A stretch of DNA of 64,000 nucleotides from Dillenia suffruticosa. Its lineage: Eukaryota > Streptophyta > Magnoliopsida > Dilleniales > Dilleniaceae. Each line of letters begins with the position of its first letter. The first letter of the stretch is position 1. The position numbers were made by a program, and so were the translations under genes. The stretch covers positions 16,829,674-16,893,673 of the forward strand of contig JAVTVX010000002.1 of the NCBI GenBank assembly GCA_033439265.1, written 5' to 3'. The notes beneath the pieces are model-generated. The model was not told the origin of the DNA, made no database searches, and saw only the letters and a list, made by a program, of their open reading frames with translations. Below are positions 1 through 64,000 of this stretch, in pieces.

Positions 1-1369
1 ATTTTTTGCGGCTTAAGCTGTTCAACTCAACTGAGTGCACTGTAGGTATATATATATTTTTTGAAATATATTTGAAAAGTAATTTTGAATACCATACAAT
101 TATTTATGAACTTAAAGTCAACCCCTTTTGGTTTTTTATTTCTGAGAGTAATACTTTTTTGAAGTGGTTGTAATGAAGAAGAAGCAATCTCAAAACATGT
201 CATGTCCTGGAAGTTATAGGCGAGAAGCAAAGTCGTCACCATTGAATAGTCATGCAAGGTTTGGGGTTCTCTCTCCAAACCATGTCGGGCGTGACATTTT
301 TTTGACTTTGTCACAGTGTGTAGTCGAGAACCTAATAATTTTTTGAAATTCCAAATTTGGGAATCTTAATTTTAGTCCAGTAAAATTCTATCATTTCGTT
401 CCACACATATCTTAGTACTCCGTGGTGGACCACCGCCCACCTTGTGAAACCAAACACGCCTACTATTCCTTACAAGAAGACACCACCATCATGTAACGTG
501 ACAATCACCGGCCCTTATTTATTTTTGTTTGCGCTTACAGCCGGCATGACTACCATTAACGATTGCGCAAGTCACATAAAAGAGACATTCTTGACTGTGT
601 TTAACATGAGAATTAACTAACATTAGCATGCGGTACTCTGCACAAACCGAGTTTTGAACCAAAATTCTTCTGAGGAGGATATAAATAGAATGATTCAAAT
701 GGGTCTTCATACCGATCGACAGTCGGTTTAATGAGATAAGATATTAGATTTTTCAATCAAATTTCGAATTCAAAACTTAAAAATAGAAAAGACTATATTG
801 GACAGGGCCTCGTTCACGTTTAAATTTGATTAATCGGAACATGACTTCGGATAATGACAGTGGAAACAAAAAAGAAAGATGGGTCTCAATATAAATCGTG
901 GATTCATATAATTAGGATCAATTGGAACAGCCTCACCTAATCGGCCTCCTTTTGCTTGGTTCTTACTCAGGCCGCTTTATTAGATTATCCAGATAGGAAG
1001 TAGGAGCGCAAATGAAGGAAAATTCCAGAAAAGAATTCAGTTTGCTTAGGTTTTACATTAATTATTTAGTTAAGTGTGGGATTGAGGCCTTTAAAGTGTT
1101 GGGTTGGGAATCATTTCCAAACTACAACCAGTTATACCATCTCTAGGGCGATAATTTTAACCCAACTCTTGAACCTGTCCACTATTTTCATAGGTGATGT
1201 TTACGAACACGAGATCTATTTGTCATTATCTTGGTTAAAGATAATTTAACTTGTTCTGGTAAAATTTTTCCACATTTCTATTATCTTACATTACAAATAC
1301 TCAAGTCCGACAAAACCAAAAAATTCATTACATTTTCCCCCATTTACATATAACATTGCATACTATATA
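1..1369. other. intergenic, downstream of the XTH gene
   Basis: AT-rich DNA with no convincing gene; the short open frames have no recognisable domains. The part next to 1369 should hold the 3' UTR of the XTH gene. A SINE-like degenerate repeat lies at about 700-845 and is listed separately. Confidence 0.6.
700..845 (+). mobile_element. SINE-like dispersed repeat copy
   Basis: Shares with the copies near 8150-8345 and 54185-55060 the order GATAAGATATTA(G/A)ATTTT, an ATTTCGAATTCAA-type box-B-like stretch, AAAATAGAAAAG, and a GGGCCTCGTT...ATTTGATTAATCGG end. Degenerate. Confidence 0.45.
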
Positions 1370-4171
1370 TCACATATCAGATTGGTCACTAGAGTTAGGG
1401 CGATTCTTGCTGCTCCGCCTAGGGTGGCGGCGGACTGACTTGTCGAACTTCAACCTTCCGGTGTCCTTAAATCGCAATCTCTCCTCAGGATCAATGACAC
1501 ACTCCGGCGGTGGCACCGCGTAGCGGACTGTGTCATAACAACATGAGTAGTACATGTGCTTGAGGCGGAAGCTGCGCATGGCGGCACGACGCTCAGGCGA
1601 GATCTCGGCATACTGGGCCACCTCCGGAAGCGTGTCTTGTTTCGAGCATGCAGAGGAGGCGGTGGCATCAGGTACTTGGAGGATTGGGTCCACAGGACAA
1701 CCCTCCAGAGCCAAGTCCGTGTATTCGCATACAAAGGGAGAATACTTGTAATTGACTTTATATTTGCCTCCTGCGGTGGCCCAACTTGATGCATCCCATA
1801 TAGTGGCGTATAGGGACATTGGTTTTGATGGGAAGTCTCCTCCCATTGCCTCATTGCGTATCACTTCTCTTATTGGGACATCATCCACGTAAAATCTATG
1901 CAATGGTCCATGAAATTAAGAAACATTGTTTAGTGATGGCTAACATAGGACAACTTCATCTAATTATATAGATGGAAACAAAATGGTAAAAGGAGTGAAC
2001 TTTCAGTGATAGCTGTCATGGGACAAATTCACATCTAATTATAAAGAAGGACGATAGGAGGGATTAAAGCTTTTGAGACTCTTTTTCAATATTTCCAAGT
2101 TTTGTTGATGTTATGATTGTGAAAAATCATAACCCCTTTACAACTACTATGACCACAATGATCATGACAAATAGAACCCTTTCTTTTTTCATGACTTTCT
2201 CTTTGCATTTAAGTACGAAAAATCAAATTTACAGAATGTTAAAACTGTAGTTCATGGTATGTGCTTTGGCCGATGAGATTTTGTGAAAATGTGAAAAATT
2301 CAAGAACTGATGAAATAAGAAATAACCTTTTTAATCCATTGTTTAGTTGTAATGCATAACATTTGTGAATTAGTTAAAAAGGAGTAATGTTGTTGCTGTG
2401 GTTATTATTGATATTAATATTAATATTAATATTGTACGTGATGATCACAAATAATCGATATAAAATGATATTTTATAATTACAAAACAATAAGAAATTAA
2501 CAAAAAAATCAAGTCTCTTTACTAGCTATTACTTAGACAAAAGTGAACTTACCAAGCAATGATTTTCCCCCTAATTATGTAGGATATGTTAGCTTATTCA
2601 AAAATATATTTAAATATACTATTCCATAAAAAAATTATTATTTTAAAGTAATGCAAAATTGCATAAAATATGATTTTTGGTATAGTTGGAACAAAAAATT
2701 CAAGCGAAATACTTTGTATTTTGATTTGTATTCTTATTAAATCACATTAAGTTTAGTAAGTTAATAATAATGGAAAGTTAAGAAATATAAAATTTGATGA
2801 GAATTTTAAAATTTCATCATTTCTTACGTATCAACTATAATAACAAACTGAATTTTAATTTCAAATTTTGGAGTTGATCATTTAAAAGACCAATATAAGA
2901 GAAAATAAAAAGTAAAAAATAAGAAAACAAGAAAAATTTCAACTAATGAAAAAAATAATAAAATAAAATTTCATCATTTCTTACATATTAACTAAGTAAG
3001 ATAAAACTTATCACGTACCGACATGTATTAAATAAGAAAAAATTTCATTAATATTCATCAAATCTTGCATGCCAACACAATATAACTCATTAATATCAAT
3101 TTGTCAGTAATTAGAATTACTCTTGCTCATGCAGTTCTTAATTATCTCTACCCAAAATTGAAATACCATCTAACTTCAACCATCGAGGTTACTAATAATG
3201 ATACTCTCTCACTTTTCTAGTTTTGGGGTAAATTGAAGAAACCCATATAAAAATAGCATTTACCAAAGCTCTTGGCAATGGAGAAGACCGAAGAGGGACA
3301 AGAAAACAGCCCATGATTGATAAGCAAGGTTGTTTCTGGCCAGTTGGCAAAAACAAGAAACTATGGCTAATGAATGCTAAAAGTTTTATGAGTTTTCAGA
3401 ACCCCATCAGAGTATTTGATGTCAATGTCATAGGTAAGGTATATGGCAACCATCATTGTTAAAGTCTGTTGAAATCATGCAAAACTATTCAATGTGAGAG
3501 AGATCTCCCCTCATTCAATGCATGAAGATTGTTGAAAGCTACTCAATTGTAACTTAAAAAAAAAAAATGAATGCTCCTCCCCATGCTTCATTAAAGCTTC
3601 AATTAATTGAATTTTGTTTACTTTCGTGAATTATAATCCCTACCCCCCAGGTTATCCCTATTAATGAGCTTTTATTCATTACAAATTTACGGTAAATTTT
3701 TTTTATATATATAATCAAATAGTATTTAAATTTATATTTTGATAAAATTAATTCAAACATTATCGAATTCAATTTAAAAAATAATTTTCTTCACATAATA
3801 TTTTCTATTCTCGAACCCGATGGTAAAGAGCTATATTGGTGGAATCAAATCCCTTGAACTTACATTAATAACTTTGTCAATTGTGAAAATCACTAATTAT
3901 CGAAGCTTACTCATCTAAATGCTTTGAGGCTAAGAATCTGTTGATAAAAGATTTAAGTTTGCTGTTCAATTTTGACTAATAAAATTGGTATATATATATA
4001 TATCAAAGATTAATGAAGAAAAATTGAAAAGGTCAATTGAGTTGTCCTAAGAAACAAAATTTTACCCGACAATTCGCATGGGCCATCAATTAAGGACCCC
4101 AACCAAAAAGATTGACCTCAAACATTGTACTTTCTCTCAAAAACTTCAAAACCGTGTCGTTTGTTCTAATC

Positions 4172-4207
<36 letters not shown>

Positions 4208-4734
4208 CACGATTTAATTACACTCCATGAAAAAATTAAAATTTAATGGGAAGAATAAGGGAAAAATTCATACTCACATGATTTTGTTGCCAGTCCAAAG
4301 AATGCTATAGCGATGAAATTCCTTGGAAGGATCGAACCACAAAGAATATCTCTCTTCTCTTCCTCGACTTGTGCTTCCATTTCCGTATATATTCGTCTGA
4401 AACCTCCATGGCTTCCCCGGAATATTCCCTAAGAACTCTATATCCAACTCGTCGTGATTCTTCGGATACACATCCGCATTTGACGTCTATGTAATAATTA
4501 TTTGTTAAAGAAAAAAAATTATTAATAACAAAGAAAAATATAAAAGGAATTAAAAAAAAAAAAAAAAAACCTTACATAAAGGGCGACAACGATGCCTGCG
4601 GTGTGATATCCAGGCAACTTAACTTTTGAACTGAAGAATCCATGATCGTAGTAATTTGACGAGATAAAACCAGCACCTATAATTCCCCACCCCCAGAAAA
4701 TATTTTTTTTTTAAAAAAACCCGTGAATTGGATT

Positions 4735-4783
<49 letters not shown>

Positions 4784-4986
4784 CCGGAGTAGGGATTAAG
4801 GTGCAGCTGAACGTTATTACCATCATCTAATTTGTAGATGTTGAAGTCACCGAAGAGAGGGATGTAGCCTTCATCGAATGAAATGGTGGTTAGATTTTGG
4901 AAGTAATTAGCTGCTCCATAGGCGGTGGCGGCGATGAAGGTGATGAAGATGAGAAATACGAGATGGAGAGAGAAAGGCGTTAACAT
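1370..4986 (-). CDS. XTH30: xyloglucan endotransglucosylase/hydrolase, group III (XTH30-like)
   Basis: Apoplastic GH16 enzyme that cuts and religates or hydrolyses xyloglucan in the cell wall. Exons on the minus strand: 4986-4785, 4676-4576, 4486-4278 and 1895-1370; all junctions are GT/AG and the phases add up to 345 residues, normal for the family. Start: the ATG at 4984-4986 opens a hydrophobic signal peptide (residues 1 to about 23); an in-frame upstream ATG would only add a Lys-rich stretch. The catalytic motif HDELDIEFLG is at residues 112-121, with Glu114 as nucleophile and Glu118 as acid/base. The sequon Asn-Gly-Ser at residues 137-139 sits about 15 residues after the motif, as known for the XTH27-30 group. 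The last exon carries the Cys-containing XET C-terminal domain and a basic Arg/Ser-rich tail. TSNADVYPK before the motif and GREERY after it favour XTH30 over XTH27/28. Intron 3 is long (2.4 kb). Symbol given by similarity and by the syntenic neighbours. Confidence 0.93.
4176..4205. repeat. (CT)n microsatellite in XTH intron 3
   Basis: About 15 CT units, 70 bp from the exon 3 donor of the XTH gene. Confidence 0.95.
4745..4780. repeat. (GA)n microsatellite beside the XTH intron 1 donor
   Basis: About 18 GA units. Read on the gene's strand it is a (CT)n tract that begins a few bases after the intron 1 donor at 4784 and fills a third of this 108-bp intron. Confidence 0.95.
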
Positions 4987-5134
4987 TTTAGACAGAGAAT
5001 AAACTTTCCCCTTAATTTTCTCTCTCTTCTTCTCTTTCTTGGTCTGCAAGTCGTTTTCCTTTTTATTATTATTATTATTCTTTTTTTCTTCAATTTTGCT
5101 AGATGTAATGTATGTTTAACGGATGATAATGACT

Positions 5135-5165
<31 letters not shown>

Positions 5166-5171
5166 AGAGAG
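5135..5171. repeat. (GA)n tract upstream of the XTH start codon
   Basis: GA dinucleotides interrupted once by GCGC, 150-185 bp upstream of the XTH ATG. On the gene's strand it is a CT-rich tract, common in plant 5' UTRs and core promoters. Confidence 0.9.
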
Positions 5172-8149
5172 ATGGACAGAGGCAGGTCTGTTTTATTCCG
5201 GTTTCGATTATTCTTATTTACGAGACTAACCTCGTTCTTTTGTAAATTTATGGGACCGCCACTCAACTTTCAACATTTTAAACTTTAATTTTTAATTTTC
5301 TTGCACCTTCTCTGTCACTTGACAACAACTGCTATTCTCCAGAGATTTTCTTATAAAATCATAGGAGGCTAACTTTAAGTTTTAAACCAGCTTGGATAAT
5401 ATGGAGTTATTCTTTGACTAACAATAATTCCTTTTTTAAGGAAAATATATTTTTTAATATTAAACAAATAAGAGAAAAATTTAAATAATGATTCTTTTTT
5501 TGTGCATTGATCTATATTATAAGATCGGTAGTTGTTGGATGGTGGTTCATTTGACATTCCGTTAATTACAATTCAATGAACATCCGATAAATTTTATTTT
5601 TTATAATATCAAAATGATAAAATAATCGATAATTATGAGATGAATTCGATAGTTACCGGTTGTTTTCTATCATTATTCTTTACAAAAGTACTAAAAAACT
5701 ACCATTCTCAGTTACTATTCTCGATTTGAGTCAAAAAGAAATTTTGAAAAATCAACCGATCAAAGGCTGCGATTTGATTTTGAAAAATGATACGCTTCTT
5801 CTAAAATGAATGGTCTTGGTCTTTGTTATGGAATTCCTTTTTTTTTTTTTTTCCCAAGTTCTTTTGCCCACCTCTACATCAATCATCGGGCTTTCCTTCC
5901 AAAACCGAGAGAGAGCAAGAGAGGACTTGGTCATGTGAAACTTGTAACTGAACACTTGAAGTGATCAACCACTGGCCCCTTTTCTAGAACCAAACCTTAA
6001 TTTACAGGAATTAAGTTCGCGGAAGTCGCGTAATTTCCCATCCCCATCTGTGTCTTTGCAAATGTAATTTTTTTTTAAATGTATTATTTTTCATTGATCG
6101 ATATCTGGTTTATATCTGACTAATTTGATTTGAATATTTTAAAATCTTTCATGGAAAGGTTAATTTTTTTAAATCTTATTTATTTATTTTTATAACTCGA
6201 ATTTAAAATCTATAATTAAGAGAGTATAGTATCCGATAATTATATCTACGAGGGTTTGGTGTCTTTGCAAACGTAGTTTGTTGCAATAGTCACGTGCGCG
6301 TGCAAGCTGTTCCACGGGCCCTTGCTACGATGACTATTTCTTTGACTAATATTGTTTGGTGTGGTAATTATCCTGTAATATTTCAATTAAATTTATTGTA
6401 AAATTACATAAAAATTCCAATTTAACCAATAGGAAATATGTGTTTTTCAAAATAATATCCAAATTTTAATTTAAAAATTACATTATAGGTTTTTTGAATC
6501 TACTTGTAAATTGTAAATTCTTTTGATCTATTTCTTGGTACTTACCTAAAAGAAAATGGTTGAAACTTTTTCCATTATATGAAAAACGAAAATTTTATTG
6601 TAGAACTCTTTTAAGAAAAAAAAAATCTTTTACCACAATTAAATTTTTAGAAAATAACTTTTCTTTTTTTTAATTATTTGACTATTAAAAGAAATTGAAA
6701 ATGTTTACACACGTGTGCGTAATTTTGAGATACTCTGGCGAAAGATTTTTTATTAATATTTTTTGGTGAGTAGAAAAATGAAGTGAAATTACTAATATGT
6801 ATCTTAGGAAAATATTTTTTCTAAACATCATTATTAGCAGTCAAATGTTGTAATAAACAGTGAATTAAATTCTAAGAGAGGTATCACGTTACTGACTTTA
6901 TAAGTCAAAAAAATAAAAATATTTCTTTTGCAGGGGAGAAGGGTAGAAAAGTAAATAGAGGGGAGAAGAGAGGGTAAATGAAGCAGGTTGATTTTCCACG
7001 GTACGACAAATGGTGCGGTTGTTGATAGACGGCGTTTGTACACTGACCGCGTCCCCCGTACCGTTATTTTCCACGGTAAGAGAAATGATTTTTTTTTTTT
7101 TTTTGTTTACAATGAGATCCAATGAAAAAAAGAGAATCGAAGTCGGGAGATTTTACCACTTAAACTGTCTTTTATGAACAAACGATTACTTTTCTTTTCC
7201 CAGTAAAACCTTACTCCTTAAAGTATAATCGCTATTTAAATTGAGATTAAATATCACTTTAATTTGTTTATATAATTAAATATATTCAAAAATTAACTCT
7301 ATTTATTCAATCAGTAGAAGGAATTAAAGTTTAAATATGTTCTTTTTTTCTTCTTACTTTATTTTTAAAAGATAATATATATATATAAATTAAATTTAGA
7401 AACAAATCCCTGCCGTCCATTTCACTCTACTTCTTTGCTATTTTAATTATTTTATTTTAAAATTTTTAACATAATAATAGAAAATTATCATTTAAATTTT
7501 GAATTTAAAAAAATTAGCAATCTTGATATCAATTTAACATGAAATAGATACATTTATCTTTTAAGCGGATTCCTAAATTTAATTCTTAATAATTATATCC
7601 GTGTAGATTATAATTTGTGTATGTATTTGATGAATATAATCATTCAACGATTCAATATAATCGAGAATACATATTCAAAAAATAAAAATAGCGACCGAAT
7701 TTTTCTTAATTTATAAGGAAAAAAAAAACCAAAAGATTTGTTCCCAAAAGGTTCTCTCTCAGAATTTTTTGTTTGAACCTAAGGGGAAAAGAAGTTTCCT
7801 TTTGTGAATACTAAGTTCAAGTGTCATTAAATAAATGGTGTTTTACATTACATGTTCTAAAACATCATCATTTGCACCTGCCTGGGATCCTAAAGTTCAA
7901 ATTTAAAATAAGGTCGCATGTGGACATTATTGGCATTGAACGGTTTGAAAATACTAATCATATCCTTTTGTGCTAATAATTTCATGAATGAAATACAATT
8001 CCAATTTTTTTTCTTTTTTTTTTTCTCTGAAATCCTCTGGCTACTCAGATCGAAAGAACAAACTTAAAACACAACTTATAATTTTCATTTTCGTTAACTT
8101 GATGTAAACATTAAACCAATTTTAAGTCATATGAATTGGTTTTAGTTAA

Positions 8150-8345
8150 GAGTGGTCCGACGATACCCGATCACCGATGAGTTGAAACGTAGTGACCAAA
8201 CTAACAAATAGTCAGTATAGTGGAATAAGATATTAAATTTTTTAATTAAATTTTTGATTCGTAACTTGAGAATAGAAAAGTTTATGTTGAGAACCACCTT
8301 TAAATAAAGTTCTCACAAACGTTTGAATCGAATTAATTAGAGTAA
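8150..8345 (+). mobile_element. SINE-like dispersed repeat copy
   Basis: Same element order as the copy at 700-845: GGAATAAGATATTAAATTTT, a GATTCG box-B-like core, GAGAATAGAAAAG, then TTTGAATCGAATTAATTAGAG at the end. Confidence 0.45.
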
Positions 8346-8768
8346 AAATCTGGATATCGGCAATGGTGGGAAAAGAAAAAAATAATGGTGCCCGAGTCTT
8401 CATGCAACCTCGTATCAATATTTGAAAACAGAGTAATAGGATCATCGTTTCATAAAGTAAAACAACGTTTTAACTTTTACTATAATAGGCAATATTTGTT
8501 AAATTGTTTGCTGGATTAACCATGTGGTTGAACTTTTGATACATCAGTTGTATAATCATTAGCCTTATACCAGAGGACATTATTTACAACATTATAAAAT
8601 GTGAACGCTTAGCCGATGCCATCGCCAACCCGCCATGACCTAATTGTCGCAACCTCAGAAATCAATAATGCACTACAAAAGGACATGCAGCTTCTTCAGT
8701 TTGCTCATCTTTCATATTTTCTTCTAAATTATCCCTAAAAATTTTTTCATTAAAACCTTTTGAGATAT

Positions 8769-8770
<2 letters not shown>

Positions 8771-8845
<75 letters not shown>
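8771..8845. repeat. (GA)37 microsatellite
   Basis: The longest pure dinucleotide tract in the window, 75 bp. It lies between the XTH promoter and the DUF760 3' end and should be highly polymorphic. Confidence 0.97.
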
Positions 8846-8851
<6 letters not shown>

Positions 8852-9413
8852 TGACATAAGACAGCTAAGGTTGTCGCATTGTCCATTGCAATCCTACAAT
8901 GAAAATGACCCAAAAACAGCAGTGCTGATTCATGCAACAAATTTCTGGCACAAAGGAATCAACATTATTAAATCTCAGCCTTCATCTTCCACAATGCTTC
9001 CCTCCACAAAAATTTAAAACACATCATCCGTGATAGGCTAGAATTACAGTTCGAGTGATACAAACAAACGCACCTAAGAAAACAGCTTTAAATGATTCTT
9101 CTGACTGCTGATCACATATATCGATACCCTATGGTCTACTACAGATTCATTAGTGTCATTACAACATTATGTGCCTAGGTCATTTTCTACATGTACATTG
9201 GAAACCCACAAAAAGTTCTGTATGGAAACGATGATTATAACTGCATCTCAGTTACAACTTGATTAGCAAAATACATTCGCACTTACCATTTTTATAAAAT
9301 GCACATGTATTGACCAAAACAAGATTTTATCTTACACCAACACGGACCGTACCAGGTTTGAGCACAAGGTCTTCTGTTATATGTTCAATGTACATGGCTT
9401 GTTTGGAGAGAAC

Positions 9414-12400
9414 TCAGCTTTTAACAAAATGGTATTTAGATTCAACATATCCTTCTGCATCCCACAAGAATGATCCAAATGCAACAGCTTCCAATACTAG
9501 CATTGTGAGTCCTGAGAAAGTGATTCCGATTATTTCATCATTAGATATGTTTAGTGAACCATCATCGGCAATCCTGACGTCAGGCCTGCCAAAGAGTGCC
9601 TGTGTCTGCTTTTCGACTAAAGAAATAGCTTCCTTGGATCTCATGGTTGCATATCTTTGAAGTGTCTCTGCATCCAAGTACATGACATAAGATCTTAGCC
9701 TATACCTTTTACCATCACTGGACCCCAATAAGCCTTCTCCATCAGGATAATCACCATCATCTGGTGGAATCCGAATTAATGAATCCGGATCCCACAGTGG
9801 GTTTAGAAGTGATGGATCTTCATATCTAACCTTGTTCTCAATAAAACCTTCAGGAAGTGTTTTCATGCTTCTCTCAAGCTGAAATCTTTGATCAACTCTC
9901 CTAAGGAAATAGCCGTACATTATAGAAGCAGCATATAGCTTTCCAAGTTTCAATTTGCTGATCTGCACAATAGTATCAAGGGGGCCCACATTTCGCTCCC
10001 CTAAAACAAGAGATAAGTGGCTTTGTATCATTTCAAATGCCTCAGTAGAGTGGACAGATTCCAATTTCTGCTCTTGATTTGGCCAGAAATCTACTCTCCC
10101 CGTAGGATCTGATGAAGCTGATATCTTTGGGATCATTGTGATATTATGATCTAGAAATTTCTGCACAATCACAACATAGATTATCTCCTCCAATGTCTTT
10201 TGCTTTTCTTTCTCTTTGATTTCAGCTATTCTCCTGCAAAACAGCCCCACATACAATAACTCATTGTAGTAGCAGCATTGAAATCAAATCATCAGAACTA
10301 ACAAGATAGCAAAGCTCACTTCTCAACAACAAACCTACAAAACAGTCGACAGCGGTAAGGTCCATCATGTGGTTGCACATTTTTATAGACATGACAGAGT
10401 AGATCATACTGAAGATAATAAGCAACTTCAATAGCTTGGATTGGATATTAGCATTTTGATATGCACCTGCTTACCCTGTGGATGCAGAAGCATGCAGAAC
10501 TACTATTTTGTTGTTGTGACTCAACTTTAATGGTCAGCGTCAGCAAAAGCATTTTATTAGAATAACCTATATCACAATCAAAGTGAACTTTGAATGGAAA
10601 ATTTTCAAACAACTACAGAATTTATGCGAAACCTCTCACATTATCCAAACAACAAAGGAAAACTTCGAGGACTATATCATAGGCATAACCTAATTAACTA
10701 ACACATAGACCTACTGATATCTATCCATTTCTTCTAATCTTTTCCTCAAATGTCATCCATACACTTAAAACAGGTTGCTGTCATCTTTGTGAATATTTGT
10801 TATTAAAGATATGCTACTTAGATTATTTCAGGCAGTAACAGACAATAGGAATTGGAATGAAAACCTTGGGTGAGCACATGGTACATAGAGCGGAGCCATA
10901 TCCATGCAAGAGAAGGCACTAGTCTAAGATAAAATCCAAAGGAGAGCCCACCCTTTCTCTTCAGACCTTGTAAGAAAGCTAAGATAAAAAAGAACAAGTT
11001 ACAAAGGTTCACATCAAGAAGGACTTCATAGTTGCCTCAAAATTTCCTATCACAAGTCCTCATGTAAACCAACTAAAACAGAAAGCAACCGTCCTCCAAG
11101 AATCAATACCTCATTTTTTATTAGCGACAGGCTTTTTATGTCTTATTGTAAGAGTACCTCATAGTATCACTGTGGCTGTGGCAAATAAAACCAACATAAA
11201 AAGACATCCTTCCCTACATACATGCCACCCTCCATACTCAAGGACTTGAGCACAACCAGATTCATCACATTCGATGAGATTGACTACTGTTTGAGGTATC
11301 CAGCATGCAAAAAGTACAGCTAAGGGAACTGAAGAGTCTTGCACAAATTTTAGTTCATATTTCTTACCATTATAATCAGGCAGGCCATCTTCATTTTATC
11401 AATGGACCCCCAACTGTACCCCAAAAACCATCATTCTTCTGCTCCTCTCCCAATTTCTAATTTCTAAGAATCAGTATGCATGCTCATTCTAGAACCATAA
11501 ATGATGACAGAAAGACCTACCAATCACTATTCAAACTTTCATTTGGACATTAAGCTTGTATGTGCTTGAGATTACCTGTAGAGGAGATCTTGAACTGAAG
11601 GTGAAGTTTCTGCTTGCTGGGCATCCCTCTCAGTCTGAAGATTCTCAAGCTGCTGATCAACTGCTGCAGGGAGAAGATGTGGATGGGTCTGGAGTATTTG
11701 TTCCAAAAACTGCCCAATAGGGGATTCAAATTGAAGAGGAGCAAATTGCACTATATTATCACCAGAATTTCCTGATGCTCGGACTGCAAAACTTTTAAGT
11801 CGGTGGCTAGTCAAGTTGGATCCAAGTTTAGGAATGCAAAGTGCAGGACAGCCCTAGAAAAGTAAAAAGATTAACAGAGTCAAATAACAAGGTCCATGGC
11901 AGAGCAAAACAACATTGGAGAGAGGTTGTGTACAACTCAAAAGAAAATTGCCAGTTATTTCTCTCCCATTAAGAAAGGGGATTCCAAAATTCTTCGTAAA
12001 CTACCTCTCAAGTTCAATATACTAAAAGCTGACAAAGAACACTCAGTCGAAACTGGTATTAGAGGTTCAAGAAAGATTAAATAGCAAGAAATTCAAAGAA
12101 AGATGAAATAGCAAATATCTAATAAGGATATCTATCTTCCAAGGTTGAACAAATTTAAAGAAGTAATATCATTGATGAGAGGTTGTGTACAACTCAGAAA
12201 GAAATTATTGGTTGTTTCTCTCCTATTAAGAAAGGGGATTCCAAAATTCTTTGTAAACTACCCCTCAGGCAGAATATGTGCATCATAGGCAAGTTTCAAA
12301 GATCAAACTAAGAACAAAGAATGCATCAATGATCTAGCATCAAAAGGCAAATACAAAATAATTAACTTAATTAATTTCTCCTTTTATCCTATATCTGTCG

Positions 12401-14834
12401 GGACTAGCATTATGGGTTATGAAATCTATATTTACAAGAAAAGGTCAAAAATAATCATAGAAGTTTTTCCTAGTTGTGAGCACTTCCCTCTTAAAATTCT
12501 CCTAGAGCCAGATAATTTAGAATAATAGTTCACCATACTAATATAATAGATGAAGATTCAGGCAATCACCGGTTTTGATATTATACTCATTTGCTTTTTA
12601 ATGGAGGATTTTATTAGTAAGAAGATTCAAATTGTACATTCCTTATTTACTAATTTTAACGTATTTGCGGAGAAAAATTATGATGATGAGTATATAACAT
12701 GAACACAAAAATTATGTCATTACCATTCCTGTGTTTTTTTGTGTTTCTATCATATCTACATGCTTCATAAACCAAGAATGATTTGAAGGTGGCTTTAAAA
12801 ACATATTTCTCATACAAATATTTTAGCTGTTTCATTTCTCAAAACTACACCTTTAGAAAAGGTTAATGGAATGAAATTCCAAAAATGGTACATACTCATG
12901 ATTTCCTCCGGAGCAATTCCTACAAAATCTTGATTTCTTTTCCCAATTATCAATAAAAATCTAGATCTGCTAGTCTATATAAAATCCTTTCCTCTTCCCT
13001 TCTTTAACTGGCTTCAGGTGTGAGGAAAAGTAATATTTTAACCAATTGACACAAACTAATATGAAGGATAAACAAATTACCAATTTATAAATGTTTACAT
13101 AGACCTGATATAATCAATGAACTAATATCAACTCATTGATACATTTTTCTTGACACTTCTGCAATTGAAACTGTGACGTGTGATTCTACACTTTTGAAGA
13201 TAAGCCTTCACGTAACAATAAGGTTACTCCGTTGTGCCCTGGGGTCCCTGGTTCAAATCTTGAAAAGAGTTCCCCTGCTTAAAAGGTAATGCAACATACA
13301 TTGAACCCTATCCAAACCCAACATAGAAATAATCTCATGCACTGCCCTTTTCATGGTATTGGACTTTTATCCCCCTCTCTTTTGTTCTAATGATAAAAAA
13401 GCTCCACAAATTTGAGCTCATTAAATTCATTCCCCCACCCCCGCAGAAATAAAGCTTTATTTACTTGTTATAGTCTCAAACTCATGAACAGTGCTATGAT
13501 CCAAAAATGATATTTAAAACAATTGAAAGGTCCAATGAAACTTTACAAACACCCAAATTTGTTAGAAAAATGAGAAGCTGAAAATCAATGGCATAGTAAA
13601 AATTTATTTTGCACTGGAAAAGAGCATACCATAACACCATACTTGACATAAGAAGTGGTTGAAAACATGTTGCGAAAAGTTGATGGGAATGAAAAGCCTA
13701 ATATTCGTGACTATGGTGAAAACCCATGTGGCAAGGAATAAGAACGAATCAGGATAGAAAGTCTGCTGCAGAAAAATTTTTCCAATAAATTCCCTCTTTT
13801 TTCATGAAATGCTTACGTGAGGAATGTGACATTTGGTCGTATAAATGATGATCCGATAATGGGAATCTACCATGTCAGCCACCACAAGCTACATTTGAAG
13901 CGACTAGAAAAATGGCAAGTCATGTTATAGTTTTTATTGACACTAAATATGGACAGGCATACTAACAATTTTCACAAAAAAAAATTAATTAAAGTACAAC
14001 AGTTTATAGAGGGAGAGACTGACACCTCATCAATTGATGCTTACTGTGTTTAAGGGATAGAATTTGAATTTGAAAAGCATATAGGAGACCACACCGATAA
14101 ACTAAAAGGTAAATGACTCATACAGGTGCATTGATTTAGCAAAGAAAGGGCACATTTAGGCAGTAGAACTAATAAGAGGTAACCTTAAGGCCCAATGAAG
14201 TTGTGAGACATGTCCAATTGATTGAGTGATTAGAGGCCCCCGCCAATTGATGATGAACATCATGTCGAAGCACAAGCCTACACGATTCATGGGGTATAGG
14301 AGATGGATAGCACATGATAATAATAGTCGATTTTTAATGTTCCAGTTTTGTGATAATAACATGATTATATTAGTAAGTAGAGATTCGTAAGTTAGACTAA
14401 ATGGAAAAGGTAAAACAATAAACAAATGCAAAAAGTTTTCTGCTAATCAGAGAGACACCCATCTCCTAGCAATTGGTCTTCTTCCATAACAGAAGCTCAT
14501 TTGTGCATTAGATTTTGGCATAACGCTACATGGGAAACAAATCAAATCCCATATCTCTATCCTCTCCCATATTACCTAAAAATAAATTCACCCCTCATAC
14601 TGTAAACTTCACTTGCAGAACCTAATTCTGAAAATTCAAGAAAATGAGAGAGAGAGAGAGGGGGGGAGGGAGGGAGGGAGGGAGGGAGAGAGAGAGAGAG
14701 AGAGAGATTACTTTAGCGGTGGAGAAGAGGAACTTAGAAGAATCGGGAAAAGGTTTGAATTCGGGGGACCTGAAGCCGACCGTGCTAGGAAGTACGAACA
14801 GCACATCTCCAACCACTCCCCCATAGCTCTGCAT
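9414..14834 (-). CDS. DUF760 plastid protein (At1g32160 / UV-B-induced At3g17800 family)
   Basis: Exons on the minus strand: 14834-14712, 11853-11576 and 10233-9414, all GT/AG, giving 406 residues. Exon 1 (41 residues, from MQSYGG) is short, hydroxylated and low in acid, and with exon 2 up to about residue 60 it looks like a chloroplast transit peptide. From SFAVRASGNSG onward the chain is conserved in style: an acidic/Gln-rich helix in exon 2 and the DUF760 region in exon 3, including DPTGRVDFWP, the long helix with LYAASIMYGYFLRRVDQRFQLE, and SYVMYLDAETLQRYAT. The family is plastid-localised and includes a UV-B-induced Arabidopsis member; its biochemical role is unknown. Its place between XTH30-like and bZIP16/68-like genes matches Arabidopsis At1g32160, which favours that orthology. 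Intron 1 is 2.86 kb and carries repeats. Confidence 0.9.
11912..12267. repeat. duplicated ~100-bp segment in DUF760 intron 1
   Basis: The segment at 11912-12010 recurs at 12171-12267 in the same orientation with a few substitutions. Both copies share AGAGGTTGTGTACAACTCA and AAGAAAGGGGATTCCAAAAT. The repeat distance is about 258 bp. No coding potential. Confidence 0.85.
13205..13375 (+). mobile_element. tRNA-derived SINE-like fragment
   Basis: A polymerase III box-B-like GGTTCAAATC at about 13251 follows a tRNA-like stretch. Downstream is a pattern I know from plant SINE-type repeats: a cue for 'GGTAAtGC.aCATACa..GAaCCt' followed by 'TGCACTGCCCTTTT'. Degenerate, in DUF760 intron 1. The family name is not certain. 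Confidence 0.5.
14646..14707. repeat. (GA)n/(GGGA)n tract beside the DUF760 intron 1 donor
   Basis: A compound purine tract that starts 4 bases into intron 1. On the gene's strand it reads GTAATC followed by (CT)n, then CCCT repeats. Confidence 0.95.
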
Positions 14835-17800
14835 CTTTCACACTAAGAGAGAGAGAGGGAGGTGTTTGGTGTTTGGTTTTTGGTGTTTGCTGTATTGTTG
14901 AGATAGTCTCGCTCGTACGGTGAATGGAAAATTGAAATCGGTTTATGACCTGCGTTTCTCATTTATCGTCTCGTTTCATTTCATTTTGATTTTTTCATTT
15001 TTCCTGTCTCGTCTTGGAGAGAGAATATATTTGATATTTCATTTTTATTATATTTTTAACAATTTACATTAAAATTAAAATTTAAAAATTACTCAAAATT
15101 ATTCTTCTTATTTTTGCTTTTTGTAAAAATTTATTTATTTAAGAAAATATACTGATTTACACATTTATTTTTAAAGAATTTATTTCTAAAAGCACACACC
15201 TTTAAATAATAATAATTTAATTCAACGAAAATTTTATATTATAAGTCAATCCCTCCACAACCAAAATTTTCAAAGGAGTTTAAAAATAATTTAAAATTAT
15301 TCCTGTGTTTTTAATTTGATGGGTAAACATGAGTTTATCCATGCAATTATACAGTCTTTGAATTAGAATTCAACCTGGCTTTTGTATTCTAGTGGGTCTC
15401 TGAAACCCTTTCGATGGCCTATATCAGGTTGAAAAGGATACACATATATGTGACCCTATCGATGGCGTAAAACCCACAACAGTAATAGAATCAAAAAAAG
15501 AAAGTACACATAAAGAACATTTTTTTCCTACGATTAGTGTTTTATATTCTATGATCTTGTCACATAATAGATTTGAAGTTGACAATACGATCACCAAATT
15601 ATTGGCATGAACAAAAGGCTTTGTTTTGAATAAGCTAAATGAGAAGACCAGGCGAAGCTGACATTCATGCACTGAAATTAAATAACAGAGGCGTTTCATT
15701 TGGTCAAATTGTGATTGCTCAGTAAATCATTTGTTTAAAACAAAACGGCCCTTTTGGGGTTGTTTAGTCATAGCACAAGCTTTTGAAAATTCTGCAAGAT
15801 CTGATCTTTGCCACCAACCTTTTACCGATTACGTATGCGAAAACGTAAAACAACAAACAATAATAATTTAAAATTAGTATCGATCTTTTGAGAGATAAAT
15901 ATAATAAAAAATATATATATATATATATTTAAAATAATTAAAATTAAAATTTGAAAGTAAAAATAAAAATAGAGTATTGTGGAAAATAAAAACCGGCAAA
16001 CCAAAGCATGTATCTAAATAAAAGATACCATTAAAAAAATAGAGAAAAGAGAAATAAAATAGAGAAGATAATTAAATGCAAGTATAAAAATCAGGCATAG
16101 AACAATATAATATTATTAGAAGCGGTTCTTTGAATTTTTTTAATTATTTTTTAAGATTTTTTTTTTTTTAATTTTTAATAGAACAATATTCAAGAACTTT
16201 AAAGCATAGCAAGTTTAGAAATCTTTTAATTGAAAATGCCTCGAGTGGTGTTGGATATAATTGTTCATAGTTATATTAATCATGAGGATTTGTCCAACGT
16301 TACATTGCTATGGCAATTCTATGTAATTTTAATTATTTATAATAGATATAGGATTACGATCGATCGATAAATTATATCTCAACTGATATCATTATTACCA
16401 AAAAAATATGATGCGTCGTTAAGTAACAAAGAAAGCCAAAGTTTAGCATAATATTCTTAAAACAACAGAATCATTTTAAAACGAAAACGAAAACAAAAAC
16501 GAAAACGTAAAAAACACAAAAAATAAAAAAAAAAATGCCAAGGTGTCTCCGTTATCCTGAAAAATTATAATTTATTTTTAATTTCATGGTATAAAATTAT
16601 AAAAATTATTACCTAAGGGGATGTCTGTCTTTAATTTAAAAATTATAATTCGTTGCAAAATAGTTTTAAAAATTTTCAAATAATATTTATCAAAAGTTTG
16701 ATTTATCTAATCATTTTTCTTTGATCAGTAAATTTTTAATTTTTTATCATCCTCTATTCTTCAATTAATACGATTATAATTAATGTGATCATTTTTTGAC
16801 TATTAATAACTAATTAAAAAGATCAATTTACAAAAAATATTTTATATACTAATTTTATCAACTAAACAAACGGTTGTATATTTTATAAGAATTCTTTTTT
16901 CTTTTATCTATCAAATAAATATTATAAATTCCCTTTTAATACATTTGATGCAATATGCTCCGATAACGAACATTGTACTTTTCTTTCTTTCCTTCTTTTT
17001 TTTTTTTTATGATATTATATCAATCGTTATCTAAAATTTTACTCCAATTAATCCAATTTAAAATTTACAATAACCCATTTAAAAGGTTACCCTCCTAACG
17101 TAATATGTTTCATGTCCAAATCATGAATTGAAGTCGAAATCTTAATTAAAAAAACTAATATCATATTCCACTAGATAAACTGACATCCAATACATTTTAC
17201 TTTTCTTTCTTTCTTTTTTAAAACTATATTTCATTACAACTAAATAATATATCATAACGGAATGTGCCGATTACCCCCGAACCGTACAAAATAGTTATCC
17301 CTATCATACGGCTTTCTAACTTCACTTCTTTTTCTAATCGTTCCGCTCTGTCAATCGATGGTAGTATAAGAGATCTGTATAATGGTCCTTGCTTCCTACC
17401 CAGAGTTAGCATGTATCTTCCCGGATCATACTTTAGTATGACATCGTGTACCCCCACCTCAACTCTATCTTACTTAACAGTGAATTGAAACATAGCGCAT
17501 AGGTACTCTTCAATGCAGTGGGGGTGAGACGACATGACATACCATGATCACGTCTAGAAATGCTGCCCTTCGGCTCGGCAAAATGGAACCTCTCAACAGC
17601 TCCCGTTCCTTTATGGGGTCCTATCGGGACAGGTAGGCCTAAGCCTTTTTCCCCTCCCCCTGATCGAGCAGTGGTTGCCTATGACTGACAAATAGGGAAT
17701 GTTTAATTTTCATAAATTAAATAATTAAAATTCTATTGAAAAATCAATTTTCACTGATCATCGAGTAATTTTTCTTTTAATTTTTTAGCAAAGGAGTAAT

Positions 17801-18778
17801 TATTATTTGAAATACCCTCTTGATATTGTAAGATAATCTAAAATAACAAAATTAAGGGCTCTGATATGTAAATGTCATGCATAAAACCCAAAAACATCTT
17901 CCAGCTCCACCGCCGTGACCTGGTTGCTATGCTGGCCACACACTATAGTTCTAGTTTTTAAAATTTTAAATCCAGAAAAATACAATTTTGCCTCTGAACT
18001 TTAAATCAAGAACAAACGAATAATTAAATTCATTTTTTATGTAAAAATCTTTTTTTCAAAATTACAACTTTATCCATTCCATCCATATTTTATTAATTTT
18101 TTCTATTAAATAATAAAAACAATATTAGAATAATTGAAAATTTACCAAACTTAAAAAAAAAAAAAAAGTGACTCCTCTATCCGCCAATCTCTACCCAGAA
18201 ATCCCTGAAAAATACAGAAAATACAGAAACATGAATATTCATCACCTGAATACCCAGAAATCCCTGAAATCTCTGAGCTACAGCTGACCGGCATGCCTGT
18301 GGAAAAATACAGAAAATAGGGAACACAAGCCTAATCCTCAAATAGGATCAAGCATGAATATGCACAGACATGCAGATTGGCATGGTCTAGTAACACTTGT
18401 ATGATGCTACCTCAATACATTGGACATTCATCACCTCCATGCACTCGTTCATGAAGGTCAACATGCATGGGGTGTTCCATGGACTAAAAGCATACTTTGT
18501 AATTATTCATTCTCTCACAGTCATTTGATATGTGTGTTCAATACACAGATTTTACCCAAGACAAGGACTAAGATTCAATATCATCCTACGTCACCATTAA
18601 ATATTGGCTCAAACCTAAAACAAAAGGATGATGGAGACATACGTAGCTCCTGAGACTAGAAAAGATCAGCTTTTGATGAATCTTAAAACTACACCCTATG
18701 CAATTTAATGACTTCCTGTTGCTAATTGGTGTTAGACTATGCTCCCATAAAATGGTCTGAAGTAGATTTACTTAGACC
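14835..18778. other. intergenic: DUF760 promoter and bZIP 3' side
   Basis: No gene seen. Next to 14835 lie the DUF760 5' UTR and promoter. 15000-17200 is very AT-rich. 17260-17690 is a distinct block with higher GC, listed separately. At 18190-18330 short direct repeats of ACCCAGAAATCCCTGAAA and AATACAGAAAATA occur, and the bZIP 3' UTR should lie close to 18778. Confidence 0.55.
17260..17690. other. compositionally distinct block, possible organelle-derived insert
   Basis: About 430 bp that is much richer in GC than the AT-rich DNA on both sides and lacks A/T runs. The minus strand has a 77-codon open frame (17457-17224) containing LKYDPGRYMLTLGRKQGPLY; another minus-strand frame, not in phase with it, holds GLGLPVPIGPHKGTG and HFAEPKGSISRRDHGM. 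I do not recognise a protein. Composition is compatible with a nuclear copy of mitochondrial DNA, but that is inference only. Confidence 0.35.
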
Positions 18779-21700
18779 TCAATGACCGCTGTGTGCAAGC
18801 TCTTCCCCAGTCTGTTGAGCATCAGTGCCCAAACATTCATCACTCCTACCTGACCTTACATCTTCATGCCCAGGAGCTTCCCCAAGTCTCTCCTGCAAAA
18901 TCATATAGTTTAAACCATATCAGTAGACCGCATTCATGAAAGCAGTCTTTTTTGTGCTTGTATGAGTGGCATGTTTGTGTGAATTAAGAAATTTGTGTGA
19001 TTGGGCAAAATTCAAGGGATATGATTATCCCATCAAGCATTTTCTCTATATAGCTTGTTTGGGACTTACAGTTATATGAATGTTATAATCATGCACATAT
19101 TGCTCGCTCTTACACAAACAGCTTGAACTGTGTAGTCAATGCCATAATACAAAGAATAAAATATCAGTAAGACAGCAACCTCATTTAATAGTCATCCACC
19201 TTTAATTAAACCGTGTTAGCTCCTCGTCACATTGCTATATCTCTATAGCTGCACACCACACTTTATGAGATCCTCCAAATCACACGTAATTGACTAGAAA
19301 TGGAACTATTTAACCCAGAAAATGGAACAGTAAAGTCCTATGATGATTACTAATGCAATTTAAATCGTATACTTTTAGCATTGATAATGCACATCATTCT
19401 CTTCCTCGCCCCATTCTAACCCTGAGTCCTACTGGTAAGAGTCCAACAAGGCCAGGATTTGTTGGTTCATAAAAGTATCTTGCGTTTGTAAGCAGATGTA
19501 TCCAACATGTTTAATAAGTGAAATACATCTAGCAGCTCCTAATGTTTCACCTTAAACACTAAAGAAATTAGTACCTTATGTTGGTGGATGCTATACCTTG
19601 AATACCTGTATATGTCGCTATTGCATCGGCACTAATAGAAATGAATGTGCCTTGACATATCCATGTGAAATCAATTATTAATTGCAGTTTTCTTATTACC
19701 CTCTACTTTATGAATTCAAAATTTCAATAAAACTCAAATTGAAGACCATAAGATCATCTCTCTGACTCCATCTGAAATAAAATTAAGAGAAGAGAAGAAC
19801 TTAAAAGTTGTCCAAAAAATGCAATAATTGGCCTCACCTTTAAAGAGGCATTCTCAGAGAGAAGCTGCTCATATTCGCTCTGAATGCGACTCACTTCTGA
19901 TCTAAGATTTGTGTTTTCCTCTTTTAAGGCGTCTGCACGCTGTGCAAGCTCGTCACATTCTGCCTGATGAACACATATACAAGCACCACCAGTTAATACA
20001 GGATCACTAGACAAGATTGCTATTTAAATTTTTGACAAAATTCCATCTCACCTGCTTACGCAGCCGGGAACGACGGGCGGATTCCCTGTTCGATTGCTTT
20101 CTTCTCTGTCTCTTAAGCTCTCTCTCATCCTAAACCCAAGAAAAATAACAGATTTAAGCAAATAATGGACATGACAATTCATTCATAGTTGAGAGACATA
20201 AAAGCTTGATTTGCTAAAAAGAAAGGTCAGGAAAAAAGATAACTGTTCATCAACCGGAAATAAAAGAACATGCAAAAATAGCAGCAGCAAGCAAACCAAC
20301 AAAAAATATTAATATCGACTGTTATACCAGACACATTGACCAGAAACAAGCAGAAATGGTTGAATAGGACGGTTTCTGCCATTGGAGAGAGCGTATATGA
20401 TGATACAAAGCGTCTCCTATTAAATTCATAATGAACATCAAGGTAGATGATAATGATTTAAGCCTGCATAATCATTAACTAGTCTAACACATCATTTTAG
20501 TCGAGCAAGCGTGGAGGATAACGTCGAGCATTTACAGTAATTGGGGGGGAGGGGGATTCCTAACACCTTTAACAACATTCCCTTTTTTCCATGCAAAAAA
20601 CACAGCTCATCAAAGCATTGCTCAATATGCCATCCACAAAAGGACTGAATGGTGCAAGTATATTGAGATTCAGGAGGAATTGAGCAGAGAACAAGAAGCA
20701 GAAGAGAATACCCCAGCATAGTATGTGGCGAGAAACTGTGTGATTGCAGATTTTCATAAGGTAACATGTCATATCTCGAGTAAAGTTTACTTTGCTGCCA
20801 CCATAATGAAGCTGGGGCACTTTTCTTAGTTTTGCAAATTCTGTTGATAACATATCTATAAAATGTCATGAAAAGAAGGAAAGAGAATCAAGTGAACTTT
20901 GGCACAGACTCGACTGACTACATCAGAGATGGTTAAATGGGGCTTTTCAACTTAGCAATGATTGCTCAATATTGGGTAGATATTGAACTCAAATATGTGC
21001 TCTGGAATGTATGGACTGGAGTTTTCAGCTTAAACAGTGAATGCCAGAGTTTAGCAAACAATTAGTTCAAATTTTACTGAGTGTTTCAGTGAAGCAAGAA
21101 GTATCTTCAGTCGCACAATAACACAAATGAAAATTTTTTTCATGAATTACAATTCTTTCCTGAAAGGGGGCAAACGAGAAAATTATATCATCATTCTGTT
21201 AACATGGGAATCCAGACGCTGAAATGGAAGCAAACTTTATTTTTAGGGTGTAATAGTAACTGATCAAACATGATGGACTCATTTTGATCAAGAAATAAGC
21301 TGTGTGACTGGGTTAACAGCTTGCAAGGACCAAGATACAATCTTGGAATTTGGTTCACCTAAATAGTTCAGGGACCATTAGTCCATGCAACAGAGGCCCA
21401 TCTAGGTGGCACTGATGTAGATGAATAACATAATAGGAGCAGTTTCATAATTGCGTTCTTCCCCTCTGAGACCCAATCAAATTTTAATGGACTTGAGTTA
21501 CTTTGTTGAAAAAACCAAGACAGAAGAAGAAGAGAGAAAACAGAGAAATGAATATCGTAGAGAACCCAAAATGTTGTGTTATGCTTCTTGTCAGAGGCAA
21601 AAAAATTTTAAAAAAAATAAAAAGAGAGAGAGAGAACTAGGTACTCTCTTTCTCTCTCTCTTTCTCTCTCTCAATTTTTGTTTTTGATTTAAAAATCAAT

Positions 21701-24700
21701 TAGAAAACTAGTTTGCTATGACAGAGAAATGAGGGATTGTAGATGAGGTGTGAGAGAGAGCTAAAGAGAGAAGGTGAGAGAGAAAGAAGCTCAGAAATGC
21801 CCAAAAATATGTACAACTATTAGCGGCATTTCTGGAAAATGCCCAGAAATGCTGCAAAAAGTTAAACAAATGTCGGAAACTGGGTACCTAGGGCGGCAGT
21901 TCTGGGCATTTTCTTCTTCATCATCATCTGCTCTCTCCATCTCTCCAAACAAAGCGTCTTTCTTCCTGATTTCCCCTTCTTCCTCTTAATCTCTGACTCT
22001 CTTATCTAATTTCTCTTTGAAGGAACACTGAAATTGCCTGCTCTCTCTGTCTGTTCTCTTAACCTCACTCTCCCTCTTCGTTCGAAGTCATGCTCTATTT
22101 CTTTAAAAGAAACTCAATCTTTTTCGCTATGCTCTATTTCTCTAAAAGAAACTCAATCTTCTTCGCTCTATCTAATATTTTTGAATTCCTTTCAATTTCA
22201 CCACCATAAAGGTCTGTCCACCTCAAATTTTACCTCAGGATTAGCTCTCTCTCTTTCTTCGACTTGTTCCTCTGTTCTTCACAAGCCTGTGAGCTCATCT
22301 CTCCTAATCCCTCAAATCTCATTGATTCTTCAAGCTTTCTCGCAATTTCTCATAGTTAAACACCTCATCATCATCACAACAGTTCCAATTTCCTTTCTCT
22401 GCCACCAATTTCTTCAATTTTTGTCAAAGAAATCGCTGTTGCAAACCATGACCACTGTTCACTGCTGGTAAGTCCAATTCTCCCAAATCATTACTGGAAA
22501 TCACCTTCCTGCTTTCCACTAATCATGACTGTGGCACAAGGAAGAAGGACTTTTCATTATTAAACTAAAATTACAAAAGATTTGAGCTCATGGCCATGGT
22601 GGAGGCTTGAAGATCAACAACAGTAGTGGTAATTCTGAGGTGTTTAAGGTCAATCATGGAAGAAATCAAAAGAAAACAAGATAAAAGGGAGAGATTGAGA
22701 GAGAAAGAGAGAGGAATTTAGGTTTTCAAAGTAGAGGTCGAGAGAGAGGAAAGAAGTAGGGGGAGGAGCTTTGATGCATGCATGACATGCACATGCCAGA
22801 ATTAATAGAAAATCCAAACAGAGCAAATCACAAGGGGCAAAGTGGAAACAAAGAGGCAAAGTAGCAAAAATTGCAAGCATAGGGGGTGGCAAGGTGACAA
22901 TTTTGAAACCACAGAGATAGTGTCAAAATGTTAAACCACGGTGTTAAGTGTACTTTTCCCTAAAATCAACAATCACTGAGGCAACTTCGGGTGGCAATCT
23001 CTATCACATGGAGAGGAAAGAAAAGAAACTGAAAGAAAAATAGTAGAGAGAAAACAACATGGATAAAGATGAAACGTAGAGTTCACAATTGCAAGAAATC
23101 CCAACTTGTGAAGAAGGCAAGGAGTTGGTTAAAAGAGCAAATCTATGAATTCTTAGCCATTGCCTACACTAACAAAGGAATTACCAACAACACTTTGGTG
23201 AGCAAGTGACTTATTGCCATCAGCCACAATGCCTTTGTGGCTTAAGAAATGGTTAACAGCCTCTTTGGGTCAAGGAAGGGTGTGAGAATGAGACAAAGGA
23301 ATAGTTAAGTGATAGCAGGGTGGAAAGATGCAGAGGAGACAAGAATGAACCCAGGCCTTATCTTTCTTTTATTCTTTAATAAGCAAGACAAAAAAATACA
23401 AATAGACATGCAAAAAGAAGCACCAAGAGGGTTCACTCTTAAAACCTAGATAGCATGGCAGTGAATTTTAAAAGCAATGCAACATCCTCCTCAGATACAA
23501 AAATGTGGACAAAGGTAAAAAGGGCTGTTAAGAAGGAAGCCAAGAACAACTGATGACGAACTTTTCCATACCCACATAACCTCTCCTCAATCCTAGGGTA
23601 TTCTATTTTGGTAAAGGGTAGAAACACCTCTTACTTGTCTTTTTTTACTTGAACAGTTGCTACAACCTTTTAAAGAATATATAGCTGAGTGACTGGGTCA
23701 GACTACATCATGCTGAAGATCCCCAAATGGGAACAGACTGACATTGATTGGCCAACTGTCTTCTAACAAAAAAACAGGCAAACACTCCAACTTCATCTCA
23801 GATCAGCATTCTGGTCAGTTTTCATTGTCCAATGCATATACATATATATCTCCACCCAATCATTGAAAGTTATACTTTCAATGGATATTTTAGGAAGAAT
23901 TCAAACACCAAACTTTATCCAATGCTTTGCTGGGAGTGGATCAAAAGTCCAAAATCCAACCACAATTTTCTTTTGCTCAATAAATTCTGACAACAATTAA
24001 TCAAGCAATTAGCTAGCAAAAGTATCGCTATTGTGCCATGACAATGCCCAGTGATGGTGCACAGTCAGGAGCTTTTTCTTTTTCTAATTGGAATGCAGTC
24101 AGGAGCTTTCTTGTTCACAAAATACAGAATCCTTGATAGGATATCCCAAGATTTAAGCATACTGAATCCCAAAAATTACAGGAAATTCATTGATACAATA
24201 GGAGAGCATCATAGAAAGGTTCCTTAGCGTAATCTACTAAAGCAGATGAAAGAAGGTTATTTGCTGTATGAGACATTTGAGAGTACCATGCAAAAAGAGA
24301 TACATGTGAAATTTCTAATATTAAGAGGGAGTAGCAGAGCTTAAAAAGCGTGTCACCAGAAATAGAAGAAAAAGATTTTAGAATAAAAATTAAAACTCAC
24401 TACCATTCCTACCATATGTAACTGAAAAGACACTGTGAATCAGAATTGCTTGCATTAATCAATACAGACTTTGCAAACTCTTTAATACAGTGTCTTGATC
24501 TATGAAATCTGATATATGGCAGTAGAGATTATCTATTGCAACTCTACCACCTCTTGAGAAGAAAATAGTTGCAACTTGCCGATATCATTCATGCATCAAC
24601 AAAACCAACTCTAAACCAAGAGCCAAAGGGAAAATGAATGCAAAATATAACTTCATCCTAGCCCTTGTAACAGAATTTTGGAGAAATACAATATAAAGGA

Positions 24701-27700
24701 AAAGCAAACAGTTAATAAGGTAAGATAGAATTGCATGAAAAAAAATAGCATTTCCATGATGTGATGAAGCAACAAACATAAACAAACTCAGAGACAGAAC
24801 TCCTTGATGATTGTTGTAATGCACCAGATATCCATTATCAAATGCATTAACATTAATTAACCACGAGTCAAAAGGTGAATTTGTCACATCTCGATTGTCA
24901 CGAATTAACTACATGCCAAATAGTGGACTATAATCATAAGCAGACTTGCATTATATTTAAATCAAACTTCATACTGGAGAAACTATGTAGAGATGACCTT
25001 ATAAATTATATGACACACTGACCTGTATCCAAAGCTGAGATTGAACACTATCTCGAGATCCAGCAGTAACAATCCCACCCATAACTGGAGTAGAAGGAAC
25101 TTTTCCGCGCAGTGCAGGAATAGAGGATGAAGTTGCAGCACTCCAGTAGTCCATTCCAATATTTAAGTTTGTTGTAGGACCAGGAACACCCGGTGGACCT
25201 CCAGCTGCCATTGGCACCAAACTAATTCCTTGATTTAGCATTGTTGTTGTGGCAGGAAACCCATTCTGAGGACCATGCATGGAATTACCATTCTGGGATG
25301 TGTCAGCTGTAAGAAGGATATTGTTATATCTTTCATCATATAAAAGAACAAAGAAAAGGTTTATACCACAAGAAAAAATAATACAATTACAACAAACCTT
25401 CCAATGATTCTTGTCTGCCAGTCTTTTGCTGTGAGTCCTGCAGAAACAGCAAAGAAACTCGGTATGAAAATACACCCTATGTCCATTGCAGACAGTTGCC
25501 ACATGCTAGATTTTTAACATATCTGACATTAAATAAATAAATAAAATAGCTAAAATTAAATAAAAATAAAACAAAAAAACAACACTTGTGATTCATATTC
25601 CTGAAATGCTTTTCCATTTGGTAGCAGTTTCCCCTAAATAGTGTTATCCCTTTGGTGGAAAATAAAGAAACAATCTCATTAAAGCACATGGGATGCAACG
25701 CAAAACAAGAACTCAATACCACTATGCATACTAAACTGAATATACAATGTCTCAGATAGTATCATAATTGAACATAAGTTCCACAACACTTTTGGATTGA
25801 AAAAAGTGTCTGCAAAAAGGGTGAGAGAGATGTCTTAGAGGAGAGTCTGTTGACCATGCAGGTCATAAAGAGAAAAGGTAGTTCTAAATATTGTTATCAT
25901 ACATGATTATTTAACCTTAAAAGCCCTGTCCAGCAACAAAAGGGGGTTGGATGAGTGGATAGAGGAAAACATTCAAGCTAAACTGAGAATTAGGAACCGT
26001 AACCAAGACATCAAAAAGCATGCTTATTTTAACCTCAAAGCCTTTTGTAGCAACAAAAGGGGGTTGGATGAGTGGATCCCAAAAAATGCCCAAGTTCAAC
26101 TAAGATTTGGGAATTATAATTGAGCTATCAAAAAGCATGACTGGCTTCCTCTATCCCTTCAAAGATCCGAGATTCTGCCCCTCCAACAAAACCAGACAGC
26201 TAGATGAGTACAAAAAGTGTCTTCTTATCCGTCATCTATGAACTTTCGAGAACTACCACCAAGACCAAAGCCCAAACCTATTCCAATATAAGACCCCGAG
26301 CTGCATATTGTAAATATGAGGCAATTCTTAGATAGGCACCTAACAATTGCAAATACATGCTATTAACCGAAACAACCCATCTTCAGAGTTCTTTGAAGAA
26401 GAAATATCTCCCACTTTACATCAAACAACCCAAAAAGAAAGAAATATTTAAGAGAGAGAGAGAGAGAGAACACCAGCACTAACAAGAATCATGGCATCCC
26501 GAACAGCCATCACAGAAGCAATCTTCTTATCCCCACAGTGTAAAAAAATGAAAACAAAAACCACAACAACCAACTCCCATTGACACAGCCATCTTCTTCT
26601 CGCCTTCCCAACTAATTTAGCTACACCACTTCTGCCTCCATAGAATAGATTATAAAAAGTCCCAACCTTGATGCAAAATGACAAGGCAATCATTTTTCTT
26701 TTTGCATGATGTAATGCCATGCTCAGAAGTACCATGTGAATGTCCAGGTATTGGTCTATCTGTTCACAGTATTTGTCTTGTAACATATCCACAACAAGGT
26801 TTCAATGCACAATAACCATCAAATAATGCTGCTGATATTAACACACATGAATCACTAAGGAAGCATAAGCCCCATGATTGGGAATGATACTGCATGAAAC
26901 ATGAGTAAGGCAACAACATTGCAATTTCTTCATATATGATTACGTAAGAAAATATACATTTTTCCTGGCAATTGGACTTTAACCCACCATCAGCCCCAAA
27001 AAGCATCGGACAAATTTTAAAACTATAAAAGACATAATAGAACAGATAAACTAGGATCATCCCAAAATACATGGAGAAAATATAGGATTCAAATAGCATG
27101 AGACGATGGGAGAATTTATTCAACATCATTACCATTTCAAGAATTTTATAGCAGAATATCTAAACATTGGAAATTTGATGGTCATAGTCCCAGAATTAGA
27201 TGCAATAGCATTATGTTTCATCAGCAATATGTAACGGAACTAGTCATCATAATTGAAGCAGATATTGCTCTTGCAGGTAATGGTCATTCCATATCTCTAC
27301 GAGATCATCACATTGGAAATACATAGTTTTTAAATCATCATGGTCACAGCTACTTCCTCCCAGCCGTGGAAAACCAATGTAGGTCACCACTTTTAGCAAT
27401 TTAGACATTCAGCATGTTATTATATTAAAATCACATATTTGGGACTTCCAAATTGAAGCAGAACACTGAGATAATCTTGCACCAAATAGATTAGTGAAGC
27501 AGTTTTGGCCAGGAAAAGAGGTCTAAGGGTGGAAGGCTTAAGCTTATGAAGAGCACTCTCTGAAGTGTCCCCATATAGTATATGTCTTTATTTCCTATCC
27601 CATTCTCAGTAGCTGAAAAGATCAAGTCTATTCAGAGAAAAGTCTTGCCCAGAGAAGAACATGTTCAGTTTGTTAAATCGGGAGGCTATTAAACTCCCAA

Positions 27701-30700
27701 TTAGTTTGAGGAGTTTGGGGATGAAATCCATGGTTGAGTTTAACAAGGCTCAACTTGGTTAACCACCTTGGAGATTCACAAAGGAATGGGATCATGGGGA
27801 TCAGCAACGATTCCATGGAAATGAAGTATGGGATAGGCTACAATGGTTGGATGACAAGAGAGGATAAGGGTAGCCATATAATGGCAATATAGAAGTAGAT
27901 TAGGGGAGGTTGGTTTGTGTAGTTTCTTGAACGGCATCAGCTTCAATATTGGAGACACAAAGAGGGTGCTTATCTGGAATGACATACAGTGTGCAAGTTG
28001 TCTTCTAAAAGTTCATCTCCTAGATATTTCTGAATAAAGATTAGAAACCCTTTATATCTTCTTGTATATCCTCTTTGGGGGCTCTATACAATGAACTACA
28101 AGTTTCATTAGACTTGAGAATGAAGAACTGGAGAGAAGCTTCTTAAAGGAACAGGGATACATCTATCCAGGAGGAAGTTCAAAATGTGGAAAGGTTCTAA
28201 CATGATTTTCCACAAAATTTTCTCCTGGAAAATTTGTGATGAAGTTTTAGAGCTAAGAAGGCTCCCCATGTTCCTCCAAAAATTCTGCAGGAGTTTGCAT
28301 CTCCTCCATCTTTGCTTGGAAGTTCCAACTGTCCATTTTTTTTAACTAGGAAGCTCGTATGAACAGGTAGCCTCTCAGCAAGAGGAACCACAAGTCTATG
28401 GATAAGTTGCTGCTTCATTACACATGCGCTAATCTTTACTGAGGGATGTTGATTTCTTGCCTTCATATCATGTACTACTAAATCTACACATAACAGAGTG
28501 TGGACATGGAGGATTATAAGGAGTTTAAGGTGAAGAGCAATAGAGATACTTCTTGCTATTTTCTATCGGTATGGACAGAGCATAAAGGAAAGTTTTCAAT
28601 GGCTGAGACCCATGTCCTCTTTCCTTAACAGTTTGACCTCTTTCCTCAATGGTCTTCTTTAGGCTCTTTTCTTTTGGTATTCTTTTCGAGTTTTTTGCTT
28701 GATGTTGGTATAACTAAAAATTTTAAGTAATGGCGTCGTTAACTTTGTAGTATCAGGAAAAACTCCAGGACAAAATCATATAGCAATTTTGATATACAGA
28801 TAACCCATTGTAATTTATATCACACAGCTTTATTTACTTAATGTTCATCTTTCACATATAGACCCATTTGATTCAAGACATGACTAGTTCTCACAGATCG
28901 CACCCCTATTAAAAAATTCCTAAAATAGCATAAATGAGAATTTAGTACTTTGTCTTTCTAAAACTTCTGTGAAATGCTGAGGAGCAGATCTAACTTCTAA
29001 GGCAAGCACAAGACTATCTTTTGCAATTTGAGTAGCAAAAATGATCCTAATCTGTCCATCTTGACATTTTCAGACCACATCTTATACAGGTAAATATGTC
29101 CATGACCAAACAGCAATGGCCTAGATTGAATTGACAATGACCCTGATAGATTATGGCAAAACAAGTTGTTGGCATCTAACAAAAGAGGGCAAACTTTTTA
29201 TCCTGGCAACAGCAGATGCAAGAAGATGAGAATATGCTACAAACTAATTTTACCATTCCATCAAAGTCCTTTACAATTCAATCTGGCTATAGTCATGGAG
29301 GAATTTCATGTATATAATTATATTTATGGCACCATATATTGAAGAAAGTTAAAAAATTTCAGGAGGGATGAGATTGGGATAATTTCTGTTATTCAAGACT
29401 CAAAAGATAGTGTAGTCTTCTGCTTACCATTTAGGTTAGATCTGCTTATCAAAGCAGAAGTTTCAGGAAGATACTGTCTGCTAAATTCTCATTTATGGTA
29501 CTTGAGGGGTTGGGGAGGAGAAAAAATTATAACTGGTCATGTGGGGCAGGACACTTTTTTGTTTCTTTTTTTCTTTGGGGGCGAAGTAGGAAGTAGAATG
29601 TTGTTGACACATGCTAATGACTGGGAGTTGGAATGCTTCTAGTCCTTCAATTTTTTGGAAGGGATATGTGGAACATGAGACGAACAGCCTGCTGGTTTGG
29701 AAAGTATGCATCTGGCAAGTTGGAGGTTCGAGGTTTCATAATTCTTTGTAGAGTAAACATCCTGAACAAGACTTTTTCTTTTTATAGAAAGCATTCTGAG
29801 CAAGATAATGTGCCTTTTCATGGAAAGGAGTGGGAGAAATTAGCTCCAAGCAAGGTGGAAGGGAAATGAGGAATTGGAATATTGTCATTGAGAAATGCTA
29901 TTGACTGGGAGTTAGAAAGCTTCTAACCCTTCAACTTTTTGGAAGGAAATGTGGACCATGACACTAACCCTTCTTCAACTTTTTGGAAGGAAATGTAGCA
30001 TGACAGGAACACCCTGTTGGTCTAGAAAGCCATGTGTCTGGGAAGTTTGAAGTTGGAGGTTTCTACAATTCTTTGTATAGTAAGCACCCTGAGCAAGATT
30101 TTTTCTTTTATTGGAAGCATCATGAGCTAGACTATGTGCCTTTTCATGGAAAGGTGTATAGAACACACTAGCTCCAAGTAAGGTGGCCTTTACCAAGTCA
30201 TAAATGGTTCGGTGGCAAATTCTAACCAAGGAGAATCATAAGAAGAGGGGCATGTGTGTGGTGAATTGGTACCCCTTATGTAAGAATGACGAGACCACGT
30301 TCTTCTCCATTGTCCTCAGACAAGATGTTTGTGGGTGATTGTCTTCAGGACAGTTCACATCCACTGGGTGACCACTAAAAATGTGTATAGTGAGGTTTGG
30401 GTTTGGAATGGTCTATGGTGGCGAACAAATTGTAGCGAACTTATTCAGCTAATCCCCCATGCTAAACTTTAGCTAGTGTGGAAGGAGAGAAATTTTTTGG
30501 TTCAAAACCTCCTCCTTTTTGTTGTCAGGTCACTTTTTTTTTTGGCATCTGTTGAGGTTGCTGTTATGTTTGTTATTTAATGCTACTTTAGGTTTTAAGG
30601 GTGAAAACACTTGATGATTTTATATATATAATATGAGCTTTTTCTTGTCTTTCTTATAATAGCACACAAAACTATTGAAAAAGAACAAACCAAGCAGAAC

Positions 30701-32807
30701 AGAATTAGGAAATGATGGAAGAAGTTGCATGATACTTACATTCTGAGAATTTGCATCACTTCCATCACTTGAACCTTCACTTGCACTCTCAGCGCTGCAG
30801 ACAAAAATGGACTCAGATATTACCAACCGAAGTACCAGCATAAGCATAACATGATACAGCTAGAACAAATTATATATGGAGTCCCAGATAGGAAAGCTCT
30901 TTAGTCTCTGGACTCAAACTTGTAAAGGCCAATCCAGTATACAACCACATTCTTGAATTTCTTGCTCAGACATTCAACCAATTAAAATGAGATTATCCAC
31001 TATGACTTAAAGAATAACATAGTGACTAACAACACATCATGACTTATGACATCCTCCAACATGTTAACTGTACCTTTTGGAATATGCTCCATTAGCAGAT
31101 GCTCCAATTTTTCCAGGGTCATTCTTGCCGGTGATCGTATTCAAACTACCTAAACTTCCTTTTGATCTTTTGAGGGGCAGTTTTTCCCTGGCTTCCGATG
31201 GCTTTCCATCTGCTTCACTGCCAGGAGTATTGCCCTACATAAATATTAAAAATTGAATTTGTATACTTTCAACCTGGCCACAGAAAAAAAATAAACAAAT
31301 AAAGAGAGACCAAATGGAAAAGTCATCCAAAAGAAAATTACTGAGGCCTCAGCAATCCCATTTGGAGAAGGCATTGCAAAGGGACTGAAAGGATAAGCTC
31401 CCTGGTCAATAGAAAAGTGAAATGAGAGAACAGGGGGCAAGGTATACTCAAATGTATTGCAATTAAGCATCAGAAAAAGGAATATACCGGAGGAATTGAT
31501 GGGTGAGCATATATGCCACCATGTGGATACATTGCGACATATGGATGTGGTGGAGTGCCATAAGGAGGCATAATGTGCTGCAGATTGTAGTAACTTTAGA
31601 ATGCAAGTATACAACATTTACAACATGCATTAGAAATAAAAAATGATAAATACTGATTATTTTGATATCGAAAAGTCCAAAGTTTGTTTCAGCTTCTACT
31701 TTCTTCCACTTCCAATGATTAAGTTAAAAATGTCTAAAAATTTACGACACGACCTAATATGTCAACTATTTTCTCCACATAGAACTAGAGTACAAAAAGA
31801 ATGCACAATATTACCTAAAGCACAGCAAGAAAAGTATCCCTAACAACAGATGTACATAAAAATGCCAAATGCATCATACTATAACATCCGCAAAAGCAAT
31901 TGACCTTTTCGTCAATGAATAAGTTACAAAGATGGGCAAACCAACCTAGAAAACCCCAAAAATAAGAAAGAATATTTAATCAATTCAATTCGGGCCAAAG
32001 TTACAGATTATCCAACACATGCATAAAGAATCCGGGAACTCTTGTTGAGCGGCCCCAACTAACTAAACCATCTATATCATTTTCTCAAGGACAATTTATA
32101 ACCTGTAAGCTTAGGTAAGCCCATGAGAAGTAGCAACAGATGTTCCAAAGGTGGTTGGTCATTTAAAAAAAATGCTTATGCAATGGATTCGATTTTCATT
32201 TCCAACTCTACAATATGCCTTATCTGAAATCCACCAAAGTATCTCCTCTTTCACCAATATTCTTAGTTCTTCTCCCACATTTGGAACAAGATTCACATAT
32301 GTGTTTACCTACACAACTTTTCTCAGTTTTCAGAATGCTAATCAAAGAACCATATGCTAAAATAAACATGTTCTTTAAATGCTTGAATCAATATTTCGAT
32401 GGGCCCAACAAGAAAAACCCACATTTAAACAGGTTACCTGAACTCCCCACATGTAGGGATGAGCCTGGGGACTCGAAGCTAGGAAGCTATGATGTGGCAT
32501 GGGAGAATACGCCTGTTTCAAACAAAGTAAGTTCCATATTAACACAACACTTAACAAGTAATTTCTAACAAAAAGACCATACGGCAAACAGCTTTCAACT
32601 GCAGCACCTGAAATCCAGACCAGTCCGGATTAACCGTCCCAGTGCTAGTAGCTGAAGATTGCTCCTACAAACCACATATATACATTACAATCAAATTCTA
32701 AGATGATATACGCTTAATACCAATCAACTCAACTAGTGATAGATTTAAACCTGTGTCGTCGGAGACTTCGATTCCTTTGCCGTTTTGTCCATTTCACTGC
32801 TTCCCAT
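18779..32807 (-). CDS. bZIP68: G-box-binding bZIP transcription factor (bZIP16/bZIP68 type)
   Basis: Group G bZIP factor; relatives bind CACGTG as homo- or heterodimers with GBF1-3 and act in light, ABA and redox responses. Twelve exons on the minus strand: 32807-32751, 32664-32608, 32512-32438, 31577-31488, 31401-31342, 31234-31074, 30794-30740, 25437-25398, 25306-25023, 20129-20052, 19963-19838 and 18892-18779; all GT/AG and in phase, 398 residues. The Pro-rich MFMR region includes [14 protein letters not shown] and [17 protein letters not shown] (residues about 30-125), then a Ser/Asp-rich stretch [16 protein letters not shown]. The basic region [17 protein letters not shown] is at about 299-315, followed by a Leu zipper in exons 10-12. 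Cys322 in AECDELAQ corresponds to the redox-sensitive Cys reported for Arabidopsis bZIP16 (established, from memory). bZIP16 and bZIP68 are a recent pair in Brassicaceae, so this gene is probably co-orthologous to both; the symbol follows synteny. Introns 7 and 9 are 5.3 and 4.9 kb. Confidence 0.95.
21430..22950. other. pyrimidine-rich segment in bZIP intron 9
   Basis: Inside the 4.9-kb intron 9. It holds GA and CT tracts (21625-21672), a near-perfect direct repeat of about 42 bp at 22090-22165 (the unit reads CTATTTCTnTAAAAGAAACTC) and a 145-codon plus-strand frame (22034-22471) that is Ser/Leu-rich through CT-rich DNA. The frame has no recognisable domain and I do not call it a gene. Confidence 0.4.
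25906..26144. repeat. tandem duplication, ~120-bp unit, in bZIP intron 7
   Basis: Two head-to-tail copies, about 25906-26023 and 26026-26144. Both contain AGCAACAAAAGGGGGTTGG, then ATGAGTGGAT and ATCAAAAAGCATG. Non-coding. Confidence 0.85.
27480..30600 (+). mobile_element. decayed L1-type LINE, antisense to the bZIP gene
   Basis: Plus-strand translation, broken by many stops and frameshifts, gives remnants of the C-terminal part of plant L1-like polyproteins. At 27660-27870: [18 protein letters not shown], then a WRF motif and WLDDKRG. At 29615 and again at 29900: a DWELE-type motif. At 29700-29870: GK-E-V-FI-L followed by VPFHGK and LAPSKV. At 30170-30420: KVAFTKS, then the zf-RVT-like Cys/His region and [18 protein letters not shown]. 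This order (reverse-transcriptase C-terminus, then zf-RVT) is that of L1-type elements. The element lies wholly in intron 7 and explains much of its size. The limits are estimates. Confidence 0.65.
29605..30195 (+). repeat. tandem duplication inside the LINE remnant
   Basis: A segment at about 29605-29868 is repeated at about 29885-30195 in the same orientation. Shared landmarks are TGACTGGGAGTT, TTTTTTGGAAGG or TTTTTGGAAGG, ATTCTTTGTA and ATGTGCCTTTTCATGGAAAGG. The second copy has an extra 45-bp internal repeat of TTCAACTTTTTGGAAGGAAA. Confidence 0.8.
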
Positions 32808-32840
32808 CTTTCAATTGCACTGACTTCACTTGGCTAATTC

Positions 32841-32894
32841 TTACCAGTCATGCATGCAAGTAAAAAATTGATCACAATTGCCAATCGACGACAT
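32841..32894 (-). other. possible 17-codon upstream ORF of the bZIP gene
   Basis: Minus-strand ATG at 32892-32894 runs in frame to TAA at 32841-32843 and ends 33 nt before the bZIP start codon. A second ATG overlaps it in another frame. A GT-AAG donor-like site sits at its end, so a 5' UTR intron could remove part of it. Group G bZIPs are not known for conserved uORFs; whether this lies in the mRNA is unknown. Confidence 0.3.
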
Positions 32895-35301
32895 TCAAAA
32901 TCAAAACCCTAATAAAACAAACAGGAATTCAACAATTTGACAAAAAAAAAATAAAAAATGGCATCGTGACAATGGAGAATCCAAGTCAGCAAAAACAAGT
33001 ACCCCAATCGATTAAAACATGGATACGTGTTGGAGAGAGAGGGAAGGTGATTCGAATTATAGTAAAGAGTGAAGAAACTCTTTGTTTGAATCAGAAGTGG
33101 GATGGACAAGGGAAGATTCCGGAAATCAATCGATCGGATGGAAAATTAGGGCAAAATTCTAAAGAGATTTGACATTTTTGTTTGCGAATCGATTAAAAAT
33201 GCGAAAAGAAGATAGAGAGTTTTCGATTTGAACAAAATTAGGGTTCGTGTGTTGCGAAAGGATTGCGATTGTGGTCGTCGAGAGTCGTTGTCCAGAGAAT
33301 TTTTCTTATTATTATTATTATTTTATTTTAACGTGATTTCGAGGGGCTTTTTTGTTTTTTAAAACCTGCAGCTGTTCCTCCCTCTCTCTCTCTCGCTCTC
33401 CCCCGCCCCCCCCCCCCGCCCGGGAGGTAATTTTCATGGACCGGTTGGTCAAGCCGGGTCCATTACCGGGCAAGCTGATGTGGATCCACAACGCATTGAT
33501 TTTTTGAGGGGTTTTTATTTTTGTCTAAATATACAATAATGACTCTTTTTTGGGTTCAATCAGAGACTTCTTTGGGCGACAAGGGTAACCGTGCCTCGTA
33601 CGGTCACAATAAGTCATAATGCCCACTAATTGAGATTATATTAATTTGTGTAAAAATAATAAATTACTATCTTTATATATTTAAATAACTATAGTTGAGT
33701 GTTTTTTAATATCAAGATTTAATATTTAAATTTTTATAAATATATATAAAAATCATAAAATCTAAAATTTTTTGATCGATCGACTCTTAATAACCCACTT
33801 GTCTATCCAATATTTGAAAAATTTTGCAAATCTTTGGACGTGAGCAAAACGAGGCACATTTAGATTTTAATAAGTATTGATCAGACCCTTTGATGACATG
33901 ATTTAAAAATAATAGAAGTATGCAAAAACGAACAACCACTGAACTTAACCCTTGCTTTGTGAGACCACAAGGCTTGAGCTCAACAAGCTATAATTTTGAA
34001 AGAAAACTAATATCAAGTCTAATCTTAAAAAATTTTGACCCAAATGGAGCAAATCTACTTGTTAAAAAATACATGAATGATCAACCCAAAGGTGACTCGC
34101 TACATGGTTGGCTAATTAGGTCAAGTGGTCTCCACCCCAAAAAAAAAAGGGTCCTCGTGTCTAAATTTGAGATAAATATGAATTTTTTAAACTAAATATG
34201 CTACTCAGTCATGCGTAAATTGGGTCGGATTAAGTTTTTACAAAGTTTGATACACTTCGCCAAGATTACCGATAGATTTCGAGATTTAGCATAGTTATTT
34301 GCAAAATGCTTAAGTAACTCCGTTTTAAATGTTTTAGACAAAGTTAATTCAAAATTTCAAAATAAGATATAAGAAATAAAATCAATATAATATTACATTG
34401 TTGGATTCACATCAAAAATTTAGAGTATTATGTTAAGAAAATACTGATATAAAATTGATCTGAATTTCATAAATTTAAAAATTAATTGATAATTTTCATT
34501 TTTGAAATGAGTGTTGACGTTGATATCATTTTATTCGTTTTAAGCATTCTTTCTCTTTTTCAATAAATTAAGATCTATAGATAAATAGGATCCGAACAAA
34601 AAAAAGATCAAAATATACTTATTTACAATACAGTCCTTTATCGATCAAAATGGAAAAACTTAATTTAAAATCAATTCAACATACCACATGAATTGAATAG
34701 TGCCAAGATATGTGTGATTATATGGTGTATTTGTAAGGTTCTTGGTAGAGTGAGTTGAATGGAATCAAACTACGTAGAGGTTCAACCTATGTGTTTTTAG
34801 GGTTTTGTAGTCAGCCCAACAACTGCACCTTTTTTTTAGTTGGGTACAGGAAATGGAGAAAAGGGAACATGAAGAAAAAACCTAACGGAAGAATATAATT
34901 AAAACTCAACAAAATATTTGATCGGTCCAATAATCTTTAAGAAGGGGGACGGAAGAAGCAGACCCTTTCTTCTTTATTCTAGCCCAGGAGACCAAAAACT
35001 TCACTTTCTTGTATGTTTCTTCTTCTTCCTCTTCCCTCTGAGTTTGAGATGTCAAGAATTCATCGGACAATTGGCGGACATCACCATGAAGATAGATGAG
35101 ATTATATCCCTCAGAGTCGAATAAAGCATACAAAAATGAAGGGACACAAAAGCGGACCATCTTCGTGGAAAAACAAATGTGAATGGTACTGCCGTGGCCT
35201 ATGAAGGCCCCAAGACCAAAAATAGCTTGCAAGGCAACGGACCCTACCACTTGAATTACTTTATTTATTTATTTTTACTTCATTTCCAATTACAGACTTG
35301 T

Positions 35302-35318
35302 CACGTGACGGACACGTG
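35302..35318. promoter_or_regulatory. twin G-boxes (CACGTG x2) upstream of the DnaJ gene
   Basis: CACGTG at 35302-35307 and again at 35313-35318, with centres 11 bp apart (about one helical turn), 86-102 bp upstream of the ATG. Both are palindromic ACGT-core elements bound by group G bZIPs and bHLH factors. The motif spacing is seen directly; binding is inferred. Confidence 0.6.
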
Positions 35319-35403
35319 CTCATTATTCCCCGACGAACAAAATCGTCCCTCTCCCTTTGCCCTTTACCGCACGCGCGCGCTCTCTCTCTCTTGTCAGAAA
35401 AAA

Positions 35404-35859
35404 ATGGCGACGAAACCAAAAGAGGAAGAAGAAGCACTGCGACTGAAAACCCTAGCAGAAGAGAAATACAAGCTCTCCAACCTCAAATCCGCTCTCAAAT
35501 ACGCCAAGAGAGCACAGCGTTGCGCTTCATCTCTCGACAAAATCTCCGAAATGGTCACCGCCTTCACAATCCTCAAGGTCGCTTCCAAAAGATCCTCTTC
35601 CCAGAACCCTAACATCGATCGCGACTGGTACAAAATCCTCGACGTCGAACCCTTCTCTCACATTAACACCATCAAGAAGCAGTACAAGAAGCTCGCTCTG
35701 ACACTGCATCCTGACAAGAACCCTCTGGAAGCTTCCGAGGAAGCCTTCAAGCTCGTCGCGGAAGCCTTTCGGGTTCTCTCTGACAAGATTCGGAGGAAGG
35801 AGTATGATATGAAGCTGAGAATTGCTTTGCAGTCGGAGAAGGAGAAGACTGCTAGGGAA

Positions 35860-35920
<61 letters not shown>

Positions 35921-37296
35921 TTGGAGTAGGAACGTTTTGGACGGCGTGTTCGACTTGCCGTTTGCTGCATCAGTTTGAGAGGAAGTACGTTGGGCATAAT
36001 TTGATTTGCCCTAATTGTAAGAAGAGTTTCTTGGCTGTTGAAGCTGATGGTGGAAAGGATGGTGGTGATGATAATTGTGAAGGCGAAGATAAGGTTAGTG
36101 ATCAGGCTAGTCGTACGAAGAGTGTGAAAATGAGTAGTGTTGGAGAGGTTTTGGAGAGGTCAAGGACTAGGAATGAGAGTTTTGAGGTGGAGACTAGCGT
36201 TCAGAATAATAGGATTTTGAGGGATAGATCGAAAATTGGGGATTGGAAGACAAGGAAGAGAGAAATTGGATGGAATTCAGAGCCCAAAAGGGCGAAAATT
36301 GTCAAGGAGAAGACATTGGCGGAAATGCAATTGGAAGTTATGCAAAAGATGCAGAAAGAGAAATTAAAAGCCAAGGGAAAGGTGGTGAACGCAGCTCCGG
36401 CAAAAGTGGTGGAGAAGAAGGAGAAAGGAAGGAATGTGAAGGAGAAAGGAAGGGATGTGGAGAAAGAGAAGCAAAATGAGAAGAAGAGAAGTTCAGGATT
36501 GAGAAGTGAAGGAACGGAGATAATGGCAAAAGAGGATGAAAATAAGGAGAAGAGACGACGGGGGATGAAAAGTGAAGGAATGGAGATAATGGCTGTGGAA
36601 GATTCGGATTTCTATGATTTTGATAGGGATAGAATGGAAAGGAGTTTTAAGAGAGGACAGGTTTGGGCTGTATATGATGATGATGATGGAATGCCGCGAC
36701 ATTATGCATTAATTGATGAAGTTGTGTCTGTTTATCCTTTTAAGTCGAAGATGAAGTGGTTAGACCTTCAGACCAATGGCAACGAGGGGTTAATTTGTTG
36801 CGAAAGGTTGGGTATCCATATATCATGTGGTAGATTCAAGATTGCTAAGGAGACAATTGTTGATTCTGTAAATGTATTCTCACATTGTGTGGAGTGTGAA
36901 AGAGCCGCCCGGGAGCTTTACCGGATTTATCCCAAGAAGGGTTCTGTGTGGGCTCTTTATTATGAAGGCCCATTGGCTGTGGAAGGGAGAAATTCATCAG
37001 TTAAAGATAGTCGGCGATATGATATTGTTGTGGCTTTGACTAGCTATAGTGACATACATGGGTTAAGCATGGCATATCTTGAGAAAGTTGATGGGTATAA
37101 AACAGTATTTAAGAGACGGGAGGTTGGTTATAATGCTATTAGATGGATAGAGAAGGATGACGTGAGGTTCTTTTCACATCAAATACCTGCAAGGAAGCTT
37201 TCTGAGGCAGAGGCCCCCATTAAGTCTAAAGACTGTTGGGAACTTGATCCAGCTTCTCTACCTCCTGAATTGCTTACTGTTAGTGGGGGGAAGTGA
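35404..37296 (+). CDS. J-domain protein with zinc ribbon and DUF3444
   Basis: Intronless, 630 residues. Start: ATG at 35404 in an A-rich context; the frame is open further upstream but that part is promoter-like and CT-rich. The N-terminal helix (EEALRLKTLAEEKYKLSNLKSALKYAKRAQ) is typical of this plant class. The J domain spans about 72-137 (DWYKILDVEP to RRKEYD) with HPD at 102-104, which stimulates Hsp70 ATPase. A run of 21 Glu follows (152-172), then a zinc ribbon with CSTC (182-185) and CPNC (202-205). The middle is basic and Lys/Glu-rich, probably nuclear and disordered. DUF3444 covers about 400-610 (FKRGQVWAVYDDDDGMPRHYALI, then GSVWALYYEGP). The founding family is uncharacterised apart from the co-chaperone inference. 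The GAA repeat encoding poly-Glu may vary in length. Arabidopsis At2g35540, next to bZIP16 (At2g35530), is, as I recall, a related DnaJ gene, which would fit an ancestral bZIP-DnaJ pair. Confidence 0.93.
35857..35919 (+). repeat. coding (GAA/GAG)21 repeat, poly-Glu
   Basis: Twenty-one Glu codons, mostly GAA with three GAG interruptions, between the J domain and the zinc ribbon. Confidence 0.95.
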
Positions 37297-39445
37297 TGCT
37301 TTAGTCTGGTAAACATGCTGTTCTAAGTTTTAAATTGGATACTTATAATGATTGTCAAAGACCCATGCGGTTACGTGATGTGTTTTGTGCATCTTTTAGC
37401 ATATATGAGCTACTCCCATAGCTTGTTTACCTTTCTTTCAGTTATATCACCGGAACATACTAGCTGTCTTAACTTATGCTTAAGATCATCAGAGTCTTGT
37501 AAGAGAATTTTTTCTACTAATAAAAACCTGAATGTGCACAATCGGCACTCTTTAGTTGTTTTAAAGTTCTTTTGCATCTGTTAATTGTGTGTGTAAGCTG
37601 CGCCTGAGCATTTAGATGTCAAAAGAGAGAAAAAGATCACTTGGTTTGTCATTGTAAAAGCATAGTACTAAAAGCAGGCTTGATGTAGGACGAGAAATGC
37701 TTATTTTGCTATAAATCATTTGCAATTTACAATCTGAATTGGTAAATGCAATCTGTACATGAATTCGTTGGACATTCTAAGATTAAACAATATCAGTGGC
37801 AGTATGTCTTCTCTTTTGTCTTTTATTATATCCCGCTAATAGTTTGGCAAGATGGAAGAGACCTATATAAAAGGGAGGGCCAATCTTATAAAGAGCATGC
37901 TCTTATCAACCAGTGTATTTCATGTCTCTTCTCAATTCCTTTCTTGGCAGCTAAGTAAATTAAAGTCATTTGGAGAAGATTTATGTAGGGCAACCAGGAG
38001 AAAAGAACCTGGCAGGGTGAAGCTGACTGTGACCACCTGTTTATGTAGGGAGGTTTGGAATTAGTTTGTTGATGGAGAGGAAGTGGTTGTGGGGGTTTAT
38101 GGTGGAGAGGAAGTTGCTCCAGGGGAAGGCCTTGGTTCTTTTATTCCAAAATCAGTTTAAAGGTTGAAGGCTCACCCCAATACATAAACCCCCTCAATCG
38201 TTGTACCAAAGGGATTTGAATCTGCAACCTGTTGAGAAAATTTCAAGAGGTATTTACTAGCTAAATTGGCTTGTAGGGGTAATGTGAGAATAATTCTGCT
38301 TTGTGGTGGAGTGTTTGGTTTGAGACTTTTCTTGTTTGAGATGAAGTGCTGCTGGTGACTAGAGTTTCTGGTCAATTATTGCCCATGCTACTGGTTTATT
38401 TGAAATAGAGGGGAGAAGATGAAAAAGGATCATGGACTATTAGTTGCTAGGGAAGTGTTTAGATTCATTAATATTTTATGACTTTATTTGAGAAAATGTA
38501 ATGATACCGGGTGTTTATTTGTTCTTTTCTTTTGTCCAGACCCAAAAAATTAATATCGGCTATTTTCCTCGCAAATTTGATTATTCATGAATCAAAGGGA
38601 GCCTAAGTTACAACTTATAGAAGAAATGTTGATTTAGTTCTAGACAAGTATTATGCTATAATAATGTTATACTTTGTGCTATTCTTTTACATATGAAAAG
38701 GGGATTGGAAAGCTCTTCTTCGAAATTGTCTTTTCAATGTTTTTTGATGTTTTCTTCTTTCTCCTTTTAATTCTTTCCTTTTTTTTTCATTGAGGATTCC
38801 CCCCCTCTCAGCATTTTATTTGGGTGTCAGAAAAATGGAATTAAAGTTAATTATGGGCTCATTTTGTTTTTTATCACATTTTTATTTTAGAAGCTGCTGT
38901 TTATTGTTCTCAGCATTTTGAATTACACTGATTTTTAGCCCAACTTGATTTTGTCTCCTGAGGCAATGTTGAATTCCTCTATACAAATTCGTGCTTGCAA
39001 TTCAATGCTGTTGTCTCATTCTAATAGTTCACACGAGAATTAACAGAAGAAGGTCGAGAGAAGATGAAAGATATGATCTGATCTCATGGCCAATGAATTA
39101 TAGCTGAACCGTCATACTCCTCCCCCCAAGGTGTCAAGTTGGAGCCTTTTTATATATCAATATATGTATATATATGTGAACTGATCTCATGTAGCATTTA
39201 TCCAATAAAAAGAGGAAAATTTCCGTGTCTCCAATTCTGAGCACGTAACATAGGTCGACAGAAAAGGAATAAGGAGTTCTTTTGTAATGATATGAGAAGA
39301 AATCTAATCTTTAATTTTGGCATTTACGAGAAGAAAACCATGTAAGAAACAGAAATGCCCAAGGAAAAAACTCAAATGACAGCAATTGTTAAGAATGGAA
39401 AATCTATGCAACTTTTCTCTGCAACAACTGGTGCAAAAACTGGAG
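37297..39445. other. convergent spacer between the DnaJ and MEB-like genes
   Basis: Holds the 3' UTRs of both genes and no recognisable gene. The DnaJ 3' UTR probably ends near the AATAAA at 37520. 37700-38400 is low-complexity single-copy-looking sequence; the small open frames there have no domains. Confidence 0.55.
37520..37525 (+). terminator. candidate poly(A) signal of the DnaJ gene
   Basis: AATAAA 224 nt after the stop codon, followed by TG-rich sequence. Plant poly(A) signals are loose, so this is only a candidate. Confidence 0.35.
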
Positions 39446-42400
39446 TCAATACGAACTCAATAATGGCTGCTTCATTACTCCTGACCCGAGATAAGGCATG
39501 TTCATGGATGCACTGGATGCAAACCACCCGAGCTTGTTCAGGAGTTCTTGGATCAGCTCACCAACTATATAACTAACACCTGAGCCTGAAACCGCAAGAG
39601 CAGCATAGTACATCACAGTTTTGATATAAGTTTTGGGTGGCTTTTGAACATGAGCCTTTCCTACTGCAAGCGCAATTATGCAAACAAAAGCAGCTCCAAA
39701 AACAGCAAGAAGCTTGTAATCTTTGTCACTATTGCTCTTGCGAAACAATAAGCCATAGGTGACTAGAGGAACCAAGCCAAAAATAATGAATGATAAAACA
39801 ACTACTACTGCATGAAGAATGAAGTTTTCTCTTCGGCCGAGTGTCTCTTGGTATTTGTCCACCTGTCCGTCTTGTTCATTGGAGGTTGTTCTAGTCTGGT
39901 CATTCTTCAGTTCCTTCAGCTACAATGCATGGAATATGAAGCCCAGATGATTGTCCACGAGGAAAAAAAAAAAAAAAAAACTCGAACACATTGAAAACGG
40001 CATGAGACCATTTTCCAAGTCACATCGGCTGTATGGTATTGAGGCATACTAAGAATCTTTGAAGATGCTTTGAAATTATATTTTCAAGTTCTCTTCATTG
40101 GGGAAAAAAATCAATCAACTTCTGGCCATATTGCAAATGTAAAAGTATTAAGAGTTTTGAATGGTGAACAATTTTATTATGTATAAATAACTTACATTGT
40201 GACCGATGAGCAAAAGTCCAGCGAGCAAATTTGCTAATCCCAGGGCCATAATATTCACTGCAATGTCCCAGAAAAGAAAGACATTAAGCAAGATGTGCAG
40301 CAGCAAGGAAGTGGATAACTTATTTGAACATAAATTTTTCATTATTGCATTCCGTATATCATAGTCGTAAGGATAAATGGTAATCGTGAGTAGTAGAACT
40401 TAGCCATCAACTTTACAATGATCACTAGGCATTATAACCTAGTTAATTTCCACTAATCCCTGGTTTCTTTGAAAGAAGACTAAGAGCCACATCAAAAAAA
40501 AAAAAAAAACAAAAAACATGTTATATCTGTAGAGGTGTGTGAAGAGGGTAAACAATTAATCTTTTAAACAATGAATAAAGAAGCGTTTGCGGCACCAAGG
40601 TCCACTTAATGGGACATTTCGTCTGGATTGACAAAGATGTGCTACTATTAGAGACCTAAACATTTTCTTGGATTGAAAGTATACAAACTAAATCCAGTGC
40701 TCCTTATATTAAAAAAAAAAAAATCCAGGTTTACTCCAAGGCTAAAAAACTATTAGTCTCATATCATGATGAAAATTGCAAAAAAAAAAACCTTTAATTT
40801 ACAAACTTAATAGTTCTTGTACTCATTTTCCTAAAATGACCAAAATGTGGTTGACAAATGACAATAAATTATCGTGTAGCTGAGCTCATCAAAGAATTAT
40901 ATCAATTAACTGCTACAGCCAATAAACACCAGGTGTAGTGATAACTTACAAGTAGAAGCATCAGCCCCAGCTGAGGATAAAACAATCCCTACGCTTGTAA
41001 TTGACTCAAGTAGACCACCATATACTAAGCTTTTCAGGATATCAAAGCCCTGCATTTCTCTGGCTTCAGCATGTTCATCCATATGAATCAGAGCAGAAGG
41101 CACATTTCCAACTTCTGGAGTGGCACTGTCTTCTGCTCTCTGAGAAGCTTCCACTGTTCCTCTACTTGTATCAATGATCAGTACCACATCTTTGCCTACA
41201 ACATTACAACAACTAACTTATTATGACAGAGTTGAGTTCTTATAGGTAAATATTGTACACAAGAGCTTAGTGTGAAAGTTGACAGCATCCATCAGTGAAA
41301 ACATAGGAAGAGTCCAGGAATCAGAAAGCAGGATTAACCATGTTTAGGATGCAAAAACACAATTGTTCTCTAGCTTTATAAGACCACAATAGTTATCAAA
41401 TGAAACCCACTAAGACAACAAAGAGAACAGTGCCACAAAACTACCGGTACTCTTTTTCACTTCAACATAACCATTCTCATCATTTTTAGTAAGGACTATA
41501 AAAAGATATTCCTGGGCATTAATACTTAAAATTGAAACAATTTGCATAGGTACCTTCAAGATCTCAGCTATTACCTTTATGCGGTCATCATATACCATTA
41601 GTTCTCCAAGAAATCGAAACATTGTTGGCAATATTTACACACAAAAAGAAGAGAAAGGTTGCAACTTCTTAGTTATCGTTAATATGGAGCAAGGTTAAAG
41701 TATGTATCTTTAATATTATATCCCTCTATTGCATATCCTAGTTTTTGGAAATTTGCCATATCCGCATACTTTTCCATGCTTCCTAGGCCTAAGTTTTGTT
41801 TTTCAGCATCTCAGGGGCCTTAGATAAGCACCCTTTTTACCCCTCCTGCTTCATCCTCGCGGTTGGCCATTTCAGCAGGATCATTGATTAATTCCAGATC
41901 TAGGATTGGATTCAAGGACGTAAATCTAGAATTAATCAATGATCCTGCTGAAATGGCCAAGGTAGGCACTGCACCAATTTGAAAGGTTCTATGCCAAGTG
42001 TAAAGGTTGTTTGGGATTTTGACATATTTGTCCCCAAGAACATTGCTCTTCCTGGGCACACCTTTAGAATCCAATCCACCAATGACATAAGATGATCAGA
42101 GGCAATTATAGCCAGCATTCATCAAATGGGTGAGATGCTTTTTTCTAGACACGAGTATTGATATGACTGCCTCAAGTTTCAAGGATACAGAAAGCATTTT
42201 GGGTAGGAACTCAGACAAATGAACATATACCAGCACACTGAAAATTTGTGTCTACCATTTTACAAAGAACTTTTTAGATTGTCAAAGGCTTACACTAAAG
42301 GCATTGTTTTGTAAGAGGGGAAATGATGGGGGTGTGCAGACAACTTAACATATACCAGCACGCTGAAAATTTGTGGCTACTATTTTGCAAATAACTTTTT

Positions 42401-45400
42401 GGATTGTCAAAGTCCCACACTTAAGGGCATTGTTTCGTGAGAGGGGAAATGATGCCCCCCTCCGTTGGGGGGGGGGAATAGATTGAGCCAGGATATGTGC
42501 AAATTTTACATCCCCATACACTGTACTTACAATCTGTATTGTCTGCATGTTGCATACCTAAATGCAATTAGCTCTAGGGTAAACAACCCAATCATCTAGA
42601 TTAGTCTCCTCAAACACTACTGAACAACACCATTTTCCCTCTCAGTTATGTGCCCGTCAAGCTTTCTATTTCTATGGCTTCCAAACATCATCTACCAAAA
42701 TCTATACCATGAGTTCTAACAAGCATCATTTTTTGTGATTCTCAAATTCAACATTTTTTCAAGAAAAAAATGCATTGATGTGACCCATAGGCACAGGAAT
42801 CAAAATTCTGGAGATGATGAAACAAAATGAGCACCTGAGGACAATTCTTGGAACTGTTAAGTTGATGGGTCCATTTCTGTACCCCTAACTGATCCCAAAG
42901 TGCTTGATTGTCCAATTTGCTTTGTGGTCTTGTGCACTCTTGTCTATCAAGTGTTCATTTCACTTCTTCATCTCCAGTATTTTAATTCCCAGGCCTATAA
43001 GTCGCGTCACATAGAATTCATGGTATGGGTCTTTTGGCAGATGATATTTGAAAGTTGTAGAGATGGAAATTTTGATGGGCACAGAGCTGACAAGGAAATG
43101 GTGTTGGTAGGAGATAAGTCTAGATTTTTGGGTTGTTTACTCTAGAGCTAATTGCGTTCCGTTTTTAAAATATGGAGAATGTGAGACAATAGCAATTGTA
43201 ATGACTATGTATGGCGATGCAAAATTTGCATATATCCTAGTTCAATATGTGATTGAAAGATAAAACAACTACCCCCGGGGGTTGGGGGATTATTTTCCCT
43301 CTTACTAAACATGCCCTTAGTGTGGGACTTTGACAATCTAAAACGGTCTTTGCAAAATTGAAGATACAAATTTCCGGTGTACTAGTAAGTGTTCAGTTGT
43401 CTGAGTTCCTGCCCAAAAGCTTTCTATTTGCTTGAAGCTTGAGCCGATCATATCAATGCCGATGTCAATAATTTTTTAATGCAGGGAGCTGAACTCTTAG
43501 CGACAAATGCATTGATGTCAGTTTTCTGGTGCTCATAGCTATAAAGGAAAAATATATGATCAATTTCTTCTAATTTTTCTTTTGTGGTATTTAGGTCATT
43601 GTCATTGCCTCCTGAGAAGTTTGGTCACTGTGGCTGTCCAGGGGATGGGTCTCAAGACATTAAGATGGACAAAAAAGCATTGTTATAATAATCTAGTTTG
43701 AACTTTTGATAGTATTTCTTTTCATTTTCTCTATTACCCTTTTACCAAGCAAAGAATCCAGTCACAATATAAAGATTTGAGTAACACTTAGGTATTTTGA
43801 ATAACAAGTATGCAGCTTTTTCAGTGGCATACCTTTGTTACCCTTGTCATCTTCAGATGTAATAATCTCAGTCACACTGAGACCCGCAGGCACCTTTTGG
43901 TAGGTAACTGATACATTTTGATCAGATGCAGAAAGAGAGTCTTTCTGAACTTGCACTCCCTTGGCCTCTGGTTTTTGAGGTACTGGCAACTCTGTCAGTT
44001 GTAAAGAGTGCATGTGAGAACCTAAAAACACATATCGAAAACAAGGATCACTGCATGTGAATTGTGGTACATTGTTTATTTCAGTGGCATACCTTTGTTA
44101 CCCTTGTCATCTTCAGATGTGATAATCTCAGTCACACTGAGACCCACAGGCACCTTTTGGTAAGTAACTGATACATTTTGATCAGATGCAAAGAGAGAGT
44201 CTTTCTGAACTTGCACTCCCTTGGCCTCTGGTTTCTGAGGTACTGGCAACTCTGCTGGTTGTAAAGAGTGCATGTGAGAACCTAAAAACACATATCGAAA
44301 ACAAGGATCACTGTATGTCAATTGTGGTACATTGTTTATTTCAGTGGCATACCTTTGTTACCCTTGTCATCTTCAGATGTAATAATCTCAGTCACACTGA
44401 GACCCGCAGGCACCTTTTGGTAAGTAACTGATACATTTTGATCAGATACAGAAAGAGAGTCTTTCTGAACTTGCACTCCCTTGGCCTCTGGTTTTTGCGG
44501 TACCGGCAACTCTGTCAGTTGTAAAGAGTGCATGTGAGAACCTAAAAACACATATCGAAAACAAGGATCACTGCATGTGAATTGCGGTACATTGTTTATT
44601 TCAGTGGCATACCTTTGTTACCCTTGTCATCTTCAGATGTAATAATCTCAGTTACACTGAGACCTGCAGGCACCTTTTGGTAAGTAACTGATACATTTTG
44701 ATCAGATGCAGAAAGAGAGTCTTTCTGAACTTGCACTCCCTTGGCCTCTGGTTTTTGAGGTACTGGCAACTCTGTCGGTTGTAAACAGTGCATGTGAGAA
44801 CCTAAAAACATATATCGAAAACAAGGATCACTGCATGCGAATTGTGGTACATTGTTTATTTTAGTGGCAAAACTTTGTTACCCTTGTCATCTTCAGCTGT
44901 AATAATCTCAGTCACACTAACACCCGCAGGCACTTTTTGGTAAGTAACTGATACATTTTGATCACATGCAGAAAGAGAGTCTTTCAGAACTTGCACTCCC
45001 TTGGTCTCTGGTTTTTGAGGTACTGGCAACTCTGTCGGTTGTAAACAGTGCATGTGAGAACCTAAAAACACATATCGAAAACAAGGATCACTGCATGTGA
45101 ATTGTGGTACATTGTTTATATCACTGGCATACCTTTGTTACCCTTGTCATCTTCAGATGCAATAATCTCAGTCACACTGAGACCCGCAGGCACCTTTTGG
45201 TAAGTAATTGATACATTTTGATCAGATGCAGAAAAAGAGTCTTTCTGAACTTGCACTCCCTTGGCCTCTGGTTTTTGAGGTACTGGCAACTCTGTCGGTT
45301 GTAAAGAGTGCATGTGAGAACCTAAAAACACATATCGAAAACAAGGATCACTGCATGTGAATTGTGGTACATTGTTTATTTCAGTGGCATACCTTTTTTA

Positions 45401-48400
45401 CCCTTGTCATCTTCAGATGTAATAATCTCAGTCACACTGAGACCCACAGGCACCTTTTGGTAAGTAACTGATACATTTTGATCAGATGCAGAAAGATAGC
45501 CTTTCTGAACTTGCACTCCCTTAACCTCTGGTTTTTGAGGTACTGGCAACTCTGTCGGTTGTAAAGAGTGCATGTGAGAACCTAAAAACACATATCGAAA
45601 ACAAGGATCACTGCATGTTACTTGTGGTACATTGTTTATTCCTGGTACAATTTGCATATAGCCAGTAGAAAAGAAGTGACAGACAAGGACAACAATGATA
45701 GCTAATGAAGACAGAAATATTCTGCTTATAAGTGTTTAAAAAGAAAGAAAAAAAGGGGTGATCTGAGTGTACAGTAAACTGCACCATCAAATTAATGAAT
45801 CAGGAGTCATGAAATGTCATATTATAGATCCAATTAGAGGGCTGACCTTTGCACTAGCAAAAGTGGGGAGGACAATCTAAGTGATCAATGGAAATTAACT
45901 GCATGAAGCTGACATTTGTGATGTTTAGAGGTATTGCACAATTGAGTTAGCTTTCCATTCTCCAATGCCCAATGTCATACGATCATATAGAATTTCATTA
46001 GCTATGATCACATACAGCATTGCCTTACTCCAAAATGGAGCCCTGTCCATGTTGGACACAATTTTGGACAAGACACTCATATGACATTTTGAAGACATGT
46101 ATTCGACCCATCTCATTATGTCCGCATTTTTTACATTTCAATTTCAACCAGACCCTTTCTTGATGCTTCTTTCACACTCAGAGATCATTTGATAAACATA
46201 AGTGCTCATAAGTTTGCAGATTAATTAGAAAGTTATAACAGAGGCGCATAAAACTCAAAATAAACCCATTGCTTGCCTAAAATGAACGCATACAAAGGTT
46301 TTTACAAGCAAATTGAATGCAGGTAATATCATGCTTATTAATGTATTTTTACATATGAACTAATATTTTGTATATACTTTTTTATAAGAATAAAGATATT
46401 AATGCACAAAGAAAATGCACCATGCACAACCAAAAAGAGGAGCAGAGATATGACTAAAGACATACATCCTCTTCATCCCTAAAAAACTGGTCAGTGGACA
46501 AAAAATAAAGAGAACAAAGTGAATAAAAAAACCAACAAGGTGTCTCTCTACACTCTCAAAAGTTTATAGCGCTATTATCTTTATAAACACATGGTATCAA
46601 TAATATATCTATCTGTTCTAACCTATCATTTTTCAACCTTTTGTGTTATTGTTTGTGTCGTGTCATGTCACAGGCACGGTGTTCATTGCTTACGACCCCC
46701 AAGATGCCATGGTTGGACAGGAAGTGCAGGTTCTTGTATTGTCATGGGTTGAGCTGATTGAGGAGTTGGTGTGTTGTTTAAGGTATGTGATGAATCCAAT
46801 GCTCCTATATTCATCACCTGCTGTTGCTCATTCCCTGTATGTTTCTTAATAATCTTCATTAAAGAAGAAGCAAAAGAATCTCAAAGCACTCCCAGAGTTT
46901 GCAATTGAAGTTGAAGGTGCTTTATGATTGACAGGAATGTTATTATAATGCTTTCATTTTCTCAGGACAAAAAGTGAAGGAAGCGTTACTAATCAGGTCA
47001 GAAGGAGAAGAAAGAAACTTCCAGAGAACGCCAAAATCTCAAGAAAAAATGGAGACAATAAAAAATGGAATTAAGCAAAATTTTCCAACCTCACTTGACA
47101 TCTTCTAGAGAATAATATTCGGAAATCCGCCCCCCCAACCTGACCCCCACCCCCAATCCATGTCTATCGAGACCAAACTAAAAAAAAAGGAAATCAAAAA
47201 ACAGCAAACTTGTGAGCAACAAGGAGAGCAGGCATCGTCACGCAATGGATCATGATTTACAAGAAATTAAAATCAGTCATCCAGCCAACTGTTTGGACAA
47301 CATCCACCCAGATATTCTACAAACATTTGTAAGATGGAGACAGAAAATAAATTCATATAAATAACAACTATTACAAGTCTACTCAGAATAAAGCATAGAT
47401 ATGAGCTGCAATAACAGCCCTTCTATGGTATGAAACTATTACGTGCATAAAGCAGTGCAAAAAGTGAAAAACTATCAAATATGAAAATTGCCTGCCAAGA
47501 TGACTGGCTGAATGCAAATTTGAAGCACTGCAGACAATGCATTACCTTGTTTAGACGCCATTTTCCCATTATCTGATTGAAATCTGGAGAAAAAATAATG
47601 AAAGATACTTCCTGGTCTCTGTTCGGACATTATGTTTTTATCCTCATTTTTATCCCCAAAACATCGAAAGAGTTTAAAACCACTTCCTGAAAAAAAAAAA
47701 ATAAACAAATTACCTATAATAGCAGAACAATAGTTTTCTTCCGATATCAAAAGAAGATAATCTATAGGAGCTCAGTGAAAGGAGAAGAATTTTCTCCTAA
47801 TAAGGAACCAAAAGAGGTCACGGAATTTGCATCATCTAGAGTGACATCTTTGGGAAAATACTGAAGGCAAGCACCACAAAGAAGCGAAGGACACTGTCAA
47901 CCAACATAAGTGAGAGGAGAATACTTGCTTCTCAATATTGTTTTCAGTCTTAATCAATCAACCTAATCCAACATTATCAAAAACCCCAATGCAAAAGTTT
48001 TGTCCTCTAATAGGGATGAACGCCCCTGAACTCTACTGTAAGAAGGTCTTGCCCTAAACCTGATGCCCATCAAAGATTCTGAAAAGTCTATTCTGTATGG
48101 CACAAGAGAAAATTGAAAAAAAACAAAAAAAAAAAAAAACAAAAAGAAAACAAAAAAAAAACAAAAAAAAAACAAAAAAAAAACAAAAAAGACATTGCTT
48201 CTGCAATGAATTGTAACCATTAATTTTATTAAAGACCATGGACCAACTCAAGTCTCACTTTTGGATGGGACCTCACTCTCCAAATTCTGTTAAGCAAAGG
48301 GAGTAGAGATACTTCTGAAAGTTTTAAGAGAGAATTAAATAATGTTTACAAGAGGTTAAACATTATATGAACTCCAAAGTCCAAACAGTCTTACCATGGC

Positions 48401-51400
48401 TAAATGAAGGATGAAAGCAATCTAACTTCAAGCAAGATGGGAAGATCTAAACTGCCCTTATAGCTGAGAATCTTGACAAAATAAATCTCAGTACATCAAA
48501 TTTCCATCACAGATCCAAAAGTTGGAAATTTGAGCATTATTTAGAGAAAAAATATAATATGGCTGAGAAAAAGCAATTAAGATTTGAACACAGTTAACCA
48601 CAGGTTTTCACTCGATGAAGTACCGTACAAAATCCTAAGAATGGTCGATTAATAAAATACCAGTTTGCACTTCCCACAGGAAAACTTTGTTGTGAATATT
48701 CAACCAAATCTGGAATTAAGGATGCCAGTTATAAAACCATTATTCTTGATAACAATTTCATAAATGATGTCTGAACTCAAACCCCCTTTGCGTAAAATAT
48801 TTGTCCCAATCCCTAAACCCAGCTTGAGTTTGTCACTCTCTCCAAGTTTCAGATTTGGTGAACTAATTGACATCTTCCTTCTCAAGTGGGGAGGAAGATT
48901 GTTTTAATTTTCAAAAGCTTAATAGCACATTTTCTAGATCAGTTTGACTTATAATTCGACATTTGTGGAAAAAGAGAAAATTTCATAGGCCTCAAGTAAC
49001 CTATACCTGTTGGAATAAAAATGGTGAAGCATGATAAACATCGGAATGCTTCTCGCTCTCTGACTTGATTGTTTTCATTAGTTGCATTTGCAGAATTACC
49101 ATCCAAACTTACATCAGCCGCATTGATATTTTGGTCAGTTGTTACATCTGCTGGGATAGGTTCCACCTTGGGGTAAATTAGGGGCTCAGGTCTCTCACGC
49201 TTCAAACCAAAGTGAATATCTTGAACTCTTCGCTTTCGTTTTCGTAAAATAACCCTTCTTGTAATACAGGAATTACAATTGGGACAGTACAAATCATGTG
49301 TATTCTGCTTTTCCAACACCTTCTCGACATCAAACTCTGCTATCTCACTTCCATTCTCTTTATTCAGACTGTTTTCATGCTCGACCTGTCCCTTGCCAAG
49401 AGACTTGGGATCAAAGATATGCATCCCCCTGGAAACTTCAGATGACAGGAAAATAAAATCATGGAAGATCTTATCATCCAAATATTCGCTATCTTGATGG
49501 GTGGTTGCAGCTCCTGTACCATTTTGTGCTTCAAGAGTGTTCACTATGATCTCTGAAGCATCATCTCCAGGATTTGTCTCAGGAATAGAACATTCTACAC
49601 TATCATATTTGATATCAGAAAACACAGAGGAGGATTCATCACCTGCAACAATGCAGTAAAAATCAGACTCAATAGAGCAGACTCAACTCATGTACTGATT
49701 ATTTAGGCAACCATTATCATTACATATGAAGAAGTAGCCAGACATGCTCATGTAAAATGCCCTTAGACTATCTCCAAAAATCTAATTAAATGTAAATACA
49801 ATGAGGAACTGACATTAAAGCTTCTAATCATTGATGGAAATTTTTTATGATAATAAGCACTTCCTCTTTAATGTGAAAGCAAAAAAGGAAAAAAAATGGT
49901 GATTAACCCATGAAAAAGTGCATTTGGTACACTATGGACACTAGTTGCGCCAATGAAGTCAAGCAAATATGCTACAGTATTTTCTTTTTCCATTTCAAAT
50001 CAAAGCATATGGCCTATCACACTTTTATTAGACTATATTGTCAAAATTTCCGGTGAATATTAACATATAAATCACCAAAACCACAAAAGTAGCTATACAT
50101 AAATTCTTGGAGGCCATAGAAAAACCAAGTCATGGGAAATCAGCTCTCTCTCATTCTCAACTATAAAATTAATCTGAACCTATTTTTACAAGCTTTGCTA
50201 ATTAACAATTTTATAGAAAACCATGTTATTCAATAATGAAACATACAACAATAACAACAACCACCAAACCTTTATCCCACTAAGTGAGGTTGGTTATATG
50301 GATCTTTTTACCTATCGTATTCTATTTCGTATCGCATGCTCACCTATATGATCATTTTCTTTATACGATAATAATTATACTTTTATTCCACTGTGGGATC
50401 GACAATATGTATATCACTATACTTTATCTTGTATTATATATTTGTCTATATTTAAATAATTTATGTTATGTTTTATTATCATTATCCAACTTTTTTTAGG
50501 TCTCTCTCTTCCTTGGTTAATATGAGTACTTATCATAGTCTCGCACCATCTAACTGAAACCTCTATCGGTCGCATATATACATGTCCACACCACCTTAAT
50601 CGTAGTTCTCTCAATTTTTTCTCGATAGGCGCAACCTAACTTTCTTCCTAAATGAACAAGTTAAACCATCCCTTTTGTCATTGTAAGTTTATATAGATAG
50701 TTGTTTTTTTTAATTTTTAATTATTCTATATTTGTTTCTCAAATGATCGACCCCAAAATTTGGGATTAAGACTCGGGTGGTTGTTGTTGTTGTTGTCATT
50801 TCTTATTTTGTCCATCATTGTGTGATGCACATCCACTTTAACATTCTCATCTCCGCAACTCTCATCTTTTGCTTGTACTTTTGGATCATTGCTCAACATT
50901 CAGATCCATACAATAAAATAGGTCTAATTACCATCCTATAAAATTTCTCCATAAATTTTGGAGGTTCCTTTCGATCATGTAGAATACCTATTTCACTTCT
51001 CCATTTTGACCATTCTACTTGTTTCTATGTGATACATCTATGTCAATTCTTTCATCTTCTTGTAAAATTGATTTTAAATACTTAAATTTACACATAATTC
51101 ATCATCTCTATCTTAACCTGCCTCACTAATGTTAGTATTGTTAAACTTAAATTTCATATATTCTGTATTTATTCTATTAAGTCTAAATCCTTTCCCTTCC
51201 GATATTTCCCTCCAAGATTCGAGTTTAACATTTATTCCTTCATGTGTCTCATCCACCGACCCAATGTCATCTATAAACAACAAAGACCATAGTACCATAT
51301 CCTAGATGTTTCTGGTGGCTTCATCCATAACTAGTGTAAAAATATACAAACTTAACGTTAACCCTTGATGTAACCCTATCTTTGTTAGAAACTCTACAAT

Positions 51401-52513
51401 TAATCCGCATGATATCCTCACTTTTATCATAATATCCTTGTACATCTTTTTTATCATTTCAATATACGCTACTATTACACCATTCTTTTCTAAAATCCTC
51501 CACATAATTTTCTTAAAAACTCTATTATATGCGTTTTCTAGGTCGATAAATCCCATGTGTAAGTCCTGCTTTTTCTCCCTATACACGTGATATTGATGAT
51601 AAGAAAAGAAATTGAAAATCAGGCATTGGAAGAACACCACGAAGCAAGAAAGCCCACACTCATATTTCACTCGATTATTAAGTTAAAAGCAAAATCATTT
51701 GGCTTTCTCTCAAAAACCCAATTAACCCCACCCCCCCCCCCAAAAAAAAAAAGATAATGAAATGCAGGGTTCGACAGCGCACAGAAGCGGAGTATGACCC
51801 AAATCCAAATTCGCCACGAGGGGAAAGGGAAAAAAATGGTTTGGCCAAGGGTATTATGGCCATTTGATCAAACCTTTTGTTTTTTCCTTTTTAGATTTTG
51901 CTATTCTCTGTTTCTGTGACCGTTCATCATACTGATTGGCTGAGAGGACAGATAATGGAATTTTACTTCTAAAGGGAAATAGTCGTAGAAACAAAGGAAA
52001 ATGAAAATAAAACTAAAAATAGAGTAAGATTTTGTTAGTATACTTCACTTCACACTATCGAAGGGGGAAAAAAAAGGATAAAAATTAGTATCCTGTTCAC
52101 CAACATAACTTCTTGAACTTCAAGGAAAAAAATAAAATAAAATGATTGCTCAGAAAAAAAAAGTACAAACCTGTTTGTTTGTCAAAGTAAACACTAGTTT
52201 CCTCCAATTTTCTCTCTTCATTGCCTCTCTCCACATCAACAATGTTTCCATTGTTGTTGCTCTGCGTCTCCTCCTCAGTTTCTTCTTCTTTACCATTCCT
52301 TTCTTCTACTACTTCTTGTATATCTTCCTTGGTGATTGATTCGACGTCAAATCCATTTCCGGACTCTGAAAGCGAGACGCTACTTTCACTGGAATCATTG
52401 GCAATTGATGGGTTTGTTTTGTTCTGATTTCTACTTTTCCTTCCAACCAAAGCTGCACCAATTTCTTCTTCTTCTTCGTCTTCATGATAAACCCATTGTT
52501 TTTCTTCCTCCAT
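39446..52513 (-). CDS. membrane protein of ER body-like (MEB/VIT-like) with a sevenfold repeated exon
   Basis: MEB1/MEB2 of Arabidopsis are ER-body membrane proteins related to Ccc1/VIT iron-manganese transporters. Exons on the minus strand: 52513-52171, 49642-49007, 47686-47546, seven 189-nt exons (45581-45393, 45321-45133, 45061-44873, 44801-44613, 44541-44353, 44281-44093, 44021-43833), 41495-41445, 41195-40950, 40257-40196 and 39919-39446. With all seven repeats the CDS is 1091 residues. The N-terminus is acidic. Residues 232-320 carry YCPNCNSC (Cys234, 237, 240), RVILRKRKRR and FRCLSCF (Cys316, 319), a zinc-ribbon-like pair conserved in MEB-like proteins; SGFKLFRCFG follows. The repeats cover about 374-814. 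The membrane part has LVYGGLLESITSVGIVLSS, ALGLANLLAGLLLIGH, LGRRENFILHAVVVVLSF and three more hydrophobic helices to about 1080, matching the VIT-like domain. All introns except the last are phase 1. The 51-nt exon and possible extra exons in 45640-47545 are less certain. Copy 3 (45061-44873) has a broken donor. Confidence 0.85.
41863..41960. repeat. perfect 32-bp inverted repeat (hairpin) in a MEB-like intron
   Basis: Arms 41863-41894 and 41929-41960 are perfect reverse complements (left arm begins TTGGCCATTTCAGCAGGATC). The pairing continues imperfectly inward for about 10 bp, leaving a loop of about 14 nt. It lies in the intron between the repeat array and the 51-nt exon. Confidence 0.92.
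42148..43466. mobile_element. fold-back (long inverted repeat) element
   Basis: Left arm about 42148-42717, right arm about 43012-43466, inverted and diverged (roughly three quarters identical by eye). Landmarks: AGGAACTCAGACAA (left) with its complement at 43405-43420; GATTGTCAAAG near 42402 and its complement; GCAATTAGCTCTAG near 42564 and its complement at 43146-43160; CCATGAGTTCT at 42708 and AGAATTCATGG at 43013. The left arm is longer because about 135 bp are tandemly duplicated (42222-42350 and 42352-42470). The loop of about 290 bp has a plus-strand RING-like piece VPLTDPKVLDCPICF. No target-site duplication was identified. Confidence 0.7.
43821..45640 (-). repeat. seven-copy tandem array of a 260-bp exon-bearing unit
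   Basis: Exactly 7 x 260 bp, no length variation between copies. Each unit contains, on the minus strand, an acceptor ending TTTTTAG, a 189-nt open exon and a donor GTATGCC. The exon starts with the last two bases of a Gly codon and ends with the first base of a Gly codon, so joining any copies keeps the frame. The peptide module (63 residues) has SHMHSLQ, ELPVPQKPEAKGVQVQK, SDQNVSVTYQKVP and TEIITSEDDKGNK. Copies differ by 1-8 residues. None has a stop. Confidence 0.95.
48117..48190. repeat. A-rich (CAAAAAAAA)n microsatellite
   Basis: Runs of 8-9 A separated by single C in MEB-like intron 2; on the gene's strand a T-rich tract. Prone to sequencing and alignment error. Confidence 0.9.
50240..51690 (-). 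mobile_element. decayed RTE-like LINE in MEB-like intron 1
   Basis: Minus-strand translation shows reverse-transcriptase remnants in order. 51590-51305: DLHMGFIDLENAYNRV, then GLHQGLTLSLYIFTLVMDE. 51300-51130: LLFIDDIG followed by DETHEGINVKLESWRE and FRLNRINTEYMKFKF. 51000-50810: CFYRM/LYGSEC-type and VAEMRMLKWMC region. 50614-50470: LRWCGHVYMRPIE and GRERPKKSW. The tail near 50240-50285, CCCACTAAGTGAGG plus (AAC)n on the plus strand, is the usual 3' end of such plant elements. Stops, frameshifts and FIDD in place of the usual Y/F-A-D-D show it is dead. 5' truncated; same strand as the host gene. Confidence 0.75.
50640..50800 (+). mobile_element. opposite-strand element tail nested in the LINE
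   Basis: The plus strand reads CCCCAAAATTTGGGATTAAG and then (GTT)n, ending about 50798. This resembles the 3' tail of another RTE-like copy, here in the opposite orientation and interrupting the LINE's C-terminal coding remnants. Short and degenerate. Confidence 0.45.
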
Positions 52514-54184
52514 TGAAGATGTTAACGAGTTTAGAACTGCAAGTTGGCCCGTGAGTCTGCAGGGAGACGAGCAAGGTCAGCTCTTGTGCTCTGGGTCCAA
52601 CGTTTCTTGTCCGCCGCTTTTGTATTTGGCGAAATTTAAATTATTGATGCCACGTAATGCATAATCTCTGTTTAAGATGAAAAAAATTTTAACACATGTA
52701 CAAAAGTTTTTTTTTTTTCTTAGCTATAACTCGGTGTCCGGACCTTCACCTGATTAATTCAAATTGACCCGATTGAAGTCTCTTTTAAGGGATAAGAGTC
52801 TTTCAACGTAATTGATTCCATGTTAAATTGCAAGTCGAATTTTCTATTTTAATTAAGGGGTACAATGATTTATCTATCACAGTTGGTGTATGTAAAAAGT
52901 TTTAAATAATCAAAATATCTAAAATAAATAAGATTATTTTAATTTTTAAATTTTTTATTTATATCATATTTAGCCCTAAAAAAAAATTTCAAGGGTGGTC
53001 ATTAATTGTAACCAGATAATTATAATAAAATATAATCATTCAACTCAACTTATGACCCGTAAATAATTTTTATAATCAAATATTCAATACAATTAATTTA
53101 AAATTAAAAAAAAAAAAAAAAAAGATCATTAAAATTTTCCTCATCCTAAATAGAAGTTATTTTTATGCGGCATCAATAGCTGAAATATCGTCTTCAAACG
53201 TTAATGTGGGCAAAACGTGGGTCTCGTTCAAAAATTTTGAAATTTCGACGTATTCGTTTTTTGTCCTCTATGACGTGACTGGACCGCTGCATTTACAATA
53301 TGGTGGCAGATATTCTGAGACACCACCAAAGAGTGCTGCGTTTGGTTGAAAAATTAAAAGAAAAAATTAAATGCGATGTTGAAATTTAGCTGGGACTAAA
53401 AATGAGGGGTCGACTTTTAGCTAAAAAACGTGTCTTACTAAATTAAAAAACTTAGGCTGCTTCTCAAATGCTACAAAATTGGCATTTTCACTTATTCTAT
53501 CCCTACCCACTTGGGTTGGGAGGAGAGTGAGAGGATTGATGTTGTGAGAGAAAAAGTTTACAGACTTCTTTAATAAATAATGAGATCCCATTCCATAGAA
53601 TTCTATGTAAATTTTACTCACTGCCGTAATATACATACAATAGTTCACCATTAAGCAAATCATATGTATATGGGTTCAAAACTTTCTTAATTAACAAACA
53701 ATTTGTGAGTCTAATGATACGTTAGAATACTAAATTTATATAATTAAAATTTTGAATTCGAATTTTAAAAATAAAAAATAGATTATGAGAGAATTAATTC
53801 TTAAATTAGATTTTATATCTATTTAAACCAAATTAATCAGATTTTTAAATATTGATGATCATGTATAAAAAAAAAAGAAAAAAAAAACCATCCTTAATTA
53901 ATCTAGGTTGCCTGAGATTAAAAGGAGAGAGTCTTTTCTTTTTTTTTTAAGTAATTAATGCACTTGGGTGTAGTTGGAAAGTACTTAATTTACATTATCA
54001 TTATATTTATGAATTCTTTTATTTAAAAGGCGTCATAAAATTTGGTCCGCGTGAATTTTTCTAATGTGAACATTCATTTATTGGTCATGGAAATGCCCTA
54101 CAGCTTAAATAATTAATTAATTTCAACTGTAATTAAGTTGTAGGCGCATGCAGCATCGCAAAAGCTTTGGCATTTTTGGCACCG

Positions 54185-54350
54185 CATGTCTTTTGGTACA
54201 GTTGGTTAAGAAGGGAGTTGTACAATTTCACTATTTTGAGGTTCAACTCAGAATAAAGGTAGAAAAAATAAATATTAGAAGATCTGTCCTTGTAAAACGG
54301 ACTTTACAGTGATCGATTTAGAATAATCAGAGTGAAATTTTGGATACTGA
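54185..54350 (+). mobile_element. SINE-like dispersed repeat copy with A and B boxes
   Basis: TGGTTAAGAAGG at about 54201 resembles a polymerase III A box and GAGGTTCAACTC at about 54238 a B box. The body ATATTAGAAGATCTGTCC...GATCGATTTAGAATAATC matches the copy at 54930-55060. Confidence 0.5.
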
Positions 54351-54929
54351 GCGGTGGTTTAGCTAAGGTACCAAAAAAAAGAAATATGGGACACAACACC
54401 AAATTTCTAGAAGTGTAATCGCTGAATATTGTACTCTTTTAATTATAAATTTTGGATTCAAGTATAAAAATAGAGAAATAGAATTTAAGAGAATAACTCT
54501 ATCACAGAGGGTTTCATAATTCTCAAACCAGATTAATAGAGCGAAATTTAAATATCTATTGGGTTGGTGGAAAGTAATTCACTTTCACAGAAAAAAAAAA
54601 AAAGGGTTACAGCAAACTTTCAGACAACTACCATATGTACTCAAATGAATTTCATATAATTTGATTGGCTTATCATGGATTTGTAGGTGCCATAATCACA
54701 ATGTATTGGTCTCTCATGATAAAAGTTTTATACCGCCGGTTAATTTATCGTAACTTTTTTTCTTTATTTACGTCTAGACCGGTAGTGTTAAAAAAAACAT
54801 AAACGGAGTTATAAATGTCGGTAACCGAAAGTAACTCTTGGCTAACGAATTTCTAATAAGCTTCTTTATTTTCCATGGGCACTAACTCAAATATTATATG
54901 TTTTCTATTTTCAGGCTTGACTCGATATG

Positions 54930-55060
54930 GGAATGAGAAAAATTCAATGTTAGAAGACCCGTCCTGTAAAGCAGACCCTACAACGATCGGTATAGATTTA
55001 ATCGGGATAAAATCTCAAATATTAAGTGATGATCATGTCAAGAAATTAAAAAAAAAAATC
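54930..55060 (+). mobile_element. SINE-like dispersed repeat copy, body only
   Basis: ATGTTAGAAGACCCGTCC, GTAAAGCAGACC and ACGATCGGTATAGATTTAAT align with the body of the copy at 54185-54350. The tRNA-like head is absent. Confidence 0.45.
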
Positions 55061-57659
55061 TTGACGTATCTCATCTTCTCTATTGGGCCATTGATACCCA
55101 TTTTTTACGAGCTCTAAAAATGTTCGCGCTTGCCAGAGAAAGCATCCCTAATTAGTAATTTTTCTGCTAGTTCAAGCAAATTTAAAGGAGATTTTCTATT
55201 ATCTTTATGAATATTGATATTTTTTATTTGAATCAACTCATCGGTGTTATTAAAAATAAACTCAATTCATATATTAAAAATTAACAGTTACGATAAATAA
55301 TTTTTTATATTTATAATTAATTTCAAACATATGCAAGACGATACCACTCACGTTAAGGGAGGGGCAAATACGATGAAATGAATTTAAGATTTGAGGTGGT
55401 CTTGATACCTTATTAAAAAAGAATTTAATTTATATTTTTAACCGTTAAGCAAAGAATTTTAAAACGGCTACTAATATATCTAACCCACGTTCAGAAACTT
55501 TCACGTGTGGCTCCGGCCGGTCCCGAGTTGAGTCATCTTCTTAACTATCGTAAACTTCAAGCAAGCGGCATACGTTTGTCTTTGTCCATATGCCCGGGAA
55601 TGTCACATTTGACAAATGTGTCCCACTCTGCTTGGAATGGACAATTCCGAGGAGCGTATCCTGGAAGAAACCAAAAGGATAGCTCTCATACCATCAATTT
55701 GCAGTTTTTTTTTTTTTTTATTTTTTAACGTAACCGAATTTTTCTTATCATTAATTGATATTCGAGTTTTATCTTACTAATTCAGTCCGATTATTATAAA
55801 ACCAATTAAAAGATTAACTCTTTTAAATCTTATTTTTTCATTCTGATGACTCGAACAGATGTACAATACTAATACTCTATCGCTATATCTATGAGAATTT
55901 TGTATCAATTTGTAAATTTGTTTACATTTTGCTGACACTATTATTTTTCTATTTCCTACCGTCCACATTTATTAAAATGCCCGATATAGCAAAATCAAAA
56001 TATAAATTATATTTTAAAAAAATTTATATTATACTTTGAAAATATTAAATTACTATAGTTTAAATGTCAGGTTAAACGTGATTATTTTGCATTTGACACA
56101 TCTAACATTACAAGTAAAAATATACTAACATAATTTTATTTTTTTTTAAAAAAATAACTTTTGTTTATTATAATTAGCAAATAGTATAAATGTAACCCCT
56201 GCCTTTTAGATTTGCCCTAACTTTGTCCAATCCAAGCTCAAAAGAATTGCATATCAACTATGTGGCAAGATTAAATGTACACATCTTCATTAAGTTGGGA
56301 TTCCAAATTTTAACTATTTTGTCTTTTTATTTTATTTTATTTGTAATAAATTTTTATTAAAATGATTTTTTTGGGATAAAATGTAAGGTTTTACATTAAA
56401 ATATACATGTTTGATTGTAATTAGAATTATACTTTCATCATTAAATAAGCCACGAAATATGTTATGCGGTATCGACATATCTGCCATAATAATATTTTTA
56501 TATCAAATTAATAAAATTACATTAATATTTTAGCCATAAAATAATTAATTTTTTTAGTGATAATCAGGTAACAAGAAATTTCATAATTATTATAGCAATG
56601 TCACATTGGATGTCATCTTGCCCATTCGATGGTAAAATGTATGATATGTTTGTAAATCCGTCGTAGGATTAGAATTATAACAAAATCTAAACATTTAGGA
56701 TTTAATATGAAAAATTAAAATATTTAGGATTAAATAACAAAATGCCATAAAAGATTTAAAACTCTAATTTTCATTCATTTGCTATTATTAAACATCCCAT
56801 AAAAGCCATTTTGAAAAATCAATAGCAAACTTTTCTGTTGGACCTGTATCCCAAGGGAGTTGAAAACTTAGTAGCAAATTTTCCTACTTGATTTGTATCT
56901 CCCGATATTAAAGGAATTGTAATTATTTTATATGACAGTTTAGATACGTAATTATTTTATATATTAATCTAACACCGACACCAGGATAAGAATGTTGTTG
57001 TTTTTGAGCTCTTCAAATATGGCATTGCATGGCAATGAATTGAATGACAGCATTTTAGCCATTCCTCATTTATAACAACTCCATAGTTATTTATTTTGCA
57101 AAATCAAACTGGGTCCAGTCGCAGTGCCTCCTTACTTTCAAAAGACCCGATTTTGATTTTGATTTTTATTATATTATAGTGAGATTTGAATCGAAGATTA
57201 TCAAGTTATGGAAGGAGAATTATGAGTGACTGTTAGATTATCCCCTTAGAGATAAGACCCGAATTTTATATGCATTCTAGATTATGGAACCACAACCACC
57301 GCTAAACTACCAAGCAAAATAATAGGTTTTCGAAGAATTAATTATATATTTGGATGACTTTCTGTGATAATTGTTTTTAAAAAGTACTTAATTTTCATAT
57401 TTGTCATGCCTAACAAGTTTGTAGAAAATAAATTTTACGGCATAAACACGCATGACCTATGAATGTGCACCTCATTAGCAATATCTGTGTCCCAGTATTG
57501 GCCGGCGGTCTTCTACAACCATTAGCTTAGTGCTGATAGGCAAAGACTTGAGAAAGGGCAAATTGGTTTTTGGGTTTTTGAGCTATGGGGACCCTTCAAT
57601 AGTTGGAAAGATCTCAAGTTCAGTCACCGGAAAATTCACGATTTGCGGTGACTTCCACC

Positions 57660-57767
57660 ATGTTTGATGATGAAGAGGAGGTAGATGATGAAATTGATTA
57701 CAGGATTGAGCTCAGGAATTCAAGCAACATTGATTCGAACAAAAACCAGAAGAAGTCGCCTTGTTGA
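57660..57767 (+). other. short acidic open frame, possible gene fragment
   Basis: 35 codons beginning MFDDEEEVDDEIDYRIELR and ending KKSPC. The frame is open for about 20 further codons upstream (SPENSRFAVTST). It is more codon-like and less AT-rich than its surroundings, but has no known domain, and I cannot tell a gene relic from chance. Confidence 0.25.
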
Positions 57768-59355
57768 GACGAGAAAGCTCACGGGTTGTTCGGAAGAGAA
57801 GATAAACAGTATCATCTTCGTTTCACTTTCTTTTTTTCCGTAATTGATATCTGAATCCATATTTTAATTAATTCGATTCGAAAGTCTAGGTCTTATTAGG
57901 GATGTTTTTCTTAACGTAATTTCTTTTATTTTTAAATTTTAAATCCATAATTTGATTAAAATATTTAATATTCTACCCATATGAATATAATAATGTTTGA
58001 ATTAATAACCGAAATAATTATCGAATGACCTATATACATGAATATATTAGATACATGGACTAATTAATTCATGATTACATGCATTTAACAATAGATTAAT
58101 GCTTATATATATCTTATATGGTTTGTATGATCTATTATCTCTAATAATTAATAATTAATTAATGGTTTAATATCTAACTGAGAGCAAGTTTGTCGGAACT
58201 TTTTTTCTCCTTATCTTGTCCTTTAAAAAGTAGAAATTAATTTTTTTGAAATAAAAATAAAAGTTATTTGACATTTTTATTTTAAAAAACTATTTTTATA
58301 CTCATTTTTACAAATAATTTTTTGATAAAATATTTTTTTATAAACTCTATTTTTAATGAAATTATAAAAAAGAGTATACACAAAAAATATATTTTTTTTC
58401 TTTTTTTATCGATCGATTAAAATTTATGTATTTACATTTAAAAATAAAAGTTATAAATACTAATAATTAAGATAAAATTTCTTGAATAAACAATGTCTAT
58501 CAAAATTAAATTAAATGATCTCTATTAAATTCATATATCTACATTTCAAAATTTTTTTGAATAAATGATCTCTATCAAATTTTAAAATTTGAGATCATTT
58601 CAAAATTCATATATTTATATTTCAAAATTTCTTGAATAAATAATTTCTGTCAAAAATTTTTGAATAAATCATCTCTATTCAAATAAAATAAAATAAAATT
58701 CATATATCTACATTTTAAAATTTCTTGAATAAATAATCTCTAAGAGCTCAAAAACCCTAACTCCAAAATTCATCGACAAGCAAAAATTAAATCCTAAGAT
58801 TAGGTCACTAGCGTGGGATGATCGGATGAGAGAGAATACTTAGGAAAAAACTAAACCCTAAGAGTTGAGAGTCAATTATGATAGATAAATATATTTATGG
58901 TATAGATATATTTAAAATTTTATATTATTTATATAAAAATATAAATAAAATAAAAAAATATGATTTTAAAAAAATTGACGTATAAAAAAAAAATTCTATA
59001 AAACTCGTGCCAAAGAAAAAATTAAATCTATTAAAAATAGAAGTTAATTAATATTACGACACCGATATGATAGGATAAGATTTTGCCAAGCAAAAATTTG
59101 TTTTTTCAAAAAAGGGGATTTTGTTTTGAACTTGAGTGGCTCAAACCGACCAAACTCTAGCCCGTCTGGCGGTCTTGCGCGAAAAGGCTGACAATTTATT
59201 CCGTGTATCGACTCCTTCTTCCCCAAACCCCCGTTTTCTCTGACGTCTCTTCTTCCTCAGCTCGCATTCTGAACGAATCATCACAGCAGGGCAGAATCAT
59301 CAATCTTCATCTTCATCATCATCACCATCACAAAAAAAAAACCCATAACAAACAC

Positions 59356-62300
59356 ATGGGTTACGATAACGATCCGTACGTGCCTCTCTCTCCCCCCCAA
59401 ATTAGGGTTTCTGAAATACCTAATCTTGCTTCTTTCTTTGATTACAGATACAGAGACGAAGACGGAGAGCCGTTGATGGACTTCGACGATATCCAATCCG
59501 ACGGCGAACCTGAACGACACCAACACGTTCTTCTCGATGACGAAGAGGGTGATGATTGGCGCCTGCGAGATCGGTCTCCGACGCCGGTTCACGACTTCGA
59601 CGATTCATCATCGAAATCGAAGCCGAGAAAGCGATTGATCAAAAAGAGCGGTGGTAGTTCCAATCGGGATAGCTCTAGTGTTCCTAATGACTTCATCGAC
59701 GATTTCGATGACCAGCCTTCATTTGCGCACGATGAGTACGATCCTTCGTCGTCATCGCTGTTGAGCAAGAGGAAATTTTCGATGAAGGAGAGTGATGGTG
59801 GGAGTGGGAAGAAGAAGGATAAGAAAGGGAAGTCTGAGAGGAGACATGAAGGAAAGGGAAGTTCGAAATCGAGCTCAAAGTTCGGGATGAGCTCAAGCGG
59901 GAAAGATCACGAAGGTGATCCTGAGATGAAGGAGATGTGGGATACGATTGCTGGAAGCGATTCTGAGGTTTATTTATACACTTGATTGTCTTTGTTAACC
60001 ATTAGATTTTTGTGCATTATATTGAGTGTTAATTCTTGACATGCCATGATTTCACTAGTCAATATAGTGTATAATGTGTGGTTTGTTTTCCACTTATAGT
60101 TAAATAATTTGGCAAAATACCAAATAATTGGTCATGGGGTTTCGTATTAGATTGGTCTTGAAGATAGGGTTTTATTAGAAATTCAAGTTTGTGTAGTTGT
60201 TGATGTAGGGGAGCATTCATTAACTGTGATATTTCACTATTTTGGTACACATTAACATTATTGTGAATGTTTATGATTTCCCACTTATAGTTAAAAAAGA
60301 ATTCAGCAAATTATCAAGGAGTTGGAAATGGGGTTTATTTCATGTTGTTGTCTTTGTTAGTGCCGGGAAGGTGCATGGTTAGGGTTAAGGTGGATAATTT
60401 GCTAACAATTCTAATTGCTCGAACAAAATTGGGAAGATGAGTTTCATTTCATTTTTTTAAAGTTTAGTGTTTTTTTTTTTTGGTTGAATGTTTGTTTTGT
60501 AATTGTATTTATCTTTTGATGGGTGTATTTTATGTGATCCTTTTTATTTACACTGTATTTTTCTTGGTGTAGGATGACCAAGCAGGTGTGAGAACAGTGG
60601 ATGATGATAACTTCATTGATGATAGTGGTGTGGATCCTGCTGATGGGTACGGCAGTGACAACGAACGCTTTTTAGCTGATGCTCCTCAGGTTCGTTGATT
60701 ACTGAAGTTCATCTTCAATGACTTATCTTTGCTTTTTAAAATTTTTAAAATTTATTTTTATTTATTTATTTATTTATTTTTTGCTTATGGTCTGACATCT
60801 TTCCTGTATTGGATGTCTAGAGTTATCATATATTAATGATAGCATCATTAAGGTTTTTATGATTATAGTTGGTGAATGATGACTTTACTGCTTTGATCTG
60901 TATGTTCACATTGAAATGGTGGGTTTTTTTGGCGGAGATTTATTTGGTTTGGATGGCTTGTATCGTTGAAGTAGCCTTGAAGAGGTTGCATGTGTTCACA
61001 TTGAAATGGTGGGTTTTTTTGGCGGAGATTTGTTTGGTTTGGATGGCTTGTATCGTTGAAGTAGCCTTGAAGAGGTTGCATTATCTTCTGTTTTCAAGTT
61101 TATTTCTTATTATTGCTTTCCTTTGAGTAATATTTTATGCCTCTTCTATCCACCTTTTACAGTCTTTTAGTCCATGCCCAATAAGTTTGCTGTTAGGCTT
61201 ATGATTCTTCTGGTCTTTGGCAGGCTGAAGAGGAGGATGAGGATGAGGAAATTAATCGTCTCTTTAAGATGGGCAAGAAAAAGAAGAAAAATGAAAAAAG
61301 TGCTGCAGAAATTGCATTGGTTGTTGAGCAATTCATGGCAGAGCTTGAGGTTACTGCTGAAGAAGATGCAGAACTAAATCGACAGGGAAAGCCTGCTATT
61401 AATAAACTCAAGAAGCTGCCTCTTCTTACTGAAGTTCTCTCAAAGTAAGACATTCTATCCTGTGGAGACCTTATTTTTTCTTATAGCATTTTTATTTTCT
61501 TTCTTTATATGCTTTTCTACTTGATACAGGAAGCAGTTGCAACAAGAATTCCTGGATCATGGAGTTCTAACTCTTCTGAAAAATTGGCTCGAACCACTCC
61601 CAGATGGAAGCTTGCCCAACATAAATATCCGTGCTGCAATACTGAAGATATTAACTGATGTAATTTGCTGATCCCTTCGTTGATATGATGTTACTGTTGA
61701 TTAAGCTTTATGTGAAATCTGAATTCTTTTGCTGGCATCCAGTTTCCTATTGATTTGGAACAATATGATCGGAGGGAACAACTGAAGAAAAGTGGTCTTG
61801 GAAAGGTCAGGTGTCGATTAATGTGGTAAAACACTATTTGACAGCTGAAAATTGAATGCACCAGGTAGCTGACTGATTGACTTTTCATGCAGGTCATTAT
61901 GTTTTTGTCAAGATCGGACGAGGAGACTACAGCAAACAGAAAGCTTGCCAAGGATTTGGTTGATCAATGGGTAATCTATCATTTTTGTCACTTCTATGCT
62001 ACACAAGAAAATTGAACTGTGCTCCTTTTCACATTGCTTTGAGTCTCATCTTTTGAATAGTTTGTGTTAATTTGGTAATTGTTTTCCATTTCTTCTTTAA
62101 TGCTGATTAATGGCCATCGCCTTATGATTCTTGTAGGGGTGATGTAAATTCTTTCGGTCAAAATTTGTGCTGATCTGTTTTGATATGTTTTTGTGTATGT
62201 TGAATGCTTTTCTGGAAATTATACTGCATTTTTAAAAATTTGCTTGTGAAACTCTTCATAAATTATAATAATGTTGTTTACTTTTTTGCATTTTCTTTTG

Positions 62301-63862
62301 TATCTTCATTGCAATGAATACAGAGTCGACCTATATTTAATAAGAGCACAAGGTTTGAGGACATGAGACATGCTGAGGATGACAGGGTTCCATTTCGGAG
62401 GCCACCTTCTAAAAAGTACCATCCTTTTCCTTTTCTCCATGACTTGGGAATTCCTTTTTACGGTTGCTTCTATGCATGAGGGCTTTTACCTTATTTCTCT
62501 TTATTTCAGTTTTCCCAACATGATTTCTTTGATTACTTTCCAGGCAAACAAATAAAGCTTCGGGGTTAGATAATCGAGATGATGATCTTGATTTGGGTGA
62601 ATTCCCACAGTAAGTTTCCATTTTAGTCAACTTGCCGTCTGATAACCTTAATTACCCATCCACATGCTGGAAGTTATGTGGCCAATTTGTCTTCTTTGGA
62701 TGTTAATTTGGACTTTGATGCAGGGAAAAAAAGTCCAGCCAGTCGTCTTCTCGGCTACATGCTTCAAGACCAGAAGCAATGCCATTGGATTTTGTTGTGC
62801 GTCCCCAATCTAAGATTGATCCTGATGAAATAAGAGCCCGCGCAAAACAAACAGTACAGAATCAGCGCCGCTTGAAGGTTAGTGTTCTTAGTATGAAAAC
62901 AGATTTGAATTTTTTGTAGGTATAATTTATGAATGTAGCAATTCTGGTTTGGCCATATATATTTGGGATTGTTGTCAAGGTGGCTAGTTTGCTAAAGTGC
63001 ATTGTGATATTTTGTGGGCTGGCTTGATTGAACCCTGTCAAGGTGCTTGGTTTGGTTGGCGGCAGGGAATTTTTGTGATTTTAGCACTTAACTTAAATGG
63101 TGTTCTCCTGGAGATTTGGCTGTTAGAGGCATTATGAAAGGAAGTTTTCAGGAAGAAATATGGTTTGGAAGAGGGGACTTTGAAAGCTGTTATGTGACAG
63201 TTTGGATTACTATTGGGTGGAGGTGCCACATAGGAAAACAAATTTTGGCATGATTAATGGGTCTTGCACTTATTGAAAGTAGAGGTTTGCTGACCTGTTA
63301 ACAATTGCAAACTCTCATTTTCTTTTGTAATTTCTAAATTATCATCTGACTTTCACGTAACCAGCCCCTAAGTTGACATTGATTTCCTATTTTCTGGTAT
63401 CGCTTTTTTGTGGCCTTAAGACGTTCTCCCAAGTTTATGTTTCCAAGTGGCTTTCTTATACTTAAAAATAAGATCCGATTTTCACAACCAAGAATATTGC
63501 TGCTCCGTTATACATTGGATTGTATTTGCCTGGCTTTTGCCCTCCTTGAACTACATAATTTGGATCTTTACCACTAATATGTTTTTGGCTTTTCTTGCAT
63601 TAAGATTGGTCCATTATAATGCTCTTCTTTTTTGATCTTTGGATGCTGAAAAAGGTTTCTTTTCAAGGCAATTTTATTTTTTATTTATTATTTTTTGTTG
63701 AAGATAAATTAGATTCTCATTTTTGTACAGGTTTGGTAATTGTTCTGTTGGTTTGCATTGCAGATGAATAAGAAGCTACAGCAGTTAAAAGCACCCAAAA
63801 AGAAGCAGCTTCAAGCTACAAAACTAAGCGCGGAGGGAAGAGGCATGGTCAAATACTTGTAG
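59356..63862 (+). CDS. IWS1: IWS1/SPN1 transcription elongation factor
   Basis: Nuclear partner of SPT6 on RNA polymerase II; Arabidopsis IWS1 (HNI9) acts with BES1 in brassinosteroid response and with histone methylation. Exons: 59356-59375, 59448-59967, 60573-60689, 61224-61444, 61530-61659, 61743-61805, 61893-61970, 62324-62415, 62544-62609, 62724-62877 and 63764-63862; all GT/AG and in phase, 519 residues. The N-terminus MGYDNDPYRDEDGEPL matches the plant family once the 72-nt intron 1 is removed. Residues about 20-240 are acidic, Ser-rich and disordered with Lys-rich patches. The TFIIS N-terminal-like (LW) domain is about 245-395: INKLKKLPLLTEVLSK, LLKNWLEPLPDGSLPNINIR, LEQYDRREQLKKSGLGKVI and LAKDLVDQWSRPIF. 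The C-terminus is basic and ends RGMVKYL, as in the family. Intron 1 is in frame and stop-free, so retention would add 24 residues. Confidence 0.95.
60751..60780. repeat. (TTTA)n tract in IWS1 intron 3
   Basis: T-rich TTTA tetranucleotide run, about 60 bp after the exon 3 donor. Confidence 0.85.
60901..61080 (+). repeat. perfect-length 90-bp tandem duplication in IWS1 intron 3
   Basis: Copies 60901-60990 and 60991-61080 differ at two positions only (TATG/TGTG at the start and TTTA/TTTG inside). Both begin near TGTTCACATTGAAATGG and end GAAGAGGTTGCA. A recent event. 90 is a multiple of three, but the segment is intronic. Confidence 0.95.
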
Positions 63863-64000
63863 TTCTTTTACATCCACAGTGAAGGGCAAAAAAGGAAGAA
63901 GAGGAAGAAGGTCAATAAGTTGGACTGACTTTGCATATATAGTTTAAGAACATTCAGTCTCTCACTTTCAGATAGCTTCCATTTTTGGGTGTAACGGTTG
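63863..64000 (+). other. IWS1 3' UTR start, window end
   Basis: The sequence after the TAG at 63860-63862 should be 3' UTR. No poly(A) signal is seen before the window ends. Confidence 0.6.

Follow-up and report, generated by a model that had tools for sequence, protein, structure and literature searches.

An array of seven near-identical linker exons in a putative MEB-type metal transporter gene of Dillenia suffruticosa

Background

Fish piccolo b already provides, by the account given of it, an example of an exon amplified in just one of two paralogues. The available text of PMC3484663 describes a zinc-finger exon which is amplified 8 to 16 times in teleost piccolo b (pclob). The number of exons varies between species; unequal crossover was proposed and independent events were suggested. 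A second system is the kringle IV type 2 (KIV-2) unit of LPA. According to the available sections of PMC11201333 it measures about 5.6 kb, contains two exons which code for a kringle domain and is polymorphic in people. As for the gene family studied here, metal transport and a location in the ER body or the tonoplast have been reported for the Arabidopsis MEB proteins (available part of PMC11922923).

In a window of 64,000 nucleotides of the Dillenia suffruticosa genome we have found a gene of this family which contains seven tandem copies of a 260-bp unit. In our reading, to which we give a probability of about 0.7, a linker exon was duplicated in place up to seven copies in one paralogue, and the array is made of translated spacer exons.

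Results

The array and its gene

Tandem Repeats Finder detects one array, in positions 43819-45640, with period 260, 7.0 copies, 95% matches, 0% indels and a score of 3329. The spacing between units is exactly 260 in all six cases, which confirms the seven exact 260-bp units of the original prediction. The gene is found on the minus strand; array exons r1 to r7 are numbered in transcription order. Its features are the following, with a slash at the splice point:

52171..52513, minus: exon e1, start codon, donor CAG/GTTTGT (open frame; aligns to Dillenia turbinata P0001 and P0002)
49007..49642, minus: exon e2, CPNC/CNSC and CLSC cysteine motifs, putatively zinc-ribbon-like by eye (splice sites, homology)
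47546..47686, minus: exon e3, linker (splice sites, homology to P0002)
46694..46834, minus: e4', remnant of linker exon e4, 141 nt (tblastn, alignment to the C5 paralogue)
43821..45640, minus: array of seven 260-bp exon-intron units
45393..45581, minus: array exon r1
45133..45321, minus: array exon r2
44873..45061, minus: array exon r3, donor lost (TTTTGC replacing GTATGC)
44613..44801, minus: array exon r4
44353..44541, minus: array exon r5
44093..44281, minus: array exon r6
43833..44021, minus: array exon r7
40950..41195, minus: exon e5, end of linker and start of VIT-like membrane domain
40196..40257, minus: exon e6, VIT-like domain
39446..39919, minus: exon e7, VIT-like domain and stop

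The repeat unit consists of a complete exon flanked by about 59 nt of the preceding intron and 12 nt of the following one. All seven array exons are open, have 189 nt and an AG acceptor, and are entered through a glycine codon, G/GT; the introns which separate them have 71 nt. They are of phase 1 at both ends, which permits any number of copies per transcript, and the introns from e1 to e5 are all of phase 1. The gene is open at 1074 aa with seven copies and at 633 aa with none, so that the frame-neutral tandem exon described in the original prediction is borne out.

A donor had also been assigned to every unit, together with acceptor and exon. This holds for six of the seven copies; r3 lacks a GT donor, with AAG/TTTTGC where the others have AAG/GTATGC. 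The frame stays open if r3 is skipped or if a GT 9 nt upstream is used as its donor, as it does when all copies are skipped or when e4' is added. Use of the closest GT, a single base upstream, would break the frame and give 28 internal stops.

The previous gene model was incomplete: it missed the remnant linker exon e4', which is of phase 1-1 provided that its GTAAGC donor is used. When compared with the C5 paralogue, the window gene has lost the 3' part of e4 and the next linker exon; the e4 region shows a 2-nt frame change and a deletion of about 1.3 kb.

Family membership

We found 352 homologues at E<=0.001; among the best 120 of them, many are annotated as membrane protein of ER body-like. 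Both the N-terminal part with the cysteine motifs and the C-terminal membrane domain align to MEB-like relatives. The Pfam VIT1 profile gives 24.9 bits on the array-less form of 633 aa (cut-off 28.1, E 2.1e-5), and D. turbinata P0001 carries a precomputed PF01988. With the P0002 model the top two Foldseek matches are VIT1 structures, 6iu3 and 6iu4, at E 6e-3, none reaching E<=0.001; a profile search against solved sequences gave no match at E<=0.01. The homologues and the Foldseek matches support the MEB/VIT-like assignment made at the outset, and judging from sequence the gene is likely to code for a putative metal transporter of the MEB subfamily of VIT type.

Origin of the array

A search for the module in the same genome gave at least eight matches, seven in the array and one on C5. 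The C5 paralogue is open, has 852 aa and the same exon phases as the window gene, with one module exon of 186 nt. Judging from this single occurrence of the same exon, the array is not due to chance. Both flanks of the array can be aligned to the flanks of the C5 module exon, which argues that it grew in place. We rejected a satellite or transposon origin: the C5 paralogue has the unit as one of its ordinary exons, and two D. turbinata proteins include it in their annotated sequence.

By its neighbouring proteins the window corresponds to the locus of the D. turbinata gene P0001, which is annotated with two modules and retains both linker exons lost in the window gene; P0002 is single-copy by its protein sequence. 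The four Dilleniaceae genes compared have 7 modules (window gene), 2 (P0001, annotated), 1 and 1 (the paralogue of each). Copy number does differ between related genes, as anticipated. From the proposed range of 0 to 7 we have seen these values, and relatives outside this group have no recognisable module in our searches.

A search with the 63-residue module among 5.8 billion proteins left only P0001 and P0002 from eight candidates. Against the best 120 of the 352 MEB relatives, matches beyond these two appear only at E 0.15 or worse. No homologue of the module outside Dillenia came up in these searches. Sequence comparison demonstrates the in-place origin from one exon, the loss of the r3 donor and the deletion of neighbouring linker exon sequence.

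Variation between copies

The seven copies have 41 variable columns and no indels; 38 columns are singletons and 3 are informative. Both predicted shared variants were confirmed, MHC for the pair r3 and r4 and LQLT for the pair r5 and r7, and they are shared as stepwise growth would leave them. At one informative column r1 and r6 keep the outgroup state. Five singleton columns agree with the outgroup, in different copies, so that one simple tree misfits some sites.

Coding constraint between copies had also been claimed. Non-synonymous changes are 18 of the 30 distinct ones, or 21 of 33 when shared changes are counted per copy. The constraint test gives p 0.028, 0.084 and 0.159 at expected non-synonymous fractions of 0.77, 0.73 and 0.70: the claim is not robust (p 0.03 to 0.16), and the effect loses significance when transition bias is taken into account. 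The proposed comparison of dN/dS between copies gives Ka/Ks 0.47, which would correspond to a weak constraint. The lack of stops carries no information either, as a random change would create one in only about 4% of cases. As constraint on the modules is weak, some array exons could be unused. Copy r3 has 11 of the 38 singleton columns (one-sided p 0.015); after multiplying by seven for the choice of the most changed copy p is about 0.10, and a faster change in r3 after the loss of its donor was discarded.

The linker

The linker of the window gene has 109 aa without the array exons, 156 (109 + 47) when e4' is added and 487-550 with the array exons. In the paralogue it has 322 aa, and it ranges from 138 to 472 aa in the 104 relatives in which it is measurable among the best 120 of 352. 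In the P0002 model confidence rises in the membrane helices alone, at 643-835, and the module region is coil with pLDDT <50. The module looks disordered in this model, which is poor overall (mean pLDDT 45.5, pTM 0.37) and thus weak evidence for disorder.

Tandem blocks are also found in the linker of other MEB-like proteins, from Cornus, Actinidia, Nelumbo, Protea and Liquidambar. There are two blocks in each, and they cover 59 to 175 alignment columns. They were detected by Smith-Waterman comparison with shuffles on proteins only. Annotated isoforms from Actinidia and Nelumbo differ by one such block, which agrees with our reading of the array. Among the best 120 relatives, none of them matches the sequence of the Dillenia module significantly; the likeness of the Actinidia and Cornus blocks to it is confined to position and size. 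A tendency to form linker blocks is therefore not unique to the window gene. The original prediction knew of no described case in this family, and our searches of the openly licensed literature showed no report of repeated exons for MEB-like genes.

Discussion

We propose that a phase-symmetric linker exon of a VIT-type gene of the MEB subfamily was duplicated together with bits of both flanking introns, and that unequal exchange would have raised it to seven copies in one of the two paralogues. Six or seven modules would be spliced in and translated, with r3 either skipped or ended at the GT at -9. The cysteine-motif part and the membrane domain of the product would thereby be set apart by a lengthened, disordered spacer, and the exact copy number may be tolerated rather than tuned.

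The array might instead have been kept because its modules restore the distance between the cysteine motifs and the membrane domain after the loss of most of two linker exons. This is compatible with our preferred explanation, but it makes length a selected feature. The array-less linker is indeed shorter than the family minimum (109 against 138 aa), the deletion is mapped, and P0001, with two annotated modules, has both lost exons. On the other hand, splicing in e4' would already bring the linker within the family range, the array overshoots that range instead of restoring it (487-550 against a maximum of 472), and the modules are weakly constrained; we consider this role rather unlikely. Equally doubtful is a related possibility, that the ancestral linker exons were lost and the linker was then regrown longer by multiplying the neighbouring 260-bp unit. 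Its copy number would be adjustable because any copy, even r3 with its donor already silenced, could be included or omitted while the reading frame is preserved. If this were true, MEB-like genes would repeatedly renew their linkers through tandem duplication of exons.

Alternatively the array might be a cluster of mutually exclusive or alternative exons, one or a few per transcript, giving different isoforms. Frame neutrality and the in-frame alternative donor and acceptor dinucleotides found in all seven array exons agree with it, as do the annotated isoforms of Actinidia and Nelumbo, one in each, which lack one linker block. However, the array exons differ by only 4.8% on average and a choice among them would alter little, so we find it improbable. 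The loss of the r3 donor, the frame change and deletion in e4, and a Ka/Ks of 1.42 for e3 against the paralogue (from 2.5 synonymous and 15.5 non-synonymous differences) might also suggest a gene copy in decay after gene or genome duplication, with the array as a by-product. But the modelled exons are open, and the Ka/Ks between the two paralogues is 0.18 in membrane exon e7, which indicates that the gene was maintained after it had been duplicated; decay is very improbable. A multiplication of the unit during assembly is hardly credible: every copy has at least one private difference, with the 38 singleton columns in all, the array is contiguous in an assembly of 37 contigs and 596 Mb, and the orthologue is likewise annotated with more than one copy.

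Spacer growth by exon duplication, as we prefer to read it, offers a compact case in which exon amplification, the loss of one splice site and the loss of neighbouring exons are visible together, with a 260-bp unit, 71-nt introns and a sister gene elsewhere in this genome that has one copy. It makes testable how seven tandem exons that are nearly identical and separated by very short introns are dealt with by the spliceosome, and whether linker length matters in MEB-type metal transporters.

Like Arabidopsis MEB1-MEB3, the window gene would have a membrane domain of the VIT family, and its relatives are annotated as membrane protein of ER body-like; a repeated linker exon is unmentioned for them in the available part of PMC11922923, whereas the window gene has seven. 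It shares with LPA KIV-2 a unit which contains both exons and introns and a copy number which sets the predicted protein length, but the LPA unit is about 5.6 kb with two exons (PMC11201333, available sections), against 260 bp and one exon, in a single assembly, in our case. Another parallel, from the available text of PMC3484663, is pclob: in both genes one exon has been tandemly amplified in one paralogue while the other paralogue is unamplified. They differ in what was amplified: in pclob, a synaptic gene of animals, the exon codes for a zinc finger, and in the window gene, which is transporter-like and from a plant, for a short disordered-looking piece of linker. Unlike pclob, as far as that text goes, the window gene has 71-nt introns, a dead donor in one copy and deleted neighbouring linker exons.

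Gene structure and the exon array

The window sequence is plant DNA and holds a MEB/VIT-like gene (MEB: membrane protein of ER body-like) with the following exons:

52171-52513, minus strand, exon e1
49007-49642, minus strand, exon e2
47546-47686, minus strand, exon e3
between e3 and e5, minus strand, seven array exons (r1-r7 in transcription order)
40950-41195, minus strand, exon e5
40196-40257, minus strand, exon e6
39446-39919, minus strand, exon e7

Tandem Repeats Finder reports the array at 43819-45640 with period 260, 7.0 copies and no indels, which bears out the original prediction of a seven-unit 260-bp array. Each unit has one 189-nt exon, and 71 nt lie between adjacent array exons. 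All introns from e1 through e5 are phase 1; therefore the computed spliced frame is open with seven copies (1074 aa), with six (1011 aa) and with none (633 aa), and copy number is frame-neutral, as had been proposed.

The observation of the array stands as a whole, with one important correction. An acceptor, exon and donor had been described in every unit: this is correct for six copies, in which the exon ends AAG/GTATGC, but the third array exon in transcription order, r3 (44873-45061), ends AAG/TTTTGC and has no GT donor. Its intron shows five differences from the consensus, two of them within the donor (+1 and +3). According to our computation, the frame survives if r3 is skipped (1011 aa) or if a GT nine bases upstream of its end is used (1071 aa), and it is broken by use of a GT one base upstream, with 28 internal stops. 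All seven array exons have an internal in-frame AG/AG 30 nt from their start and a GT 9 nt short of their end.

Two inverted repeats lie in the intron that separates the array from e5. The larger, 42197-42304/43311-43418, has 108-nt arms (83% complementary) and is about 1.2 kb across; it is probably older than the gene pair, because the corresponding intron of the paralogue has inverted alignments to this stretch. The other, at 41863-41960, has arms of 40 nt that are 95% complementary and enclose a loop of 18 nt.

Origin in place and loss of linker exons

A search of the species' own genome (596 Mb in 37 contigs) for the module, the 63-residue product of one array exon, gives at least eight matches: all seven array copies plus a further one on contig C5. 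The membrane-domain part gives at least four matches, all at the window and C5 loci. The C5 gene is open, with nine exons, 852 aa, phases as in the window gene and a single 186-nt module exon. The flanks of the array, on both sides, can be aligned to the two flanks of this exon; the array has therefore grown in place from one exon. Read by eye, the two ancestral flanks have about two bases (AA) in common where the units join, so that little homology was needed for the first duplication.

Between e3 and its module exon the C5 gene carries two more linker exons, of 282 and 165 nt; both are still present in P0001, a protein of Dillenia turbinata. In the window the 5' part of the 282-nt exon is left as a remnant whose frame is changed by two nt, and a deletion of about 1.3 kb has removed its end and the entire 165-nt exon. 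If the GTAAGC that comes after the remnant (46694-46834) were used as a donor, the remnant would make a phase-1 exon of 141 nt. Linker length, counted between the CLSC-type motif and the membrane domain, could be scored in 104 of the 120 listed relatives, with a median of 359 aa and a range of 138 to 472 aa. The linker of the window gene has 109 aa without array exons (156 aa with the remnant exon, within the range of the relatives), 487 without r3 and 550 with all copies; the paralogue has 322. The array therefore more than offsets the lost exons in length.

History of the copies

The seven units have 41 variable columns, 38 of them singletons. The three shared columns join r3 and r4, r5 and r7, and r1 and r6; the last pair retains the state of the C5 outgroup. 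The copy tree is poorly resolved, since its bootstraps are only 26 to 68 of 100. Singletons equal to the outgroup are found in columns 87 (r6), 137 and 158 (r3), 180 (r7) and, within a poorly aligned stretch, 24 (r6). Not all of them are compatible with one tree, a hint of exchange between copies or of repeated change. The six internal array introns differ by 4.7% on average, compared with about 12% between introns of the window and C5 genes, so the array postdates the gene pair, yet is not new.

A search with the one-module form of the protein found 352 homologues. Among the best 120 of them, the D. turbinata proteins P0001 (900 aa) and P0002 (863 aa) stand far above the rest, with two modules and one module respectively; they are also the sole matches, out of eight candidates, in a search with the module only. 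The second module of P0001 starts at an internal in-frame AG, which is present in all seven window copies. Its 5' module has PVGL and its 3' module PAGL, as do r1 and r7; this order suggests that two copies were already present before the two species separated. The best match of the neighbouring DnaJ/DUF3444 gene (ORF 35179-37296) is found in D. turbinata, with 92% identity, on a contig equal in length (25,178,500) to the one that carries P0001. From this we infer that the window corresponds to the P0001 locus, as its orthologue in a closely related species.

Other repeats were detected in the window. Within the DnaJ/DUF3444 gene, about 21 GAA units in a row encode a glutamate run (35857-35920), and a 66-bp repeat is present twice with 78% matches (36463-36593). 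Elsewhere there are two direct 90-bp copies at 60903-61081 (98% matches, score 351) and two 117-bp copies at 25902-26140 (74% matches).

Constraint and the protein

The array copies have a mean Ks of 0.085 and Ka of 0.040, a ratio of 0.47. Of the 30 distinct changes 18 are non-synonymous, and in a test of the coding constraint proposed for the copies p varies from 0.03 to 0.16 with the assumed expectation. Against the paralogue, Ka/Ks is 0.43-0.82 for the module, within the range of e2 (0.70) and higher than in the membrane exon e7 (0.18). The module is thus a piece of linker under weak constraint, in a gene that has kept its membrane part.

The AlphaFold model of P0002 has a mean pLDDT of 45.5, a pTM of 0.37 and no residue that reaches 90. 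Five long helices are found at 643-835, where block means are 53 to 84; the module is modelled as coil with pLDDT below 50. The best matches among solved structures are VIT1 6iu3 and 6iu4 (E 6e-3), none being at or below 0.001. The window protein without the array scores 24.9 for Pfam VIT1, against a cut-off of 28.1. Metal transport may be assigned by likeness to the Arabidopsis MEB proteins, which rescue the yeast ccc1 mutant (PMC11922923). The likeliest reading of the array is that its exons are translated and serve as a spacer.

Duplicated linker blocks in related proteins

We compared linkers with themselves in 108 analysable proteins, having left out 12 of the 120 relatives which lack the membrane-domain motif. 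Self-similarity exceeds the best of ten shuffles by more than 25 points in 38 of them. Since this set counts several isoforms of the same gene and takes in stretches of low complexity, it does not represent 38 independent events. Single blocks are clear in:

Nelumbo, 78/100
Protea, 71/71
Cornus, 47/62
Actinidia, 38/59
Liquidambar, 91/175

Some annotated, predicted isoforms are shorter by one block: the difference is 62 residues for P0005 against P0007 of Actinidia eriantha, and 103 for P0038 against P0039 of Nelumbo, where the repeat period is 104. Judged from proteins and predicted isoforms, duplicated linker blocks appear to be a habit of the MEB-like family. In Protea cynaroides (P0053, 425-566) the linker has two identical 71-residue blocks, which may have been duplicated very recently or may come from the annotation.

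Comparison with known systems

No published account of this exon array was found in the openly licensed literature searched. Related cases are already known. A 2002 study, as cited in PMC9013439, found that about 10% of animal genes contain exons duplicated in tandem, and human LPA, whose repeat unit has introns within it, is one of the known coding VNTRs (PMC11201333). The array is notable for being compact and for the linker exons lost along with its growth, and for this reason it deserves attention at the RNA level. In teleost piccolo b one exon has been tandemly amplified in one paralogue, with 8 to 16 copies, and unequal crossover has been proposed (PMC3484663). The window array is likewise one exon amplified in one paralogue; it differs from piccolo b, as described in that source, by its small linker unit, its short introns, one dead donor and an adjoining deletion.
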